Source of the DNA: Xylanimicrobium pachnodae JCM 13526 = NBRC 107786 | GTDB taxonomy: Bacteria > Actinomycetota > Actinomycetes > Actinomycetales > Cellulomonadaceae | Reading direction: 5' to 3' | DNA: 64,000 bases | NCBI GenBank assembly: GCA_001592145.1 | Contig: BCWJ01000007.1 | Span: 62,001-126,000, forward strand | Shown: positions 1-64,000 of the stretch, in pieces | Layout of the letters: each line of letters starts with the position of its first letter | How positions within the stretch are numbered: the first letter of the stretch is position 1 | Notes under the pieces: model-generated | Told to the model about the DNA's origin: nothing | Databases searched by the model: none | What the model saw: the letters and a program-made list of their open reading frames with translations, nothing else | Program-made: the position numbers and the translations under genes

Positions 1-1
1 C

Positions 2-1339
2 TGCGGCATCGGAAGCACGCTCCTAGCCATTGCTACGTCAATCAGCGAACCGGTCTCCCTCGTCGGGACGGAGGTCGACGAGGACATTGCAGTTCTTGCA
101 CAGTTGCGCGGGTACCTCGCGGGACACCCGATCGCGATGGTGGTGGCTGACTCCACTCGGTGTGACACCTGGCCCGGTCATCGCGCGGATCTCGTGGTTG
201 CCGAGCCCCCATTCGGGCTCCGGGCCCCGGACGGCCTCCCAACCCTCGACGAGCGATGGCAGTTTGGCATCCCATCAGGTCTCGCCTTCGACACGGTGTG
301 GCTCCAAGAAGCCATCCACCACCTCACCGACGACGGTCGCGCGTATGTGCTTCAACGTCGCGCGGTCGAGTCGGCTGGCCACGGGATCGGCGCAATCCGC
401 CGCGCGATGATCGCGTCAGGTGCCATCGAGGCCATCGTGGCACTGCCTGCAGGCCTAATGAGCCACACCCGGATTCCGGTTGCCCTCTGGGTCCTCCGTA
501 CTCCGAACGCCGACGCGCAGCCTGTCTTGTTCATCGACGCGTCCCGCCCGGACACGGAGGTCCTCGCCCGGCGCGTCGACGCCGCTGAGATCCTTGCCGA
601 TGACGATGCAAACCTCATGCCCGAGCGGTGGGTCGGTGACTCGGCCGCTGACGCCGAGCAGGTGCGCGCTGACCTCGCCCGGACGAGCGACTCGATCACC
701 GAGGCTTTCGAGACTCTCAAGCGCAGGCTCGCGATCACGACGCCGCCACTCGACTTCTCCACCACCGAGACGATGACCATCAGCGAACTCAAGCGGGCCG
801 GGGCGATCGCCGAGCTGACCCGGGGGACGATCCGGCCCGGTGCCGGTGGAGACCTTCCCGACGACGTCATCCGCCCAGCTCACGTCCGAGACGGTGTTCT
901 CCCGCGCCCTGCGGACGACGCAGAAGCCATCGGCAGCGCACGTGAGTTCACCAGGCCGGGCGCGGTCCTCGTGACGACGACACACGGTCTCGCTGCCACC
1001 GTCGATCACGATGGCGGCCATCGCGTCTCGCAGCAGGTCCATGTGCTCTATGGACACCCCGATGCCATCCACCCGGAGTACCTCGCCCACGCGATCGTGG
1101 GGACCTGGAATGACCGCTTCCTAACAGGCGCCGGAGTCATGCACGCCCGCATCCAGGATCTCCAGGTGCCGTTCCCCCCTATCGATGACCAGTTCGCGCT
1201 CATGACCGCCGTGTTCGAGGCAGCGCGGATCGCGACCTCCGCTGAAGCTCTGCGCATCGTCGCGCTGGACCGCGGTCGTTCTCTGCTTGGTGCGGCGCGC
1301 CACCAGGTAAACCTCGCAGCACCCACGCCCACCGCGTGA
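2..1339 (+). CDS. N-6 DNA methylase with HsdS-like C-terminal region, 5' end outside window
   Basis: The reading frame is open from the first bases, so the true start lies upstream. The visible N-terminus carries a SAM-binding motif I of the form CGIGSTLL, and about 60 residues later an EPPFG motif sits where amino-methyltransferases have (N/D)PP(F/Y). The last ~180 residues look like the specificity half of type I S subunits: an LTRGTIRPG stretch, a hydrophobic VLVTTTHG strand and an IQDLQVPFPP stretch before a C-terminal helix. The protein would methylate adenine in a restriction-modification or phage-defence locus, and a second methylase gene starts 37 bases downstream. The first residue of motif IV is Glu, not Asn or Asp, so activity is uncertain. 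Family assignment is fairly sure; the exact system type is not. Confidence 0.8.
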   Translation, partial: CGIGSTLLAIATSISEPVSLVGTEVDEDIAVLAQLRGYLAGHPIAMVVADSTRCDTWPGHRADLVVAEPPFGLRAPDGLPTLDERWQFGIPSGLAFDTVWLQEAIHHLTDDGRAYVLQRRAVESAGHGIGAIRRAMIASGAIEAIVALPAGLMSHTRIPVALWVLRTPNADAQPVLFIDASRPDTEVLARRVDAAEILADDDANLMPERWVGDSAADAEQVRADLARTSDSITEAFETLKRRLAITTPPLDFSTTETMTISELKRAGAIAELTRGTIRPGAGGDLPDDVIRPAHVRDGVLPRPADDAEAIGSAREFTRPGAVLVTTTHGLAATVDHDGGHRVSQQVHVLYGHPDAIHPEYLAHAIVGTWNDRFLTGAGVMHARIQDLQVPFPPIDDQFALMTAVFEAARIATSAEALRIVALDRGRSLLGAARHQVNLAAPTPTA

Positions 1340-1376
1340 CACAGTTCGAACCAACACATCGAGTCGAAGGACACCA

Positions 1377-1415
1377 GTGAGCCAGCTCAGCACCTTCGTG
1401 TGGGGGATCGCCGAT
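1377..1415 (+). pseudogene. 5' fragment of a second HsdM-like methylase gene, interrupted by IS element
   Basis: A GTG preceded by AAGGA at a normal distance opens a frame reading VSQLSTFVWGIAD. Thirteen codons later the frame hits the terminal inverted repeat of the IS3 element, whose TGA stops it at once. STF(V/I)W-IAD is how many class I HsdM-type methylases begin, where it is normally followed by LLRG. No continuation of the methylase is found on the far side of the element. I infer that the insertion, with a deletion next to it or a later recombination, removed the rest of the gene. The match rests on only 13 residues. Confidence 0.6.
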
Positions 1416-1431
1416 TGAACCGCCCTGGGTT
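1415..1431. repeat. Left terminal inverted repeat of the IS3 element
   Basis: Seventeen bases identical to the complement of the right end. The TGA in its first bases ends the interrupted methylase frame. Confidence 0.88.
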
Positions 1432-1469
1432 TCTTGGAGGCGCTGGTCCTTGGAAACGAGGATGGAGCC

Positions 1470-1814
1470 ATGCCGAAGGAGCAGACGCCGGGGAAGCCGC
1501 AGACGCGGCGGTACTCGGATGAGGAGAAGGCCGCGGCGGTGCGGATGGTGCGCACCCTGCGAGCGGAGTTGGGCACCGAGCACGGCACGGTCCAGCGGGT
1601 CGCGTCCCAGCTGGGCTACGGGGTCGAGTCGGTGCGTCAGTGGGTCAAGCAGGCCGAGATCGACGACGGTCACGTGCTGGGGTTGAGTACGTTGGAGCGG
1701 GCCCGGATCAAGGAGCTCGAGCAGGAGGTCCGCGAACTGCGGCGAGCGAACGAGATCCTGAAGAGGGCAGCCAGTTTCTTCGGGGCGGAGCTCGACCGCC
1801 AACACCGCAGGTAG
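1470..1814 (+). CDS. IS3 transposase OrfA (helix-turn-helix protein)
   Basis: This 114-residue protein binds the transposon ends. It has a helix-turn-helix (YSDEEKAAAVRMVR, then VASQLGYGVESVRQWVKQAE) followed by a leucine-zipper-like coiled coil (residues ~75-100, ARIKELEQEVRELRRAN) and the family-typical ILKRAASFFGAELDR end. I chose the ATG followed by PKEQ because a GGAG lies just upstream and the 12 residues before it look non-coding. Its 3' end overlaps the orfB frame, which lies one base back. The TTTCTTC at 1775-1781 is a plausible site for the programmed -1 shift that makes the OrfAB transposase. Confidence 0.85.
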   Translation: MPKEQTPGKPQTRRYSDEEKAAAVRMVRTLRAELGTEHGTVQRVASQLGYGVESVRQWVKQAEIDDGHVLGLSTLERARIKELEQEVRELRRANEILKRAASFFGAELDRQHRR

Positions 1815-2749
1815 TCGCGTTCATCGACGCGAACCGTGGGGTCGTCGTGGACGACTTCACGCTCACGGTCGAGTCCATCTGCACCGTCCTGGCAGGCGCA
1901 GGGGTGAAGGTGGCCGTGAGTACGTACTACGCGTTCAAGGCCCGACCGGCTTCGGCGAGGGCGCAAGCGGACGCCGTCCTGCGGCCGGCGCTGCGAAGGC
2001 TGTGGGAGGACAACTACCGCGTCTACGGTGCACGGAAGTTGTGGAAGGCCGCTCGTCGGGCCGGGCACGACATCGGGCGTGACCAGGTCGCCCGGCTCAT
2101 GCGCGCCGAGGGCATGCAGGGCGCCACCAGGACGAAGCGGGTGCGCACGACGCGTCCCGACCCGCTCTCGGCGCGGCATCCGGACCTGGTCAAGCGGGAC
2201 TTCACCGCGACCGGCCCGAACCAGTTGTGGGTCACCGACCTGACGTATGTGCCTACGTTCGCGGGCATGGCCTACACGTGCTTCATCATCGACGCGTTCT
2301 CGAGGATGATCGTCGGCTGGCGGGTCGCAGGGCACATGCGCACGCAGATGGTCCTGGACGCGATCGAGATGGCCCGCTGGTCGAGGGGCACCCGCCTGTC
2401 CGGTTTGCGGTGTCACTCGGACGCCGGAGCCCAGTTCACGAGCCTGCGCTACGGCGAACGGCTCGCGGAGATCGGCGCGACACCCTCGATCGGGACCGTC
2501 GGGGACTCGTACGATAACGCCCTCGCTGAGACCGTGAACGGCTACTACAAGGCCGAGCTGATCCGCGGGCCCGCGCGGCCCGGGCCATGGCGGACCGTCG
2601 AGGACGTCGAGCTCGCGACACTCGGGTGGGTCCACTGGCACAACAACCAGCGCCTCCACAGCTACCTCGGAGACCGCCCGCCCGTCGAGTACGAAGGGAG
2701 GTTCTACGCTACCCAGCAGGGCTACGACGCCCTGGTCGAAATCACATGA
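1781..2749 (+). CDS. IS3 transposase OrfB (DDE integrase domain), read by -1 frameshift
   Basis: The frame continues from OrfA by a -1 shift, so the stated start is the likely shift point and not an initiation codon. It contains an HTH_21-like segment (YRVYGARKLWKAARRAGHDIGRDQVARLMRAEG) and an rve integrase core. The three catalytic acids are visible: Asp in WVTDLTYV, Asp in CHSDAGAQFTS and Glu in NALAETVNGYYKAEL. The protein cuts and joins DNA during transposition. Length and motifs are normal for an intact IS3 OrfB. The second motif has AGAQF where HSDRGSQY is commoner. Confidence 0.88.
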   Translation, partial: RGGARPPTPQVVAFIDANRGVVVDDFTLTVESICTVLAGAGVKVAVSTYYAFKARPASARAQADAVLRPALRRLWEDNYRVYGARKLWKAARRAGHDIGRDQVARLMRAEGMQGATRTKRVRTTRPDPLSARHPDLVKRDFTATGPNQLWVTDLTYVPTFAGMAYTCFIIDAFSRMIVGWRVAGHMRTQMVLDAIEMARWSRGTRLSGLRCHSDAGAQFTSLRYGERLAEIGATPSIGTVGDSYDNALAETVNGYYKAELIRGPARPGPWRTVEDVELATLGWVHWHNNQRLHSYLGDRPPVEYEGRFYATQQGYDALVEIT

Positions 2750-2764
2750 CCAGAGCCTCTACGG

Positions 2765-2781
2765 AACCCAGGGCGGTTCAA
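2765..2781. repeat. Right terminal inverted repeat of the IS3 element
   Basis: Seventeen bases identical to the complement of the left end. It lies 15 bases after the orfB stop codon. Confidence 0.88.
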
Positions 2782-2782
2782 C

Positions 2783-2949
2783 CACCCCTCTGCGATGCCG
2801 CGATAGGCGCGTGCGTCGACCCGGACGAACTCCTGGGTCGACCTACCCGTGAGCCATCGCGCGAGGCCGTCGAGAACTGCGGGGCCGCCGTTGAGCGCAG
2901 CGTTCGCGCCCATCGCCAGCGCCTCTCGGATCTCGGCCGGGCTTGGCAC
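2783..2949 (-). pseudogene. Truncated ORF of unknown function ending at the IS element
   Basis: A GTG opens about 55 codons of plausible coding sequence (PSPAEIREALAMGANAALNGG, then AVLDGLARWLTGRSTQEFVRVD) before the frame runs into the IS right end and stops inside it. No good ribosome binding site is seen. I do not recognise the family. The IS has probably removed the 3' end of a gene that faces the methylase fragment on the other flank. Confidence 0.3.
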
Positions 2950-3067
2950 TGCGTCATCGTGGCAGAGGCGATGCGAGGTCGTCGATCAGGAATGCGCCGC
3001 CGGCCCCCGTGGTCGGCGACCCGGCTGGGCTTGTCTCGGACGCCGACGTCACACATCACTGACACCC

Positions 3068-3097
3068 TTGCCGCGGTACGGACGCGGTCCGTACACT
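3068..3097 (+). promoter_or_regulatory. Promoter and palindromic operator of the toxin-antitoxin pair
   Basis: A perfect inverted repeat GTACGGAC-GCG-GTCCGTAC (3076-3094) fills the space between a TTGCCG -35 box (3068-3073) and a TACACT -10 box (3092-3097). The antitoxin ATG is six bases after the -10 box, so the mRNA should be leaderless. DUF1778-type ribbon-helix-helix antitoxins commonly repress their own promoter through such palindromes. Confidence 0.7.
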
Positions 3098-3103
3098 TCT
3101 GGC

Positions 3104-3406
3104 ATGTCCGCCATTGCTGAGTCCCCGAAGGACGCACGCCACGAGACGGCGCGCCTCGACCTTCGCCTGCCCCGCGAGGCACGCGAGCTGCTCGACGACG
3201 CCGCAGCGATCAACGGCACGACGTTGACCGAATATGTGCTCAGCCGGGTCCTGCCCGCCGCGCGCCGCGACGTGCTCGAAGCCCGCACCCTGCGCCTGAC
3301 GAAGACCGCGTGGCGGGAGTTCAACGAGATCCTCGACCGCGAGGACAACGAACGACTCGCCGCACTGCGCGAGCACCGCCCCGCGTGGGGCGAGCCCCGC
3401 GCGTGA
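3104..3406 (+). CDS. DUF1778 (TacA-type) antitoxin
   Basis: This is a 100-residue protein. Residues ~10-55 form a ribbon-helix-helix DNA-binding domain: TARLDLRLPREARELLDDAA, then NGTTLTEYVLSRVLPAARRDV, the typical DUF1778 pattern in which substrates of the toxin are kept intact until the antitoxin is degraded. The C-terminal half (TKTAWREFNEILDRE) is the usual toxin-binding tail. The following GNAT toxin gene overlaps it by four bases (GTGA), so the two are translationally coupled. The ATG is chosen from the -10 box six bases upstream. The protein should neutralise the toxin and repress the operon at the palindrome. Confidence 0.88.
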   Translation: MSAIAESPKDARHETARLDLRLPREARELLDDAAAINGTTLTEYVLSRVLPAARRDVLEARTLRLTKTAWREFNEILDREDNERLAALREHRPAWGEPRA

Positions 3407-3888
3407 CCCCGCTCCTCCCCCGACCCATCCACCCCGACGACCGCCTCACCGACTTCGACTGCGGAGTCGACGTACTGAACGCCTGGCTCGCCCATCGTGC
3501 CCTGCGCAACGAGAAGAGCGGCGACTCACGCACCTACGTCTCGACCGACGCCGCGACAGGCGCAATCCTCGGCTACTACAGCCTGTCCGGATGGACCGTT
3601 TCGCACCAGGACGTCGGCGGCGGCTGGATGAGACGCAACGCCCCCGACCCGATCTCCGTCATCCTCCTGGGACGACTTGCTGTCGCGACGTCAGCCGCAG
3701 GGTCGGGTCTCGGCCGCGACCTACTCTCCGACGCACTCGCGACCGCAACACGCGCGGCACGCCTGATCGGCGCCCGCGCGCTAGTCGCCGAAGCTCTCAA
3801 CGAGTCGGCTGGCACGTTCTACGCCCACCAAGGCCTCTGGCAGTCGAACGCCAGACCCAACCTGTACTGCGCCAAACTCCTCCCGTGA
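3403..3888 (+). CDS. GNAT-family toxin (TacT-type tRNA acetyltransferase)
   Basis: This is a 161-residue GNAT acetyltransferase. It starts like TacT/AtaT relatives (RPIHPDDRLTDFDCGVDVLNAWLAHRAL) and has the beta4-alpha3 acetyl-CoA site (LLGRLAVATSAAGSGLGRDLL) and a late ALNESAGTFYAHQGL helix. Known members acetylate aminoacyl-tRNA and block translation. The GTG start overlaps the antitoxin stop. In the acetyl-CoA loop the usual R/Q-G-x-G-x-G is AGSGLG, which keeps the glycines. The C-terminal segment QSNARPNLYCAKLLP is a little divergent, but the gene looks intact. Confidence 0.86.
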   Translation: MTPLLPRPIHPDDRLTDFDCGVDVLNAWLAHRALRNEKSGDSRTYVSTDAATGAILGYYSLSGWTVSHQDVGGGWMRRNAPDPISVILLGRLAVATSAAGSGLGRDLLSDALATATRAARLIGARALVAEALNESAGTFYAHQGLWQSNARPNLYCAKLLP

Positions 3889-4222
3889 CCAGCTCGGGGA
3901 GCGAACCTGTGTCGGGGTAGCAAACGACCGCCGACGATCCACGAGCATCAACGCGGGTCACAGCGCCTTGCGATAGACGAAGCAGCGTGACGGTAACGGA
4001 CAACTCCCCCTCCGGACACTGAAAGTTCAACCCCGAAAGAATGCCCCCGACCAGGCTAAACGCCCCGGCCGGGGGCTTTCTCGTGTTCACGAAGCGTTCA
4101 GCAGGACCCACAGTGGGTTATCGAGAAGAACCGTCCGGGCCACCGTGCGTGCCCGGGCGGCTCGAGGGTGAACTTCGCGCCCCGTGCACATTGTCTGCCA
4201 CGGCAACTGCCAGGATGCAGTC
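3889..4222. other. Intergenic stretch without a supported gene
   Basis: No open frame here has convincing codon use or a family match. It holds the hairpin listed separately at 4043-4076 and a possible weak -10 (CAGGAT, 4211-4216) seven bases before the exonuclease ATG. The bases near 4025-4035 recall a tRNA T-arm, but no acceptor or anticodon arm goes with them. Confidence 0.5.
4043..4080 (+). terminator. Possible intrinsic terminator
   Basis: GCCCCCG (4043-4049) pairs with CGGGGGC (4070-4076), and an inner CCCCGGCCGGGG palindrome is the alternative stem. A short CTTTCT follows. It lies 155 bases after the toxin gene and would end that transcript. Confidence 0.45.
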
Positions 4223-5473
4223 ATGCCTGGCTACGCCGTCGTCGACCTGGAGACCACCGGTCTGCACCCGGCCCACCACCACCGGATCGTCGAGGTGGCC
4301 GTGGTGCAGGTCGATGACAGCGGGACTGTCGAGTCGGAGTGGACGACGCTGATCAACCCAGGTCGTGACCTGGGACCGCAGCACGTCCATGGGGTCAGCG
4401 CCGCCGACGTCAGGAACGCACCCACGTTCGGCGACGTCGCCGGTGATCTCGCCGGGCTGCTCCAGGGCCGGGTGTTGGTCGCGCACAACGCCCGCTTCGA
4501 TCTCACTTTCCTCCAGCACGAGTTCGCCGCCCTGGGGTACGACGTGCCGCTGGCCTGGCCTGCGACGCTCTGCACGATGGCGGCGGGTTCACGCCTGCAC
4601 CCCTCCGCACCGCGCACGCTCGTCGGCGCCTGCCTGCATCACGGTGTCGTGCTCGACGACGCCCACCAGGCCCTGGCGGACGCCCGTGCCGCAGCGAACC
4701 TCTTGCGCCTCTACCTTCCCCACGGACCAGAGATCGAGGAGTGGCGCGCGGCCACAGAGCTCGCATGGTCCGCCCTGTGGCCGCCTATCCCCTGCACGGG
4801 CGCGAAACCCGTGCTACGCGGTTCGTCATCGCAGCGCAGCCGTCATTTTCTGTCGCGCCTCACCGATGAACGTCGCGGTCCGTGGACCACGCCCGTGCAC
4901 GAGCAGTACCTCGCCGTCCTCGATCGAGCGCTCATCGACCGGCACCTCTCCGCACGCGAGCATGACGAGCTCTACGACATCGCCGTCCGCCTCGGCTTCG
5001 GCCGCGCCGACGTCGACGCACTGCACGTCGGCTACTTCACCGCTCTGGCCGCCACGGCGTGGGCCGACGGCGTCCTCACCGACGACGAGACCGACCAGCT
5101 GCGGGCTGTCGGCCGCCTGCTGGAGATCGACGCGGACACCGCACGAGCAGCCGCCCTCGCCGCCAAGGCCGCGATACACCCGCTGGGCACGACGACGGGG
5201 AGCCGACGTGAGCCTGCATCTTCGGCTGGCTTCCGTCTGAACGTCGGTGACACGGTCGTGTTCACGGGAGCGATGGTGATCCCCCGAGACACCTGGGTGG
5301 CGCGCGCCATGGCTGCGGGGCTGGTCGCCGGTGCCAACGTCACCAAGAAGACTGCCCTCGTCGTCGCGGCCGATCCTGACTCCCTCTCCGGCAAGGCCCG
5401 TAAGGCCGCTGACTACGGCATCCCGATCGTGGGCGAAGAGGCGTTCGCGCGGCTGCTCGGGTCCCTGAACTGA
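4223..5473 (+). CDS. DEDDh 3'-5' exonuclease with TerB-like middle and C-terminal BRCT domain
   Basis: This is a 416-residue protein. Residues ~1-165 are an epsilon-type exonuclease: Exo I is VVDLETTG, Exo II is AHNARFDLTFL and Exo IIIe is HQALADARAAANLLRLY, so all four acidic residues and the His are present. Residues ~225-320 are helical with a TerB/acidic-loop flavour (AWADGVLTDDETDQLRAVGRLL). Residues ~340-416 are a BRCT domain (GDTVVFTGAMVIPRDTWVARAM, KTALVVAADPDSLSGKARKAADYGIPIVGEEAF). It should trim 3' ends of DNA or RNA in a repair setting, with BRCT as targeting module. I use the internal ATG (PGYAVVDLE) because the residues before it are unlike the family. Confidence 0.88.
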   Translation: MPGYAVVDLETTGLHPAHHHRIVEVAVVQVDDSGTVESEWTTLINPGRDLGPQHVHGVSAADVRNAPTFGDVAGDLAGLLQGRVLVAHNARFDLTFLQHEFAALGYDVPLAWPATLCTMAAGSRLHPSAPRTLVGACLHHGVVLDDAHQALADARAAANLLRLYLPHGPEIEEWRAATELAWSALWPPIPCTGAKPVLRGSSSQRSRHFLSRLTDERRGPWTTPVHEQYLAVLDRALIDRHLSAREHDELYDIAVRLGFGRADVDALHVGYFTALAATAWADGVLTDDETDQLRAVGRLLEIDADTARAAALAAKAAIHPLGTTTGSRREPASSAGFRLNVGDTVVFTGAMVIPRDTWVARAMAAGLVAGANVTKKTALVVAADPDSLSGKARKAADYGIPIVGEEAFARLLGSLN

Positions 5474-5533
5474 CGCCGAACCAGCACAGCCTCGCCGTTG
5501 CCGCCTTGATGAGTAAGTAGCAACGTACATATC

Positions 5534-5775
5534 GTGCCGGGCATCGACGCGTGGACCGCCCTCGGGGACCCACCCGACGGGATGTCTTCGCCCGCGTGGC
5601 GGCCGGCCCCAGCTCCGTGACCGAGATCGCCCAGGGCCTGCCGGTGAACAGGCCAGCCGTGTCGCAGCACCTGCAGGTGCTGCGCGAGGCCCACCTCGTG
5701 GATGTCCGGGTCGAGAGGGGGCACCGCATCTACCAGGCACGACTCGAAGGCATCGGAGCGGGAGGACAGTCATGA
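5534..5775 (+). pseudogene. ArsR-family transcriptional regulator with a frameshift
   Basis: A GTG frame reads PGIDAWTALGDP, the normal start of these regulators. It must then shift by one base to continue as TRRDVFARVAAGPSSVTEIAQGLPV with a winged-helix recognition segment (RPAVSQHLQVLREAHLVDV). The shift lies in GACCCACCC near 5569-5573, where one C seems to be missing compared with the expected GACCCCACC. The end is also short, at GIGAGGQS, and its TGA overlaps the next ATG. Members of this group pair with SRPBCC proteins and repress their own operon. It is a pseudogene unless the missing C is a sequencing error. Confidence 0.72.
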
Positions 5776-6254
5776 GCACGACGAGTGAGAACGCCGCAGT
5801 TCAGGTTCAGATCGAGGTCGACGTGCCCGTCGACCACGCATTCCGCGTGTTCACCACGGAGTTCGACCGAGTCAAGCCGCGCGACCACAACCTCCGGGAC
5901 GTCGACATTGCCGAGACGGTGTTCGAGACTCACGTCGGTGGCGCCGTCTACGACCGCGGCGTCGACGGTAACGTGTGCCGCTGGGCCCGGGTGCTGCAGT
6001 TCGAACCACCCACCCGGTTCGTCATCAGCTGGGACATCAGCCCGCGGTGGGAGCTCGAGACCGACCCGGGCCGGTGCAGCGAGGTCGAGGTGACGTTCAC
6101 CGCGCTCACCCCGGCCCGCACCCTCGTCCGCCTCGAGCACCGGCACCTCGACCGGCACGGCATCGACTGGGAGGCCGAGCGTGACAGCATCGCCGGAGAC
6201 CAGGGATGGCCGCTGTACCTCGAACGCTTCACGGCGGTTGCCGCGGAGTCGTGA
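5772..6254 (+). CDS. SRPBCC / AHSA1-type protein
   Basis: This is a 160-residue helix-grip protein of the START/Bet v1 fold. It begins with VQIEVDVPVDHAFRVFTTEFD and has the family GGAVYDRGVDGNVCRWARVL and PTRFVISWDI strands and a long C-terminal helix (GWPLYLERFTAVAA). It overlaps the ArsR stop (ATGA), the standard ArsR-SRPBCC arrangement. The ligand is unknown; relatives bind hydrophobic small molecules or act as co-chaperone-like proteins. The gene looks intact even though its regulator is frameshifted. Confidence 0.85.
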   Translation: MSTTSENAAVQVQIEVDVPVDHAFRVFTTEFDRVKPRDHNLRDVDIAETVFETHVGGAVYDRGVDGNVCRWARVLQFEPPTRFVISWDISPRWELETDPGRCSEVEVTFTALTPARTLVRLEHRHLDRHGIDWEAERDSIAGDQGWPLYLERFTAVAAES

Positions 6255-6329
6255 CGGGTGTCCGTCGCCCTTCGCCCGAGCACCGGGGGCCGACGGCCAT
6301 CACTGCCCCAGGCTCGGGCCCCGGCGTGC

Positions 6330-6509
6330 TCATGCCACACCGCCCGTCTCCTGTCTGTCCGGCCGTGCCCGGCGCACGCAGGCACCCACCACCGCGCACA
6401 CCGCACCCGGCAGCGCGGGGAGCCCGAGCGACAGCCCGCCGAGCAGCACAAACGCGGCGAGGCCTGCCGCCGAGACCACGCCACCTGCCATGCACGCTTC
6501 GTGCTCCAC
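6330..6509 (-). CDS. Possible small membrane protein (59 residues)
   Basis: A GTG preceded by AGGA opens a frame for 59 residues. A hydrophobic helix covers residues ~9-45 (GGVVSAAGLAAFVLLGG, then LPGAVCAVVGACV) and is followed by the positively charged tail RRARPDRQE. Third codon positions are G/C-rich, as in real genes here. It follows the patatin gene on the same strand. An ATG seven codons in is an alternative start. I do not recognise the family, and the ORF could be chance. Confidence 0.4.
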   Translation of the reverse strand: MEHEACMAGGVVSAAGLAAFVLLGGLSLGLPALPGAVCAVVGACVRRARPDRQETGGVA

Positions 6510-6547
6510 CCGGTCCTGACGATCTCCGTCCTCATGTGACCGTCAAC

Positions 6548-9500
6548 TCACGGGCGGGCCGACCCCGCGGCCAGCGCCTTGCCCGCGCCCGTGAGGTGGA
6601 GCCGGGTCCCGCGCGGCTGCGCCCCGAGCGGTTCGGCCACGAGGGCCGCGTAGGCCAGGTCGGCGTTGATCAGGTGGACCAGGAGGTCCTGCTGCGACCG
6701 TGCGCCTGCGCCGTCCGCGGTGATGCGCCGGCGGATGGCGCGCCACGCCAGGTACGTCGCCAGGAGCGGACCCACCAGGCACAGCACCACGCCGACGGCG
6801 GCCAGCCACCACAGCGTGAACGTCTCCCACCCCTGCAAGGTCCGGGTGCCACCCCGGGCGCAGAGCCATCCGAACACGATCGCGGCCGCCAGGTACCCGG
6901 CACCGTAGACCGGCAGCCAGGTGGCCGCCACCCCCGTGGGATGGTCGAGGCTCCCCCGGACGAACGTCCCCTGGACCGAGGTTCCGTCGTCGGCGGGGAC
7001 GACGTCGCGCAGCACGCTCGCCCGCCACCGGCGCAACGGGAGCCCGGCGTAGTACGCGATCAGAAGCCCTGCGCCCACCACGGCAATCGTGATCAGCAAC
7101 TGCCAGTACCAGGGCTGCCCGACGAGCCGGCTCACACCCCGGTGCAGCGCGCGACCCGACGGCCCCCACCACCGCACGGCCGCTGCCACGACGAGCGCCA
7201 CGCCCAGCACCCACGGCCAGGCGCGGGCGAGCCACGAGACCAGGCGCCTGCCCGCTGCGGGGGCGTCGTCCGCCAGCGTCTTGAGCGGCGACCGCAGTGG
7301 CCACGGCAGCAGACCCAGCAGCATCAGGGCGGCCACGGCGACGGCGATCACCAGCACCCGGGTCGCGGCGCTCGCGGCGGCGGCGCCGTCGAGGGCCCCG
7401 CGCGACGCGAGCGCGTAGGCGACCAGCGGGCCCACGGGGGCGAGCAGTGCGACGGCGTGCAGCACGCTGCCCGACTTCGCGGCGGCGTAGGCGAAACCTG
7501 CCAGTACCGCGGCGCCGCCCACGAGCCCCACCGTCGCGGACGCTCCCCCGAGCACGCCGAGCAGGCTCAGCACCAGCGTCATCCCGCCCACGACCAGCGC
7601 GCCGAGCGCGGCGAACCGCCCGATCCCCCCGCCCGCGGCGACCCCGCGGATCATCCAGTACGGCAGCAGCATCGCGCCCCGCAAGGCCGCCGTGACGGGT
7701 TTGATGGCGGCGTGGCGGCCCAGGTCGGTGTCGGCGACCGTCACGAACGTGCCGAGCGCCTCGGCACCCGTGCGGAGCAGCGCGTCGCTGCCCATCTCCT
7801 GCGCCAGATCCTCCCGGCCGATGCCCGCCCGGTCGAAGATCTGCAGCACGCGCCAGCCCAGCGCCAGGCGCTCGGACGTCATGGTCCTGGACGCCTGCGC
7901 TGCGGCCGCCTGCGCTGCGATCAGACGCAGAAGCGGGTCGTCCCGCAGCTCCGCGACGAGCAGCGCGCCCCGCGACCGCGGCGAGAAGCCGTCGGCGCAG
8001 TCGACCTCGATGGCCGCCACGAGCGCAGGGAACTCCTCCAGCACCACGTCGACCTGGCGTGGCAGCGCCGCCCACCGCGCCACCTGCGGCAGGTGCGTCC
8101 GGATCGGCTCCGCGGAGACGATCGCGTCCCGCCACTCCTGCCACGCCTCCTCCTCCAGGGTGTCCAGCCCGGGCACGGCCGACGACGACGCCTGCCCGTA
8201 GAGAGCTGAGCGCAACGCGTCGAACGTCGTCCGGGCGAAGCCGACGTCGAACGCCTCGTCGAGCGTGGCGTCCATGCGCGACCGCCGCGCCAGCGCGGGG
8301 TCCAGGCCGAACTCTCGCGGGGCCGAGCGGGCGAGCGCCAGGAGGCGGCGCATCCGGTCGGGGTCCAGCACCACCTGGGTGAGCATGGTGGCGGCGTCGA
8401 GCCGGCCCCACATCCAGTCGTTGACCCGCCACGACCGCTTGAGGAACCCGCCGAACCGGGCCAGCTCCATGCCGGCCGCCTTGTCCCGCGGAGTCCGGGA
8501 GTAGTACGCCCAGGGGTGATCGACGCGCAGCGACAGCTCCGCGAGCCGCACGGGCAGGTTGCTCCCCGTCGTCGTCGGCTGTGCCATGAGGCGCGTCGCG
8601 CCGTCCAGCGCGAGCAGCCGCAGCAGCACACGGTGCCGGGCGTCGACCGGCTCGCCCTCGCGGGCGCCCGAGAACAGGAAGTCGTTCCACGCGGGAAGCC
8701 GCGACACGTCCCCCGCGAGGTCGCGCGCCACGTTCTCGAGGTGGGGCCGCACGTCGAGCAGGAGCCCGACCGCCGCCAGCACCGCGGCACGCACCCGCCC
8801 GCCCGCACCACCGCCACGTGTCGGGGCGCAGAGCCGGTCCAGCGCCGCCGCGCGCCCCGCACGCTCCGGAAGGCGGTCCTCCAGCAGGGTGCGCTCCCCG
8901 TCGAACGGCAGGCCCATGGCGTGCGCGTAGGCGACGACCCGCGCCTCCCAGTACCGCTCACCCGGGTCGAGCCCGCGCAGGTACGGGTCCGTGAGCCACA
9001 CGTCGTCGACCAGGACGCGTCGCACCTGGTGGATCGACCGCACCGCCTCACCGACACGGCGTCGCGCCACGCTCAACCGCAGGACGTCGGCGGCGAGCTC
9101 GGGCGCCGGGCTGGCCACGCTCAGCGCGGACCGCAGCGCCGCCGCGACCGACTCCACGACCCCGACGGCGGGCTTGTCACCCCACGACCAGGCGTCCTCG
9201 CGTGCCAGGTGCGCCGCCTGCCACCCCGGGTCGTCCCACGCGAACCCCTCCGGCACGTACGGCAGACCCTCGCCGGGACGTGCCATCGCCCGCTGCCCCG
9301 ACTCCGCCGCGCTCCGGATCCGCTCGTACGGCCACTGGGAGCGCGGCTCGACCTTGTCCACCAGGGCGCTCGCGGCGTGCCGGATGCGCTCGTGGCGGTA
9401 CTGCTGCCAGGCCGTGCGCAGGACGTCGTACACGCCGCGCACGGCGTCGCCGGCGGTCCCGAACGCGGTCAGCAGCTGTTCCTGGCTGCCCACCCAGTCA

Positions 9501-10576
9501 CCCGCGCGGCGGTTGTGCTCCTCGACCTCCTCGATGTAGCTGCGCCCGCTGTGCGCCGTGATCGACCCGACGACGCCGGCCAGCGCCTCCGTGGCCGACG
9601 GGGGCGCCTCCGCGCTGTCCGGGGCGGGCGTCGCGACGGCCGTCGGGGCGTGCGGGAAGACGAGCACCATGGCGCGGCGCACGGGGCCGTCCGCCTGCCG
9701 GTCGTCGATGGCCCGCAGCACGTGCCGCACGGGCGTGTTGTCCAGCACCCCGCCGTCCACGACGTACCGGGACTGGTCACCCAGGTCGTCCGGGTCCACC
9801 CAGTTCGCGTACGGGCGCATGTCGCCGTGCAAGGGGTCGGGCAGGGGATCGCTGGGCTGCGCCCCGGCGGCGAGCACCGGGATGAACGCGGGCTCGAACG
9901 CGAACGGGAACGACGCCGTGGCGCGCGCCGCGAGCGCCAACGCCGTGGTGGTCGCGCCGACGGCGGCGGGGGCGAAGTCGTCGACGACGTCGGGCGTGCC
10001 GCGCCTGGTGGCGGGCTGCTCGCGGGCGGTGGCGAAGTGGAACGACCCGGCGTGCAGCGTCTGGGGGATCACGTGCCCGAAGTCGTCGACCGTGGTCTCC
10101 TGCCAGCCGTGCAGCAGGGTCGTCGTGATCGTCAGGTCGATGGCGACGCCGGGGCGCCGCTCGAACGACCCGGCCAGCGCGGCCACCGCCTTGTTCAGCT
10201 CCGGCAGGAAGTAGTCGTCGCCGCGCAGCATCGAGGTGGGCTTGCCCCGGAACGGGGTGCGCAGCAGCACCTCGAGCTGGCCGTCGTCGGCCCAGGTCTG
10301 CCGCATGCGGGCGAAGTCCGCGTTGACGTTGGCGCGGGACATGGCGAGCATCGCCCCGTTGATCCCCCCGGCGGACGTGCCGGCGATGATGTCGACGCAC
10401 GCCGTGCTGCGGGTGGCGTCGAGCATCGCACCGTACCCGCCGACGCCGTCCGCGAGACGGTCGATCTCCAGGGACACGCCGCCCATCCAGACGGCGAGCG
10501 ACACCCCGCCGTTGAGCACCGGGGCGAGCCGCAGCTCCTCACGGCCCGGGTGGGCGGGGTCCTGCTGCGCCGTCAT
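6548..10576 (-). CDS. Giant patatin-like phospholipase with C-terminal membrane region (DUF3376 type)
   Basis: This is a 1342-residue protein. The patatin domain occupies residues ~15-310: an oxyanion glycine loop GGVSLAVWMGG (23-33), the nucleophile elbow GTSAGG with Ser68, and the dyad Asp274 in VVDGGVLDN. The middle ~650 residues are helical and match the actinobacterial patatin-DUF3376 layout. From about residue 960 to 1180 there are at least five hydrophobic segments (for example VVGGMTLVLSLLGVLGG and VLVIAVAVAALMLLGLLPW), so the C-terminus sits in the membrane. It should hydrolyse acyl lipids; the real substrate is unknown. GGAGGGG lies six bases before the ATG. The gene stands alone. 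Confidence 0.88.
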   Translation of the reverse strand: MTAQQDPAHPGREELRLAPVLNGGVSLAVWMGGVSLEIDRLADGVGGYGAMLDATRSTACVDIIAGTSAGGINGAMLAMSRANVNADFARMRQTWADDGQLEVLLRTPFRGKPTSMLRGDDYFLPELNKAVAALAGSFERRPGVAIDLTITTTLLHGWQETTVDDFGHVIPQTLHAGSFHFATAREQPATRRGTPDVVDDFAPAAVGATTTALALAARATASFPFAFEPAFIPVLAAGAQPSDPLPDPLHGDMRPYANWVDPDDLGDQSRYVVDGGVLDNTPVRHVLRAIDDRQADGPVRRAMVLVFPHAPTAVATPAPDSAEAPPSATEALAGVVGSITAHSGRSYIEEVEEHNRRAGDWVGSQEQLLTAFGTAGDAVRGVYDVLRTAWQQYRHERIRHAASALVDKVEPRSQWPYERIRSAAESGQRAMARPGEGLPYVPEGFAWDDPGWQAAHLAREDAWSWGDKPAVGVVESVAAALRSALSVASPAPELAADVLRLSVARRRVGEAVRSIHQVRRVLVDDVWLTDPYLRGLDPGERYWEARVVAYAHAMGLPFDGERTLLEDRLPERAGRAAALDRLCAPTRGGGAGGRVRAAVLAAVGLLLDVRPHLENVARDLAGDVSRLPAWNDFLFSGAREGEPVDARHRVLLRLLALDGATRLMAQPTTTGSNLPVRLAELSLRVDHPWAYYSRTPRDKAAGMELARFGGFLKRSWRVNDWMWGRLDAATMLTQVVLDPDRMRRLLALARSAPREFGLDPALARRSRMDATLDEAFDVGFARTTFDALRSALYGQASSSAVPGLDTLEEEAWQEWRDAIVSAEPIRTHLPQVARWAALPRQVDVVLEEFPALVAAIEVDCADGFSPRSRGALLVAELRDDPLLRLIAAQAAAAQASRTMTSERLALGWRVLQIFDRAGIGREDLAQEMGSDALLRTGAEALGTFVTVADTDLGRHAAIKPVTAALRGAMLLPYWMIRGVAAGGGIGRFAALGALVVGGMTLVLSLLGVLGGASATVGLVGGAAVLAGFAYAAAKSGSVLHAVALLAPVGPLVAYALASRGALDGAAAASAATRVLVIAVAVAALMLLGLLPWPLRSPLKTLADDAPAAGRRLVSWLARAWPWVLGVALVVAAAVRWWGPSGRALHRGVSRLVGQPWYWQLLITIAVVGAGLLIAYYAGLPLRRWRASVLRDVVPADDGTSVQGTFVRGSLDHPTGVAATWLPVYGAGYLAAAIVFGWLCARGGTRTLQGWETFTLWWLAAVGVVLCLVGPLLATYLAWRAIRRRITADGAGARSQQDLLVHLINADLAYAALVAEPLGAQPRGTRLHLTGAGKALAAGSARP

Positions 10577-10717
10577 CGTCCCCTCCGGGCCGTGAAGAGT
10601 TGCGCCTCACCGGGCGCCCCGTGACGAAGGCACCTCACCCCAGGGTGTCCGCTGTGCGTCCGCACTGCTCGGCGGACCAGGCATTTCACCCGCCGACGGC
10701 GTCAGCCGACGGGGTCC

Positions 10718-11698
10718 TCACCCGACCGTGTCCCGCACCGACTCGTACCCGGTGCGCAGGATCTCCGCCGAGCGGGCGTAGCTCGCCAGCTCGTCGTCGT
10801 CGAGGTAGAGGTGCACGAGCTCGCGCACACCATCGCGACCGATGACGGCGGGCACGCCGAGGTACACGTCGCTCAGGCCGTACGCGTCGTCGACGTACGC
10901 GGACACGGGCAGGATGACGTGCTCGTCGCGCAGCACCGCCGTGGTGATCCTCGCGAGGCCGCCGGCCACCCCGAAGCTGGTGTTGCCCTTGCCGCGGTAG
11001 ATCTCGAACCCGATCTGCCGCACCCGGTGGTCGAGCTCGTCGAACGGCGCGATGCCGTACGTGCCGGCGTTGTGACGCATCCACTGGCGGATCGGCAGGG
11101 ATCCGATGGACACGTTCGACCAGGCGGTGAACGCCGAGTCGCCGTGCTCACCGAGCACGTAGCCGTGCACGTTGCCCGGGTGGACGTCGATGTAGTCCGC
11201 GATGATCGTGCGCATCCTGCTCGTCTCGACGAGCGTCCCCGTGCCGATCACCCGCGACGTCGGCAGGCCCGACGCCGCCGCGACCACGTGGGTGAGCACG
11301 TCCACCGGGTTGGACACGACCAGGAAGATCCCGCGGAACCCCGATCCCATGACCGACCGGGTGATGGACGTCATCATCGCCACGTTCTTGGACAGCAGGC
11401 GCAGCCGGTCGAACTCGCCGTCGAACTGTGCGGCCGGCGCGTTGGCGGTGATCGCCACGATGTCCGCGTCGGCGCAGTCCGCGTAGTCGGCGGCGTAGAT
11501 CTTCTTCGCCGCGACCGGCGCGTACGGCACGGCGTGGCGCAGGTCGAGCGCGTCGGCGTGCGCTTTGGCCCGGTCGAGGTCGATGATGCCGATCTCGTCG
11601 GCGATGTCCAGCGTCACGAGACTGTGCGCGTACGCGGAGCCGACGGCGCCGTCGCCGACGATCATGACCTTCTTCGTGCGCGCGGGAACGCTGACCAT
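10718..11698 (-). CDS. ldh: L-lactate / L-2-hydroxyacid dehydrogenase
   Basis: This 326-residue cytosolic enzyme interconverts a 2-oxo acid and its L-hydroxy acid with NADH. The Rossmann motif is VGDGAVGSAYAHSL, the substrate Arg region is FDRLRLLSKN, NPVDVLTHV follows, and the catalytic His is in GEHGDS. Two features are unusual. The catalytic-partner segment reads GTGTLVETSRMR, with Glu where LDHs have Asp (LDTAR), and the specificity loop TANAPAAQFDGEFDR is about three residues longer than TAGAPQKPGETR. Overall it still looks closest to lactobacillus-type LDH. A TACCGT six bases before the ATG suggests a leaderless mRNA. Pyruvate as substrate is likely but not certain. Confidence 0.85.
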   Translation of the reverse strand: MVSVPARTKKVMIVGDGAVGSAYAHSLVTLDIADEIGIIDLDRAKAHADALDLRHAVPYAPVAAKKIYAADYADCADADIVAITANAPAAQFDGEFDRLRLLSKNVAMMTSITRSVMGSGFRGIFLVVSNPVDVLTHVVAAASGLPTSRVIGTGTLVETSRMRTIIADYIDVHPGNVHGYVLGEHGDSAFTAWSNVSIGSLPIRQWMRHNAGTYGIAPFDELDHRVRQIGFEIYRGKGNTSFGVAGGLARITTAVLRDEHVILPVSAYVDDAYGLSDVYLGVPAVIGRDGVRELVHLYLDDDELASYARSAEILRTGYESVRDTVG

Positions 11699-11838
11699 GA
11701 GGTCACGGTACCCATCCGCCGGTCGGCCCGGGCGGCGGGAACGCGAGGCGCCCCCGTGCGTGGAATCACGGGGGCGCCTCGATCCGCTGTCTCATTCGGA
11801 TCCCGCCGGCGCTCGCGCGCCGGAAGTCTGCGCCGATC

Positions 11839-12231
11839 CTACCGGCGCACCGCCGCCAGCACCACGCGGTCCACCAGCCACCCGCCCGCGAGCACCGCGC
11901 CGAGCACCGGGTGCCCGAGCCCCCACAGCAGCGCACCCACGGCGCCGAACAGGGCCGCCTCGATGAGCACGGGCGTGGGCTCGGGCGGCCGGTGCCGGGC
12001 CCGCGGCGACAACCACGCCCCCCAGGCCACGACGACGGCAGCAGGCGCGAGAATCGCCGCGGGCCACTGCCACCAGTGGTGCGAGGAGGCCGCGAAGGCA
12101 CCCCAGGAGGCACCCGCGAACAGGGCCAGCTCGAGCGCGAACCGGGTCAGCAGCGCCACGCCGCGCACGGCCGGGTGATCGCCCTCGGGAGGGGCCGGCA
12201 GGTCGGGGTCAGGCTGCGCCGTTGCAGTCAT
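11839..12231 (-). CDS. DUF2568 (YrdB-like) membrane protein
   Basis: This is a 130-residue protein with four predicted membrane helices (FALELALFAGASWGAFA, WPAAILAPAAVVVAWGAWL, VLIEAALFGAVGALLW and VLGAVLAGGWLVDRVVLAA). The pattern FALELALFAG and the Trp-rich second helix are typical of DUF2568, whose function is unknown. The start was chosen because TACGGT (12239-12244) lies seven bases before this ATG. The upstream extension of the frame is proline/arginine noise. It is transcribed away from the hydrolase-like gene next to it. Confidence 0.8.
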   Translation of the reverse strand: MTATAQPDPDLPAPPEGDHPAVRGVALLTRFALELALFAGASWGAFAASSHHWWQWPAAILAPAAVVVAWGAWLSPRARHRPPEPTPVLIEAALFGAVGALLWGLGHPVLGAVLAGGWLVDRVVLAAVRR

Positions 12232-12301
12232 GGACGCGACCGTACCGCGCCGCGTGGGCGCCGGTGAAGGGAACACGACGATGCCGGTACGGTCGTGCCC
12301 C
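12232..12301. promoter_or_regulatory. Divergent pair of leaderless-type promoters
   Basis: TACGGT occurs on the minus strand at 12244-12239, seven bases before the DUF2568 ATG, and on the plus strand at 12288-12293, eight bases before the YdjM-like ATG. No ribosome binding site precedes either start. Confidence 0.55.
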
Positions 12302-13069
12302 ATGATGGGCGGACACCATGCGGCTTCGGGGGCGGCGGCGTGGGTCGCCGTCACCTCCACCACCCCGATCGCGCTGGGCTGGTACCCGGTGTCCGACGTC
12401 GGGATCCTCACGGGGGCGCTGGTGTGCGCGGGCGCGGCGCTGCTGCCGGACGCCGACCATCATGCGGGCACCATCGCTCAGTCCCTCCCGCCGGTGTCGC
12501 ACTGGGCGGCACGCCTGATCGCCGCACTCTCCGGCGGGCACCGCGGCGGCACGCACTCGTTGCTGGGCGTGGCCGTGTTCACGGCGATCGCGTGGGCGGC
12601 CGGACACCTCACCGTCACCACCCAGGAGTTCGGCGAGGTGCTGGTGGGTCCCGGCATCCTGGCGGTGCTGCTCGTCTCGTTCGCGCTGCGGGCCCTGAGG
12701 ATCACCCGCACGGGGACGGCCTGGTCGTGGGTCGCGTCGCTGCTCTTGGCAGCCTCGATCGCGGTGTACGCCCCCGAGGAGTGGTTCTGGATGCCGTTCT
12801 GCGTGGGCCTGGGCACCCTGGTGCACCTGATCGGCGACATGCTCACCACCAACGGCGTGCCGCTGCTGTGGCCGGTCCGCTTCCGGTCGCCGCGCTGGGT
12901 GCGCCGCTACCGCGTGCTCCCGTTCGACGACGTGTGGCGCGCGGGCGGCAACATCGCGGTGCCCCTGCTGGGTGACGCCGGGTCGTGGCGCGAGTGGCTG
13001 GTCATGACCCCGGTGAGCGTCTACGCCGTCGTCGGGATGACGTGGGCCGCGGTGGGGCTGCTCACCTGA
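12302..13069 (+). CDS. YdjM/LexA-binding-like membrane-bound metal-dependent hydrolase
   Basis: This 255-residue membrane protein of the YdjM family has the conserved His/Asp pattern: GGHHAASG at the N-terminus, LPDADHHAGTIAQ, GGHRGGTHSLLG and GTLVHLIGDMLTTNGVPLLWP. These residues form the presumed metal site. About six hydrophobic segments follow. Homologues are described as membrane-bound metal-dependent hydrolases with unproven substrate. Two ATG codons are adjacent; I use the first because it lies eight bases after TACGGT. The gene is convergent with the next one. Confidence 0.83.
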   Translation: MMGGHHAASGAAAWVAVTSTTPIALGWYPVSDVGILTGALVCAGAALLPDADHHAGTIAQSLPPVSHWAARLIAALSGGHRGGTHSLLGVAVFTAIAWAAGHLTVTTQEFGEVLVGPGILAVLLVSFALRALRITRTGTAWSWVASLLLAASIAVYAPEEWFWMPFCVGLGTLVHLIGDMLTTNGVPLLWPVRFRSPRWVRRYRVLPFDDVWRAGGNIAVPLLGDAGSWREWLVMTPVSVYAVVGMTWAAVGLLT

Positions 13070-13123
13070 CCACGGCCCTCAGCGCAGGCCGAACCGCACG
13101 CCTCCGGCGACGGCGGCCCTGAA

Positions 13124-13864
13124 CTAGGTGGGCCGCGCCGGCTTGGTGCGTACCGGGCCCAGCGCGCGCAGCAGCAGCACCGCCGTGATCGACCCCGCCG
13201 CGAGCACGCAGGCCAGCACCACGATCTGGAAGCGGCCGGCCTCCAGGGGTGACGCGCCGCCGAAGATCGACCCGACGAACGCGCCCGGCAGGGTCACCAG
13301 GCCGGTGGTGCGCGTCTGGTCGATGGTCGGCACGAGCGCCTCGTAGGCCGCCTCCCGCCGGATCACCGCCGTGGCCGCCATCGGCCGGGCACCCAGGGCG
13401 AACCAGCCCTCGACCTCGTCCCAGCGGTCGTGCACGCCGAGGAACAGACGCCGCCCGGCGAGCGTCGCGATCGACATCGCGTTGCCGACCACGATGCCGC
13501 CGAGCGCGAGCACGTACCGCGGGGTGAGGTCGAGCGCACCCGTGGCGAACACGATCCCCAGCGCGACGACGACGCCGGTCACCATCGAGCCGGCCACGAT
13601 CCCCAGCGTGCGCCACGAGAACCCGAGACGCCGCGCCGACGTGGACGCCGCCACCGTGAACATCACCGCGAGCGCCGCCGCCACCCATCGGCCGTCCTCG
13701 ATGACGCCGCGCAGCACCAGCGCGATGACGGCGAGCTGGAGCGTCCCGCGCACCACCGCATAGGGCGGCGCCCACCGGCGGGGGACGCGGGCGGCCCCGA
13801 GCACGGCGACGGTGACCGCCGTCAGCGCGACGAGCGCCGTGAGCAGCGGGAACAGCGAGGGCAC
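13124..13864 (-). CDS. fetB: FetB/UPF0014-family ABC transporter permease
   Basis: This 246-residue integral membrane protein has about seven hydrophobic segments. The central GVHDRWDEVEGWFALGARP and the following ATAVIRREAAYEALVPTIDQTRTTGLVTLPGAFVG segments are diagnostic of UPF0014/FetB. In E. coli FetA-FetB exports iron and helps against oxidative stress. No fetA-type ATPase lies next to it here, so its ATPase partner is unknown. The GTG start is six bases after TACGGT, which again suggests a leaderless mRNA. Confidence 0.83.
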   Translation of the reverse strand: MPSLFPLLTALVALTAVTVAVLGAARVPRRWAPPYAVVRGTLQLAVIALVLRGVIEDGRWVAAALAVMFTVAASTSARRLGFSWRTLGIVAGSMVTGVVVALGIVFATGALDLTPRYVLALGGIVVGNAMSIATLAGRRLFLGVHDRWDEVEGWFALGARPMAATAVIRREAAYEALVPTIDQTRTTGLVTLPGAFVGSIFGGASPLEAGRFQIVVLACVLAAGSITAVLLLRALGPVRTKPARPT

Positions 13865-13974
13865 CCGGCCACCGTACGGCCGGAGCGGTTATTCGGTGGA
13901 CCGCTGCCCGGTCCCGATGCCAGCATCGGCGCTGAACCGCTGCACGCTCGTCAGCGAACCCGCCGGAAGGAGGC

Positions 13975-14025
13975 ATGACCGTGACCGTCGTCGTCCACCC
14001 CTGCCTCCCGGTTCCCGCGCCCTGA
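13975..14025 (+). CDS. Sixteen-residue leader ORF upstream of the RIO-type kinase gene
   Basis: An ATG follows a strong GGAAGGAGG at the ideal distance and opens MTVTVVVHPCLPVPAP before TGA. Codons 9-13 form the 5' arm of a 13-bp inverted repeat, so a ribosome translating or stalled on the ORF would open that stem. The position, the ribosome binding site and the hairpin together look like translational attenuation. The peptide has a Val run and a Pro-Cys-Leu-Pro core, but the sensed signal is unknown. No homologue was recognised. Confidence 0.5.
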   Translation: MTVTVVVHPCLPVPAP

Positions 14026-14056
14026 CGCACTGACGCCGCACTCCCGGGAGGCAGGG
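13999..14056 (+). promoter_or_regulatory. Leader hairpin with 13-bp perfect arms
   Basis: CCCTGCCTCCCGG (13999-14011) is perfectly complementary to CCGGGAGGCAGGG (14044-14056), leaving a 32-base loop that contains the leader ORF stop. No T-run follows, so it is not a simple intrinsic terminator. The kinase ribosome binding site (GAGGAGA) lies about 25 bases downstream. Confidence 0.65.
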
Positions 14057-14093
14057 CCCCGCCCCGCACCTTCCCTCCCGAGGAGAACCCCCA

Positions 14094-14981
14094 ATGTCCG
14101 CTCTGGACGCGTTCGACCTGCCCACCTCCCCCCTCGCACCCGCCTCACCCCTCGCACCCGTCTCGCCCCTCGCGCCGGGCACCCGTTGGTCCACCTGGCC
14201 GTCCGTCGCCAAGGGCCAGCGCGGCCCGCAGCCCCACCCCGACTGGATCGTCACCGCCGTCGCCGCGCTCGACACCGAGCTCGGCGTCCTCAAGACCGGC
14301 AAGGAGGCGGACGTCCACCTGGTCGAGCGGGCGATCCCCGCGGGCGCCGTCACGCCGCCGGGCGGGGCGCGGTGGTCGCTGCTGGCCGCCAAGCGGTACC
14401 GCGGCGCCGAGCACCGCCAGTTCACCCGCGACGACGCCTACTCGGAGGGCCGCCGGGTGCGCCGCTCGCGCGACCAGCGCGCCGCCGACGACCGCCGGTC
14501 CGCGTACGGGCGTTCCGTGCGCGCCGGCCACTGGGCGCAGGTCGAGTTCGACGCCCTGTGCGCCTTGTGGGAGGCCGGCGCCCCCGTCCCGTACCCCGTG
14601 CAGATCGACGGCACCGAGATCCTCCTGGAGTTCGTCGGTACGCAGGACGACGACGGCGCCTGGGTCGCGGCGCCCCGTCTCGCCCAGGTTCGCCCGGACC
14701 GCGACCTGCTGGCCGTCTACTTCGAGCAGGCGCGCGACGCGATGGGAGTGTTCGCACGGCTGGGCTGGGCGCACGGCGACCTGTCGCCGTACAACGTGCT
14801 GGCCCACGGCGAGCGCCTGGTCGTCATCGACGTGCCGCAGGTGGTGGACCTGGCGGCCAGCCCGTTCGCCACCCAGTTCCTGCACCGTGACTGCGTGAAC
14901 CTGTGCTCCTGGTTCACCGCGCGCGGTCTCGACGTCGACGCCGACGCGCTGTTCGCGGACGTCTACGCGCAGGCCTGGTGA
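14094..14981 (+). CDS. RIO1-type serine protein kinase
   Basis: This 295-residue protein is a RIO kinase. The ATP-loop is LGVLKTGKEADVHLVE, the lysine strand is LLAAKRYRG, the catalytic loop is AHGDLSPYNVL and the metal-binding loop is VVIDVPQVVDL. The N-terminus carries three near copies of SPLAP(A/V) (residues ~12-28), a low-complexity tail absent from the core domain. RIO1 kinases assist ribosome assembly in eukaryotes and archaea; the bacterial role is not established. The ATG is supported by GAGGAGA upstream. Expression is probably tuned by the leader ORF and hairpin in front. Confidence 0.87.
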   Translation: MSALDAFDLPTSPLAPASPLAPVSPLAPGTRWSTWPSVAKGQRGPQPHPDWIVTAVAALDTELGVLKTGKEADVHLVERAIPAGAVTPPGGARWSLLAAKRYRGAEHRQFTRDDAYSEGRRVRRSRDQRAADDRRSAYGRSVRAGHWAQVEFDALCALWEAGAPVPYPVQIDGTEILLEFVGTQDDDGAWVAAPRLAQVRPDRDLLAVYFEQARDAMGVFARLGWAHGDLSPYNVLAHGERLVVIDVPQVVDLAASPFATQFLHRDCVNLCSWFTARGLDVDADALFADVYAQAW

Positions 14982-15004
14982 GACGGGCAGGGTTTCGATC
15001 GGTT

Positions 15005-18000
15005 CTAGCGGAAGTCGCGGCTGCGCGCCGTCACGGGCAGACGCAGCGATGACAGGTGTTCCGCGATCAGGTTCACGGCGCCGTCGGCCGTCTCCACCCG
15101 CCCGCGCACCACCATGGCCTGCGCCCCGCGCGCCACCGTGCGGAACCGTTGCCACAGGCCGGGCGAGCAGACCACGTTGAGCAGGCCGGTCTCGTCCTCC
15201 ACCGACAGGAAGGTCACGCCGCCCGCGGTGCCCGGCCGCTGCCGGTGCGTGATGACGCCGCCGACGGCGATCCGGCGGCCGTCCTCGGTGCCCATGGCCG
15301 CCGCGACCGTGACCACCCCGGCACGGGTCAGCCCGTCGCGCACCAGCTCGACCGGGGACAGGCCCGGGGTCACGCCGGTGGCCCACGCGTCGGCGACGGC
15401 CGTCTCGACCGGCGACAACCCCGGCAGCGTCGGGGCCTCGACCCCCACCGAGACGCCCTCCAGCGTGCCCGGCCCCTCCTGCCCGAGCGCGCCCGCGGCC
15501 CACAGCGCCTCACGCCGGCCCACCCCCAGGGACTCGGTGGCCCCGGCCGTGGCCAGTGCTTCGAGCTGCGTCGTCGTCAGGTCCACCCGGCGCACCAGGT
15601 CGCGCAGGGTGCGGTACGGGCCGTGCGCGGTGCGCTCCGCGACGATCGCCTCCGCCAGGTCCGCCCCGATCGAGCGCACCTGACCCAGCCCCTGCCGTAC
15701 GGCCAGCCGCAGGTCCGGCGGCGGCCCGAACGTAGGGTCCGGGCTGCGTGGGAGCGGGGCGGTCTCCGGCTCGCCGGCGGCGTCGTCGGGCAGGGGCTCC
15801 ACGCACGCGAGCGCCGCCGACGCGTTCAGGTCCGGGCGCAGCACCGTGACCCCGTGGCGGCGCGCGTCGCCCGCGAGCGACTGCGGCGAGTAGAACCCCA
15901 TGGGCTGGGCGGCCAGCAGCCCCGCGTAGAACGCGGCCGGGTGGTGGACCTTGAGCCAGCACGACGCGTACACCAGGTACGCGAACGAGTAGGCGTGCGA
16001 CTCGGGGAACCCGAAGTCGGCGAACGCCTTGAGCTTGTCGTAGATCTCCTCCTGCACGGGGGGCGGGACGCCGTTCGCCGTCATCCCCGCCAGCAGGCGG
16101 CCGCGCAGCGCCTCCATCTTCTCCAGCGACCGCTTCGAGCCCATGGCCCGGCGCAGCCGGTCGGACTCGGCGGCGCTGAACCCGGCGACGTCGATCGCCA
16201 TCTGCATGAGCTGCTCCTGGAACAGCGGCACGCCCAGGGTGCGTTCCAGGGACTTCTTCAGCAGCGGGTGCGCGTACCTGACCTTCTGGCGGTCGTTGCG
16301 CCGCTCGATGAACGGGTGCACCGACCCGCCCTGGATCGGGCCGGGGCGGATCAGGGCCACCTCGACCACGATGTCGTAGAAGTTCTGCGGTCTCAGGCGC
16401 GGCAGCGTGGCCATCTGCGCGCGCGACTCCACCTGGAACACCCCCACCGTGTCCGCGGCGCACAGCAGCTCGTACACGGCCGGGTCGCCGTCGGGCAGGT
16501 GGTGCAGGTGCAGGCGCTCCCCCGTGCGCGCCTCGATGCCCTCGAACGCGTACCGGATCGCCGTGAGCATGCCCAGGCCCAGCAGGTCGAACTTCACCAG
16601 GCCGGCGTCCGCGCAGTCCTCCTTGTCCCACTGCAGCACCGTGCGCCCCTCCCTGCGGGCCCACTCCACCGGGCACACCTCGATGACGGGGCGGTCGCAC
16701 ATGACCATGCCGCCCGAGTGGATGCCCAGGTGGCGCGGCAGGCGCAGGAACCGTTCGGCCAGGTCGATGACGGGCTCCGGGATGGTGCCCTCCGCCGCCG
16801 CGGACGGCGGGGCGTGCGCCGGGACGATGTCGTGCCCGTCCGCGGAGACGGCGTGCCCGAGCGACGGCGTCCAGTCCCGCGGGCGGGGCGCGGCAGGGCG
16901 CGTCTCAGGGCGTGCGGCGGGGCGCACGGCAGGGCCGTGCTCGCCGTCGGGCGTCCACACCGCCGCGCCGCGGGCGTCACGGGCCGCCCTCTTCGTCACG
17001 ACGACGGGGGCCTCCTTCGGGACATCGCGCAGCGACCCCCACCGCTCGATCGACTTCGACCACGCGTCCTGCTGCCCGACGTCGTACCCCAGCGCCCGGG
17101 CCGCGTCCCGGACCGCGGAGCGCGGGCGGTACGAGATGACGTTCGCCACCTGCGCCGCGTGGGTTCGCCCGAACTTCGCGTAGACGTGCTGGATCACCTC
17201 CTCGCGCCGCACCGACTCGATGTCCACGTCGATGTCGGGCGGCCCCTCCCGCTCCGGGGCGAGGAACCGCTCGAACAACAGCCCGTGCTTGACGGCGTCG
17301 ACGGCGGTGATGCCGAGCGCGTAGCAGACCGCCGAGTTGGCGGCGCTCCCCCGCCCCTGGGCCAGGATGCCGTTCACGCGGCAGAACTCGACCAGGTCGT
17401 AGACCACCAGGAAGTAGCCCGGGAAGTGGAGCTGCTCGATGATCGCGAGCTCGTGGTCGATCTGCGCCCAGGCGCCCGGGATGCTCTCGGCGTGCCGCGG
17501 CCCGTACCGGTCGGTGGCGCCGCGATACGTCAGCTCGCGCAGCCAGGACGCCTCGTCGTAGCCGTCCGGGACGGGGTAGGGCGGCAGGTCGGGGGCGATC
17601 AGCCTCAGGTCGAACGCGCACTGCTGCGCGAGCGCCGCCGCCGTCGGCACCGCGCTCGGGTGGCGGTGGTGCAGGCGCGCCATCTCGGCCGCCGATCGCA
17701 GGTGGGCGACGGGGGCGCCGGGCAGCCAGCCGTCCATCGCCTCCAGCGACCGGGTGGCGCGCACCGCGGCGAGGGCCTGGGCCAGGTGGGCGTCACGTGG
17801 CCGGGCATAGTGGGCGTTCGTGGTGGCGACCAGGGGCAGGCGCGCGTCGCGGGCCAGGGCGGCCAGCGCGTCGTGCAGGTCCGCGTCCTGGGCGGTGCCC
17901 GTGGCCGTGAGCTCGACGGCCACGTTCTCGCGGCCGAACAGGTCCACGAGCCGGTCGAGCTCGCGCCGCGCCCCCGCGGTTCCCTCGGCCACCAGCGCGC

Positions 18001-18472
18001 GACGCACCGCCCCCTTGCGGCAGCCCGTGAGGATCAGCCACTCACCGCCGGACTGCTCCCCCAGCCGGTCCAGGTGGTATGTCGCCTTGCCCTTGACCCC
18101 CGCCTCCAGGTGCCCGACGGCGATCGCGCGCGACAGGTTCGCGTACCCCGCCTGGCCGCGGGCCAGCACCAGCAGGTGGTCGGCACGCGGGTCCGGGATG
18201 CCCGTGGGCGGGTCGAGCACCGGGCGGGCACCCACCCCCGGCCCGGGCGGTACCGGCAGGTGCAGCTCCGCGCCGAACACCGTGGCCATCTCGGCGTCGG
18301 CCGCCGCCTGCGAGTGCCGGACCGCCCCGTACAGCCCGTCGTGGTCCGTGATCGCGAGGGCTTCCAGGCCCAGGCGCGCGGCCTCGGCGGCCAGCTCCTC
18401 GGGGTGCGACGCGCCGTCGAGAAAGCTGAACGACGAGTGCGCGTGCAGCTCGGCATACCGGGGCTCAGTCAT
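15005..18472 (-). CDS. dnaE2: Error-prone DNA polymerase III alpha subunit DnaE2 (ImuC)
   Basis: This 1155-residue C-family polymerase performs mutagenic translesion synthesis with ImuA' and ImuB. It opens with the PHP domain (YAELHAHSSFSFLDGA, TDHDGLYG), the palm has PPDIDVDIESVRREEVIQHVY with the catalytic aspartates, and fingers, helix-hairpin-helix and a C-terminal OB fold (GGVTFLSVEDETGLLNVV) follow. It is the last gene of the SOS-inducible operon, and its ATG overlaps the imuB stop by eight bases. I use the ATG at MTEPRYAEL. The longer open frame upstream of it is only the repeat-rich 3' end of imuB read in another frame. Confidence 0.95.
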   Translation of the reverse strand: MTEPRYAELHAHSSFSFLDGASHPEELAAEAARLGLEALAITDHDGLYGAVRHSQAAADAEMATVFGAELHLPVPPGPGVGARPVLDPPTGIPDPRADHLLVLARGQAGYANLSRAIAVGHLEAGVKGKATYHLDRLGEQSGGEWLILTGCRKGAVRRALVAEGTAGARRELDRLVDLFGRENVAVELTATGTAQDADLHDALAALARDARLPLVATTNAHYARPRDAHLAQALAAVRATRSLEAMDGWLPGAPVAHLRSAAEMARLHHRHPSAVPTAAALAQQCAFDLRLIAPDLPPYPVPDGYDEASWLRELTYRGATDRYGPRHAESIPGAWAQIDHELAIIEQLHFPGYFLVVYDLVEFCRVNGILAQGRGSAANSAVCYALGITAVDAVKHGLLFERFLAPEREGPPDIDVDIESVRREEVIQHVYAKFGRTHAAQVANVISYRPRSAVRDAARALGYDVGQQDAWSKSIERWGSLRDVPKEAPVVVTKRAARDARGAAVWTPDGEHGPAVRPAARPETRPAAPRPRDWTPSLGHAVSADGHDIVPAHAPPSAAAEGTIPEPVIDLAERFLRLPRHLGIHSGGMVMCDRPVIEVCPVEWARREGRTVLQWDKEDCADAGLVKFDLLGLGMLTAIRYAFEGIEARTGERLHLHHLPDGDPAVYELLCAADTVGVFQVESRAQMATLPRLRPQNFYDIVVEVALIRPGPIQGGSVHPFIERRNDRQKVRYAHPLLKKSLERTLGVPLFQEQLMQMAIDVAGFSAAESDRLRRAMGSKRSLEKMEALRGRLLAGMTANGVPPPVQEEIYDKLKAFADFGFPESHAYSFAYLVYASCWLKVHHPAAFYAGLLAAQPMGFYSPQSLAGDARRHGVTVLRPDLNASAALACVEPLPDDAAGEPETAPLPRSPDPTFGPPPDLRLAVRQGLGQVRSIGADLAEAIVAERTAHGPYRTLRDLVRRVDLTTTQLEALATAGATESLGVGRREALWAAGALGQEGPGTLEGVSVGVEAPTLPGLSPVETAVADAWATGVTPGLSPVELVRDGLTRAGVVTVAAAMGTEDGRRIAVGGVITHRQRPGTAGGVTFLSVEDETGLLNVVCSPGLWQRFRTVARGAQAMVVRGRVETADGAVNLIAEHLSSLRLPVTARSRDFR

Positions 18473-20147
18473 AGACGGCCTCCACCCCCCAGCCGCCGAG
18501 GCCACCGCCGCCGTCCTTACCACCGCAGTCATCGCCACCGCAGTCATCACCACCGCAGTCATCACCACCGCAGTCATCACCATGGAAGGCGAGCAGCGCC
18601 CCGCGCCCGTCGTCGAGCACCACCTGCACCAGCACACGCCGGCGCCCGCCCGGTTCCCACCACCGCTCGTCCAGCACCCACGGCCCGGCCCACCCCACCA
18701 GGGCGGCAGCGGGACGGGACGGGTGGATCAGGGTGGCCGGAGGGGCGGGCATCGACAGGCGGTCGTCGATGACGACGTCGACGCCCGCCGCGTCCAGGAG
18801 CCGGACGTGCTCGCGTGACCCCGGGACGGTCGCGGGCGCCGGGGCGGGCAGGGCTCCGGGCCAGGGCAGGGTGGCGTCCCGTGCCGGGGCGGCCTGCTCA
18901 CCGAACGGGGTCAGGTGGATGCGGTCACGCGGGTCGCGGCCGCCCTGGACCGCGGCGGTGAGCACGGCGTCGCCACCCAGCAGGCCCTGCACGCGGCCCA
19001 GCGCGCGGCGAGCACGCAGGCCGCCGCCTGCCCCCGCCCCCCACAGGCTGGGCTGGTGGGTCCCGGCGGGCACCACCTCCTCGGCCGCGAGCCGCAGGTG
19101 CACGATCGGTGCGGGCGACGCGTCCCCGTCGCGTCCCACGGGCGACCGTCCGCGGCGCACGGACGCGGACGTCAGCCAGCCTTCGAGCTGCCAGCGCACC
19201 CGGTCGGTGATGCGGGCGGCGCTCAGCCCACCGGTCGCGGCGTCGTCGGTGCGCCACACGCGTTCCAGCTCGGACTCCTCGGTGCGTGCCGTGATGCGCA
19301 GGCGCCCGCAGGCGAGACCGCGCCGGGACAGCAGGTCGTGCAGCGCCTCGGCCAGGCGGCGGGCGGCGAACGTCGCGACGTCGACCCGCAGCGCCGGCGG
19401 GTCCAGGTCTTCCGCGACGGCCAGGTCTTCCTCGGGCCGGCGCCGTGCGGGCGGGCGGAGGTCCTCCCCCCGGGCGAGGCGTTGCGCCCACACCCCGAGG
19501 TCGCCGAACCGGCCGCTCACGCTCGCGGGTGGCAGCCCCGCCAGGTCCCCCAGCGTGCGCACCCCCAACCGCCACCACAGGTCGACGGCGGCACGGACCG
19601 CCGCCATGACGCCGGGATCGCACGCGGCGTGCAGCAGGTCGACGACGGGGCGCGGCGCCAGGAAGTCCGCCGATCTTCCCGGGGGGACGACGGCGTCCGC
19701 GCGGGCCGCGAGCACCGCCGCCAGCAGCCCGTCGGCCAGCCCGGCCTGCCCCTCGAACCCGGCGGCGGCGACCGCCTCGACCAGGGCGCGCACCAGCTCC
19801 CCCTCGGTGCCGTGGTACCGCGCGGCGCCATCGGCGGGCAGCAGCAGGAGTCCCGGCCGGGCGACCTCGACCCCCGCGACCACGGTCTCGGCCGCCACCG
19901 CGACGGGCTCGAACTCACGGGCGTCGCGCGCATCGTCGGCAGCCAGCAGCACGAGTCCGGGGCACTGTTCCTGCGCGGCCCGTCGCCGCATGCCGCGACG
20001 CACCCCGCCCGCGCGCGCGACGGCCGACGCCGCCACCACGCCCTGCGAGGTGAGCACCGCGGCGGGCACGTGCGCGTCGACACCCGCGACCCCCATGGCC
20101 GCGACGACGGGCCAGTCGGGCACCCACAGGACGGCGGTGCGGGTCAC
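18465..20147 (-). CDS. imuB: ImuB, catalytically inactive Y-family polymerase-like mutasome hub
   Basis: This 560-residue DinB-like protein bridges ImuA', DnaE2 and the sliding clamp. Residues ~1-260 are Y-family-like (TAVLWVPDWPVVAAM, GVRRGMRRRAAQEQCPGL) and lack a clear catalytic acidic pair. A clamp-binding-like QPSLWG sits at residues 365-370, matching the QLPLWG of mycobacterial ImuB. The GTG start overlaps the imuA stop (GTGA). The C-terminus ends in four copies of DDCGG (residues 524-543), encoded by a 15-bp tandem repeat and not expected for the family. The frame is otherwise intact. Confidence 0.92.
   Translation of the reverse strand: MTRTAVLWVPDWPVVAAMGVAGVDAHVPAAVLTSQGVVAASAVARAGGVRRGMRRRAAQEQCPGLVLLAADDARDAREFEPVAVAAETVVAGVEVARPGLLLLPADGAARYHGTEGELVRALVEAVAAAGFEGQAGLADGLLAAVLAARADAVVPPGRSADFLAPRPVVDLLHAACDPGVMAAVRAAVDLWWRLGVRTLGDLAGLPPASVSGRFGDLGVWAQRLARGEDLRPPARRRPEEDLAVAEDLDPPALRVDVATFAARRLAEALHDLLSRRGLACGRLRITARTEESELERVWRTDDAATGGLSAARITDRVRWQLEGWLTSASVRRGRSPVGRDGDASPAPIVHLRLAAEEVVPAGTHQPSLWGAGAGGGLRARRALGRVQGLLGGDAVLTAAVQGGRDPRDRIHLTPFGEQAAPARDATLPWPGALPAPAPATVPGSREHVRLLDAAGVDVVIDDRLSMPAPPATLIHPSRPAAALVGWAGPWVLDERWWEPGGRRRVLVQVVLDDGRGALLAFHGDDCGGDDCGGDDCGGDDCGGKDGGGGLGGWGVEAVYD
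18519..18578 (-). repeat. 15-bp tandem repeat (four units) in the 3' end of imuB
   Basis: Four 15-base units follow each other (ACCACCGCAGTCATC on the plus strand, with one G for A change in the second). They encode four DDCGG copies. A change in unit number keeps the frame, so length variants of ImuB are possible. Confidence 0.93.
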
Positions 20148-21001
20148 GCCACGACCCGCAGGCGTGTGTCACCCGAGGCCTCGACAGGGAGGCCCGGAGT
20201 CTCGACTGGCTCGACCACCGAGGACGGTCCAATCACCGAGGACGGTCCGGCCACCGCGACGGGAACCTCCACCTCCAGCTCCACGGGCCGCGCGGCCGCG
20301 CCCCGCCCCGTGCGCAGCACGCTCACGGTGCGGCGGCGCAGCCACCCCGCCCCGCGGTCCACCCCCCACCAGGTGCCACCGCGCGCGTCCAGGGTCACGT
20401 GCGCGCCGGGCCACCGCCCGGTCGAGACGAGCACCGCCCCGCGTTCCCGCGCGCGGGCGGCCAGCCGCCGCCGGTCACTGTCGAGCAGCGCGGCGCCGGG
20501 GCCGACCACGACGACGTCGATGCCGTCGAGCAGCGCGGCGACCACGGCGGGCGAGTCGGGTCCGGGCTCGGGCACCAGGCCGACGCGTTCGAGCACCACC
20601 CCGGCATCGACCGCGGCGAGCATCCCCACGGCGGGCGCGCCCACGAACACCGTCCAGGCGCCCGCGCGCGAGGCGGCGCCGAGCAGTCCGAGCAGCAGCG
20701 ACGTCGACCCCTGGACGGACAGCGTGCCGCCGACGGGCAGGACGCCGCCGGGCAGCAGCGCGGCCAGGGAAGGGTGGACGGGCAACGGGGAGGTACCGCC
20801 AGGGGCGGGGGGCGAGAGGGTTTCGACCGGCGCAACCACCGGAGGCGGCTCACGCACCGGGGATGGTTCAGGGGCAGGGGCGCGCCGCACTCCCGTGCGC
20901 TGCTCCGCGGCCGCGAGCACCGCCAGGGCATGCGCCATGCGCTCCGCGCCGCCCGCGGACTTCCTCGCGGAGGCACGATCGTCGGTGACGGCGACGCTCA
21001 T
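20144..21001 (-). CDS. imuA: ImuA', RecA-like mutasome protein
   Basis: This 285-residue protein belongs to the actinobacterial ImuA' group, the first member of the DNA-damage mutasome. A RecA-like core lies at residues ~75-250 (HPSLAALLPGGVLPVGGTLSVQG, STSLLLGLLGAA, then GIDVVVVGPGAALLD), although the Walker A is degenerate. The linker (about residues 55-65) and the C-terminus (VVEPVETPG) contain translated copies of a short repeat dispersed in this genome. The gene is first in the operon and is preceded by a perfect LexA box, so it should be induced by DNA damage. Confidence 0.85.
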   Translation of the reverse strand: MSVAVTDDRASARKSAGGAERMAHALAVLAAAEQRTGVRRAPAPEPSPVREPPPVVAPVETLSPPAPGGTSPLPVHPSLAALLPGGVLPVGGTLSVQGSTSLLLGLLGAASRAGAWTVFVGAPAVGMLAAVDAGVVLERVGLVPEPGPDSPAVVAALLDGIDVVVVGPGAALLDSDRRRLAARARERGAVLVSTGRWPGAHVTLDARGGTWWGVDRGAGWLRRRTVSVLRTGRGAAARPVELEVEVPVAVAGPSSVIGPSSVVEPVETPGLPVEASGDTRLRVVA

Positions 21002-21040
21002 GAGTCCCCCTTCCCGCGGGCGGCGCGGCGAACCACTGGT

Positions 21041-21068
21041 TCGAACACGTGTTCGAACGTGTGTTCAG
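21041..21068 (-). promoter_or_regulatory. Two overlapping LexA (SOS) boxes upstream of imuA-imuB-dnaE2
   Basis: TCGAACACGTGTTCGA (21041-21056) is a perfect TCGAAC-N4-GTTCGA actinobacterial LexA operator. A second, slightly degenerate copy, TCGAACGTGTGTTCAG (21053-21068), overlaps it by four bases. A TTGACT -35-like hexamer on the minus strand abuts the second box (21072-21067), so LexA would block the promoter. Confidence 0.92.
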
Positions 21069-21169
21069 TCAACGCCCTTCTCATGAGCCCTGTCAAACGG
21101 ATGGCGGCACGCGTCACCCCGGGCGTCAGCACGGTCGCGCTCCGCGCACCGCGGGGGGACGATGCCCCC

Positions 21170-21700
21170 ATGAGCCTCGAACGCCCCTATCCCCCCGACC
21201 CGTACTCACTGCTCCCCCAGGTGCCGTCGTTCACCCTGACCAGCCCGGACATCACCGACGGGCAGCGCATGGACGCAGCGTTCACCGTCGACGGCGCGAA
21301 CGACTCGCCCGCGCTGGCGTGGTCGGGGGCACCGGCGGGCACCGCGTCGTACGTGGTCAACGTGTTCGACCCGGACGCGCCGACGCCGTCGGGCTACTGG
21401 CACTGGAACGCCGTCGACATCCCGGCGACGACGACGTCGCTGCCGCGCGGCGCGGGCGCGCCGGGCGGCGCGTCACTGCCGGTGGGCGCCTACCACGTGC
21501 GCAACGACGGCGGGCAGGACGGCTACCTGGGCGCGGCGCCCCCGGAGGGTGATCACGAGCACCGGTACTACGTCGCGGTGCACGCCGTCGACGTGCCACA
21601 GCTCGGCGTCGGCCCGGACGCGTCGAACGCGACCGTGGCGTTCAACCTGGCGTTCCACACGCTGGCCCGCGCGGTACTGGTGGTCACCTACCAGCGGTGA
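21170..21700 (+). CDS. YbhB/YbcL-family phosphatidylethanolamine-binding-like protein
   Basis: This 176-residue protein has the Raf-kinase-inhibitor/PEBP fold: FTLTSPDITDGQRM, ALAWSGAPAGTASYVVNVFDPDAPTPSGYWHWNAVDIP with the ligand-site DPDAP and WHW, and a later HRYYVAVHAVDVP. The substrate in bacteria is unknown. No signal peptide is visible, so it is cytosolic. The upstream frame extension into the mutasome promoter is not coding. It is divergent from the SOS operon. Confidence 0.88.
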   Translation: MSLERPYPPDPYSLLPQVPSFTLTSPDITDGQRMDAAFTVDGANDSPALAWSGAPAGTASYVVNVFDPDAPTPSGYWHWNAVDIPATTTSLPRGAGAPGGASLPVGAYHVRNDGGQDGYLGAAPPEGDHEHRYYVAVHAVDVPQLGVGPDASNATVAFNLAFHTLARAVLVVTYQR

Positions 21701-21778
21701 CGCCGCTCAGAGCACATCGAGCAGCACGCCGCTCAGAGCACATCGAGCAGCACGCCGCTCAGAGCACGCCGAGCAGCA
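21701..21778. repeat. 26-bp tandem repeat, three units, at the 3' end of the Na/Pi cotransporter gene
   Basis: Two identical 26-base units (21701-21726 and 21727-21752) are followed by a third with two changes (21753-21778). The third contains the last codons and stop of the transporter gene. The other two are copies of that gene end, placed right after the convergent PEBP stop. Confidence 0.9.
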
Positions 21779-23009
21779 CGATGACGAGGGCGGGCAGCAC
21801 GATGAAGCACCCGACCAGGTAGGCGCCGATCACCCATTTGCGCTCGGTGGCGACGCGCGCCAGCCACTGCGCGCACCGCAGCGGGATGGGCCGCAGCGCC
21901 GGGATCCCGTACACCACGAACAGCGAGCCGATGTTGTACAGCAGGTGCACCAGGGCGGCCTGGAGGCCGATGCGCGCGTCGTCGCCCACGATCGCGAACG
22001 CCGCGAACACCGCGGTGAACGTGGTGCCCAGGTTGGCGCCGACGGTGATCGGGTAGAGCTGCTTGGTGCTCAGCAGCCCCGCGCCCGCGAAGGGCACCAG
22101 CACCGAGGTGGTGATGGTCGAGGACTGCGTCACCACCGTGACGCCCATGCCCGTGACCACCGCGGCGGAGGGGTTGCGTCCTGCCGCCCGGGTCAGCATG
22201 TCCCGTGCGCGCCCCACCATGAGCAGCTTGAGGAGCTTGCTGAGGTACTTGACGGCCGTGAAGATCAGGCCCGCGCCGACGACGATCAGCACGGCCGGGC
22301 CGATCATGCCGTCGAGCGCCGAGGTCGCCCCGCTCACCGCGTCGACCACCGGGCGGGTCAGCGTGCGCATGACGTTGAGCTCGACCGGGTCCGGTAGCCA
22401 GGCCGAACCGTACAGCGCGTTCGTCAGCACCTCGCTGGCCCGCTGGAGCGGCTGCCACAGGAGCTCGACCGGCAGGAAGATCACCAGCGCGAGCCAGTTG
22501 TAGAAGTCGTGCACCGACGACGCCTCGAGCGCGCGCCGGTACTCGTCACGATGGCGGATGTACCCGAGCGCGATGAGCGTGGTGGTCACCGTGGTGCCGA
22601 CGTTCGCGCCGAACAGGATGGGTACGGCGCTCGTCAGGGGAAGCACGCCCGCGCCGACGGCGGTGACGGTGATCGCCGTCGTCGTCGTCGACGACTGGAT
22701 CAGCACGGTGGCGAGCACACCCACCATGAGCCCCACCCACGGGTTCTGGGCGAAGTCGAACAAGCCGTGCGCGGCGTCACCACTGAGCCCCGAGAACCCT
22801 CGGCTGATGATGCTGACCGCGACGATCAGCAGGTAGATCAGCCCGACGACGCCGGCCCACCCGATGCCCCGCGTCCACGGCGGTACCGCTCGGGTGCCCA
22901 GGCGCACCGCCTCGGCGGCGGTGGCGCCGTCGAACGGCTGTCTGTCACCCGGCGAACGTTCGTCCGCCTGCAGATCGTCCGGTGCGGCGACCGCCGTCCC
23001 CTGGTTCAT
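21759..23009 (-). CDS. Na/Pi-cotransporter family protein (NptA-like)
   Basis: This 416-residue membrane protein has the two inverted Na_Pi_cotrans repeats. Each holds the signature QSS motif: ATVLIQSSTTTTAITVTAV in the first and TVVTQSSTITTSVLVPFAG in the second, followed by FGANVGTT and VGANLGTT. It should import phosphate with sodium. There is no C-terminal PhoU domain, so it is the short form. I use the ATG of MNQGTAVAAP, which is seven bases after TAGCGT; a GTG three codons upstream is possible. Its 3' end is triplicated as a tandem repeat. Confidence 0.88.
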   Translation of the reverse strand: MNQGTAVAAPDDLQADERSPGDRQPFDGATAAEAVRLGTRAVPPWTRGIGWAGVVGLIYLLIVAVSIISRGFSGLSGDAAHGLFDFAQNPWVGLMVGVLATVLIQSSTTTTAITVTAVGAGVLPLTSAVPILFGANVGTTVTTTLIALGYIRHRDEYRRALEASSVHDFYNWLALVIFLPVELLWQPLQRASEVLTNALYGSAWLPDPVELNVMRTLTRPVVDAVSGATSALDGMIGPAVLIVVGAGLIFTAVKYLSKLLKLLMVGRARDMLTRAAGRNPSAAVVTGMGVTVVTQSSTITTSVLVPFAGAGLLSTKQLYPITVGANLGTTFTAVFAAFAIVGDDARIGLQAALVHLLYNIGSLFVVYGIPALRPIPLRCAQWLARVATERKWVIGAYLVGCFIVLPALVIVLLGVL

Positions 23010-23090
23010 GTGACGCACGCTAGGCGGCTCCGGCCTGCCTGCGCGGCCCGACGGCGGGTCTTCCTGCGTCGAGTGGCCGCAAAAGTATGG

Positions 23091-24056
23091 TCAACCCTCG
23101 GACTTGCCCCGGCGCCAGTAGCCCATGAACGCCACCGCCTTGCGGTCCAGGCCGCGCTCGCTGACCAGGAACCGCCGCAGCCCCTTGATGACCCCGGCCT
23201 CCCCCGCGAGCCACGCGTACAGATGGGCGTCGCGGACCAGCGCCCGTCCCTCGTCGTCGATCGGCACCTCCCACAGCAGGTCGTGGTCGACGTCGACGTC
23301 CTCCAGGGTCCCTGCGGGCACGGACGCCGATCTGGCACCGGCCCGGTACAGCAGACGATCGGTCGCGGCACGCACCGCGGGAGTGAGCAGGTCGCCGTGG
23401 GTGAGCCCGTCGCGGGCGAGCCAGGTGATGCGCACCCCGGCCGGCGCCTTGAACGTCCAGCGGTCCTCGCGGTGCGGCACCTCGAGGAGCACCTCGCCGA
23501 CGGCGTCGTCGGGCAGGGACTCGCAGATCGACGCGATCGCCGGGACGGCCGTCTCGTCGCCGGCGAGGAGCACCGCACCGGTGTCCTGCGGCGGCGCGAA
23601 GCCGCGCCCGCCGTGGGGGCCGTCGTACCGGGCGTTGGGGCCCAGGATCACCAGCGGGGTGCCGGGGGCGGCGGCGCGTGCCCACCGGCTGGCCGGCCCG
23701 GCGTCGCCGTGCAGCACCAGGTCGACGTCCACCTCGCCCAGGTTGGGCCGCACGGTGCGCACCGTGTAGGTCCGCAACGGGTTGCGACGCTCCTCGGGCA
23801 GCTCGCGCCACGCGGTGTACCAGTCGGGGTTCTGCCGGTCCAGGTACTCCCAGCCGCCGCACGGCGCCGGGAGCAGCAGCTTGACGCGCTGGTCGCGCCC
23901 GTTGTCCGCGAACTCGTGCAGGTCGAGGCCGGTGAAGGTGACGCGGACGAACGACGGACACAGCCGCACGACGCGTTTGACCTCGACGTCGAACATGCGC
24001 CACGGCTGGATCAGGTCGGCGTCGGCCCGCTTCCGGGCGGCGGTGGTCTGCGTCAC
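23091..24056 (-). CDS. Siderophore-interacting protein (flavin-dependent ferric-siderophore reductase)
   Basis: This 321-residue cytosolic SIP-family protein releases iron from imported siderophores by reduction. The FAD domain has the [11 protein letters not shown] motif and the NAD-binding half has [15 protein letters not shown]; the C-terminal AFMGYWRRG is also typical. The GTG start lies one base after a consensus iron box, and a TAGGCT -10 sits inside that box eight bases from the GTG, so transcription should be leaderless and repressed by iron-loaded DtxR/IdeR. No siderophore biosynthesis or uptake genes are nearby. Confidence 0.93.
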
Positions 24057-24057
24057 G

Positions 24058-24076
24058 AGAGGTAAGCCTAACCTCA
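24058..24076 (-). promoter_or_regulatory. DtxR/IdeR iron box
   Basis: The 19-base palindrome (minus strand TGAGGTTAGGCTTACCTCT) matches the actinobacterial iron-box consensus at nearly every position and overlaps the -10 box and start of the siderophore-interacting protein gene. Confidence 0.9.
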
Positions 24077-24105
24077 GCTCGGCGATGGGCGCGCCATCGA
24101 CTACG

Positions 24106-24954
24106 TCACAGTCGCGTCGGGGTCCGGTCCCGTGTCGCCCAGAACGCCACGGCCGACGCCGCGGCGACGTTGAGGGAGTCCACGCCGCCCGCCATCGGGA
24201 TCTTCACGACGACGTCGCACGCCGCGAGCGCCGCCGCCGTCATCCCGTGCCCCTCGGTGCCCAGCACCAGCGCGAGGCGCTGCGGCGGGTCGGCGGCGAG
24301 GTCGTCGAGCGAGACGGCGTCGTCGCGCAGCGCGAGCGCGGCCACGACGAACCCGGCGTCCTGCAGCTCGCGCAGCCCGCCGGGCCACGTCTCCAGGCGC
24401 GTCCACGGCACCTGGAACACCGTGCCCATCGATACGCGCACCGAGCGGCGGTACAGCGGGTCCGCGCAGCGCGGGGTGACCAGCACCGCGTCGACGCCGA
24501 GCGCGGCGGCGCTGCGGAACGCGGCACCGACGTTCGTGTGGTCGACGACGTCCTCGAGGACGGCCACCCGGCGGGCGCCCAGGCCCCCGCGCGCGGACGC
24601 GAGCAGGTCGCGCACGGGCTCCAGCGCGGGGCGGTGCATGGCGGCGAGCGCCCCGCGGTGCAGGTGGAACCCGGTGATGCGCTCCAGCACGTCCTCGGTG
24701 CCCACGAACACGGGCACCCCCGGCCAGGCGGCGACGACGTCGGCCATCGACTCCAGCCACCGGTCCGCCATGAGGAACGAGCGGGGCCGGTGTCCCGCGT
24801 GGAGTGCGCGCCGGATCACGGTCGAGGACTCGGCCATGTACAGCCCCTCGGCCGGCTCGCGCGCCGCGCGAAGCTTGACGTCCTTGAGGTCGGTGTAGTC
24901 GCTCAGGCGCGGGTCGGCGGGGTCGGTGATGCGGACGAGGTCGGGGCTGGTCAC
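24106..24954 (-). CDS. SpoU/TrmH-family RNA 2'-O-methyltransferase
   Basis: This 282-residue SPOUT methyltransferase acts on tRNA or rRNA. The three family motifs are present near the C-terminus: [27 protein letters not shown] and [23 protein letters not shown], which forms the trefoil knot. The N-terminal ~100 residues form a substrate-binding domain. I use the GTG of [17 protein letters not shown] because GAGAAT lies seven bases upstream. The longer frame adds 16 residues unlike the family. Target base not predictable from the sequence. Confidence 0.85.
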
Positions 24955-25018
24955 GGCTCGTATTCTCTCGCGGGCCGTGACCGGCCCCGTCATCGCGCCC
25001 ACGGCGCGCCCGCCGCGG

Positions 25019-26302
25019 TCATCCCAGCGTGACCTCGTGGACGACGTCGCCCGCGGTCACCCGGTAGGTGCCCTTGAAGCCCTCGACCGTGACCTGCCCG
25101 TGCGCGTCGGTGCGGGCCGTGTGCGGCGCCACCCACCACTCGCCCTTGACGAGCCCCAGGTAGCGGTCGTACGCGGGCTTGGGGGTGCCGTCGCGGCGCA
25201 GCAGGCCCCCGGGGGCGTTGAGCCACATGCCGCGGTCGCCCAGGCCCCAGTAGGTGAACGCCTCGACCAGCGGGTGCGCCACGAGGGTGCGGACGAACTC
25301 CTCGAGCTCGTCCGCCTGGCGGGCCTCCCCCTCCGGGGTGGACGGCCACTGCTCGGCGGTGACCTGCCAGTCGTTGAGGTCCACGATGTGCTTCGGCATG
25401 ACCTCACCCGAGAGCAGCGTCGTCTCGGTGAAGTGGATGGGCAGGTTGTACCGGGCGAACCTGTCGAGGATCTTCGCAGTTTTCTCGACGCCCCAGTACC
25501 CCTGGTGCTGGTGTGACTGCAGCCCCAGGTAGTCGATCGGGATACCCGCCTCGAGGACGGCCTCGATGAGGCACTCGTAGGCGGTGGACATGTCGAAGTC
25601 GTTGAGCAGCAGCTTGACCGACGGGTTGGCGGCGCGCGCCTCCTCGAAGGCCAGGCGGATCATCTCGACTCGCCCCTTGACGCGGGCGAGCGGCGTGATG
25701 CCGTTCTCCTCGGCGTCGAACACGGGCATGATGACCACCTCGTTGATGGCGTCCCAGGTGTCGACCAGCCCGGCGAAGTCGCCCACGTCGCGGCGGATGC
25801 GGGCGCGCTGGAGGCGTTCGACCTCCGAGGTCGGCTTGCCGAGCAGCCAGTGCGGGGCGACGGTGTGCCACACCAGCGGGTGCCCCTTGAGCGCGACGCC
25901 GCGCTCGGTGAACCAGCGTGCGGCGCGCAGGTACTCGGTGGTGCGCGGCCGGCCCTCCTGCGGCTCGAAGCGACCCCAGTAGAACGGCAGGGTCGCGGCG
26001 TTGTGCAGGGCGAGCCACCTGTCCGCGAACGCGGCGTCGTACTCGCGGTCCGCCTCGCCGCGCAGCGCGCCGCCGGGTCGTGGGGACGCCGCGTAGTCGT
26101 TGATGTAGTCGATCAGCTCGAACCCGATGTTGCCGAACGTGAACGCGTGGTTCGTCTGTTCGACGACGACGTCGGCGCCGGTCAGGGGCGTGCCGTCGGG
26201 CCCGGTGACGGTGACGACGGCGGACGCACGCCGGTGGGCGTATGTCGGGTCGAGGGGGTAGGTGGAGGCGGGTGCGGTGAAGAGGGACGTCGTTGTACTC
26301 AC
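25019..26302 (-). CDS. GH10 endo-1,4-beta-xylanase, cytosolic form
   Basis: This 427-residue glycoside hydrolase has a short N-terminal beta domain (residues ~20-50) and a GH10 barrel. HPLVWHTVAPHWL is the family strand-4 region, the acid/base Glu is in DAINEVV, the substrate-site YLGLQSHQHQGYWG follows, and the nucleophile Glu is in IHFTETTLL. There is no signal peptide or carbohydrate-binding module, so it probably degrades imported xylo-oligosaccharides. The last ~60 residues look like a beta domain (VAPHTARTDAHGQVTVEGF). A GTG two codons upstream is an alternative start. Confidence 0.88.
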   Translation of the reverse strand: MSTTTSLFTAPASTYPLDPTYAHRRASAVVTVTGPDGTPLTGADVVVEQTNHAFTFGNIGFELIDYINDYAASPRPGGALRGEADREYDAAFADRWLALHNAATLPFYWGRFEPQEGRPRTTEYLRAARWFTERGVALKGHPLVWHTVAPHWLLGKPTSEVERLQRARIRRDVGDFAGLVDTWDAINEVVIMPVFDAEENGITPLARVKGRVEMIRLAFEEARAANPSVKLLLNDFDMSTAYECLIEAVLEAGIPIDYLGLQSHQHQGYWGVEKTAKILDRFARYNLPIHFTETTLLSGEVMPKHIVDLNDWQVTAEQWPSTPEGEARQADELEEFVRTLVAHPLVEAFTYWGLGDRGMWLNAPGGLLRRDGTPKPAYDRYLGLVKGEWWVAPHTARTDAHGQVTVEGFKGTYRVTAGDVVHEVTLG

Positions 26303-26335
26303 GGGCACAGCCTGGCAGAGATCGCGTCAAAAAAC

Positions 26336-26402
26336 GGTTTCGACAGGCTCAACCACCCGAGCTTGGGCGCGAAACGCCCCGCTGGTTGAGCCTGTCGAGA
26401 CC
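26336..26402 (-). terminator. Intrinsic terminator built from two facing copies of a dispersed repeat
   Basis: Two inverted copies of TGGTTGAGCCTGTCGARACC (26336-26356 and 26383-26402) form a stem of about 20 bp with one mismatch. On the minus strand they are followed by six T residues (26334-26329). It ends the ABC exporter operon. Confidence 0.75.
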
Positions 26403-26409
26403 CCGCCCG

Positions 26410-28416
26410 CTACTGTGACGCGACCGGTGCGGCGAACTGCGACTGGTACAGCCGCGCGTACGCGCCGCCCGCTGCGAGCAGCGCCTCGTGGTTGCCCGTC
26501 TCGACGATCCGCCCGTGCTCCATGACGACGATGACGTCGGCGTCGCGGATCGTGGAGAGGCGGTGCGCGATGACGAAGCTCGTGCGCCCGCTGCGCAGCG
26601 CGTTCATCGCGTGCTGCACCAGCACCTCGGTGCGGGTGTCCACCGAGCTCGTCGCCTCGTCGAGCACCAAGATCGCCGGGTCCGCCAGGAAGGCGCGCGC
26701 GATGGTGATGAGCTGCTTCTCCCCCACCGACAGCGCGGTGCCCTCGTCGTCGAGCACGGTGTCGTACCCCTGCGGAAGGTGCCGCACGAACGGGTCGACG
26801 TGCGTGGCCCGCGTGGCGGCCAGGAACTCGTCCTGGGTGATCTCGCGGCGCACCCCGTAGCGCAGGTTCTCCTCGATGGTGCCCTTGAACAGCCACGTGT
26901 CCTGCAGCACCATGCCCACGGACGAACGCAGGGCGTCGCGGGTCATGGTGCGGGTGTCGACGCCGTCGAGCGTGATCCGGCCGCCGTCGACCTCGTAGAA
27001 CCGCATGAGCAGGTTGACCAGCGTCGTCTTGCCGGCGCCCGTGGGGCCCACGATGGCGATGGTCTGCCCGGGCTCCGCGACCAGGTCCAGGTGCTCGATG
27101 AGCTCCACGTCGGGGCTGTAGGAGAACGACACGTCCTCGAAAGCGACCCGTCCGCGCACGGCGTCGATCACGGCGGGCCGCTCGGGGTCGGGCGCCTGCT
27201 CGGGGGTGTCGAGCAGCTCGTAGACCCGCTCGACCGAGGCGACGCCCGACTGGAGCAGGTTCATCATCGAGGCCGCCTGGGTCAGCGGCTGCGTGAACTG
27301 GCGCGAGTACTGGATGAACGCCTGCACGTCACCGAGGGAGAGCTGCCCGGAGGCGACCCTCAGCCCGCCGACGACGGCGACGATCACGTAGTTGAGGTTC
27401 GCCAGGAACCCCATGGACGGCATGATCGTGCCGCTGATGGTCTGCGACTTGCGCGAGGCGTCGTACAGGGCCTCGTTCTCGGTGGCGAACGTGGCGGCCG
27501 AGGCCTCCTGCTGTCCGTACACCTTGACGAGCGCGTGCCCGGTGAACATCTCCTCGACGTGCGCGTTCAGGCGCCCGGTCGCCGCCCACTGGGCCACGAA
27601 CTGCGGTTGCGAACGCTTGGCGATCTGCGCCGTCATCACCACGGACAGCGGCACCGTCACCAGGGCGACGATGGCCAGGATCCACGAGATCGAGAACATC
27701 ATGACGAGCACGCCGATGACGGTCAGCAGCGACGTGATGAGCTGCGCGAGGGTCTGCGTGGCGGTCTGGGCGACGTTGTCGATGTCGTTGGTGACGCGCG
27801 AGAGGATCTCGCCGCGCTGCTGGGCGTCGGTGTAGGACAGCGGCACGCGGTGCAGCTTCTCCTCGACCTCGTCGCGCAGGCGCCGCATGGTGTTCTGCAC
27901 GGCGATCGTCATCGTGCGGGACTGGAGCCAGCCGAATACGAAGGCGCCCACGTAGATGGCGAGCACGGAGGCCAGGATGCCGAGCAGCCGGTCGAAGTCG
28001 ATGCCGGACCCGGCGACCACGTTCCCCATGCCCGCGAGCATGTCGGCGAGCTGGCCCTGCCCGGCCTGGCGCAGCGCCTCCTCCGCCTGCGCCGCCGTGG
28101 TGCCCGCCGGGAACTGCGTGGCCAGCACCTTGCCCACGACGCCGTCGAAGATCACGTTCGTGGCGTGCCCGAGGATGCGCGGTCCGGTGACGGACAGCGC
28201 CACCGACGCGATGCCGCACAGCACCAGCACGATCACGCGGGTGCGCTCGGGGCGCATGGAGCGGGCGAACCGCAGCAGGGAGCCGCGGAAGTTGAGGGCC
28301 TTCTCCCCCGGCATGCCCATGCCCATCGGGCCGCCTGCACCCGGCCCGCGCCCCCGCGGGGGACGCTTGACGGCTGTCGACTCTGCGGGCTTCGGGGCAG
28401 TCTTGTCGGCGCTCAC
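26410..28416 (-). CDS. ABC exporter, half-transporter B (membrane plus ATPase)
   Basis: This 668-residue multidrug-type ABC half-transporter has a charged Gly/Pro-rich N-terminal tail (residues ~1-40), six membrane helices and an ATPase domain from ~420: Walker A GPTGAGKTTLVNLL, Q-loop LQDTWLF, Walker B ILVLDEATSSVD with the catalytic Glu, and IAHRLST. The signature reads LSVGEKQ, not LSGGQ. Its GTG overlaps the stop of the preceding half-transporter gene (GTGA). Together the two form a heterodimer that should export drugs or lipids, under control of the TetR gene in the same operon. Confidence 0.9.
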   Translation of the reverse strand: MSADKTAPKPAESTAVKRPPRGRGPGAGGPMGMGMPGEKALNFRGSLLRFARSMRPERTRVIVLVLCGIASVALSVTGPRILGHATNVIFDGVVGKVLATQFPAGTTAAQAEEALRQAGQGQLADMLAGMGNVVAGSGIDFDRLLGILASVLAIYVGAFVFGWLQSRTMTIAVQNTMRRLRDEVEEKLHRVPLSYTDAQQRGEILSRVTNDIDNVAQTATQTLAQLITSLLTVIGVLVMMFSISWILAIVALVTVPLSVVMTAQIAKRSQPQFVAQWAATGRLNAHVEEMFTGHALVKVYGQQEASAATFATENEALYDASRKSQTISGTIMPSMGFLANLNYVIVAVVGGLRVASGQLSLGDVQAFIQYSRQFTQPLTQAASMMNLLQSGVASVERVYELLDTPEQAPDPERPAVIDAVRGRVAFEDVSFSYSPDVELIEHLDLVAEPGQTIAIVGPTGAGKTTLVNLLMRFYEVDGGRITLDGVDTRTMTRDALRSSVGMVLQDTWLFKGTIEENLRYGVRREITQDEFLAATRATHVDPFVRHLPQGYDTVLDDEGTALSVGEKQLITIARAFLADPAILVLDEATSSVDTRTEVLVQHAMNALRSGRTSFVIAHRLSTIRDADVIVVMEHGRIVETGNHEALLAAGGAYARLYQSQFAAPVASQ

Positions 28417-30164
28417 GCGGCCTCCTCCAGGGACATCTGCGACGTGACGATCTCCTGGTACGTCGCGTTGCTCGCCAACAGCTCGGTGTGGGTTCCGCAG
28501 CCGACGATCCGCCCGTTGTCGAGCACGAGGATCTGGTCGGCGTCCCGGATCGTGGCGACGCGCTGGGCGACGACCAGCACGGTCGCGTCGGTGGTCTGCG
28601 GCGCGAGCGCGGCGCGCAGGCGGGCGTCCGTGGCGTAGTCGAGCGCCGAGAACGAGTCGTCGAACAGGTAGATCCGGGGCTTGCGGGCGATGGCCCGGGC
28701 GATGGCGAGGCGCTGGCGCTGCCCGCCCGAGAAGGTGGAGCCGCCCTGGCTGACGGTGGCCTCCAGCCCGTCGGCACCCTCCGCCACGAAGTCACGCGCC
28801 TGCGCCACCTCAAGTGCTTCCCACAGCTCTTCGTCCGTGGCGTCGGGGCGCCCGAAGCGCAGGTTGGACGCGATCGTCCCGCTGAACAGGTAGGCCTTCT
28901 GCGGCACCAGCCCCATGAGGGAGGCGAGGTCGCCCTGGGCGAAGCGGCGCACGTCCACGCCGTCGATCGACACGGTGCCGGCCGTGGCGTCGAAGAGCCG
29001 GGGCACCAGGCCCAGCAGCGTCGTCTTGCCCGCTCCGGTCGATCCGATGACGGCGGTGACCGTGCCGGGGCGGGCCTCGAACGTCAGCCCGGTCAGCACC
29101 GCGTCGTCGGCGCCCGGGTAGCGGAACTCGACGTCGTCGAACCGCAGGACTCCGCGAGGGCCGGCGCCACCGCCGAGCGAGGCGAGCGGCACGGGGTCGG
29201 CCGGCTCGACCACCGACGACGTCGTGCCGAGCACGGCGCCGATGCGATCCGCGGCGACGGCCGCGCGCGGCACCATCATGACCATCATCGTGGACATCAT
29301 CACGGCCATGAGGATCTGCATCAGGTAGCTCAGGAACGCCGTCAGCGAGCCGACCTGCATGGACCCGGCGTCGATCTGCTGGGCCCCGAACCACAGCACG
29401 GCCACGGACGACGCGTTCATGATGAGCATCACCATGGGGAACGCGAGGGCCATGAGCTTGCCGGCCCCCAGCGACGTGTCGTACAGCGCCGTGTTCGCCT
29501 CGCCGAACCGCTCCACCTCGCGGCGCTCGCGCACGAACGCGCGCACCACGCGCAGCCCGGTGATCTGCTCGCGCAGCACGCCGTTGATGGCGTCGATCCG
29601 GCTCTGCATCGCCCGGAAGTACGGGATCATGCGCCACAGCAGCAGCCCCATGGCCACCGCGAGGACGGGCACGATCACCAGCAGCAGCGCCGAGAGCTCG
29701 ACGTCCTGCTGCAGGGCCATGATGACGCCGCCCACGGCCATGATCGGGGCCATCACCATGATGGTGAACCCCATGAGCAGCACCATCTGCACCTGCTGCA
29801 CGTCGTTCGTGGAGCGCGTGATCAGGGAGGGCGCACCGAACTGGCCCACCTCGCGCGCCGAGAACGACTGCACGGCGTCGAACAGATCCCGGCGCAGGTC
29901 CCGGCCGAACGACGTGGCCGCCTTGGCGCCGAGCACCACCGCGCCGATGGCGCAGGCGACCTGGGCCAGGCTGACGGCGAGCATCCAGCCGCCGATGCGC
30001 CAGATGTACCCGATGTCACCCGTGATGACGCCGTTGTCGATGATGTCGGCGTTGAGCGAGGGCAGGTAGAGGCTCGCCAGGGTCTGGCCGAGCTGCAGCA
30101 CCAGCAGGATCGCGATGGCGCCGCCATACGGCCGCAGGTACTTGCGCGAGAGGGAGACGAGCAT
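28413..30164 (-). CDS. ABC exporter, half-transporter A with degenerate ATP site
   Basis: This 583-residue partner of the next gene has six membrane helices and an ATPase domain: Walker A GSTGAGKTTLLGLV, Q-loop VPQKAYLFSGTI and signature FSGGQRQRLAIARAI. Walker B is IYLFDDSFSALD, where Asp replaces the catalytic Glu, and the switch is AQR, where the His is lost. With the altered LSVGE signature of its partner this gives the one-good-site, one-degenerate-site arrangement known from TM287/288-type exporters. Its ATG overlaps the TetR stop by one base. Confidence 0.9.
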   Translation of the reverse strand: MLVSLSRKYLRPYGGAIAILLVLQLGQTLASLYLPSLNADIIDNGVITGDIGYIWRIGGWMLAVSLAQVACAIGAVVLGAKAATSFGRDLRRDLFDAVQSFSAREVGQFGAPSLITRSTNDVQQVQMVLLMGFTIMVMAPIMAVGGVIMALQQDVELSALLLVIVPVLAVAMGLLLWRMIPYFRAMQSRIDAINGVLREQITGLRVVRAFVRERREVERFGEANTALYDTSLGAGKLMALAFPMVMLIMNASSVAVLWFGAQQIDAGSMQVGSLTAFLSYLMQILMAVMMSTMMVMMVPRAAVAADRIGAVLGTTSSVVEPADPVPLASLGGGAGPRGVLRFDDVEFRYPGADDAVLTGLTFEARPGTVTAVIGSTGAGKTTLLGLVPRLFDATAGTVSIDGVDVRRFAQGDLASLMGLVPQKAYLFSGTIASNLRFGRPDATDEELWEALEVAQARDFVAEGADGLEATVSQGGSTFSGGQRQRLAIARAIARKPRIYLFDDSFSALDYATDARLRAALAPQTTDATVLVVAQRVATIRDADQILVLDNGRIVGCGTHTELLASNATYQEIVTSQMSLEEAA

Positions 30165-30829
30165 CAGTGTTCCTTGCTCTGGTGGGTGACGAGCCCGTGG
30201 ACGATCGCGTCGGCCACGACCTCGGCAGGCAGGGTGGGCAGCAGGCGGTCACGCCCGTGGTGACCGACGACGGCGGAGCCGACCATGGCGACCGCCACGT
30301 CGAGCGGGACCCGGAGCCGGTGCGCGTCCGGTTCGAGCGCCGCACGCATCCCCTCGACGAGGACGGCCGTGTGCGCCTCGCGCTCCTGGCGCAGCATCGC
30401 GTGTCGTTCGGCGATCTGGTCGTGGTCCGCGCTCGCGGGCGGGGGCGCGCCGGCCATCAGGCCGCGCAGCACGAGCATCCAGCGCATCGCCTCGTCGACC
30501 CAGGACCGGCCGAGCTCGATCAGCAGGGTCACCCGGGGCACCAGGGGCAGCGTGCGGTCGACGGCGGCGAGCGAGTCGCGGGTGGCGGCCGGGCGCGAGG
30601 CACGCCGCAGGCCTTCGAACGCCACCTCACCGATGAGCTCGTGCTTGTCGGCGAACACGCGGAACAGGGTGCCCTCGGCGACGCCGGCGGCCGCCGCGAG
30701 CTCCCGGGTGGTCACGTCGTGGCCGCGCTCGCGCACCAGCGGCAGCACGGCATCCACGATGGCGGCGCGGCGCTCGTCCGGCGCGAGCGGTGCGGCACGA
30801 CGGCGGGGTTCCTCCGAGGTGGCGGTCAT
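30164..30829 (-). CDS. TetR-family repressor of the ABC exporter operon
   Basis: This is a 221-residue regulator. The HTH spans residues ~19-65 ([46 protein letters not shown] in segments). The rest is a helical ligand-binding domain. It is the first gene of the operon and is coupled to the exporter by stop-start overlap. A perfect palindrome between its -35 and -10 boxes is the likely operator, so the repressor should control itself and both transporter genes, and be released by a transported compound. Confidence 0.9.
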   Translation of the reverse strand: MTATSEEPRRRAAPLAPDERRAAIVDAVLPLVRERGHDVTTRELAAAAGVAEGTLFRVFADKHELIGEVAFEGLRRASRPAATRDSLAAVDRTLPLVPRVTLLIELGRSWVDEAMRWMLVLRGLMAGAPPPASADHDQIAERHAMLRQEREAHTAVLVEGMRAALEPDAHRLRVPLDVAVAMVGSAVVGHHGRDRLLPTLPAEVVADAIVHGLVTHQSKEH

Positions 30830-30835
30830 GCCCTC

Positions 30836-30866
30836 ACACTAAATGAGTGAGCGCTCACTCCGCAAC
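30836..30866 (-). promoter_or_regulatory. TetR operator and promoter of the exporter operon
   Basis: GAGTGAGCGCTCACTC (30845-30860) is a perfect 16-bp palindrome. It lies between TTGCGG as -35 and TAGTGT (30841-30836) as -10 with an 18-base spacer on the minus strand. The TetR ATG is six bases after the -10, so the transcript is probably leaderless. Confidence 0.8.
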
Positions 30867-30900
30867 GCCGCCCGGCATCGACGGCACGACGACACGACGA

Positions 30901-30936
30901 CGCCGGGGCGGCGAGGTCTCCCCCACCGCCCCGGCG
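30901..30936 (-). terminator. Hairpin terminator of the SPFH-NfeD operon
   Basis: CGCCGGGGCGG and CCGCCCCGGCG are perfect 11-bp arms around a 14-base loop, 53 bases after the SPFH stop. No T-run follows, which is common in high-GC actinobacteria. Confidence 0.65.
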
Positions 30937-30988
30937 CTCGCACCTCGTCGCGGCCCCGCTTCCCGGGCCCTGAGCTCAGCCGTGAACC

Positions 30989-32164
30989 TCAGCCCTCCTG
31001 AGGAGCCGGCGGCGCCGGGGGCACCGGGGGCACCGGGGGCTCGCCGGGCTGCTGCCCGGCCTCGTACGACGGGTCGAACGGCAGGCCCGACCGCGTGCCC
31101 GACGCGGTCGCGTCAGCGGCGGCGGCCTCCGACTGGCGCTGGGCCTCGCGCAACGCCTCGGCCGGATCGGTCAGCGCGGCGCCACCCAGGTCCTTCATGG
31201 CGGCCTGGCGCAGCGCGCGCGACGCGGCCGACTCCTCCTCGCTCGGCTCGGCCGGGGCGCCCGGCACCCCGGGGATGCCCGAACCGCCGAAGCCCTTGGA
31301 GATCGACCCGAGAGCGGCGGTGAACTCGGTGGGCACGACCCACAGCTTCGACGCCGTGCCGTTGGCCACCTGCGGCAGCATCTGCAGGTACTGGTAGGCG
31401 AGCAGCTTGGGGTCCGGGTCACCCGTGTGGATGGCGTCGAACACCTGGAGGATCGCGCGTGCCTCGCCCTCGGCCCGCAGCACCTGGGCCTGCGCGTCAC
31501 CCTCGGCCTTGAGGATCGCCGACTGCTTCTCACCCTCGGCCGTGAGGATCTGCGACTGCTTGACACCCTCGGCCGTGAGGATCGTGGCACGCCGGTCACG
31601 CTCGGCACGCATCTGCTGCTCCATCGAGCCCTGCACCGAGGCGGGCGGGTCGATCGACTTGAGCTCGACGCGGTTGACGCGCACGCCCCACTTGCCGGTG
31701 GCCTCGTCGAGCACGCCGCGCAGCTGGCCGTTGATCTGGTCGCGCGACGTCAGCGTCTGCTCCAGGTCCATCGAGCCGACCACGTTACGCAGCGTGGTGA
31801 CGGTGAGCTGCTCGATACCGGTGATGTAGTTCGCGATCTCGTAGACGGCCGACTTGGGGTCGGTGACCGAGAAGTAGATGACCGTGTCGATCGACACCAC
31901 GAGGTTGTCGGACGTGATCACGGGCTGGGGCGGGAAGCTCACCACCTGCTCGCGCAGGTCGACGCCGGCACGCACCTTGTCGATGAACGGCACGAGGAGG
32001 TGCAGGCCCGGTTCGAGCGTCTTGTGGTATCGGCCGAGTCGTTCCACGATCAGCGCCACGGCCTGCGGCACGATCCGCACTGCCTTGACCAGCGCGGTGA
32101 TCACGAAGATCAGCAGGACGATGAGCACCAGATACAGGACGACCTGCCCTGGGGTGATATCCAC
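30989..32164 (-). CDS. SPFH/stomatin-family membrane protein (QmcA-like)
   Basis: This 391-residue protein has one N-terminal membrane helix (VVLYLVLIVLLIFVITALV), a band-7 domain (IVPQAVALIVERLGRYHKTLEPGLHLLVPFID, then VSIDTVIYFSVTDP) and a long coiled coil with repeats of ILTAEG(V/E)KQS. The Pro-rich tail ends PVPPVPPAPPAP. SPFH proteins form large membrane-microdomain rings. The gene next upstream on this strand is an NfeD homologue, the standard STOMATIN-NfeD pairing. The tail is longer than in E. coli QmcA. Confidence 0.9.
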   Translation of the reverse strand: MDITPGQVVLYLVLIVLLIFVITALVKAVRIVPQAVALIVERLGRYHKTLEPGLHLLVPFIDKVRAGVDLREQVVSFPPQPVITSDNLVVSIDTVIYFSVTDPKSAVYEIANYITGIEQLTVTTLRNVVGSMDLEQTLTSRDQINGQLRGVLDEATGKWGVRVNRVELKSIDPPASVQGSMEQQMRAERDRRATILTAEGVKQSQILTAEGEKQSAILKAEGDAQAQVLRAEGEARAILQVFDAIHTGDPDPKLLAYQYLQMLPQVANGTASKLWVVPTEFTAALGSISKGFGGSGIPGVPGAPAEPSEEESAASRALRQAAMKDLGGAALTDPAEALREAQRQSEAAAADATASGTRSGLPFDPSYEAGQQPGEPPVPPVPPAPPAPQEG

Positions 32165-32242
32165 TACGAGTCCCTTCGGTGGGATGGTCTCCGCCGCAAC
32201 CCGGCGGAGGGCGTTCAGGGGCGTCGGTCAGCGGGGCACCGG

Positions 32243-32701
32243 TCAGGTGGTGTGGTCCGCCCGCAACGGGACGACGACGGCGGTGGCGCCGTCGATGCGC
32301 AGCACCCGCACCTCGGTGCCGACGGGCAGCACGGGCGACCCGGGCAACCCGTCCTCCTCGAGGCGCGCCGTCCAGACCTCGCCGGTGAGCTTGACCCGAC
32401 CGCCGGCCTCGCTGACCTCGGCGACGACGACGGCGGTGCGGCCCACCTGGGCGGCAGCGTTGGTCTCCGTCAGGGGTACGCGCTTGCGGAGCTGACGCAG
32501 CACCCACGGGCGCAGCGTGACGACCAGCAGCACCGACACGACGCAGAAGACGACCACCTGCACCCACACCGGAGCACCGAGGGCGGCCGCCAGCGCGGCC
32601 GCCAGCGAACCACCGATGAGCATCAGGACGACGACGTCGAGCACGATGATCTCGACGATGCCCAGCGCTATCGCGCCGCCGAGCCACCACATCCAGTCCA
32701 T
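32243..32701 (-). CDS. NfeD-family membrane protein
   Basis: This 152-residue short NfeD has three or four membrane helices (WWLGGAIALGIVEIIVLDV, VVLMLIGGSLAAALAAAL and VQVVVFCVVSVLLVVTL) and a C-terminal OB fold (VGRTAVVVAEVSEAGGRVKLTGEVWTA). It acts with the SPFH protein encoded just downstream. I use the second start (MDWMWW), because AAGGAG is six bases before it and directly abuts the GTG two codons upstream. Confidence 0.9.
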   Translation of the reverse strand: MDWMWWLGGAIALGIVEIIVLDVVVLMLIGGSLAAALAAALGAPVWVQVVVFCVVSVLLVVTLRPWVLRQLRKRVPLTETNAAAQVGRTAVVVAEVSEAGGRVKLTGEVWTARLEEDGLPGSPVLPVGTEVRVLRIDGATAVVVPLRADHTT

Positions 32702-32866
32702 CTGCACTCCTTCGTCGCGGGCGGGCGGGTGGCGCCGTCACTGGCGCACCCGTCGTCATACGGCAATCCCAGCACTGCCTTTTGCCCAGATTTTACCCAG
32801 GGCGCGAGACGACCCGCTAGCCGTCGCCGGGGATCAATGTGCGCCAGTCGCGGCAGGTCGGTGCGC

Positions 32867-33679
32867 TCAGTGTCGCCCGCGCGCGGCGGCGGGCTGCGCA
32901 GCCCGCGCCAGCCAGCGCCCGCCGCCGTACGCGACCAGGAGCGGCATGCCGAACGCGGCGCTCAGGTTCTCCGCGGTGAGCACCTCGGCCAGCGGGCCCG
33001 CGGCCTGGACCGTGCCGTGCGGGCCGAGCAGCAGCATGTGCGTGAACCCGGGCGGGATCTCCTCGACATGGTGCGTCACCAGGATCAGCACCGGCGAGTG
33101 CGGGTCGGCCGCGAGCTCCGCCAGCGCGCCCACGAGCTCCTCGCGGCCGCCCAGGTCGAGCCCCGCCCCCGGCTCGTCGAGGATGAGCAGCTCGGGGTCG
33201 GTCATGAGCGCCCGCGCGATCTGCACACGCTTGCGTTCCCCCTCCGAGAGGGTCCCGTAGGTCCGGTCGGCGAGCGCGTCGACCTCGAACACGCGCAGCA
33301 GCTCCAGCGCGCGGGCGGTGTCGAGCTCCTCGTAGCGCTCACGCCAGCGGCCCGTGACGCCGTAGGCCGCCGTGACCACGACGTCGCGCACCAGCTCGTC
33401 GGCGGGGATGTGCTCGGCGAGCGCCGCCGAGGCGAGGCCCACGCGGGGGCGCAGCTCGAACACGTCGACCCGGCCCAGCGTCTCCCCCAGGACGGTCGCC
33501 CGGCCGGCGGTCGGGTGCATGCGCGCGGAGGCGATCTGCATGAGCGTCGTCTTGCCGGCGCCGTTGGGGCCCAGCACGATCCAGCGCTCGCCCTCGGCCA
33601 CCTGCCAGTCCATGGAGTCGAGGATCGTGGTGGTGCCGCGGCGCACCGTGACGGACTGCAGGTCGAGAACCCAGCTCAT
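32867..33679 (-). CDS. ABC transporter ATP-binding protein
   Basis: This 270-residue soluble ATPase has Walker A LGPNGAGKTTLMQI, signature TLSEGERKRVQIARAL, Walker B LLILDEPGAGLDL and switch LVTHHVEEI. The pattern resembles YlmA/ModF-type stand-alone ATPases, whose role is unknown. No permease gene is adjacent. I start at MSWVLDLQSVTVRRG; the longer frame upstream is not family-like. It is divergent from the hypothetical gene next to it. Confidence 0.88.
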   Translation of the reverse strand: MSWVLDLQSVTVRRGTTTILDSMDWQVAEGERWIVLGPNGAGKTTLMQIASARMHPTAGRATVLGETLGRVDVFELRPRVGLASAALAEHIPADELVRDVVVTAAYGVTGRWRERYEELDTARALELLRVFEVDALADRTYGTLSEGERKRVQIARALMTDPELLILDEPGAGLDLGGREELVGALAELAADPHSPVLILVTHHVEEIPPGFTHMLLLGPHGTVQAAGPLAEVLTAENLSAAFGMPLLVAYGGGRWLARAAQPAAARGRH

Positions 33680-33789
33680 GCACGTGCTCGCTTCGCTCCG
33701 CGCGTGCGTGAGGCACGAACCGCCCTGCGTTGAATGATTCGCTCGCTGCGCTCGCTCATGGTCCCGAACCCTATCGGTACTCTGACCCG

Positions 33790-34563
33790 GTGCCTGTGAG
33801 CCCGTCCGCTCTGCCGCGATCCGTCGTCCTCGCCCTGTGGCTGGGCACGCAGCGTCCCGCGCCCGGGGTGGTGGCGCGGTGCGTCCAGGACGACGACGAA
33901 CCGCACACCGTGACGGGCCTGCCAGGACACGACACGATCGGCACCGGGCTGCGCGACCTGACTGGTTCGTGGGGTACGGGACCCCGCGAGGTGGTGGCCC
34001 TGCTGCCCGCCCCGGGGGACCCGGCCGGGGTCCCGGCGCCCGTGACGGCGACCGCGACGGACGCGGGTGAGTGCCTGGCCGTGACCACCGCGCAGGGGTC
34101 ATGGGTGGTCGTGCCGCACGTCACCACGTTCGGCAGCACGCTCGAGCCCGGTCACCTGGTCGAGTGGCAGGTGCGCCCCGTGCCACCCTGGTCGACGGCC
34201 GTCGCCGGGGCGCTCGGATCGCTCGCTGATGCGGAGCGCGAGCTGCGCACCAGCCTGATCACGGCGACCGACGCGCTCGACCAGCTCGCCGTGGCGCGGT
34301 GGCGCGACGAGGCCGCCGACGTCATCGAGCGGGTCCGCGGGGCGTCGGCGCAGGCCTGGCCGGTGCCCCCGCTGGACGGCCGTCGCGCCCGCGTCCTGGA
34401 GCTCGCGCTGCGCCTGCTCGACATCGTGGGGCTCGCCGCCGACGACGACGGCGGCGCCGTCAACCTCTGGCAGGTGGACCAGCGGTCGGCGGCGCTGCGC
34501 GAGGTGGAGCGGACGGCCCGCCACGCGCTGGCCGCGGCCACCTACGCCCGTGTGGACGGCTGA
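33790..34563 (+). CDS. Conserved hypothetical actinobacterial protein
   Basis: This is a 257-residue protein of unknown function. No membrane helix or signal peptide is visible. The N-terminal half is beta-rich (VVLALWLGTQRPAPGVVARCVQ, GSWVVVPHVTTFGSTLEPGHLVEWQV) and the C-terminal half is helical (ERELRTSLITATDALDQLAVARW, then VLELALRLLDIVGLA). The GTG is six bases after TACTCT (33778-33783), so translation is probably leaderless. Genes on both sides are oriented away from it or towards its end. Confidence 0.75.
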   Translation: MPVSPSALPRSVVLALWLGTQRPAPGVVARCVQDDDEPHTVTGLPGHDTIGTGLRDLTGSWGTGPREVVALLPAPGDPAGVPAPVTATATDAGECLAVTTAQGSWVVVPHVTTFGSTLEPGHLVEWQVRPVPPWSTAVAGALGSLADAERELRTSLITATDALDQLAVARWRDEAADVIERVRGASAQAWPVPPLDGRRARVLELALRLLDIVGLAADDDGGAVNLWQVDQRSAALREVERTARHALAAATYARVDG

Positions 34564-34572
34564 CCGGGCGGA

Positions 34573-35862
34573 TCAGGCGGCCAGCACCTGGCGGTAGACG
34601 TCCAGGGTCCGCTCCGCGATCGCCGTCCAGGCGAAGTGCTCCTCCGCGCGGCGGCGGCCCGCGACACCCATGTCCGCGGCCCGCTGCGGGTCGCCCAGCA
34701 CGTCGAGCATGGCCGCCGCCAGGTTCGCCACATAGGCGGGCGGGTCGATCGGCGTGCCGGTCCCGTCGTCCACCTGCTCGATGGGCACCAGGACGCCCGT
34801 GACGCCGTCGTCCACCACCTCGGGGATGCCGCCGGTCGCGGACGCGACGACGGGCAGCCCCACCGCCATGGCCTCGAGGTTGACGATGCCGAGCGGCTCG
34901 TAGATCGACGGGCACACGAACACGGTGCCGGCGGCGAGCACGGCGCAGAGCTCGGTGCGCGGCAGCATCTCCTCGATCCAGATGACGCCCGCGTCACCGT
35001 CGGCGTGCCCCGACCCGCGGCGGCGTGCCCGCAGGTTCTCGACCAGGGACTTCACCTCGGCCATGATCTCCGGGGTGTCGGGCGCACCCGCGCACAGCAC
35101 GAGCTGGACGTCGTGCGGCAGCGACTCGGCCGCGCGCAACAGGTACGGCAGGCCCTTCTGCCGGGTGATGCGGCCTACGAACACGACGGACTGCCGGGTC
35201 GGGTCGATGCCGAGGCGGCGCACGGTGGCCTCCGCGGCCTCCGCCTGCGGGCCCGAGTCCGCGGGGCGCACCCAGCCCGAGAGGTCGATCCCGTTGTGCA
35301 CCACGTGCACCTTCGCCGGGTCGAGCTCGGGGTAGCTGCGCAGGATGTCGCGCCGCATGCCACCGGACACCGCGATGATGCCGGCCGCACCCAGGTACGC
35401 CGTGCGCTCCGCCCAGCTCGACACCGCGTAGCCGCCGCCCAGCTGCTCCGCCTTCCACGGGCGCAGCGGCTCCAGGGAGTGCGCGGAGATGACGTGCGGG
35501 ACGCCGTGGAGCAGCCCGCCCAGGTGGCCGGCCATGTTCGCGTACCAGGTGTGCGAGTGCACGATGTCGGCGCCCGCGACGTCGTTCGCCATGGCCAGGT
35601 CAACGCCCAGCGTGGCGAGCGCGGGGTTGACGTCCGTCAGGGTCTCCGGCACCGCGTACCCGAACACCCCACGCGACTGCGCCTCGGCGTCGCGGGGGCC
35701 GTCGAACGCCCGCACCCGCACGTCCGCGTGCGGGCGCAGCACGGCGGACAGCTCGGCCACGTGGACGCCCGCGCCGCCGTAGACGAAGGGCGGAAACTCG
35801 CGCGTCAACAGGTCGACGCGCAGGCGCCGGGGAACGGAGGACAGCTCAGTCGCAGCATTCAC
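34573..35862 (-). CDS. glgA: GT4 glycogen synthase / maltose-1-phosphate synthase (GlgA/GlgM type)
   Basis: This 429-residue glycosyltransferase uses ADP-glucose. It has the N-terminal FPPFVYGGAGVHVAELS (the KxGG-like loop), VHSHTWYANMAGHLGGLL, VFVGRITRQKGLPYLLRA and the GT4 donor site CPSIYEPLGIVNLEAMAVGLPVVAS. Actinobacterial members such as Rv1212c make maltose-1-phosphate for the GlgE route, so GlgM activity is as likely as classical elongation. It is divergent from glgC, which supplies ADP-glucose. The GTG lies six bases after TAGGTT. Confidence 0.92.
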   Translation of the reverse strand: MNAATELSSVPRRLRVDLLTREFPPFVYGGAGVHVAELSAVLRPHADVRVRAFDGPRDAEAQSRGVFGYAVPETLTDVNPALATLGVDLAMANDVAGADIVHSHTWYANMAGHLGGLLHGVPHVISAHSLEPLRPWKAEQLGGGYAVSSWAERTAYLGAAGIIAVSGGMRRDILRSYPELDPAKVHVVHNGIDLSGWVRPADSGPQAEAAEATVRRLGIDPTRQSVVFVGRITRQKGLPYLLRAAESLPHDVQLVLCAGAPDTPEIMAEVKSLVENLRARRRGSGHADGDAGVIWIEEMLPRTELCAVLAAGTVFVCPSIYEPLGIVNLEAMAVGLPVVASATGGIPEVVDDGVTGVLVPIEQVDDGTGTPIDPPAYVANLAAAMLDVLGDPQRAADMGVAGRRRAEEHFAWTAIAERTLDVYRQVLAA

Positions 35863-35953
35863 GCGACCAACCTAGCGGCCCCGCGACGCCAGACCGCCGG
35901 TCAGATGCGTCAACGTCGCGCAGCGCGGCGCGCCGCGGCCTAAGGTTCCAACC
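35863..35953. promoter_or_regulatory. Shared divergent promoter region of glgA and glgC
   Basis: A minus-strand TAGGTT (35874-35869) lies six bases before the glgA GTG, and a plus-strand TAAGGT (35941-35946) lies seven bases before the glgC ATG. Both would give leaderless mRNAs. No recognisable -35 boxes were found. Confidence 0.55.
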
Positions 35954-37195
35954 ATGGCGTCCTCCCCACGTGTTCTCGCGATCGTCCTCGCCGGTGGCGA
36001 AGGAAAAAGGCTCATGCCCCTCACCGCCCACCGCGCGAAGCCCGCGGTCCCGTTCGGCGGCATCTATCGCCTGATCGACTTCGCCCTGTCCAACGTCATC
36101 AACTCCGGGTTCCTGCACGTCGTCGTGCTCACCCAGTACAAGTCGCACTCCCTCGACAAGCACATCGCCCAGACGTGGCGCATGTCCTCGCTGCTCGGCA
36201 ACTTCGTGTCCTCCGTGCCCGCACAGCAGCGGGTCGGCAAGCACTGGTACCTGGGCAGCGCCGACGCCATCTACCAGTGCCTCAACATCATCGAGGACGA
36301 GCGGCCCGACATCGTCGTCGTCGTCGGTGCCGACCACGTGTACCGCATGGACTTCTCCCAGATGGTCAAGGCGCACGTCGACTCGGGGGCGCGCGCCACG
36401 GTCGCGGCGATCCGCCAGCCGATCGCGCTCGCCAGCGAGTTCGGCGTCATCGACGTCGACCCGGAGGACACCACGCGCATCCGGGAGTTCCTGGAGAAGC
36501 CCACCAACCCGGTGGGCCTGCCGGACTCTCCCCACGAGGTGCTGGCCTCCATGGGCAACTACGTGTTCGACGCCGACGCCCTCGTCGAAGCCGTGACCCG
36601 GGACGCCTCCGACCCGACGTCCCGCCATGACATGGGCGGCGACATCATCCCCTCGTTCGTGAGCGAGGGCACCGCCGGCGTGTACGACTTCATCCGCAAC
36701 GACGTGCCCGGCTCCACCGACCGCGATCGCGACTACTGGCGCGACGTGGGCACCATGGACGCCTACTTCGAGGCGAACCGGGACCTCATCGCCGTCCAGC
36801 CCGTCTTCAACCTCTACAACGAGGACTGGCCCGTCTACACCGGGTACACCGGGCTGCCGCCGGCCAAGTTCGTGCACGCGGGCCCGGGACGCCTGGGCCA
36901 CGCCGCCGACTCGATCGTCTCGCCCGGCGTGCTCGTCTCCGGTGCGACCGTCGCGGGGTCGATCCTGTCGCCCGGCGTGCACCTGCACTCGTGGGCCACG
37001 GTCACCAACGCCGTGCTCATGGACGGCGTCCAGGTGCACCGCCACGCCCAGGTGCACCGCGCCGTCATCGACAAGAACGTCGTGATCGGGGAGCGCGCCC
37101 GCGTGGGCGTGGACCACGAGGAGGACCGTGCGCGCGGCCTCACCGTGACCGAGACGGGCATCACGGTGGTCCCTAAGGGCACAATCCTCACGTGA
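35954..37195 (+). CDS. glgC: Glucose-1-phosphate adenylyltransferase
   Basis: This 413-residue enzyme makes ADP-glucose from glucose-1-phosphate and ATP, the committed step of glycogen synthesis. The nucleotide loop is [25 protein letters not shown] in segments. [20 protein letters not shown] and FLEKPTNP follow. The C-terminal ~110 residues form a left-handed beta helix ([21 protein letters not shown]). Length is normal. Its TGA overlaps the serB GTG, so the two are coupled. Confidence 0.96.
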
Positions 37196-37866
37196 CCCCA
37201 CCCGAGACCGCGCCCGCGCGCAGCCCCCGACGACTCGTCGTCACCGACGTCGACTCCACGTTCATCCAGCAGGAGGTGATCGAGCTCCTCGCCGAGCACG
37301 CCGGCACCCGCGACCAGGTCGCGGCCGTGACCGAGCGCGCCATGCGCGGTGAGCTCGACTTCGCCGCCTCCCTGCGGGAGCGGGTCGCCACGCTGCGCGG
37401 GGTTCCGGTCACAGCCCTCGACGAGGTGCGCGCCGCCGTGCGCCTCTCCCCCGGCGCCGCGGAGCTCGTGGCCGAGTGCCAGCGCCGCGGGTGGGCGTTC
37501 GGCCTGGTCTCCGGCGGGTTCGAGGAGATCGTGCGGCCGCTCGCCGCGGGCCTCGGCATCGACCGGGTGCGGGCGAACCGCCTTGAGATTGCGGACGGCG
37601 CCCTGACCGGGCGCACGCTCGGCCCCGTCATCGACCGCGGCGTCAAGGCCGAGACCCTGCGCGCCTGGGCAGCCGAGGAGGGCGTGGACCTCGCCGACAC
37701 GGTGGCCGTGGGCGACGGCGCGAACGACCTCGACATGCTCGGGGTCGCCGGCGTCGGCATCGCCTACCGGGCCAAGCCCGTGGTGCGAGCCCAGGCCGAC
37801 CACGCGATCGAGGACCGGCTCGACGAGGTGCTCGCGATCGTCGACACGCTCACCCCGGCCCGCTGA
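37192..37866 (+). CDS. serB: Phosphoserine phosphatase, short form
   Basis: This 224-residue HAD-family enzyme removes phosphate from phosphoserine, the last step of serine synthesis. The nucleophile motif is [12 protein letters not shown], the second motif Ser is in GLVSGGF, the Lys is in [11 protein letters not shown] and the acidic motif is [11 protein letters not shown]. It lacks the N-terminal ACT domain found in some actinobacterial SerB proteins. The GTG overlaps the glgC stop by four bases. Confidence 0.93.
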
Positions 37867-37892
37867 CGGGACCACACCCCCAGACCTGACGG

Positions 37893-37921
37893 CGCCGCCG
37901 TCCCGGCACGGGACGGCGGCG
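37893..37921. terminator. Bidirectional hairpin terminator between serB and sixA
   Basis: CGCCGCCGTCCC and GGGACGGCGGCG form perfect 12-bp arms with a 5-base loop, placed between two convergent genes. Confidence 0.85.
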
Positions 37922-37972
37922 CGTTCTGCTGCGGGGACGGGCCCGGAAGCGCTTCGAGGACGGGCCCGGGGC

Positions 37973-38503
37973 TCAGCCCGGCCGTTGCACCGACACCAGG
38001 CGGGCCATGCGCCGGCCCCAGTCGGCCCACTCGGCCTCCGCCTCCAGCAGCGAGGCGGTAGCGGTGGGGACGCCGACGCGCACCTGCGCGACCGCCGCGT
38101 CGTCGGAGCCCGGACCAGCCAGGTGGGCGGCCGTCGCCGCCATGGTCGGTTCGTGCCCGACCACGAGCACCGTGGTCACCGACGGGTCGAGGTCCCGCAC
38201 CAGCGTGAGCACGTCGGCCACCGAGGCGTGATACAGCTCCGGCTCCAGGCGCAGGTGCGGGTCGGTCCGCAGCGCACGGGCGAGCAGGTCCCACGTCTGG
38301 CGGGTGCGCAGCGCGGTCGAGACCAGCGCCACCTGGGGCACGACGCCGTCGGCGACGAGTGCCTTGCCGACCGCGCCGGCCTGGTCCCGCCCCTTGGGCG
38401 CGAGAGGCCGGGACTCGTCCGTCAGCACGTCCTGCGCGCGTTCCGCCTTCGCGTGGCGCAGCAGCACCAGGCGCCGGACCGTCCCCTGCGTGAGCTCGTC
38501 CAC
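37973..38503 (-). CDS. sixA: SixA-type phosphohistidine phosphatase
   Basis: This 176-residue histidine-phosphatase-superfamily protein begins RRLVLLRHAKAE, the RHG-type catalytic motif with Ala replacing Gly as in SixA. The second His is in VVGHEPTMAATAAHL. SixA removes phosphate from protein histidines of phosphorelay or PTS proteins; the partner here is unknown. It follows fabG and fabI on the same strand, and the GTG is preceded by GAGGGG. Confidence 0.88.
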   Translation of the reverse strand: MDELTQGTVRRLVLLRHAKAERAQDVLTDESRPLAPKGRDQAGAVGKALVADGVVPQVALVSTALRTRQTWDLLARALRTDPHLRLEPELYHASVADVLTLVRDLDPSVTTVLVVGHEPTMAATAAHLAGPGSDDAAVAQVRVGVPTATASLLEAEAEWADWGRRMARLVSVQRPG

Positions 38504-38531
38504 GATCCCCCTCGTCGCCCCGTGGGCCGGG

Positions 38532-39302
38532 TTACTGGCCCATCGCGTGTACCCCGCCGTCGACGTGCACGATCTCGCCCGTCGTCGCCGGGAACCAGTC
38601 TGACAGCAGAGCGACCACCGCACGCGCCGCAGGCTCCGCGGACGTCAGGTCCCACCCCAGCGGGGCGCGGCTGGGCCACGCCTCCTCCATGGTGGCGAAG
38701 CCCGGGATCGACTTGGCGGCCGTGGTACGGATCGGCCCCGCGGAGACCAGGTTGGCGCGGATGCCGTCCGGGCCCAGGTCACGGGCCAGGTAGCGGTTCG
38801 TGGCCTCCAGGCCCGCCTTCGCCACACCCATCCAGTCGTAGACCGGCCATGCGAACTGCGCGTCGAACGTCAGGCCCACGAGCGAGCCGCCGTTCGTCAT
38901 GAGGGGCTTCGCAGCGACGGCCAGCGCCTTGTAGGAGAACGCCGAGACGTGCACGGCCGTGGCGACGTCGTCCCACTGCCCCGCCAGGAAGTTGCCCCCC
39001 ATGACGGACTGCGGGGCGAACCCGATGGAGTGCACCACACCGTCCAGCCCGTCGAGGCCCACCGCGCGCACGGCGTCAGCGAGGCCGTCCAGGTCCTCCT
39101 GGCTGGTCACGTCGAGCTGCACCACGGGCGCCTCGACGGGCAGGCGCTTGGAGAACGCGGCCGTCAGCTTGGCCTGGCGCCCGAACGACGACAGCACGAC
39201 CTGGGCGCCCTCCTGCTGGGCGAGGCGGGCGGCGTGGAACGCGATGGAGGAGTCGGTGAGCACCCCGGTGATGAGGAGCTTCTTGCCGTCGAGGAGACCC
39301 AT
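38532..39302 (-). CDS. fabI: Enoyl-[acyl-carrier-protein] reductase (InhA/FabI type)
   Basis: This 256-residue NADH-dependent reductase carries out the last step of fatty-acid elongation. The nucleotide site is LLITGVLTDSSIAFHAARLAQQ, which is the InhA signature with Ser at the SIA position. HSIGFAP, the catalytic YDWMGVAKAGLEATNRYLA (Tyr and Lys) and the C-terminal GEIVHVDGG follow. Length matches the family. It sits between fabG and sixA in the same direction, with GAAAGG ahead of the ATG. This is the enzyme class that triclosan and isoniazid-type drugs bind. Confidence 0.96.
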   Translation of the reverse strand: MGLLDGKKLLITGVLTDSSIAFHAARLAQQEGAQVVLSSFGRQAKLTAAFSKRLPVEAPVVQLDVTSQEDLDGLADAVRAVGLDGLDGVVHSIGFAPQSVMGGNFLAGQWDDVATAVHVSAFSYKALAVAAKPLMTNGGSLVGLTFDAQFAWPVYDWMGVAKAGLEATNRYLARDLGPDGIRANLVSAGPIRTTAAKSIPGFATMEEAWPSRAPLGWDLTSAEPAARAVVALLSDWFPATTGEIVHVDGGVHAMGQ

Positions 39303-39336
39303 GGCCGGCCTTTCGTCGTTGTCAGATGAGAAGTGA

Positions 39337-39356
39337 TGGTTGAGCCTGTCGAGACC
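39337..39356. repeat. Single copy of the dispersed TGGTTGAGCCTGTCGAGACC repeat
   Basis: Identical to the right arm of the terminator at 26383-26402. It lies between fabG and fabI with no facing copy, so it cannot form the same hairpin. Confidence 0.8.
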
Positions 39357-39363
39357 AGGTACG

Positions 39364-40074
39364 TCAGTGCCCCATGCCGAGGCCGCCGTCGACAGGGATC
39401 ACGGCCCCCGAGACGTACGCGGCGGCGTCGGACGCGAGGAACCGGACCACGCCGGCGATCTCCTCGACCTGCCCGAAGCGGCCCGCGGGGATCGACGCGA
39501 GGTACGTCTTCTGCGTCTCGGGCGGCAGCACGTCCGTCATCTGCGTCTGGATGAACCCAGGCGCGACGACGTTCGCGGTGATGCCGCGACCCCCGAGCTC
39601 GCGGGTGATCGAGCGGGCCATGCCGACGAGCGCCGACTTGGACGCCGCGTAGTTGACCTGCCCTCCGCTGCCGTACAGCCCGACGACGGAGCCGATCAGG
39701 ACGATGCGGCCTCGGCGCAGGCGGATCATGCCCTTCGAGGCGCGGCGCACCACGTGGAAGGTGCCCTTGAGGTTGACGTCGATGACCGCGTCGAAGTCCT
39801 CGTCGGTCATCCGCATGAGCAGCCCGTCGCGCGTGACGCCCGCGTTGGCCACCACCACCTCGACCGCTCCCAGGTCCTGCTCGATGGCCGTGAAGGCGGC
39901 GTCCACCGCGACGGCGTCGGCGACGTCGGCGACGTACGCGTGCACGCCGTCCGGCACCTCGGTGCCGCGCTGCACGGCGGCGACCACGTCGCCGTTCGCG
40001 ACGAACGCCTCGGCGATCGCGCGGCCGATGCCGCGGGACGCACCGGTGACGACGACGACGCGGGGTGTACTCAC
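39364..40074 (-). CDS. fabG: 3-oxoacyl-[acyl-carrier-protein] reductase
   Basis: This 236-residue short-chain dehydrogenase reduces the 3-oxo intermediate in fatty-acid synthesis with NADPH. TGASRGIGRAIAEAF binds the cofactor, NAG is in VANAGVTRDGL, the catalytic set is Ser in VLIGSVVG and the Tyr/Lys of VNYAASKSALVG, and the end is VSGAVIPVDGGLGMGH. This is the MabA pairing with InhA-type fabI downstream. I use the GTG of STPRVVVVTG, which has GAAGGA ahead of it; the longer frame is not family-like. Confidence 0.95.
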   Translation of the reverse strand: MSTPRVVVVTGASRGIGRAIAEAFVANGDVVAAVQRGTEVPDGVHAYVADVADAVAVDAAFTAIEQDLGAVEVVVANAGVTRDGLLMRMTDEDFDAVIDVNLKGTFHVVRRASKGMIRLRRGRIVLIGSVVGLYGSGGQVNYAASKSALVGMARSITRELGGRGITANVVAPGFIQTQMTDVLPPETQKTYLASIPAGRFGQVEEIAGVVRFLASDAAAYVSGAVIPVDGGLGMGH

Positions 40075-40283
40075 GGGGGGTCCTTCCGACGACGGGGCCG
40101 CCACGGGCGGCAGCTGGGCCGTCTGCGAACCTATCGCCCCGTGTGCGGCCGCGGCGGGCACGACGCGGGACGGCATCGCCCCGCAGGATTGTCGACTTCC
40201 TACAAAGTGCGTGTCTCGGGCCCGGCTCGGTGCTCGGCCCGGCGGTGGACCTGTGGCCTCCGGAGCGCTCGTAGACTGGCGCG

Positions 40284-40688
40284 GTGAGCACGAGTGCGGC
40301 GACCCCGCGTCCTGCCGCGCACCGCGGATCCGGACCTCAGGCGAGCCGACACGACGCCCCGGTCCCGTCGATCACCGACGCCGCCGAGTCCCTGGAGGAG
40401 GATCAGGCACGGCGCATGCGGCGCTACCTGATCCAGATGGGCATGCGCGTGGTGTTCTTCGTCGCCGCGTACTTCGTGTCCGGGTGGCTGCGCTGGTCGT
40501 TCGTCGCCTTCGCCGCCGTGATCCCGTACGTCGCCGTGCTGCTCGTCAACGCGGGCCGAGACCGCGTGACGTACGCGACGTCGGCGGTGCGGCCCACCGC
40601 GCCCAAGGAGATCACCGGGCCACCCGAGCCGGCGCACCTCGTCGTCGACCCCGAGACCGACCCCGACCCCGACCAGCAGGAGAAGTGA
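40284..40688 (+). CDS. DUF3099 membrane protein
   Basis: This 134-residue actinobacterial protein has a hydrophilic N-terminus, then PSITDAAESLEEDQARRM, the start of DUF3099, and two membrane helices (MRVVFFVAAYFVSGWL and FVAFAAVIPYVAVLLV). The acidic tail ends in TDPDPDQQEK. The function is unknown. The GTG is six bases after TAGACT (40272-40277). Its stop overlaps the next start (TGATG), so three genes here form an operon with SURF1. Confidence 0.85.
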   Translation: MSTSAATPRPAAHRGSGPQASRHDAPVPSITDAAESLEEDQARRMRRYLIQMGMRVVFFVAAYFVSGWLRWSFVAFAAVIPYVAVLLVNAGRDRVTYATSAVRPTAPKEITGPPEPAHLVVDPETDPDPDQQEK

Positions 40689-40942
40689 TGGATCTGCTCG
40701 CCTCAGCCGACCCCGTTGCCGAGGGCGAGCTGATCTGCTCGGGGAAGGGCTGCCCTCAGGAGGCACGGTGGGGCCTGCTGTGGAACAACCCGAAGATCCA
40801 CACCCCGGAGCGGAACAAGGTCTGGCTGGCCTGCGACGACCACCGCGCGCACCTCGAGGAGTTCCTCCGGTTGCGCGGGTTCCTCCGCCAGACCGTCCCC
40901 GTCGCCGCCCTGGACCGGTTCGACCCCGGCGAGCGCCCATGA
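40688..40942 (+). CDS. Conserved small cysteine-containing actinobacterial protein
   Basis: This 84-residue protein is widely conserved in actinobacteria and is sometimes labelled as acetone carboxylase without reason. Cys17, Cys22, Cys49 and His52 (ICSGKGCPQEA and ACDDHRAH) could hold one zinc ion. Its start and stop overlap the DUF3099 and SURF1 genes, which suggests a linked, probably housekeeping, role. The function is unknown. Confidence 0.85.
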   Translation: MDLLASADPVAEGELICSGKGCPQEARWGLLWNNPKIHTPERNKVWLACDDHRAHLEEFLRLRGFLRQTVPVAALDRFDPGERP

Positions 40943-41847
40943 CCGGGGTGCCGACGGCGGCCGCCCCGATGACGACGCCGGCATCCGGCAGGCCGCCCGC
41001 ACGCACCCGGCGGCAGTGGATCACCCTGGGCCTCGGCGCGCTGGTGCTCGCCGCGCTGTGCGTGCTGGCCGCCGTCTGGCAGTGGCACCGGTACGAGGCC
41101 CGCGAGGCCTACATCTCGCTCGTCGAGGCGAACTACGACGCGCCACCCGCCGCCGTGAGCACGCTGCTCGACGGCCCCGGCGCCGTCCTGGCCGACGACG
41201 ACGTGTGGCGACCGGTCACCCTGACCGGGACGTACCGCCCGCAGGACACCGTGCTGCTGCGCAACCGGCCCGTCTCCTCCACCCCGGGCTTCCACGTCCT
41301 GGTGCCCTTCGAGGACCGGTCGGGCATCGTCATCGTGGTCGACCGGGGCTTCGTGCCGCTGGGGCACGACTCCACGGCGCCCGACGCCGTCCCCGAACCA
41401 CCCGCCGGCGAGGTCACCGTGACGGTGACGTTGCGCGCCGACGAGCCCGAGTCGTCCCGCGGGGCGCCCACCGGTCAGGTCCAGGCGATCTCGACGGCGC
41501 AGGTGCTCGCGGCCGGCACCACGGGCGCGGGCTGGGCGGACGGGCGCACGGTGAGCGCGTACGGGGAGGCGCGCGCCGAGGACCCGGCGCCCGCGCAGGC
41601 GTTGCGCGCCCTGCCGCGACCCGACCTGGACCCCGGCTCGCACCTCTCCTACACCGTGCAGTGGCTCATCTTCGCGGGCGGCGCGATCGGCGGCTACGTC
41701 ATGCTGTGGCGCCGCGAGACCCGCGGCGACGCCCCGACCGCGGGTGACCTGCTCGCGGCCGCGGGCGACACCCCGGCCCGGCCCCGCCGCGAGCGCCGCC
41801 ACCGGCCCACCGACGAAGAGCTGGAAGACGCCCTCCTGGACGAGTGA
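40939..41847 (+). CDS. SURF1-family cytochrome c oxidase assembly protein
   Basis: This 302-residue membrane protein has an N-terminal helix (WITLGLGALVLAALCVLAAVW) followed by WQWHRYEAREAY, the periplasmic-side SURF1 domain (PVTLTGTYRPQDTVLLRNRP, GFHVLVPFEDRSG, VVDRGFVP) and a second helix (LSYTVQWLIFAGGAIGGYVMLW) with a charged cytosolic tail. SURF1 helps insert heme a into cytochrome c oxidase subunit I. It is the third gene of the DUF3099 operon. Confidence 0.92.
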   Translation: MTGVPTAAAPMTTPASGRPPARTRRQWITLGLGALVLAALCVLAAVWQWHRYEAREAYISLVEANYDAPPAAVSTLLDGPGAVLADDDVWRPVTLTGTYRPQDTVLLRNRPVSSTPGFHVLVPFEDRSGIVIVVDRGFVPLGHDSTAPDAVPEPPAGEVTVTVTLRADEPESSRGAPTGQVQAISTAQVLAAGTTGAGWADGRTVSAYGEARAEDPAPAQALRALPRPDLDPGSHLSYTVQWLIFAGGAIGGYVMLWRRETRGDAPTAGDLLAAAGDTPARPRRERRHRPTDEELEDALLDE

Positions 41848-41930
41848 CCCCGGGTGGTGCGGCCCAGCACGTAGACTCTGGTGGCCCTTCCGTGGCTCCC
41901 CCGCGACCCCCTGAGACCTGAGGCATCACC

Positions 41931-43529
41931 GTGATCACCGCCCACGGCGTCGAGCTGCGCATCGGCGCCCGCGTCCTGCTGCAACCGACGTCCTTCCGTA
42001 TCGCTCCCGGCGACCGCATCGGCCTGGTGGGCCGCAACGGCGCCGGGAAGACGACGCTGACCAAGACGCTCGCGGGCGAGACCCAGCCCACGGGCGGGCA
42101 GATCACGCGCTCGAACGAGGTGGGCTACCTGCCACAGGACCCGCGCACGGGTGACCTGGACACCATCGCGATGGACCGGGTGCTCTCGGCGCGCGGGCTG
42201 GACTACCTGGTGCGGGCGATGGCGGAGACCGAGGCCAGGATGAGCTCGGAGGACATGGACGTCATGGCCGCCGCCCTGGACCGCTACCCCAAGCTGGAGG
42301 CGCGGTTCCTGGCCGCGGGCGGGTACGCGGCCGAGTCGGAGGCGCACCGCATCACGTCCAACCTGGGCCTGGACCAGCGCGTGCTCTCGCAGCCGCTGGA
42401 GACGCTCTCGGGGGGTCAGCGCCGCCGCGTCGAGCTGGCCCGCATCCTGTTCTCCGGCGTCGACACGCTGCTGCTGGACGAGCCGACCAACCACCTGGAC
42501 CACGACTCGATCCTGTGGCTGCGCGACTACCTCAAGACGTACCCGGGCGGCTACATCGTCATCTCGCACTCGGTGGACCTGCTGCGCGACACGGTCAACA
42601 AGGTGTGGCACCTGGACGCGAACCGCGGCGAGCTCGACCAGTACAACCTGGGCTGGGACAAGTACCTGGACCAGCGCGAGCAGGACGAGAAGCGGCGGCG
42701 CCGCGAGCGCGCCAACGCCGAGAAGAAGGCGTCCGCGCTGATGGCGCAGGCGGAGAAGATGCGCGCGAAGGCGACCAAGGCGGTCGCGGCGCAGAACATG
42801 ATCCGCCGCGCGGAGAACCTCGTGGGCGGCCTGGAGGGGGTGCGGCAGGCGGACAAGGTGGCCAAGCTGCGCTTCCCGAAGCCGGCGCCGTCGGGCAAGA
42901 CGCCGCTCACGGGCAAGGACCTGTCCAAGTCGTACGGGTCGCTCGAGGTGTTCACGGGCGTGGACCTGGCGATCGACCGGGGCTCGCGCGTGGTCATCCT
43001 GGGCCTCAACGGGGCGGGCAAGACGACGATGCTGCGCCTGCTGGCGGGCGTCGAGCAGCCGGACACGGGCGAGGTGGTGCCCGGCCACGGGCTCAAGCTG
43101 GGCTACTACGCGCAGGAGCACGACATGCTGGACATGTCCGTGACGGTGGTGGAGAACCTGCGGCACTCGGCCCCGGACCTCACGGACACCGAGGTGCGTT
43201 CGGTGCTGGGGTCGTTCCTGTTCTCGGGCGACGACGCCGACAAGCCCACGCACGTGCTCTCGGGTGGGGAGAAGACGCGCCTGGCGCTCGCGACCCTGGT
43301 GGTGTCGTCCGCGAACGTGCTGCTGCTCGACGAGCCCACGAACAACCTGGATCCGGCGTCGCGCGCCGAGATCCTGGGCGCCCTGCACACGTACGAGGGC
43401 GCGATCGTCATGGTCACGCACGACGACGGGGCCGTCGACGCCCTGAACCCCGAGCGGGTGCTGCTGCTGCCCGACGGCGACGAGGATCTGTGGAACGAGG
43501 GCTACCGCGAGCTGGTGTCGCTGGCCTGA
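41931..43529 (+). CDS. ABC-F family ATPase (ribosome-associated)
   Basis: This 532-residue soluble protein has two ABC domains joined by a charged linker (residues ~235-300, rich in RRRRERANAEKKASALMAQ). Walker A sites are LVGRNGAGKTTLTKTL and LGLNGAGKTTMLRLL, signatures are LSGGQRRRVELA and LSGGEKTRLALA, and Walker B motifs LLLDEPTNHLD and LLLDEPTNNLD both keep Glu. ABC-F proteins bind the ribosomal E site and relieve stalls or give drug resistance. A TAGACT about 60 bases upstream may be its promoter, and CTGAGG lies before the GTG. Confidence 0.93.
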   Translation: MITAHGVELRIGARVLLQPTSFRIAPGDRIGLVGRNGAGKTTLTKTLAGETQPTGGQITRSNEVGYLPQDPRTGDLDTIAMDRVLSARGLDYLVRAMAETEARMSSEDMDVMAAALDRYPKLEARFLAAGGYAAESEAHRITSNLGLDQRVLSQPLETLSGGQRRRVELARILFSGVDTLLLDEPTNHLDHDSILWLRDYLKTYPGGYIVISHSVDLLRDTVNKVWHLDANRGELDQYNLGWDKYLDQREQDEKRRRRERANAEKKASALMAQAEKMRAKATKAVAAQNMIRRAENLVGGLEGVRQADKVAKLRFPKPAPSGKTPLTGKDLSKSYGSLEVFTGVDLAIDRGSRVVILGLNGAGKTTMLRLLAGVEQPDTGEVVPGHGLKLGYYAQEHDMLDMSVTVVENLRHSAPDLTDTEVRSVLGSFLFSGDDADKPTHVLSGGEKTRLALATLVVSSANVLLLDEPTNNLDPASRAEILGALHTYEGAIVMVTHDDGAVDALNPERVLLLPDGDEDLWNEGYRELVSLA

Positions 43530-43541
43530 GCACCACCCCGC

Positions 43542-43581
43542 GGTGGCTGAGCCGGTCGAGACCGCTGGGCTTGTCGAAACC
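43542..43581. repeat. Two tandem divergent copies of the dispersed GAGCC-GTCGA repeat
   Basis: GGTGGCTGAGCCGGTCGAGACC (43542-43563) and GCTGGGCTTGTCGAAACC (43564-43581) are degraded copies of the repeat at 26336-26402. They lie in the gap after the ABC-F gene. Confidence 0.65.
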
Positions 43582-43604
43582 GGCCCGCGTGGCAGGGTCG
43601 TTCC

Positions 43605-44693
43605 GTGAAGTCGTCCCTGATCGCGTACCGGCTCCGTGCGCAGCACATGAACGGTGACCATCTGCCGGGCGGCGCCGTCGCCGTCGGGCACCTGGGCGCG
43701 GTCCAGTCACAGCTGCACGACATGTCGCTGTGGGCGCTGTCGGGCCGCACCGGCCGCACGCGTGCCGAGCTCGCGGCCGAGTTCGCCGCGGGCGCCTTCG
43801 TGCGCACCCACGTGCTGCGCCCCACGTGGCATCACGTGCTGGCCGCCGACCTGCCGGACCTGCTGGCGATCACTGCCCCGCGGGTGCGCCGCGCGCTGGA
43901 CCAGGGCGCGAGGGTGGCCGGTCTGTCCCCCGCCACCCGGCACGACGCCGCCGCCGTCGCGTGTGCCGCGGTCGCCGCGGAGGGCCCGCTGACGCGCGCC
44001 GAGGTGGCGGAGCGGCTGGTGGCGGCGGGCCTGCCCGGGCCGGACGGCCGGTGGGCGACGACGCCGCTGGCGCACGTGCTCATGGAGGCCGAGCTGACCG
44101 GTGCGATCGGCAGCGGTCCGATGCGCGCGAGACAGCACACGTATCGCGCGCTGAACCTGCCGGCGCCGCCTACGCAGGGGGGATGTGCTCCGTCACGTAC
44201 CCCGGACGAGCGTCTCGCCTGGCTCGCGACCCGCTACGTGCGCGGGCACGGGCCCGCCGGGCCGGCAGACCTGGCGTGGTGGGCGTCGCTCCCGATCACG
44301 GTGGCTCGCCGCGCGTTCACGCTGGCCGGGCTGCGGCCCGTGACCCTCGCCGGGCAGGACCTGTTCACGCTCGACGACGCCGAGCCCGTGGCGGCGCCCG
44401 TGCCCGCCGCGATGCTGATCGCCAACTTCGACGAGCTGATCAGCTTCCGCCGGGATCCGGGCGACTGGGGTCCCCAGGGGATCGATGCCCTGCTGCGCGC
44501 CCAGGGCCTGGTCCTGTTCGACGGCATGCCGGCTGGTTCCTGGAAGCGGACCGAGTCGGCCGGCGCCGCGGTCATCGAGGTGACCACACCCGTGCCCGTC
44601 ACCCGGCGGGCCGCCGCGGACCTGGAGGCGGAGGCCGCCAGGTTCGGCCGCTTCGCGGCGCGGCCCGTGACCCTGACCGTCGCCGACCGGTGA
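43605..44693 (+). CDS. Winged-helix DNA-binding-domain protein (HTH_42 / AlkX-like)
   Basis: This 362-residue protein of the winged-helix DNA-binding domain family has conserved AVQSQLHDMSLWAL, FVRTHVLRPTWHHVLAADLPDLL, DLAWWASLP and LLIANFDELI segments. A few members (AlkX, YcaQ relatives) are linked to DNA interstrand crosslink or alkylation repair, but most are untested. The GTG lies six bases after CAGGGT. It is separated from the ABC-F gene by the dispersed repeat and from the next gene by ten bases. Confidence 0.85.
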   Translation: MKSSLIAYRLRAQHMNGDHLPGGAVAVGHLGAVQSQLHDMSLWALSGRTGRTRAELAAEFAAGAFVRTHVLRPTWHHVLAADLPDLLAITAPRVRRALDQGARVAGLSPATRHDAAAVACAAVAAEGPLTRAEVAERLVAAGLPGPDGRWATTPLAHVLMEAELTGAIGSGPMRARQHTYRALNLPAPPTQGGCAPSRTPDERLAWLATRYVRGHGPAGPADLAWWASLPITVARRAFTLAGLRPVTLAGQDLFTLDDAEPVAAPVPAAMLIANFDELISFRRDPGDWGPQGIDALLRAQGLVLFDGMPAGSWKRTESAGAAVIEVTTPVPVTRRAAADLEAEAARFGRFAARPVTLTVADR

Positions 44694-44703
44694 CCATGGC
44701 CTC

Positions 44704-45651
44704 ATGACGGCAGACACCGAGCCCCATCAGGCACGCAGCCTCCTGATCCCGGCGGTCATGGTTGCGGCGTGCGGTGGTGCCCTGATCGCCGCGCAGTCCA
44801 GCGTCAACGGCTCCCTGACCGCGTTCGGCGCCGGGGCCATGCTCACGGCGTGGCTCAGCTACCTGGGCACGATGCTCACCGCGGCACTGGTGCTCGTGCT
44901 GCGACGCCGGACCCGCTGGACGATCGACACGTTGCGCGCTCACGGGCGCTGGTGGTGGCCGTGGATCGGGCTGTTCGGCGTGCCGCTCGTGATCGGCATG
45001 TCCTTCGGGGTACCGATCGTGGGGGTGGCGGTCGCCTCGGTGGCGTCCGTGGCGGGCCAGACCATCTCCGGCCTGGCGCTGGACTCCCGTGGCGTCGGGC
45101 TGCCGGCACCCCTGCGCCTGACCGGCCGGCGCCTGCTGGCCGCGATCGTCGCCGTGACCGGCCTCGCGGTCGCAGTCGGTGGCGGCCAGGGCGGCAGCGT
45201 GTGGCAGGTCGTCGGGGTGGGGGCCACGATCGCGGCCGGTGGGGCGCTGATCGGCGCGCAGCAGGCGGGCAACGGCCGCATCAACCTGGTGACCGACGAC
45301 GCGTTCCTGCCGACGTTGACGTCGTCGGCCGGTGGCTCGGCGCTCATGACCCTCCTCGTGGGCGGTGCCTGGGCCGCCGGAGCGCTCGACGGCGCTCAGC
45401 TGGCCGGGGCCGACCACTGGTGGCTGTACCTCGGCGGGCCGCTCGGCTGCGGCATCACGGCGACGTCGGCGTGGGCGATCCGGCACCTCGGGACGTTCGC
45501 GCTGACGCTCGCTATCGTCGTCGGCCAGCTCGTCGCCGCCGTGGTGATCGACTTCCTGACGGTGGGCGGGGTCGGGGTGCTCACGTACGTCTCGGTGGTC
45601 CTGTCGATCACGGCCACGCTGCTCGTCGTGGTGCGCCGACGGTCGCGCTGA
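44704..45651 (+). CDS. DMT-superfamily membrane protein (DUF606/YdcZ, EamE type)
   Basis: This 315-residue protein has about ten hydrophobic helices in two halves. Each half starts with a Gly/Ala/Gln-rich segment (ALIAAQSSVNGSLTAFGAGAM and ALIGAQQAGNGRINLV), as in DUF606 transporters. The substrate is unknown. It probably forms a short operon with the winged-helix gene just upstream, and the strong hairpin after it ends both. Confidence 0.87.
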   Translation: MTADTEPHQARSLLIPAVMVAACGGALIAAQSSVNGSLTAFGAGAMLTAWLSYLGTMLTAALVLVLRRRTRWTIDTLRAHGRWWWPWIGLFGVPLVIGMSFGVPIVGVAVASVASVAGQTISGLALDSRGVGLPAPLRLTGRRLLAAIVAVTGLAVAVGGGQGGSVWQVVGVGATIAAGGALIGAQQAGNGRINLVTDDAFLPTLTSSAGGSALMTLLVGGAWAAGALDGAQLAGADHWWLYLGGPLGCGITATSAWAIRHLGTFALTLAIVVGQLVAAVVIDFLTVGGVGVLTYVSVVLSITATLLVVVRRRSR

Positions 45652-45665
45652 GCCGCCGGTGCGGG

Positions 45666-45715
45666 CCCGCCTGCCCAGACCCGCCTGCCCAGACCCGCCG
45701 GTCCGGGCAGGCGGG
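45666..45715. terminator. Bidirectional terminator with a duplicated left arm
   Basis: CCCGCCTGCCCAGAC occurs twice in tandem (45666-45680 and 45680-45694), and GGGCAGGCGGG (45705-45715) can pair with either copy. It lies between two convergent genes. Confidence 0.8.
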
Positions 45716-45720
45716 TGCCG

Positions 45721-47100
45721 TCACACGAAGCCGAACAGCGGCGGGAACGCCAGGGCCACGACGGCCGCCCACGCCGCGTACCCGGGCAGGTAGCTGGTCT
45801 GCCAGCGGTCGACGGCGTCGAAGGTGCCGCGGCGGCGCAGGAACTGCCACAGCAACCAGCCGGTACCCACCAGGTGGACGAGCAGGACCAGGTTGAGCCC
45901 GAGCGCGGCCGTCTTGTTCGCGGTCCACCCGGCGTCGGCGATGCGCGTGATCATCGCTGCCAGGGCGACCGCGTTGACGGCGAACGCGGCGACCACCAGG
46001 GCGAGCTGGAGCCAGTCGAAGGGACGTCCGGGTGCGAGCGGGTCTCGTGCACTGATCGAGTAGAGCAGCAGGGCGAGCACCAGCACGAGGATCGCGTCCA
46101 TGATGATGAGCAGGCTGCGGTCGACGGCGGCCAGGGGCCCGCCCGTGACCAGCGCGACGAACGCGGCGACGAGGAGCACGAGCGTAAGCGGGGTGAACAC
46201 CCGCGTGAGCACGGGCGCCATGTTCTCCACGACGCTCTTCTTGGCCTCGACCAGCCAGGCCGCCACCAAGAACGCCCCGGGTACGGCGAACGGCATGAGC
46301 CAATCCTCGAAGAACGGTTCGACGTTGACGTCGACGACACCGAAGACGGCCAGGGTCAGCGCGAGCAGCAGGCCGCCACCGAGAGCGATGAGCGCGAAGT
46401 AGATCAGCAGCTCGCCCGTGAACCGGACGAAGTCCATGCGCCGGGTATGGCTACGCCACACTCCCCCGGCGTAGGCGACACCGAGCAGCAACCACAGCGC
46501 GACCGGCAGGTGGGTCGCGGTGAGCACGAACGTCGTCCCCGGGACGGTGGTGCCGGCCTCCATGGCGTACGGGTAGAGGTTGACGACGACGGCGACGACG
46601 ACCGTCACGCCCACGAGCAGCGCGGCGACCCGCGCGGGCAGGCGGCGCGACCAGGCGAAGTAGCCGGCCAGGAACGGAAGCACCGCGAAGGCAGCGTTGA
46701 GCAGGAACACCTCGACGTCGCCACTGGCGACCAGCAGCTTGACGGCGATGCCCGCGCCGATCGCCAGCGCGACCAGGACACCGAGGTCCCGCCGGCGACC
46801 ACTCCCCTCTACCGGCGTGTCCGGGACGAGCACGAGCTGCTTCCACAGGCGCTCGGAGTGTTCGCGGGCGAACTCGCGCGAGACGTCATCGAGGTTGCCC
46901 ATGCGCCGCACGGCCACGAGGAACGCCTCCTCGTCGTCGAGACCCGCGGCGGCGAGGTCCGCCACCCGGCCGCGCAGGTTGTCCTCGAGCTCGGCCGCGT
47001 CGTCGGCGGTGATGGTCGAACGACGCAGCACCCACCGGCGCCACTGCGTGATCTGCTCCTCCAGCCCCGAGCGCGGCGCGGCGGGCGCCTGCCCGCTCAT
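45721..47100 (-). CDS. Permease-prefix-domain-1 multi-pass membrane protein
   Basis: This 459-residue protein starts with a soluble ~95-residue permease-prefix domain (EEQITQWRRWVLRRSTIT, AAELEDNLRGRVADLAAAGLDDEEAFLVAVRRMG), then about eleven hydrophobic segments. In actinobacteria such proteins follow PadR genes, as here, and the ATG overlaps the PadR stop (ATGA). The function is unknown; a role in sensing or protecting the membrane is inferred from that pairing. Confidence 0.85.
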   Translation of the reverse strand: MSGQAPAAPRSGLEEQITQWRRWVLRRSTITADDAAELEDNLRGRVADLAAAGLDDEEAFLVAVRRMGNLDDVSREFAREHSERLWKQLVLVPDTPVEGSGRRRDLGVLVALAIGAGIAVKLLVASGDVEVFLLNAAFAVLPFLAGYFAWSRRLPARVAALLVGVTVVVAVVVNLYPYAMEAGTTVPGTTFVLTATHLPVALWLLLGVAYAGGVWRSHTRRMDFVRFTGELLIYFALIALGGGLLLALTLAVFGVVDVNVEPFFEDWLMPFAVPGAFLVAAWLVEAKKSVVENMAPVLTRVFTPLTLVLLVAAFVALVTGGPLAAVDRSLLIIMDAILVLVLALLLYSISARDPLAPGRPFDWLQLALVVAAFAVNAVALAAMITRIADAGWTANKTAALGLNLVLLVHLVGTGWLLWQFLRRRGTFDAVDRWQTSYLPGYAAWAAVVALAFPPLFGFV

Positions 47101-47471
47101 GCGAACGCCCCCGCCAGACCGGGGCCGTGCGCCGTCGGGCCCTGCAGCGAGTCCCAGACCTGCTTCAGCGCGGCGGCGATCACGTCCCACTGGGCCTGGC
47201 GCTCGCTGAACACCTCGCGGCCGGCCGGGGTCAGGGCGTAGTGCTTGCGCTTGCGCCCTGCCTCGGAGACGCCCCAGCGGGCGGTCACCCAGCCGTTGCG
47301 CTCCAGGCGGTGCAGCAGCGGGTAGAGCATCCCGTCGGTCCACTGCAGCTGACCCCCGGACAGCTCGCCCACTCGTTTGAGGATGGCGTAGCCGTGCAGG
47401 TCGCCGTCGGCGAGAATGCCGAGGACCAGCGGAGTCGCGGAGGCCGCGACCAGGTCCTTGTCGATGTGCAT
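47097..47471 (-). CDS. PadR-family transcriptional regulator
   Basis: This 124-residue winged-helix repressor contains LVLGILADGDLHGYAILKRVGELSGGQLQWTDGMLYPLLHRLERNGWVTARWG in segments, the diagnostic PadR core, followed by KRKHYALTPAGREVF and a dimerisation helix. It is the first gene of a two-gene operon with the permease-prefix protein. Inverted repeats of PadR-site type lie just upstream, so it should repress its own promoter. Confidence 0.9.
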   Translation of the reverse strand: MHIDKDLVAASATPLVLGILADGDLHGYAILKRVGELSGGQLQWTDGMLYPLLHRLERNGWVTARWGVSEAGRKRKHYALTPAGREVFSERQAQWDVIAAALKQVWDSLQGPTAHGPGLAGAFA

Positions 47472-47482
47472 GTGCGCTCCGA

Positions 47483-47512
47483 TACCTTGAGGTACTAGGG
47501 ATCGAACCCTAG
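47483..47512 (-). promoter_or_regulatory. PadR-type operator repeats
   Basis: TACCTTGAGGTA (47483-47494) is a near-perfect palindrome and CTAGGG-ATCGAA-CCCTAG (47495-47512) is a second inverted repeat directly next to it. They sit 12-41 bases before the padR ATG. Confidence 0.65.
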
Positions 47513-47588
47513 CACCACTAGGTATTGCCCGCTCGCGACCCGTATCGCCGGCGGTGCTCCGCGAAGACCACGCACGGAGCCTGCGAGC

Positions 47589-48071
47589 TCAGCGCTCCCC
47601 GAGCTCCTCGCCACCGGCGGCATCGTGCGCGGCCCGATAGTCCGGGCGCGGGGGCTGGGGGCGCTGGTCGTCGCCCTCTCCACCCTCACGCCCGCCGTAC
47701 GGGCGGGTGTGGTCGGCGAACTCGTCACGCTCGAAGGTCAAGGACCACTTCCCCACCGTGAACGTGGCGCCGGCGTGCAGCACCTGGTCGCCAGGGGTCT
47801 CCCCGGGGTCCTGGCCAGCCGCGATCGTGGGTGCGGTGCCGGGCCGCAGCAGCCGCAGCACGTACTCGTCGCGCTCGTCGTGGCGGATCTCGGCGTGGAC
47901 CGCCGCCAGCCCCGCGAGCTGGATGTCGGCGTCCGAGGCCGAGCCGATCGTCGACACCTCGCGCACGAGCGGGACCGAGCGCTGCTGCTCGCCCTCCCAC
48001 ACCCAACCGTCGTCCCCCAGCAGCAGGCGGGGGTTGCCGGCACCGTAGCCGGCGTGCGTCGTTCCAACCAT
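47589..48071 (-). CDS. FHA-domain protein
   Basis: This 160-residue protein has a forkhead-associated domain at residues ~15-115: REVSTIGSASDADIQLAGLAAVHAEIRHD holds the Gly-Ser and His phosphothreonine-binding set, and GDQVLHAGATFTVGKWSLTF is the later strand pair. The C-terminal 45 residues are charged and Pro-rich. FHA domains bind phospho-Thr proteins; no kinase gene is adjacent. I use the ATG with AAAGGAG six bases upstream and not the GTG two codons earlier. Confidence 0.82.
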   Translation of the reverse strand: MVGTTHAGYGAGNPRLLLGDDGWVWEGEQQRSVPLVREVSTIGSASDADIQLAGLAAVHAEIRHDERDEYVLRLLRPGTAPTIAAGQDPGETPGDQVLHAGATFTVGKWSLTFERDEFADHTRPYGGREGGEGDDQRPQPPRPDYRAAHDAAGGEELGER

Positions 48072-48191
48072 CGTCACTCCTTTCGACTCACCGGGGCGGG
48101 CCCCGCAGGCGCTTGCGCGTTCCCGTCGGGCTGCCTACCGTCGAACCACGGTCAGGTCACGGCCCACCACTCACGATCGAGAGGTAACGCC

Positions 48192-48404
48192 ATGCCGATC
48201 ATGGGAAAGAACGGTCAGGTCAAGACGAGCGAGCTGCCCGACACCCTCAAGCGGTCGAGCAAGAAGGCGCAGGAGACGTTCGCCAAGGCACACGACTCCG
48301 CCGCCGAGCAGTACCACTCCGACGAGCGGGCCTACAAGGTCGCGTGGGCCGCGGTGAAGCACGACTTCACGAAGTCGGGCGACCGCTGGGTGCACAAGGA
48401 CTGA
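48192..48404 (+). CDS. ChaB-family protein
   Basis: This 70-residue protein matches the ChaB family: LPDTLKRSSKKAQETFAKAHDSA, then AYKVAWAAVKHDFTKSGDRW. ChaB has been called a cation transport regulator, but its real job is unclear. The ATG has GAGAGG ten bases upstream. It is convergent with the next small gene. Confidence 0.9.
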   Translation: MPIMGKNGQVKTSELPDTLKRSSKKAQETFAKAHDSAAEQYHSDERAYKVAWAAVKHDFTKSGDRWVHKD

Positions 48405-48468
48405 GGCGCGCCCGGGCCCTGGCGGCCTGGGATGCCGCGGCCTGGGATGCCGCCGACGGGACGGCGGT

Positions 48469-48612
48469 CTACGTGAAGACGCTCACGCCGCCGGGGCCCA
48501 CCAGCAGGCCGACGATGATGAGCACGGCGCCCCACAGGAACTGGCGCCGGAACAACGCGACGATGCCCGCCACGACGAGGATGACCGCGATGATCCACAG
48601 GATGAGTTCCAT
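48469..48612 (-). CDS. Small two-helix membrane protein (47 residues)
   Basis: The protein is MELILWIIAVILVVAGIVAL followed by FRRQFLWGAVLIIVGLLVGP and GGVSVFT, two membrane helices with an Arg-rich turn. A very strong AAGGAGGAG lies four bases before the ATG. Similar 45-50-residue GPGG-ended proteins are common in actinobacteria and of unknown function. Confidence 0.83.
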   Translation of the reverse strand: MELILWIIAVILVVAGIVALFRRQFLWGAVLIIVGLLVGPGGVSVFT

Positions 48613-48743
48613 GACTCCTCCTTCGCGAAGGCCGGACCGTGCCGCCATGGCCTGACGCCTGTCCAGCTCGTTCTCGTCCAGCCTGGCGGTCAACCCGGCC
48701 GCTCGCAAGCCGTACACCCCCCGGACCTGCACAGGAGTGCCTG

Positions 48744-48836
48744 ATGAAGCTGACGCGCGCCATCTATCTCACCACGCTGGCCGTGGTGGCCTTCGGCCTC
48801 GCGTGGGTCATCACCTGGGCGCTGGTGGGCCGATGA
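48744..48836 (+). CDS. Very small single-helix membrane protein (30 residues)
   Basis: MKLTRAIYLTTLAVVAFGLA continued by WVITWALVGR has one membrane helix. AGGAG lies seven bases upstream of the ATG. Its TGA overlaps the ATG of the DUF6766 gene, so it probably serves as a small partner or as translational coupler. Too short for similarity alone. Confidence 0.7.
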   Translation: MKLTRAIYLTTLAVVAFGLAWVITWALVGR

Positions 48837-49522
48837 ACGCCCGCATCCGGCACCGGCCGGTCCACGTCAACGCCCTGTCGCTGACCTTCGCCGCCCTCTT
48901 CGTGGCCACGTTGGCGGGGCAGGCGGTCGCCGGGCACGCCCGGTTCAACCGGGAGCAGCTCGAGGCGAGCGCGCCACCCGTCTCCCTGGGCCACTACCTG
49001 ACGTCGAGCGCGTTCGGCGTCGACGTCCTCGAGAACTGGCAGTCGGAGTTCCTGCAGTTCCTGCTGTTCATCCTGGCGACCGTCTGGCTGGTGCAGCGCG
49101 GCTCCCCCGAGTCGAAGCCGCTCGGCCGGGCCGGGCGGGAGTCCGACGCGCAACAGCAGGTGGGCCGCTTCGCCGGACCGGCCGCACCGCGCGCGGCTCG
49201 GGGCAACGGCCTCAAGCGACGCCTGTACGAGCACTCGCTCACCCTGGTCATGGGCACGGTGTTCCTGGTGAGCTGGCTGGGCCAGTCGCTGGCCGGCGCA
49301 GTCGCCTACTCCCACGAGCAGGTGCGAGACGGCCAGGATCCGGTCACGTGGCTGGAGTACCTGCGCCTGCCCGACTTCTGGGACCGCACCCTGCAGAACT
49401 GGCAGTCCGAGTTCCTCGCGGTGCTCTCCATGGTCATCTTGAGCGTCTACCTGCGCGAGCGCGGCTCACCCGAGTCGAAGCCCGTGGGTGCGCCCCACGA
49501 CGCCACCGGCGTCGAGGGGTGA
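48833..49522 (+). CDS. DUF6766 membrane protein with internal duplication
   Basis: This 229-residue protein has four membrane helices in two halves that are clear repeats of each other: ENWQSEFLQFLLFILATVWL with RGSPESKPLG, and QNWQSEFLAVLSMVILSVYL with RGSPESKPVG. Each half begins with a Leu-rich helix that has a GQ(A/S)(V/L)AG turn. The family is found in stress-related loci, but its role is unknown. The ATG is coupled to the 30-residue gene (ATGA). Confidence 0.85.
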   Translation: MNARIRHRPVHVNALSLTFAALFVATLAGQAVAGHARFNREQLEASAPPVSLGHYLTSSAFGVDVLENWQSEFLQFLLFILATVWLVQRGSPESKPLGRAGRESDAQQQVGRFAGPAAPRAARGNGLKRRLYEHSLTLVMGTVFLVSWLGQSLAGAVAYSHEQVRDGQDPVTWLEYLRLPDFWDRTLQNWQSEFLAVLSMVILSVYLRERGSPESKPVGAPHDATGVEG

Positions 49523-49530
49523 TCGCCGGC

Positions 49531-49561
49531 GCGGACCCACGGGGCCGGCCCGTGGGTCCGC
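49531..49561. terminator. Bidirectional hairpin terminator
   Basis: GCGGACCCACGGG and CCCGTGGGTCCGC are perfect 13-bp arms with a 5-base loop between two convergent genes. Confidence 0.88.
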
Positions 49562-49566
49562 GTGGG

Positions 49567-49926
49567 TCACAGGCGAGGGTCGTGACGCCCGTACCCCGCA
49601 CGCAGCACGACGGCGCTGCGCCGGTCGGGATCGCGTCGCTCCGCGGGGAGCGGGAGCCGGGCGATGTCCTCCCACCGGACCAGGAACGTGCCGCGGTGCA
49701 GGCGTCGCAGCGGGCGCGCGATCAGCCACGGTGCGGGCACCTGCGCCCGCTCGAAGCCCAGGAACGACGTGCGGGTGTGCGGCGAGACGACGAGCCCGAC
49801 CAGGCGTGGCCGGGCGAGCGGACCGTCGAGCGGGCCGTCGAGCACCAGTCGCGCGTCCACGGTCCACCCGACCGTCTCACCGTCGGTCGTCTCCGCGCGC
49901 AGGTCGAGAAGGTCGGAGACGATCAT
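49567..49926 (-). CDS. PRC-barrel-like protein, last gene of the NRAMP operon
   Basis: This 119-residue protein is short and beta-rich (VSDLLDLRAETTDGETVGWTVDARLV, RPRLVGLVVSPHTRTSFLGFER, VRWEDIARL). The pattern resembles PRC-barrel domains, which bind other proteins or the ribosome. It overlaps the upstream gene by four bases. Its operon position suggests a regulatory or accessory role for the transporter. Family assignment is moderately sure. Confidence 0.65.
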   Translation of the reverse strand: MIVSDLLDLRAETTDGETVGWTVDARLVLDGPLDGPLARPRLVGLVVSPHTRTSFLGFERAQVPAPWLIARPLRRLHRGTFLVRWEDIARLPLPAERRDPDRRSAVVLRAGYGRHDPRL

Positions 49927-50291
49927 GGGCCGTGCCTCCCGCCCGGGATCCGCGCGATCACCTGGTCTCGCACCCACCGCTCCACCCAGGCCAGGTCGAG
50001 CGACTCGGCGTCGGCGGCGATCTTGATCACGACGCCGACGTCGGCGACGAGCCGCCAGGGCAGCCGCTGCCATCGCGAGGCGGGCGCCCGCCCGCCGAAG
50101 ATCCGGGCACCCAGCACGGGGCCCGTGACCAGGGACGTGACGTACGGCGCCGGACCACCCGGCTCGGCATCCTCCAGCTCGAGGTCACCCACCACCATGA
50201 CGGGGACGTCGTCCCGGTCGAGCACCTGGTGGTCGAGCAGGTGCAGGCGGGCGTCGAGGATGCGCCCGGACGGCTGCGTGTCCCCGGTCAT
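49923..50291 (-). CDS. Small beta-rich PRC-barrel-like protein
   Basis: This 122-residue protein reads RILDARLHLLDHQVLDRDDVPVMVVGDLELED near the start, a PRC-barrel-like strand pattern, then a polar linker and LVADVGVVIKIAADAESLDLAWVERWV. No membrane helix. Overlaps the transporter stop and the next PRC-like start (ATGA at both ends), so the three are one translational unit. I do not recognise a named family. Confidence 0.65.
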   Translation of the reverse strand: MTGDTQPSGRILDARLHLLDHQVLDRDDVPVMVVGDLELEDAEPGGPAPYVTSLVTGPVLGARIFGGRAPASRWQRLPWRLVADVGVVIKIAADAESLDLAWVERWVRDQVIARIPGGRHGP

Positions 50292-51514
50292 GAGCCCGCC
50301 CTCGTCACGATCATCAGCGGGACGGCCGCGAGCGCCACGACGGTGAGCACCACGAGGTACACGGACCCCACCGCGTTGAGCGCGCGGCCGTTGGTGTGCT
50401 CCCCCATGTACTCGGGGTCGTTGGCCACCACGAGGATGGGAAGGTAGGTGAGCGGCAGCGCGACGGCGGAGAACACCACCGAGTACTCGGTGACGGCCAC
50501 GGGGTCGACGTTCGTGGCGAGCACGGCGACCGCGACGACGAGCGCGACGATCATCGAGAGGTGGAAGCGGGCGGCGTGCGCGGGCCGGCGGAACTTGCCC
50601 CACGACCAGCCGAGGTACTGCGCGAGCGTGTACCCGGTCGACAGCGCCGTCTCGAGCGCGGCCCCGAACGTCGCGGCCGCGATGCCGACGATGACGACGG
50701 CGACGAGCAGCATGCCGCCGGCCTGCGCGACGGGCAGCACGAGCTGGGCCATCGAGTCGACGGCGATGCCCCGGGGCAGCAGCACGATCGCCGCGCAGGC
50801 CGCGATCGCCACCGACAGGAACCCGCCGAGGGGGAAACCGATGAGGACGTTGAGGCGTGAGGTGGCCAGGTCGCGCACCGTCCACTTCTCCTCGACGCCG
50901 CCCGAGGAGAAGAAGAACACCTCGTACGGCGTCATCGCCGCCCCGAACAGAGCGACGGCGTAGTACCAGTAGGTGGTGGTGCTCTCGTTCGCGGGCACGG
51001 AGGGCGCGAGCCCGGCGGCGAGCTCGCCCCAGTCCGGGCCGAGCAGGAACACGGCGACGGCGAACCCGATGAGCGTCAGCCCGAGCAGGCCCGTCACGTT
51101 CTCCATCACCTTGAACTTGACCCGCCACAGCACGAGCCACACCGCGAGCGCCGCGACCGGCACCCACAACCGGTGGTCGACGCTGCTCGCCAGCTGGAGG
51201 GCGAGCGCGATACCACCCACCTCGGCGATGAGGGTCAGCACCGTGACCGCCAGGCTGGCGACGAGGTTGAGGCCAGCGGCCCGCGGGCCGAGCCGCTCGC
51301 GGATCACCTCGAACGTCGCACGCCCCGACACGGCGGCGACCTTGCCCGACATGTGCGCGAACACGCAGATGCCGACGATGCCGAGGCCCACCACCCAGGC
51401 CAGGGAGAGCCCGAACCGGGAGCCGACGACGGCGTTGGTCACCAGGTCTCCCGCGTCGAGGAACCCGCCGATGGCGGTCAGGATGCCGAGGGCGACGCCC
51501 AGCAGCCGGTTCAT
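50288..51514 (-). CDS. NRAMP-related transporter with altered metal site
   Basis: This 408-residue membrane protein has eleven hydrophobic helices in the NRAMP arrangement. Helix 1 reads GGFLDAGDLVTNAVVGSRFG, so the DPGN metal motif is DAGD. Helix 6 reads GAAMTPYEVFFFSSGG, where Mn/Fe transporters have a MPHN-type motif with a metal-binding Met. Loss of that Met and the Asn-to-Asp change are like the NRAMP-related magnesium transporters (NRMT), so Mg or another hard cation is the inferred substrate. Length is normal. The ATG overlaps the upstream lipoprotein gene's stop. Confidence 0.83.
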   Translation of the reverse strand: MNRLLGVALGILTAIGGFLDAGDLVTNAVVGSRFGLSLAWVVGLGIVGICVFAHMSGKVAAVSGRATFEVIRERLGPRAAGLNLVASLAVTVLTLIAEVGGIALALQLASSVDHRLWVPVAALAVWLVLWRVKFKVMENVTGLLGLTLIGFAVAVFLLGPDWGELAAGLAPSVPANESTTTYWYYAVALFGAAMTPYEVFFFSSGGVEEKWTVRDLATSRLNVLIGFPLGGFLSVAIAACAAIVLLPRGIAVDSMAQLVLPVAQAGGMLLVAVVIVGIAAATFGAALETALSTGYTLAQYLGWSWGKFRRPAHAARFHLSMIVALVVAVAVLATNVDPVAVTEYSVVFSAVALPLTYLPILVVANDPEYMGEHTNGRALNAVGSVYLVVLTVVALAAVPLMIVTRAGS

Positions 51515-52053
51515 CGGGTCTCCCGGAGTCTCGATGCCGCGTCGAGTCTCGATGCCGCGTCGTCCAGCGCCGCTCCCGCGTCGTCGAGCTCGGCGATCGC
51601 GTCGCTCAGGGATGCGTCGTCGTCGGCGCCGAGGGCGACGCGCGCCTGGGCGACGGCGGCGACGCCGTCGGCTACGGCATCCCATGCGGTCAGGCGGCCC
51701 TGGACGGCATCCCGTGCGGCGGCGGGCGGCACGAGCGCGGCCAGGTCGTGCGCCGCCGCGGTGACGGACTCCACCGCGCGGCCGACCGTGGCGTCCGCCG
51801 TGACCGCGGGGAGCAGCCCGTCGCGCACGGACTCCAGCGCGAGCTGCGCGGTCGCGACGGCCGAGGAGGCCTCGTCGAGGTGGTCACCGACGGCGATGAC
51901 GGCACGCTCGCCGTCCGCCCGGCCTGCTTGGGCGCCACAGCCGCCCAGGACGGCGCACGCACAGATCATCCCGGCCAGGACCGCACAGGTCGGAGCGGCA
52001 ACCCGCGAGGCGTTGCGGCGCGAGACGGTGGGTGGGGCTGCGGCACGATTCAC
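51511..52053 (-). CDS. Putative lipoprotein upstream of the NRAMP-like gene
   Basis: This 180-residue protein has a basic N-terminus, a signal helix (PTCAVLAGMICACAVLGGC) and a lipobox VLGGC, so it should be lipid-anchored outside the cell. The mature part is Ala/Asp-rich and helical with a repeated heptad look (DDASLSDAIAELDDAGAALDDAASRLD), so it may form a coiled coil. It is first in the operon; the GTG was chosen because GGAG lies seven bases upstream. No named family was recognised. Confidence 0.68.
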   Translation of the reverse strand: MNRAAAPPTVSRRNASRVAAPTCAVLAGMICACAVLGGCGAQAGRADGERAVIAVGDHLDEASSAVATAQLALESVRDGLLPAVTADATVGRAVESVTAAAHDLAALVPPAAARDAVQGRLTAWDAVADGVAAVAQARVALGADDDASLSDAIAELDDAGAALDDAASRLDAASRLRETR

Positions 52054-52273
52054 GGGCACGCTCCGGCGAGGATCTCCCGTGGGCCGGCGGCGCGCGCGGG
52101 ACGAACTGGACCGGCCCCGCCTCCCGACGCCGGTCCCGCCATGGTGGCGCACGGGGGACGGAACCGCTCGTCATGCCGCGCCCGGGCCTCGTGAGTAGGG
52201 TGTCGGGGAAGAGTCCGGAGCCGGCTCACCGACCGCATGGCGCACCACGTCGTGGCACGGGAGGAGTGGCACA

Positions 52274-53131
52274 GTGACGCATGACCAGTTCCCGCCCCAG
52301 CAGCAGGATCCGCCGGGGCTGACGGAGATGATGGACCCGAGGCCGGACCACGGCGAGCGGAGCTATCAGGGCACGGGCCGCCTGACCGGCCGCCGGGCGC
52401 TCATCACGGGTGGCGACTCCGGCATCGGCCGGGCCACCGCGATCGCGTTCGCGCGCGAGGGCGCCGACGTGGCCATCGGGTACCTGGCCGTCGAGCAGCC
52501 CGACGCCGAGGAGACGGCGCGCCTGGTCCGCGAGGCGGGGCGCACCGCGAGCCTGCTGCCCGGCGACCTGACCGACGAGTCGTTCGCGCGCGGGCTCGCC
52601 GCGCAGGCGGTCGGCGCGCTGGGCGGGCTCGACATCCTGGTGAACAACGCGGGCTACCAGATGGCTCGCGGGACCTCGATCGACACGCTCGACAGCACCG
52701 AGGTGGACCGGGTCATCCGCACCAACCTGTACGCGCTGTTGTGGGTCACGCAGGGTGCGCTCGCCCATCTGTCCCGTGGCGCCTCGATCATCAACGTCTC
52801 CTCGATCCAGGCGTACGAACCGTCGGGGAAGCTGGTCGACTACGCGTCCACCAAGGCGGCGATCAACAACATCACCGTCAACCTGGCCGCGGAGCTCGGG
52901 CCGCGCGGCATCCGCGTCAACGCCGTCGCCCCCGGACCGATCTGGACGCCGCTGCAGCCTGCCACGCAGGAAGCCGAGCACCTGCGGGAGTTCGGCGCGA
53001 AGGTTCCGCTCGGACGCGCGGGCCAGCCGGCGGAGGTGGCACCGGCCCTGGTGTTCCTCGCCTCGGAACGTGATGCGAGCTACGTCTCCGGCACCGTGCT
53101 CGGTGTGACGGGCGGCCGGCCCGTCTTCTGA
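52274..53131 (+). CDS. SDR-family oxidoreductase (general stress protein 39 type)
   Basis: This 285-residue short-chain dehydrogenase starts with a Pro/Gln-rich tail and MMDPRPDHGERSYQGTGRL, which marks the GSP39/YdaD group. The cofactor site is ALITGGDSGIGRATAIAFA, and LVNNAGYQ, INVSSIQAY and the catalytic YASTKAAINN follow. Substrates are unknown; relatives are stress-induced. The GTG is preceded by GGGAGGAG. A TAGGGT at 52196-52201 may be its -10 box. Confidence 0.88.
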   Translation: MTHDQFPPQQQDPPGLTEMMDPRPDHGERSYQGTGRLTGRRALITGGDSGIGRATAIAFAREGADVAIGYLAVEQPDAEETARLVREAGRTASLLPGDLTDESFARGLAAQAVGALGGLDILVNNAGYQMARGTSIDTLDSTEVDRVIRTNLYALLWVTQGALAHLSRGASIINVSSIQAYEPSGKLVDYASTKAAINNITVNLAAELGPRGIRVNAVAPGPIWTPLQPATQEAEHLREFGAKVPLGRAGQPAEVAPALVFLASERDASYVSGTVLGVTGGRPVF

Positions 53132-53178
53132 CCGCGCCGCCGGAGCGCCTGCAGTGCCACGAGAAAGGACGACGAACG

Positions 53179-53817
53179 ATGGTGACCATGCTCCACGAGC
53201 TGCTCGGAGCCCTGACGGGCGGGCAGACGTACCGCACCGGGGAGTTCCGCTACGAGGTGGGAACCGACACCTGGTGGTGGTCGGACGAGATCTACCGGAT
53301 GCACGGCTTCGAGCCCGGTGACGTGGTGCCGACGACGCCGATGATCCTCGCGCACAAGCACCCGCAGGACCGTGACCGCTATGCGGGTGCCCTGGCGAGC
53401 GCGAGCGTGCACGGCGGCATGTTCGGCTCGGTGCACCGCATCGTCGACGCCGCGGGCCGTCACCGCGTGCTCGCGACGATCGGCGAGGCCCATCTGGCTG
53501 ATGACGGCTCCGTCGTCGACATCACCGGGCACTTCGCCGACGTGACGGATGCGGTCCAGGACCTCGCGGCCGCCGAGGCGAGCCGCCAGATCCGCGCCGC
53601 CGACGAGCATCGCGCGGTGATCGACCAGGCTGTCGGGGTGCTCGTGGCCGTCACGGCCCAGCCACCCGCCGCCGTCTTCGACGTCCTGCGGGCGGCGTCC
53701 ATGCACTCGAACACGAAGCTGCACACGCTGGCTCGCCAGGTCGTGGACGCGGCCGCCGGCGGTCACGCAGACGCGATCGGAGCCCTGCTGCCCGGACCTT
53801 GGCACGACGCGCCATAG
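53179..53817 (+). CDS. PAS-ANTAR RNA-binding regulator
   Basis: This 212-residue protein has an N-terminal PAS domain (residues ~15-125, RYEVGTDTWWWSDEIYRMHGF, LAHKHPQDRDRYAGALASA) and a C-terminal ANTAR domain (residues ~145-200, EHRAVIDQAVGVLVAVTAQPPAAVFDVLRAASMHSNTKLHTLARQVV in segments). ANTAR domains bind tandem hairpins and prevent transcription termination. The PAS domain is likely the input. AGAAAGGA lies ahead of the ATG. The targets are unknown. Confidence 0.9.
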   Translation: MVTMLHELLGALTGGQTYRTGEFRYEVGTDTWWWSDEIYRMHGFEPGDVVPTTPMILAHKHPQDRDRYAGALASASVHGGMFGSVHRIVDAAGRHRVLATIGEAHLADDGSVVDITGHFADVTDAVQDLAAAEASRQIRAADEHRAVIDQAVGVLVAVTAQPPAAVFDVLRAASMHSNTKLHTLARQVVDAAAGGHADAIGALLPGPWHDAP

Positions 53818-53912
53818 AAACAAGGCCCGACGGCGAGCAACCGAGCACGAACGCGCGCTCGATTCGCGACCTCCTCCCGGAACGGCAAAGAACTCCCCCT
53901 AACGTGGCAAGC

Positions 53913-56267
53913 ATGGCCACCGAGCACCCCCCTGCGCACCCCGACGCGCCCCGGCGCCTGTCGCGCCGCATGACGGCGGGTCAGCTCCTCGCGCTCCTGC
54001 TCGCCTTCCTCCTGGTCGCCGGTGCCGGGGGCATCCTGGCCGCCGGGTTCCTGCTGCCCGCCGCGGCGGGCGCCCACACCGCCGCGACAGCCACGCGCGC
54101 CGTCCTCGATGAGGTTCCCGCCGAGCTCCAACGGCAGCCACTCGCCCAGGCGTCCACCGTCTACGCCGCAAACGGCGAGCACCTGGCCACGTTCTTCGCC
54201 CAGAACCGGATCGTCGTGCCGCTCGACGAGGTCTCGCCCCACCTGATCAACGCCGTCATCGCCATCGAGGACGAGCGGTTCTTCGAGCACGGCGGCATCG
54301 ACCCGCGCGGCATGATCCGCGCGTTCGTCAACAACCTCCAGCCGGGCACCACGCAGGGCGCGTCGACCATCACCCAGCAGTACGTCAAGAACGTCCTCAT
54401 CGACGCGGCCTACCACGCCGACGACCCGTTCGGCGTGATCGAGGCCCGCGACCAGACCAAGGCCCGCAAGGCCCGCGAGGCCCGGTACGCCATCGCGCTC
54501 GAACAGCAGCTCACCAAGGAGGAGATCCTCCAGGGCTACCTCAACGTGGCCCAGTTCGGCCGGCAGAACATCTTCGGCGTGGAGACGGCCGCGCGGTTCT
54601 TCTTCAACCGGCCCGCCAGCGACCTGACCCCGGTCCAGGCCGCGACGATCGCCGGGATCACCAACGCACCCAGCCGGTTCGACCCCACGGTCAACCCGGA
54701 GCTGTCCGAGCACCGCCGCAACCTGGTGCTGCACCGCATGTGGACGCTCGGTTTCCTCACCGACGAGGAGTGGGACGAGGCGCGCCACACGCCGATCGCC
54801 GACACGCTCGACATCACGCCCGTGCCGCAGGGCTGCCAGGCCGCGCACGACGCCGCGTTCTTCTGCGACTACGTGATCTCCACGATCCGCAGCTCCCCCG
54901 AGTTCGGCGAGACCGAACAGGAGCGGCTCAGCCTGCTGTTCCGCGGCGGTCTGCGCATCCACACCACCATCGACATGGACCTGCAGGCCGAGGCGTCCCG
55001 GGCGGTCAACCAGCACGTACCCGGTGGCAACACGGCCGGCCTGGACGCCGCGATCGTGACCGTGGAACCCGGCACCGGCAAGATCCTCGCGATGGCCCAG
55101 AACGCCCCGTTCGACGCCTCGCGCGACCCGGCCCCGGGCACGACCGCAATCAACTTCTCCGCCGGTCCCGCACACGGCGCCTCCCGCGGCTTCCAGCCCG
55201 GATCGACGTTCAAGACGTTCGTGCTCGCCGAGTGGCTGCGCGAGGGTGGCACGCTCACCGAGACCGTCAACGGCAACCGCGTGGTGCGCCCGCAGAGCGC
55301 CTGGACGTCGTCGTGCGCACGGATCGGCGGCGAGCCGTGGGCTCCGCGCAACGTGGAGGGCGGCGGGCGCGGCCAGATCTCGGTGCTGCGCGCCATGGCC
55401 GACTCGGTCAACACCGCGTTCGCCGACATGTCCACCCAGGTGGACCTGTGCGGCATCCGCGACACGGCCTGGGACATGGGCTTCCGCCCGACGACGAGGC
55501 CGAGCACCGGCGGCCCGGTCACCCTGTTCGAGCCCACCGTCGAGGACATCGAGGTGACCCCCGCGATGATCCTGGGCACGCAGACCGTCTCCCCGCTGGA
55601 CATCGCCGCATCCCACGCCACCCTGGCCGCCGACGGCACCTACTGCGCACCCATGGCGATCACTCGCGTCGTCTTCCCCGACGGCACCACGGCGCACATG
55701 GACCCGGACTGCACCCCGGACGCGCTGGAGCCGGACGTCGCCGCCGCCGTCACCTACGCGCTCCAGGCCGTGATGACGGACGGCACGGGACGTGCCAGCC
55801 AGCTCGCGGGCGGCCGCCCGTCCGCCGGGAAGACGGGCACCAACCAGGGCTCGTCGCAGACGTGGTTCGTGGGCTACACCCCCCAGCTCTCCACCGCCGT
55901 GTGGGTGGGCCAGAGCGCGGGTGAGACCACCCACTTCAACATCAACTTCAACGGCCGGTTCATCCGCACGCTGTTCGGCTCGACGCTGGCCGCGCCCCTG
56001 TGGCAGGACTTCATGAACGCCGCCCATGTGGACCGACCCGTGCTGCCGTTCGCGCAGCCGGACCCGGCGCTCGTGGGCACCGCGTCGCGCTGGGGGGTCA
56101 CCCCGTCCGCCCCGGTCGCACCGCCCGCCGCCGTCCAGGACTCCGAGTCCGAGGCGCCGGCGCCGAGCCCGACGCCGGCGGAGCCACCGGCTCCCCAGCC
56201 CGAACCGCAGCCCGAACCGCAGCCGGCCCCGCAGCCCGACCAGCAGCCCGAGGCGGAGCAGACCTGA
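53913..56267 (+). CDS. Class A penicillin-binding protein (bifunctional)
   Basis: This 784-residue enzyme builds peptidoglycan outside the membrane. A single anchor helix (residues ~22-50) is followed by a GT51 transglycosylase domain (IEDERFFEHGGIDPRGMIRA, QGASTITQQYVKN, KARKAREARYAIALEQQLTK) and a transpeptidase domain with SxxK in GSTFKTF, SVN, and KTG in AGKTGTNQGS. The tail is Pro/Gln/Glu-rich (PQPEPQPEPQPAPQPDQQPE). The ATG lies seven bases after TAACGT, so initiation is probably leaderless. Confidence 0.95.
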   Translation: MATEHPPAHPDAPRRLSRRMTAGQLLALLLAFLLVAGAGGILAAGFLLPAAAGAHTAATATRAVLDEVPAELQRQPLAQASTVYAANGEHLATFFAQNRIVVPLDEVSPHLINAVIAIEDERFFEHGGIDPRGMIRAFVNNLQPGTTQGASTITQQYVKNVLIDAAYHADDPFGVIEARDQTKARKAREARYAIALEQQLTKEEILQGYLNVAQFGRQNIFGVETAARFFFNRPASDLTPVQAATIAGITNAPSRFDPTVNPELSEHRRNLVLHRMWTLGFLTDEEWDEARHTPIADTLDITPVPQGCQAAHDAAFFCDYVISTIRSSPEFGETEQERLSLLFRGGLRIHTTIDMDLQAEASRAVNQHVPGGNTAGLDAAIVTVEPGTGKILAMAQNAPFDASRDPAPGTTAINFSAGPAHGASRGFQPGSTFKTFVLAEWLREGGTLTETVNGNRVVRPQSAWTSSCARIGGEPWAPRNVEGGGRGQISVLRAMADSVNTAFADMSTQVDLCGIRDTAWDMGFRPTTRPSTGGPVTLFEPTVEDIEVTPAMILGTQTVSPLDIAASHATLAADGTYCAPMAITRVVFPDGTTAHMDPDCTPDALEPDVAAAVTYALQAVMTDGTGRASQLAGGRPSAGKTGTNQGSSQTWFVGYTPQLSTAVWVGQSAGETTHFNINFNGRFIRTLFGSTLAAPLWQDFMNAAHVDRPVLPFAQPDPALVGTASRWGVTPSAPVAPPAAVQDSESEAPAPSPTPAEPPAPQPEPQPEPQPAPQPDQQPEAEQT

Positions 56268-56329
56268 GGCCCACGTGGCGCGACACCCATGACTCACGGC
56301 AAGATCGCGGGAGCGACCCGAGGAGACCC

Positions 56330-57433
56330 GTGCGAGACAGCCGCCCCATCACGATGACCGACCGACTGCTGCGCCTGGGGCGGGTCGGCTGGTCCGTCGT
56401 GGGGATCGCCGCCGCGGTGTTCGTCGTCTACACCGCCGTCTCGATGCTCAGCGGCCTGGCCATCCCCCTGGTCGTCGCCGCCGTGGTGGGCCTGCTGCTG
56501 CACCCCGCGGTCGATCGGCTCCAGCGCCTCGGGGTGCCGCGCGGCATCGGTGCGGCCGCCGTGCTGGTGGGCCTGACCGTCGTGATCGGCGTCGCCGTCT
56601 GGCTCACCGTCGTCGGCGTCATCCAGCAGTCCGGGGAGATCATCGACCGCGTCACCCACGGCCTGAGCGAGCTCGCCTCGCTCGAGATCCAGTTCGCGGG
56701 CCGGGCCATCGACCTGTCCATCGTCGACCTGGGCGACGTGACGAGCGCGTTCACGGGTGGGCTCGGCGCGCTCTTCGGCTCCGTGTTCTCCGGCGCGGCC
56801 TCGTTCGCCGTCGGCACGTTCATCGCCGTCTTCTTCCTGTACTACATCCTCGCGGACTGGCCGCGGATCAAGGAGTTCGTCGCGCGGTACGCGGGGACGG
56901 GCGGCCGGTCGGGGCTCGACGTCACCGACGACGTCACGACGACGATGCGCCGCTACTTCGGCGCGATGACGATCTCGAACCTGGTGGCCGCGCTGCTCAT
57001 CTCGATCTTCGCGGCCCTGCTCGGGGTACCGCTCGCCTACACCATCGCGCTGGTCACGTTCGTGACGTCGTACGTCCCGTTCCTCGGGGCGATCTTCTCC
57101 GCCGCGTTCGCCGTGCTCATCGCGCTCGGTTCGCAGGGGCTGGTACCCGCGCTGGTGCTGCTGGTGGTGATCCTCGTCATGCAGAACGTGCTCCAGACGC
57201 TGATCCTCACCAAGCTGTCGTCCGACCGGCTGCGGTTGCACCCCATCGTGAACCTCGGCTCGACAGTGGTGGGCACGGTGTTCGCCGGGCTGCTGGGCGC
57301 GACGCTCTCGGCACCGCTGACCGTCGTCCTGCGCGACGTCATCGGGTACCCGACGCGCCCGCGCGAGGACGCCGCAGCCAGCACGGACGACGATCCGCGC
57401 CCGCGCACGGATACCGGGCAGCCCTCCTCCTAG
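56330..57433 (+). CDS. AI-2E-family transporter (PerM-like)
   Basis: This 367-residue membrane protein has about eight helices and the family pattern VVGLLLHPAVDRLQRLGVPRGIGAAAVLVG near the start, a soluble central segment (LASLEIQFAGRAIDL) and MQNVLQTLILTKLSSDRLRLHPIVNLGSTVVG before the last helices. Members export signals, ions or small molecules; the substrate is unknown here. I use the GTG with GAGGAG six bases upstream. Eight more codons give an ATG as alternative. Confidence 0.87.
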   Translation: MRDSRPITMTDRLLRLGRVGWSVVGIAAAVFVVYTAVSMLSGLAIPLVVAAVVGLLLHPAVDRLQRLGVPRGIGAAAVLVGLTVVIGVAVWLTVVGVIQQSGEIIDRVTHGLSELASLEIQFAGRAIDLSIVDLGDVTSAFTGGLGALFGSVFSGAASFAVGTFIAVFFLYYILADWPRIKEFVARYAGTGGRSGLDVTDDVTTTMRRYFGAMTISNLVAALLISIFAALLGVPLAYTIALVTFVTSYVPFLGAIFSAAFAVLIALGSQGLVPALVLLVVILVMQNVLQTLILTKLSSDRLRLHPIVNLGSTVVGTVFAGLLGATLSAPLTVVLRDVIGYPTRPREDAAASTDDDPRPRTDTGQPSS

Positions 57434-57493
57434 GCTCGTCGACGGCCCGGCCAGGAGTCGCGCACCCGACTTCGGACCTCAGGAGGTGATCAC

Positions 57494-57634
57494 GTGGAAC
57501 CTGCGAGTAGTAGCGGCGAAACCCGCCCCCCGTCTCCTTTCCACTCCTCACCTCCGGAGCTTCGCCATGCCCATGACCGCCACCGCCCTGCTCGACGTCG
57601 CCGGCGTCGAGCTGCTCAAGACCTCCCTGTCTGA
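57494..57634 (+). CDS. Proline-rich upstream ORF overlapping the start of mgtE
   Basis: AGGAGGTGATCAC at 57481-57493 is the exact complement of the 16S rRNA 3' end and stands seven bases before a GTG. That GTG opens a 46-codon frame (MEPASSSGETRPPSPFHSSP then PELRHAHDRHRPARRRR) that is +2 relative to mgtE and runs 68 bases into it. It begins Glu-Pro and carries two PP pairs upstream of the mgtE ATG. Acidic and proline-rich leader peptides such as MgtL regulate Mg transporters in Salmonella; a comparable role here is inference. The leader SD can also pair with TCACCTCC at 57548-57555. Confidence 0.5.
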   Translation: MEPASSSGETRPPSPFHSSPPELRHAHDRHRPARRRRRRAAQDLPV

Positions 57635-58925
57635 CGCCGGTCTCCTGCAGACCGTGCAGACGCTGCACACGCTGCCTGCCGACGAGCAGGTGCTCCACTT
57701 CCGCCTCCTGTCCAAGGACAAGGCGCTGGCCGTGTTCGAGCAGCTCGACACCGGTCAGCAGCAGAACCTGCTGCGCTCGTTCACCCACGAGGCCGCCATC
57801 GAGGCCGTCGAGGCCATGGCGCCCGACGCCCGGGTGCGCCTGCTCGACGAGCTGCCCGCCTCGGTGGCCAAGCGCCTGCTCGACTCCCTGTCGCCCGAGG
57901 AGCGCGCGGCCACCCACGTGCTCATGGGCTACGAGCCCGAGACGGCCGGCCGCATCATGACCACCGAGCTGGCGTCGCTGCGCCGCGACCTGACCGTCGC
58001 GGACGCCCTGACCCGGGTGCGCCAGCAGGCCGCGGACACCGAGACGATCTACACCCTCTACGTCACCAGCCCCACGCACCGGCTCGAAGGGGTGCTCTCG
58101 CTGCGCGAGCTGATCATGGCTCCGGAGGATGCCCGGGTCGAGGACATCATGTCGCGGCGCACCGTGAGCGTGACCACCGACACCGCCCAGGAGGAGGTCG
58201 CCAAGCTCCTCGCGGACCTCGACCTGCTCGCCGTCCCCGTCGTCGACCGGGAGAACCGCCTGGTCGGCATCGTCACGATCGACGACGCCGTCGACATCCT
58301 GGAGGACGAGGCGACCGACGACATCTTCGACCACGCCGGGCTCGCGGACATCACGTCCAACGAGTCGGACCGCTCCGAGGTGCTCGTGGGCGGCAGCCTG
58401 TGGAGCATCTGGAAGGTGCGCCTGCCGTTCCTGTTCATCACGCTCGTCGCCGGCGTGCTCGCAGGCCTGGTCATCGAGAGCTTCGAGGAGGCGCTGTACG
58501 CGATCGCCGCGGTGGCCGTGTTCATCCCGCTGATCATGGACATGGGCGGCAACGTGGGCACCCAGTCGTCGACCGTGTTCGCGCGCGGGGTCGTGCTCGG
58601 GCACATCCACCTCACGCAGTTCCGCCGCCACTTCCTCAAGGAGATCGGGGTCGGTCTCAGCCTGGGCGTCCTGGTGGGCACCCTGGCCGGCGTGATCGCC
58701 GCCGTGTGGCAGGGCATGCCGCTGCTGGGCCTCGCCGTCGGGCTCGCCCTGACGGCCACCATGACGCTCGCCTCGCTGCTCGGCTTCCTGGTGCCGTTCG
58801 TGCTCGTCAAGCTCAACGTCGATCAGGCCGCCGGGGCCGCGCCGATCATCACGTCCATCAAGGACGTGGCGGGCCTGCTGATCTACTTCGGCTTCGTGAC
58901 CCTGTTCCTGTCGCACCTGATGTAA
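57567..58925 (+). CDS. mgtE: Magnesium transporter MgtE
   Basis: This 452-residue Mg2+ channel has the cytosolic helical N-domain (residues ~1-135), two CBS domains (EDIMSRRTVSVTTDTAQEEVAKLLADLDLLAVPVVD in segments), the plug helix and five membrane helices with the pore motif MDMGGNVGTQSSTVFARG. It imports Mg2+ and closes when cytosolic Mg2+ is high. I start at MPMTATALL, with a modest CCGGAG ahead. The longer in-frame alternative would start inside the SD of the upstream ORF. Its 3' end overlaps the opposite MFS gene by 68 bases. Confidence 0.94.
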   Translation: MPMTATALLDVAGVELLKTSLSDAGLLQTVQTLHTLPADEQVLHFRLLSKDKALAVFEQLDTGQQQNLLRSFTHEAAIEAVEAMAPDARVRLLDELPASVAKRLLDSLSPEERAATHVLMGYEPETAGRIMTTELASLRRDLTVADALTRVRQQAADTETIYTLYVTSPTHRLEGVLSLRELIMAPEDARVEDIMSRRTVSVTTDTAQEEVAKLLADLDLLAVPVVDRENRLVGIVTIDDAVDILEDEATDDIFDHAGLADITSNESDRSEVLVGGSLWSIWKVRLPFLFITLVAGVLAGLVIESFEEALYAIAAVAVFIPLIMDMGGNVGTQSSTVFARGVVLGHIHLTQFRRHFLKEIGVGLSLGVLVGTLAGVIAAVWQGMPLLGLAVGLALTATMTLASLLGFLVPFVLVKLNVDQAAGAAPIITSIKDVAGLLIYFGFVTLFLSHLM

Positions 58926-60207
58926 GTGGTGACGGGGCCACCGAGTGACGGCGCCGTGAACCGAGCAGCACGCCCGCCAGCCCCACCACGACGAACACGG
59001 GCACCACGAGGAACGCGGTGTGCACGCCCACCTGGTCCGCGAGCGCCCCGAGCAGGAACGGCACGACGCCGATGGCGATGCCGGTGGCGACGGTGGTCAC
59101 GGACTGCGCGGAGTCGACCGGGCCGCGCGCGGCGGCGAGGAAGAGCGCGTTGCCGAGCGGGAAGAGCAGGCCGACTCCGAGCCCGGAGACGGTCAGGCCC
59201 ACGATGGCGACGGCCGGGACCGTCGCGGTCCACAGCACCGCCCATCCGAGGCCGGCCACCACGAACGCGACGGCGACGAGCGGTACGGCGCCCCAGCGGC
59301 GCGTGGCCGGCCCGCACGTGAGGCGGCTCAGGGCCATGCCCGCGATGAGGCCGGAGGTGCTGCCCGCGGCGAGCCCGGCGGAGGCGCCCGTGGAGGCGGT
59401 GAGCAGGGAGGCCGCCCAGAACGTGGTGGCGAACTCGATGGCCGTCGCGCTGACCACGGCGGCCAGGAGCAGCCACGCCCTGCGGTCGAGCGCGAGCTTC
59501 CCGTCGTCGGTGCTCCCGGCGTCGCCGCGATCCGGGGCGCGCAGGGGCGCGTCCGCCGCGACGGTGCGCGACCAGAGGAGGAACGTGGCGACGATGATCG
59601 GGACGGAGACGAACATCGCGGCGCGCCAGCCGAACCCGAGTCCCACCGCGACGCCGAGCAGGATCGGTCCGATGACGCCGGCGACGGTGCCGAGCCCGTT
59701 CCCGGTGGTGAGCGCGGTCGCGGCGGACCGGGGCCCCAGATGCAGCACCAGCCCGGCCGTGCCGCCGCCCAGGGCCAGGTTCCCCCCGACGGACATCACG
59801 ACGACGGCGGCGAGCCCGAGCGCGAACCAGGGCGCCAGGAGGAAGCCGACCAGTCCTGCCCCGAGCAGGACGGCGGCGAGCAGGAGCTGGCGGCGTCGCC
59901 CGAGACGGGGCACGGCGCGCGGCATGAGCAGCCCTGCGCCCACGGCACCGACAGCCATGGCGGTGCCGTGCAGGCCGGTCAGCGTGTCGCTGAGGCCGCG
60001 TTCCGCCCCGAGGAGCTGGGTGGCGGGGCCGAACAGGTACAGGACCCAGCCCCACAGGGCGAACGTCGCGAACATCGACCAGGTGAACCGGTCGGCGCCG
60101 AGCGGGCTCCCCGGGTCACGGGCCGGTCCGGTGCCTGCCCGGGCCGTGACGGCCCGTGCGGAGGAGACCCCTGCGGCGGGGGCGGTTGCGGGGCTCTCGG
60201 GTGCCAC
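58858..60207 (-). CDS. MFS transporter
   Basis: This 449-residue major-facilitator protein has a Pro/Ala-rich N-terminal tail (to about residue 50) and twelve helices: SMFATFALWGWVLYLFGP, VGAGLLMPRAVPRLGRRRQLL (the loop 2-3 motif A position) and IGVVPFLLGALADQVGVHTAF near the end. The substrate is unknown. The GTG has AAGGA six bases ahead. The last ~23 residues are Ser/Arg-rich and overlap the end of mgtE on the other strand. A second, shadow frame in the same region lacks membrane helices. Confidence 0.86.
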   Translation of the reverse strand: MAPESPATAPAAGVSSARAVTARAGTGPARDPGSPLGADRFTWSMFATFALWGWVLYLFGPATQLLGAERGLSDTLTGLHGTAMAVGAVGAGLLMPRAVPRLGRRRQLLLAAVLLGAGLVGFLLAPWFALGLAAVVVMSVGGNLALGGGTAGLVLHLGPRSAATALTTGNGLGTVAGVIGPILLGVAVGLGFGWRAAMFVSVPIIVATFLLWSRTVAADAPLRAPDRGDAGSTDDGKLALDRRAWLLLAAVVSATAIEFATTFWAASLLTASTGASAGLAAGSTSGLIAGMALSRLTCGPATRRWGAVPLVAVAFVVAGLGWAVLWTATVPAVAIVGLTVSGLGVGLLFPLGNALFLAAARGPVDSAQSVTTVATGIAIGVVPFLLGALADQVGVHTAFLVVPVFVVVGLAGVLLGSRRRHSVAPSPLTSGATGTGSRSRSRSAGPPRP

Positions 60208-60356
60208 GGCGGTCCTTGCGTTCGGTCCTGGTGCGCGCGACCTCGCGGCACCCTCCCCAGCATGACGCGCGGCGGCCGGGGGGCGTGACGCGGTGGCGGG
60301 CGGTGGTGCCCCACCCGTCCGGTTCCCGGCGATCGCCCGGGAGGTCGGTCGGGAGG

Positions 60357-60803
60357 TCAGTCGGCCGGTTCCAGGAGGAACAGCGGGATGAGGCGGTCGG
60401 TCTTCGCCTGGTAGTCGCCGTACGTCGCCCACGTGTCGACGGCGTACCGCCACCACCGCGCTCGCTCGTCTCCGGAGAGCTCGCGGGCCCGGTACGCGCC
60501 GCGCGCCGCGCCGTCCTGCAGCTCGACGCCCGGGTTGGCCCGCAGGTTGTGCACCCACTGCGGGTTCTCGGGGGAACCGCCGCGCGACCCGACGGCGAGG
60601 TACACGCCGTCCTTCTCGACGCGCATGACGGGTGTCTTGCGGATCTTGCCGGACTTCGCGCCGCGGTTGGTGATGACGACGATCGGGTCGTTCGTGCCGC
60701 TCAGCACGTTGGCGTCCGCGCCGCCGGACTCCTCGAAGGCTGCCACCTGGTCGCGGACCCAGCCGGCGGGACTCGGGGCGTACTCCCCTTCCAAGTTGCT
60801 CAT
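60357..60803 (-). CDS. Deazaflavin-dependent nitroreductase-family protein (DDN type)
   Basis: This 148-residue protein has the split-barrel FMN/F420 fold: SGTNDPIVVITNRGAKSGKIRKTPVMRVEKDG, VAVGSRGGSPENPQWVHNLRANPGVELQDG, and a WWRYAVDTWATYGDYQAKTDR segment, all typical of DDN relatives. Members reduce nitro compounds or quinones with F420H2. The ATG is seven bases after TAGCGT on the minus strand, which suggests a leaderless mRNA. Confidence 0.88.
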   Translation of the reverse strand: MSNLEGEYAPSPAGWVRDQVAAFEESGGADANVLSGTNDPIVVITNRGAKSGKIRKTPVMRVEKDGVYLAVGSRGGSPENPQWVHNLRANPGVELQDGAARGAYRARELSGDERARWWRYAVDTWATYGDYQAKTDRLIPLFLLEPAD

Positions 60804-60943
60804 GGCAACGACGCTACCCGCGCTGCCGCCTTCGCGGGGCCGCACCGTGGGGTGTGTGCGCCGCCGCGGATGTCGCCAGGAGCGACCACTCCATGGGCAG
60901 GCATTCGGGAAATGAGGGTTCGCTGTGAATACTCCACCAAGAT

Positions 60944-60962
60944 GCCGATTCTTGATATCGGC
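60944..60962 (+). promoter_or_regulatory. Small inverted repeat ahead of the flavinylation operon
   Basis: GCCGAT and ATCGGC face each other around seven bases, 27 bases before the ATG of the flavocytochrome gene. It may be an operator, but no matching family of sites is recognised. Confidence 0.3.
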
Positions 60963-60989
60963 GCGTCCGGGCGGCATGAAGATCAGGAC

Positions 60990-62423
60990 ATGGCCACGAC
61001 AGCTCCCGCACGACGCGTCGCGCCCGGCCGCTGCACCCCGCGGCGACCCGCCGAGCGGCGATCCGGCCCGCGGGCAGCCGCCGTGTGGGAGGTCGGCGCC
61101 GCCGGGGTCATCTGGGCCACCAGCATCGCCGTGGCGGCCCTGTGGCTCCGCGGCGGAGGCGTCCAGGCGCTGACGGGCGGCTGGGGACAGGCTGCCACCA
61201 CGCTCGGCCGCGCCACGGGGCTGGCCGCCGCGAACCTCCTGCTCTACCAGGTGCTGCTCATGGCCCGCGTGCCGGTGCTCGAACGCGGGCTGGGCCACGA
61301 CCGGATCACGCGCTGGCACCGCAGCACCGGCTTCTGGTCCTTCTGGCTCATGCTCGCCCACGTGGTGCTCGTCGTGGTCGGCTACGCCGCCACCAGTGGC
61401 GTGGGGTGGTGGGCGCAGACCTGGGACTTCGTCGTCACCTATCCCGGGATGCTGCTCGCCACCGCGGGCACCCTCGCGCTCGTCGCCGTCGTCGCGCTGT
61501 CGATCCGCGCCGCCCGGCGCCGCCTGCGCTACGAGTCGTGGCATCTGCTGCACCTGTACGCCTACGTGGGCGTCGGGCTCGCGCTGCCGCACCAGCTCTG
61601 GACGGGTGCCGACTTCCTCGCCTCCCCCGCCGCCACCGCCTACTGGTGGACGCTGTGGGCGCTCGCCGCGTCCGCGATCCTCGGCTACCGGGTCGGCGCG
61701 CCGCTGTGGCGGTCGGCCCGCCACGATCTGCGCGTCGCGTCCGTGTCGCCCGACGGCGCCCGAGGCGTCTCGGTGCGCGTGAACGGGCGGCGGCTCGACC
61801 GGCTGGGCGCGACGGCCGGGCAGTACTTCGTCTTCCGGTTCCTGGACGGGCCCGGCTGGACGCGCGGGCACCCGTTCTCGCTGTCGGCGGCACCCGACGC
61901 CGCCGGGCTGAGCCTGACGGCCCGCATCGTCGGGGACGGCACCGCACGCCTGACGACGCTGCGCCCCGGCACCCGGGTGCTCGCCGAGGGTCCGTACGGG
62001 CGGCTGACCGGGGCCGCACGCACGGGGCGGCTGCTCCTCATGATGGGCGCGGGAGCGGGCGTCACCCCGCTGGTCTCGTTGCTGGAGGAGCAGCCGTGGG
62101 GGCCGGGCGAGGCGGTGCTCGTCACGCGCGACCACCACCCTGACGACGCCCTGCTGACCGCGTCCGCCGACCGCCTCGTGACAACGCGAGGGCTGGTGTG
62201 GTTCCGGCTCGACGGACCACGTGCGGCCCGCGGGCCGGCCTGGCTGCCCGCTCAGTACGCGTCGTCGAGCGGCACCGCCATGCTGGCGCACCTGGCCGGC
62301 CCGCTCGACCACCACGACGTCTACCTGTGCGGCCCCGACGCGTGGATGGCCGCCGCACGCGCCGACCTCGCCGCCGCGGGCGTTGCCGGGGCCCGGGTGC
62401 ACGCCGAGTCGTACACCACCTGA
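60990..62423 (+). CDS. Ferric-reductase-like flavocytochrome (heme b plus FAD/NAD domains)
   Basis: This 477-residue protein has six membrane helices with two heme-ligand His pairs: RWHRSTGFWSFWLMLAHVVL and SWHLLHLYAYVGVGLALPHQL, followed by a ferredoxin-reductase domain (ATAGQYFVFRFLDG, GHPFSLSAAP for FAD; LLMMGAGAGVTPLVSL and VYLCGPDAW for NAD(P)H). It would pass electrons from NAD(P)H across the membrane. The next two genes encode an FMN-binding protein and ApbE, so electrons probably go to the covalently bound flavin outside. GAAG lies about eight bases ahead of the ATG. Confidence 0.88.
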   Translation: MATTAPARRVAPGRCTPRRPAERRSGPRAAAVWEVGAAGVIWATSIAVAALWLRGGGVQALTGGWGQAATTLGRATGLAAANLLLYQVLLMARVPVLERGLGHDRITRWHRSTGFWSFWLMLAHVVLVVVGYAATSGVGWWAQTWDFVVTYPGMLLATAGTLALVAVVALSIRAARRRLRYESWHLLHLYAYVGVGLALPHQLWTGADFLASPAATAYWWTLWALAASAILGYRVGAPLWRSARHDLRVASVSPDGARGVSVRVNGRRLDRLGATAGQYFVFRFLDGPGWTRGHPFSLSAAPDAAGLSLTARIVGDGTARLTTLRPGTRVLAEGPYGRLTGAARTGRLLLMMGAGAGVTPLVSLLEEQPWGPGEAVLVTRDHHPDDALLTASADRLVTTRGLVWFRLDGPRAARGPAWLPAQYASSSGTAMLAHLAGPLDHHDVYLCGPDAWMAAARADLAAAGVAGARVHAESYTT

Positions 62424-62481
62424 GCCGTGCCGCGCACGAGGCCCGCACCCACCCCGCCGTTCGCCACCCGAGGAGTACACC

Positions 62482-62946
62482 GTGAAGAGGATCGCCACCT
62501 GGGTGTTCGCCACCATCGGCGGCATCGTGCTGCTGTTCAGCTACAAGACGTCCACCGAGGCGGTGTCGCCCTCCGCCGCGGTCGTGGCGACCGACGGCAC
62601 CACGAGGGGGCAGGGGCCCGCCACCACCGGCGGTACCGGCGCGACGGCGCCGACGTCGTCGGGCCTGACGGACGGCACGTACACGGGCGCCGCGCAGAAC
62701 ACCCGCTACGGGGCGGTGCAGGTGCAGATCACGGTCTCGGACGGTCGGGTCGCGAGTGCGACGGCAACGCAGTACCCCACGCGCGAGCGCCGTGACCAGG
62801 AGATCAACGCCGTCGCGATCCCCCTGCTCCAGGACGAGTCGGTGGGCACCACGGACGGCCGGATCGACATGATCTCCGGGGCGACCTTCACGAGCCAGGG
62901 CTACCTCGGATCGTTGCAGGACGCCATCGACCAGGCCCGCCCGTGA
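62482..62946 (+). CDS. FMN-binding domain protein (ApbE substrate)
   Basis: This 154-residue exported protein has an N-terminal membrane anchor (IATWVFATIGGIVLLFSYK), a Ser/Thr/Gly-rich linker and an FMN-binding domain that includes the flavin attachment motif DMISGATFTSQGYLGSLQDAI (Thr in the SGAT region is the acceptor). GAGGAG stands seven bases before the GTG. ApbE, encoded next with an overlapping start, should attach FMN. It would take electrons from the flavocytochrome and pass them to an unknown acceptor. Confidence 0.9.
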   Translation: MKRIATWVFATIGGIVLLFSYKTSTEAVSPSAAVVATDGTTRGQGPATTGGTGATAPTSSGLTDGTYTGAAQNTRYGAVQVQITVSDGRVASATATQYPTRERRDQEINAVAIPLLQDESVGTTDGRIDMISGATFTSQGYLGSLQDAIDQARP

Positions 62947-63815
62947 GCACCGTCGCGCAGGCGCCGCGCGTCGTGGTCGGCGCCGCTCCCTCACCGGGAC
63001 TGCGGCGCCTCGTGGTCACCGACGTCGTCATGGGGACTCGAGCCATCGTGCACGTCATCGTGCGCGAGCAGTGCGAACGGTGGGTCGCTGCGGAGGTCGC
63101 CGACGCCGCCGGGCTCGCGCTGGCCGCGCTGCACGAGGCGGACCACCGGTTCTCCCCGTTCCGCGCGGACTCCGAGATCAGCCGCCTCGCCCGCGGCGAC
63201 CTGCGGGCCGAGGACGTGCACCCCGACGTCCAGGAGGTGCAGCACGCGTGCTTGAGCGCCCGCCGGGCCACGCGCAGGCTGTTCGACGCGTGGTGGCGCG
63301 GGTGGTTCGACCCGACCGGGTACGTCAAGGGCTGGGCCGCCGACCGTGCCGTCGAGTCGCACCTGCTCGCACTGCTGAGCCTGGACGACGTCGCCGCCGT
63401 CGGGCTCAACGTGGGCGGCGACCTGCGGGTGGCGACGGCGCCCGGCGCGGACTGGCGGTGGCGGGTCGGCATCGTCGACCCCGCCGACCGGTGCCGGGTG
63501 CTCGCCTCGCTCGAGGTGGTCGACGGTGGCGTGGCGACGTCGGGCACGGCGGAACGCGGCGCGCACATCGTCGACCCGCGCACCAAGGAGCCGTGCCTGG
63601 CCGTGGCGTCGGCCACGGTCGTCGCGGGGACGCTGGCCGCCGCCGACGTGTGGGCGACCACGGCCGTCGTGGCGGGCGAGGACCTGTCGTGGATCGCTCA
63701 CGCCGGGACCCGCACCGGCCTGGTGGTCGCCGCCGACGGGCAGGTGCGGCGCTGGTCGGGCGGCGTCGAGGTGGACGTGGTGAGCGGGACCACACTCCCG
63801 GAGCTCGCCCGATAA
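62943..63815 (+). CDS. apbE: FAD:protein FMN transferase
   Basis: This 290-residue enzyme transfers FMN from FAD to Thr of exported flavoproteins. It has MGTRAIVHVIV at the start, RFSPFRADSEISRLARGD, DPTGYVKGWAADRAVE, VGLNVGGDLRVAT, SGTAERGAHIVDPRTKEP and SATVVAGTLAAADVWATTAVV with the Mg-binding Asp. No signal peptide is obvious, so its side of the membrane is not clear from sequence. The GTG overlaps the previous stop (GTGA). Together the three genes make a complete flavinylation module. Confidence 0.92.
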   Translation: MSTVAQAPRVVVGAAPSPGLRRLVVTDVVMGTRAIVHVIVREQCERWVAAEVADAAGLALAALHEADHRFSPFRADSEISRLARGDLRAEDVHPDVQEVQHACLSARRATRRLFDAWWRGWFDPTGYVKGWAADRAVESHLLALLSLDDVAAVGLNVGGDLRVATAPGADWRWRVGIVDPADRCRVLASLEVVDGGVATSGTAERGAHIVDPRTKEPCLAVASATVVAGTLAAADVWATTAVVAGEDLSWIAHAGTRTGLVVAADGQVRRWSGGVEVDVVSGTTLPELAR

Positions 63816-63834
63816 ACCCCCGGGGGTATATCGT
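63816..63834 (+). promoter_or_regulatory. CsoR/CstR-type palindromic operator and promoter
   Basis: ACCCCCGGGGGT (63816-63827) is a perfect palindrome directly after the ApbE stop, and TATCGT (63829-63834) follows six bases before the next ATG. CCCCC-GGGGG cores of this kind are bound by CsoR/CstR repressors that answer to copper or persulfides. The following gene fits a persulfide role. Confidence 0.6.
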
Positions 63835-63840
63835 CGGGGC

Positions 63841-64000
63841 ATGCCAGCACGTGACCTCCCCCGTCCCCAGCGCATCGTCGTCGTCGGCGGCGTCGCCACC
63901 GGCATGAGCGCCGCCGCGCGCGCCCGCCGTCTCGACGAGTCCGCCCAGATCGTCGTGCTCGAACGCGGCGAGCACGTCTCCTTCGCCGGGTGCGGCCTGC
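63841..64000 (+). CDS. CoA-disulfide-reductase-like FAD oxidoreductase, 3' end outside window
   Basis: Only the first 53 residues are visible. They read RIVVVGGVATGMSAAARARRLDE, the FAD-binding site, then VVLERGEHVSFAGCGL, where the Cys is the active-site residue of the CoADR/persulfide-reductase group. Such proteins reduce CoA disulfide or CoA persulfide. The CsoR-like operator in front suggests induction by sulfide stress or copper. No ribosome binding site is needed if the mRNA starts at the ATG, as the -10 position implies. Confidence 0.8.
   Translation, partial: MPARDLPRPQRIVVVGGVATGMSAAARARRLDESAQIVVLERGEHVSFAGCGL

What the first reader, a model, noticed from the sequence alone, without database searches (positions are those of the whole stretch)
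57481..57634. Perfect Shine-Dalgarno in front of mgtE drives an overlapping proline-rich uORF, not mgtE
The strongest ribosome binding site seen in the window (AGGAGGTGATCAC) precedes a GTG whose frame differs from mgtE. The predicted 46-residue peptide begins Glu-Pro, has two Pro-Pro pairs before the mgtE start, and its stop lies 68 bases inside mgtE. mgtE itself has only a weak CCGGAG. The leader SD can also pair with TCACCTCC (57548-57555), next to the mgtE SD, so two exclusive structures are possible. Ribosome destabilisation or stalling on an acidic/Pro-rich leader is an established way to sense Mg2+ (MgtL, CorL). A comparable device in front of an actinobacterial mgtE would be new to me.
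Basis: partly seen in the sequence, partly recalled or inferred. Interest (0 to 1): 0.8.

Follow-up and report, generated by a model that had tools for sequence, protein, structure and literature searches.

The report
Conserved leader peptide before magnesium transporter
In front of a bacterial magnesium-transporter gene lies a tiny, strongly started, overlapping reading frame whose acidic, proline-containing start recurs before magnesium transporters in several bacterial phyla, which suggests that the translating ribosome may serve as a magnesium gauge well beyond the enteric bacteria where this was shown.

Summary
Observation confirmed. AGGAGGTGATC (57481-57491) leads a GTG ORF (57494-57634, 46 aa, MEPASSSGETRPPSP...) that runs 68 nt into mgtE (ATG 57567) out of frame. 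It is not chance. In the genus, 6 of 8 genomes with this mgtE have an SD-led uORF overlapping its start, 5 with an acidic codon 2. Elsewhere, SD-led short ORFs starting M[DE] stand before Mg transporters in Bacillota and Spirochaetota, often just behind an M-box riboswitch: 39 of 84 M-box loci against 2 of 68 TPP-riboswitch loci (both thiS-like). The genes behind are MgtE, CorA, P-type ATPase and Nramp proteins. corA of the window's own genome has a leader too (MHSEPPSSPRRG). Codons 2-8 carry a synonymous signature (Ser AGT, Pro CCT, Arg CGA). Best reading: an MgtL-like, ribosome-based Mg2+ sensor that acts on mgtE through an overlapping uORF. Translation, Mg2+ effect, ribosome destabilisation and direction of control are inferred, and the window's leader has only one early acidic residue. 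New variant of a known kind, apparently widespread.

The parts
57481..57491 (+). Shine-Dalgarno of the leader ORF, AGGAGGTGATC, 11 nt complementary to the recalled 16S 3' tail
   Evidence: shared with L004 and, but for its first base, L008
57494..57634 (+). Leader ORF, GTG start, 46 codons, MEPASSSGETRPPSPFHSSPPELRHAHDRHRPARRRRRRAAQDLPV
   Evidence: SD-led overlapping uORFs in 6 of 8 genus genomes with this mgtE
57494..57511 (+). Conserved start of the leader: GTG GAA CCT GCG AGT AGT; unusual codons for this genome (AGT is 8 of 837 Ser codons in the window's genes)
57519..57556 (+). C-rich, G-poor stretch (22 C, 3 G in 38) inside the leader ORF; possible Rho loading site, or only a result of Pro/Ser codons
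   Evidence: similar skew in L004 and L008
57548..57555 (+). TCACCTCC, can pair with the leader SD; not present in L004 or L008
57556..57559 (+). Weak Shine-Dalgarno of mgtE (GGAG)
57567..58925 (+). mgtE, Mg2+ transporter with MgtE_N, CBS and MgtE domains

Best explanation
The ORF at 57494-57634 is a cis-acting leader peptide of the MgtL kind. Ribosomes load on its very strong SD. With enough Mg2+ they translate it through the weak mgtE start site and 68 nt beyond, and so keep mgtE initiation low. When Mg2+ is scarce, ribosomes making the acidic/Pro start of the chain (M-E-P..., written with codons such as CCT and AGT) become unstable and leave early; the mgtE start is freed and the transporter is made. 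Shown by sequence: the ORF, its SD, the overlap, conservation in the genus, and the specific recurrence of such leaders before Mg transporters. Inferred: that it is translated, that Mg2+ acts on its elongation, that occlusion of the mgtE start is the output step, and the direction of control.
For: Genus: 6 of 8 genomes with an SD-led uORF overlapping the mgtE start, 5 with Asp/Glu at codon 2, and a shared block GGAGGTGATC(C)ACGTGGAACCTGCGAGTAG between diverged flanks in three. Other mgtE relatives: 14 of 87 against 0.55 by chance; 7 of the 14 overlap the mgtE start. M-box loci: 39 of 84, against 2 of 68 TPP loci (Fisher p about 2e-10, relatedness not corrected); acidic codon 2 in 42 of 77 SD-led short ORFs against 37 of 358 SD-led long ORFs. 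Genes behind such leaders are of four transporter families by Pfam. A second leader, M[RH]SEPPSSP[CRS]RG, stands before corA in 5 of 6 genus loci, the own genome included. E. coli mgtL starts GAA CCT GAT, the window's leader GAA CCT GCG. MgtL and mgtQ work through early acidic/Pro residues (PMC11282234 passages; PMC8092293 sections).
Against: The window's leader has a single acidic residue in its first eight (MgtL has two, in EPDP). Two genus genomes with this mgtE (L006, L010) lack the leader, and L005 has Ser at codon 2. Under the same rule 73 of 87 mgtE loci and 45 of 84 M-box loci show no such uORF. In high-G+C DNA open frames are common, so the overlap alone is weak evidence. No expression data.
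Confidence: 0.55

Rival explanations
1. Rho-dependent attenuator: leader translation sets the access of Rho to the C-rich, G-poor stretch 57519-57556, and mgtE is controlled at transcription, as reported for enteric mgtA.
For: The stretch has a C-minus-G excess of 19 in 38 nt, reached by 0.07% of 38-nt windows in the locus; L004 (16) and L008 (18) are as extreme in theirs. Enteric mgtA and the mycobacterial M-box use Rho (PMC11282234 and PMC12810186, passages).
Against: L005 shows no skew, and L007, L009 less. Pro/Ser/Thr codons alone make such a skew. Early ribosome loss would bare the stretch at low Mg2+ and so lower mgtE, the opposite of what an importer needs, unless the RNA fold intervenes.
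Confidence: 0.2
2. Classical stalling leader: ribosomes pause at Pro-Pro or at rare Ser/Pro codons when EF-P, tRNA charging or tRNA supply is short; Mg2+ is not the signal.
For: Pro-Pro at residues 12-13 and 20-21; AGT 1.0%, CCT 3.8% and GAA 6.3% of their codon sets in the window's genes.
Against: The tie to Mg transporters and M-boxes, absent at TPP riboswitches, and Asp/Glu at codon 2 in many phyla are not explained; Pro-Pro positions are not conserved.
Confidence: 0.12
3. The peptide acts in trans as a small protein, for example on the transporter.
For: Short conserved start; the library holds a mycobacterial uORF2 with a homolog outside the M-box context (PMC12810186, section 9).
Against: Only about the first seven residues are conserved, and in the genus the rest of the frame is the out-of-frame reading of the mgtE start region.
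Confidence: 0.06
4. Chance: an open frame in GC-rich DNA behind a chance SD.
For: High G+C leaves long open frames.
Against: 14 of 87 against 0.55; 39 of 84 against 2 of 68; the same arrangement with different letters in five relatives.
Confidence: 0.03

Closest known systems
MgtL, leader peptide of mgtA (Escherichia coli, Salmonella)
   Same: Short ORF with its own SD before a Mg2+ transporter; Met-Glu-Pro start on GAA CCT; CCT and CGA codons.
   Different: mgtL is separate from mgtA by 140 nt and acts by Rho termination (passages); here the ORF overlaps mgtE, has Ala in place of Asp4, and precedes an MgtE-type gene.
mgtQ, leader of mgtB (Salmonella)
   Same: Early acidic residues; control at translation of the transporter gene (PMC8092293, sections 10 and 14).
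   Different: mgtQ is 8 aa and works through alternative stem-loops; no such conserved stem-loops were found here.
Mycobacterial M-box uORF2 (Rv1805A, PMC12810186, passages and section 9) and the uORF at M. abscessus mgtE (PMC4974804, passages)
   Same: Actinomycetota; uORF with strong SD in Mg-linked leaders; the MS..DSP peptides of six loci here have Pro at position 7 as described for uORF2.
   Different: Those lie behind an M-box and were called specific for mycobacteria; the window has no M-box and another peptide.
M-box riboswitch (RF00380)
   Same: Holds the same genes: present in 53 of 100 sources scanned, eight of them with it more than 700 nt from mgtE.
   Different: Absent from the window and from the eight genus mgtE loci.
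CorL (enteric corA leader; PMC11552253, passages)
   Same: uORF before a Mg2+ transporter whose translation lowers the gene.
   Different: Described as poorer in Pro and acidic residues; no sequence comparison was made here.

Membership tests
MgtL-type Mg2+ leader peptide | Short ORF with its own SD in the 5' region of a Mg2+ transporter gene | tested here: met
MgtL-type Mg2+ leader peptide | Conserved in relatives of the gene | tested here: met
   6 of 8 genus genomes with an overlapping SD-led uORF, 5 of 8 with acidic codon 2
MgtL-type Mg2+ leader peptide | Destabilising acidic/Pro start (EPDP, two acids) | tested here: inconclusive
   E2-P3 present, Asp4 replaced by Ala in the window, L004 and L008; D2 and D4 in L007
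MgtL-type Mg2+ leader peptide | Leader elongation depends on Mg2+ and is inverse to transporter expression | not testable with these tools
   Needs translation assays and reporters
MgtL-type Mg2+ leader peptide | Rho-dependent terminator under control of the leader | tested here: inconclusive
   C-rich, G-poor stretch only
MgtL-type Mg2+ leader peptide | Two exclusive, conserved RNA structures | tested here: not met
   Window z -1.80, relatives not significant; the pairing segment is not shared
M-box riboswitch RF00380 | Aptamer match at gathering score upstream of the gene | tested here: not met
   0 matches in the window and in the eight genus mgtE loci
mgtQ-type leader | Acidic residues at positions 2 and 5 and alternative stem-loops at the transporter RBS | tested here: not met
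   Glu2 only, Ser5; no conserved stem-loops
CorL | Sequence similarity to CorL | not tested
   No corL sequence was fetched

The most novel reading that the evidence does not exclude
MgtL is one local member of a pan-bacterial kind of ribosome-based Mg2+ sensor: leader peptides with a near-maximal SD and a start M[DE]x[DGP], written in a special codon set (Ser AGT, Pro CCT, Arg CGA), placed behind M-box riboswitches or alone, before unrelated Mg2+ transporter families (MgtE, CorA, P-type ATPase, Nramp type) in Bacillota, Spirochaetota and Actinomycetota. Synonymous codon choice would be part of the sensor, and the mycobacterial M-box uORF of unclear role would be a member.
Probability: 0.55. 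Interest if true: 0.9.

Novelty: new variant of a known kind. Interest (0 to 1): 0.78.

Why it matters
Ribosome destabilisation as a Mg2+ sensor is known from a few enteric leaders. If the leaders described here work likewise, the ribosome is a general Mg2+ gauge in bacteria, often stacked behind a Mg2+ riboswitch, and a conserved mycobacterial uORF without a known role gains an explanation. The synonymous codon signature is unexplained and directly testable: same peptide, other codons.

Tried and rejected
Conserved SD/TCACCTCC switch: rejected as a conserved feature. Rfam family in the window: none at gathering score. Intrinsic terminator or sigma-70 promoter in 57300-57700: none by consensus scan. 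Motif-first scan of 30 chosen genomes with a narrow pattern: 29 hits against 17 for the reversed control pattern; of the short ones with a plausible long gene behind, three stand before mgtE (L151, L161, L174) and one (L149) before what looks to me like a ribosomal protein L10 gene. The pattern misses many known leaders, so it says little about other genes. General codon bias at gene starts as cause of the codon signature: not supported, as SD-led starts of ORFs of 100 aa or more in the same kinds of loci differ. The genus's second mgtE type (L002, L012-L017, about 38% identity): in the full list the only SD-led uORFs shown for these are the two GC-rich ones of L016 and those of L013, none shared. 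CorA of the second type (L300-L302) and L297, L298: no such leader.

Results against and rows dropped: one search used 87 loci after leaving out duplicates, identities under 45% and loci with under 250 nt upstream, and left out uORFs in the mgtE frame; 73 of 87 had none. One search thinned 90 M-box loci to 84; 45 of 84 had none. The 90 are of 96 places listed (six not fetched, one of them the L088 locus). One of them, L183, is cut at a contig end, so its M-box offset was wrong; it gave no leader. One search thinned 70 TPP loci to 68. One search thinned 55 leaders to 46: Ser AGT p 1.8e-10, Pro CCT 0.016, Arg CGA 0.024, while Asp, Gly and Glu codons were not significant. Codon 2 was chosen to be acidic in the leader set, so its conservation there is by construction. 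Taxon names of loci are those of the record titles, or inferred from matching contig lengths.

Full report
What is there. The window carries AGGAGGTGATC at 57481-57491 and, seven bases after AGGAGG, a GTG at 57494. The ORF ends at 57634 and encodes MEPASSSGETRPPSPFHSSPPELRHAHDRHRPARRRRRRAAQDLPV. mgtE begins at ATG 57567 (or 57573) in another frame behind a weak GGAG and encodes an MgtE with MgtE_N, CBS and MgtE domains. The overlap is 68 nt. No Rfam family reaches its gathering score in the window, and no sigma-70-like promoter or intrinsic terminator was found in 57300-57700. The ORF upstream ends at 57433, 60 bases before the leader's start codon.

Where the gene comes from. The genome is one of 11 held for its genus. 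Two contigs of genus members have the lengths of records named Promicromonosporaceae and Cellulomonadaceae bacterium (inference). This mgtE type (E <= 1e-90) is in 8 of 221 genomes of the family, all in one of 25 genera, and in 1 of 297 genomes of an order sample, while 80 relatives kept from a genome collection carry record titles of gut Bacillota, Enterococcus, Spirochaetota and others. Horizontal gain is likely but no tree was built.

Conservation in the genus. Of the 8 genomes with this mgtE, 6 have an SD-led uORF that overlaps the mgtE start out of frame: MEPASSS (window), MEPASSC (L004), MEPASSR (L008), MDADSRSR (L007), MDLPSSS (L009) and MSGESRC (L005). L006 and L010 have none. The window, L004 and L008 share GGAGGTGATC(C)ACGTGGAACCTGCGAGTAG between poorly conserved flanks. 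After about residue 7 the peptides diverge; all three keep Pro-Pro pairs, at shifting positions.

Other mgtE relatives. Of 87 loci with at least 45% identity and 250 nt upstream, 14 have an SD-led (6 nt or more, exact), out-of-frame uORF of 6-70 aa with Asp or Glu at codon 2; shuffled sequence gives 0.55; 7 of the 14 overlap the mgtE start. Weaker SDs and uORFs in the mgtE frame add cases such as MDPDPGSYR and MDADPDSYR in Spirochaetota-titled records and MDPDGSRQ in a gut record. M-boxes are in 53 of 100 sources scanned (10 of the 100 were paralogs of other mgtE types), eight of them more than 700 nt from mgtE. In 48 mgtE loci with an M-box on the gene's strand, 17 have an SD-led (5 nt or more) acidic uORF within 350 nt of mgtE; all 17 lie behind the M-box.

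Survey anchored on the M-box. In 249 genomes of the phylum of a Bacillota-titled record, 87 have an M-box over the cut-off; 90 of 96 places were read. In 84 non-redundant loci, 77 SD-led short ORFs lie within 350 nt behind the M-box, 42 with Asp/Glu at codon 2; 39 of 84 loci have at least one. Controls: 2.15 of 18.25 per shuffle and 0 of 8 on the reverse strand; 37 of 358 among SD-led ORFs of 100 aa or more; 2 of 68 TPP-riboswitch loci, both of them ThiS-like proteins by my reading. With SD matches of 8 nt or more the figures are 23 of 32 against 0.05 of 0.45 per shuffle. 40 of the 42 start 48-143 nt behind the M-box. Of ten genes behind such leaders that I scanned, Pfam names five CorA, three P-type ATPase and two Nramp; others are MgtE by similarity. 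One of the three ATPase loci (L258) has no acidic codon 2 in its uORF.

Actinomycetota. 21 of 296 genomes of the window's phylum have an M-box. Of 25 loci read, 11 show an SD-led peptide of this general look: MESDPG[HS]RC before two Nramp genes, MPEDGE/MPDDGE and MPEGNS, and six MS..DSP peptides from two genomes. The MS..DSP peptides have Ser, not an acid, at position 2, and Pro at 7, as printed for the mycobacterial uORF2. The other 14 loci show none by the same criteria.

A second leader in the same genome. Of 15 CorA-family matches in the genus, six are of one type, and five of these, the window's genome among them, have a 12-aa ORF M[RH]SEPPSSP[CRS]RG behind AAGGAGGTGG or AGGAGGTGG. In the sixth (L293) the block is there but its frame differs by one base. 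Its E-P-P-S-S on AGT AGT echoes the E-P-A-S-S on AGT AGT of the mgtE leader. The corA block is also well conserved at the nucleotide level, so a peptide-only reading is not proven there.

Codons. In 208 ortholog-like pairs, codons 2-6 are identical or synonymous in 49-132 pairs and codon 7 in 31, against 7-23 at codons 9-20 (pairs are not independent, and codon 2 was selected). Codon 2 uses GAT, GAC and GAA, which speaks for the residue. Yet among 55 leaders (41 M-box-anchored, 14 mgtE-anchored) Ser in codons 2-8 is AGT in 37 of 54 against 27 of 122 at ordinary SD-led gene starts, Pro is CCT in 29 of 55 against 16 of 74, and Arg is CGA in 9 of 22 against 17 of 137. In codons 3-7, AGT occurs 33 times in frame and 0 and 1 times in the other frames. 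In the window's genes AGT is 8 of 837 Ser codons. E. coli mgtL reads GAA CCT GAT CCC ACG CCT CTC CCT CGA. I have no tested explanation; weak or wobble decoding that adds to Mg2+ sensitivity is a guess.

RNA structure. In the window GGAGGUGA pairs with UCACCUCC and GUGGAA with UUCCAC (z -1.80, 6 of 200 shuffles as good). L004 (z -0.19, 1.22, -1.12 for three pieces) and L008 (z 0.17) do not share this. The C-rich, G-poor stretch 57519-57556 is extreme in the locus, as are its counterparts in L004 and L008, less so in L007 and L009 and not in L005. It could load Rho or reflect Pro and Ser codons.

How it most likely works. From the overlap, the strong leader SD and the weak mgtE SD I infer that full translation of the leader blocks mgtE initiation, and that loss of ribosomes at the acidic/Pro start under low Mg2+ frees it. 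This follows what is reported for MgtL, whose EPDP motif causes drop-off at low Mg2+ (PMC11282234, passages), and for mgtQ, where Asp2 and Glu5 lower translation of the leader and raise that of the transporter (PMC8092293, sections 10 and 14). The single early acid of the window's leader is a weakness, and leaders behind M-boxes that do not overlap their gene must use another output step.

Literature. Nine searches listed no paper that I recognised as reporting acidic leader peptides behind M-boxes in Bacillota or Spirochaetota, or these mgtE or corA leaders. The library lacks most subscription papers and preprints, the first description of ribosome destabilisation among them (seen only as a reference). 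Closest: PMC12810186 (passages, section 9), PMC4974804 (passages), PMC11552253 (passages), and PMC11109978 (passages), whose mgtE motif is an RNA structure of Thioalkalivibrio. PMC13009471 (passages) has no match for mgt.

Standing. That a conserved, Mg-linked leader ORF is present I hold at about 0.9; the specific mechanism at 0.55.

Noticed in passing
L294 near base 1153 (own genome G000:C12, outside the window); also L291, L292, L295, L296; L293 with a shifted frame: A conserved 12-aa leader M[RH]SEPPSSP[CRS]RG with a strong SD stands before corA, followed by a poorly conserved gap.
   Followed up: partly
Codons 2-8 of 55 leaders: Synonymous codon signature: Ser AGT, Pro CCT, Arg CGA. Unexplained.
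   Followed up: partly
L008, L009, L010 (mgtE of genus members): Their MgtE (366, 379 and 357 aa) lacks most of the N domain; no match to residues 15-110 of the window's protein was found nearby in any frame. L008 and L009 still have the leader.
   Followed up: partly
L070 1088-1260, 1336-1508, 1584-1755: Three M-box riboswitches in tandem before one mgtE.
   Followed up: no
L266, L268, L287-L290: MS..DSP leaders with AGT Ser codons behind M-boxes, with Pro at position 7 like the printed mycobacterial uORF2.
   Followed up: partly
window 57567-58925: This mgtE type is confined to one of 25 genera of the family, with close relatives in gut bacteria of other phyla by record title: likely horizontal gain.
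   Followed up: partly
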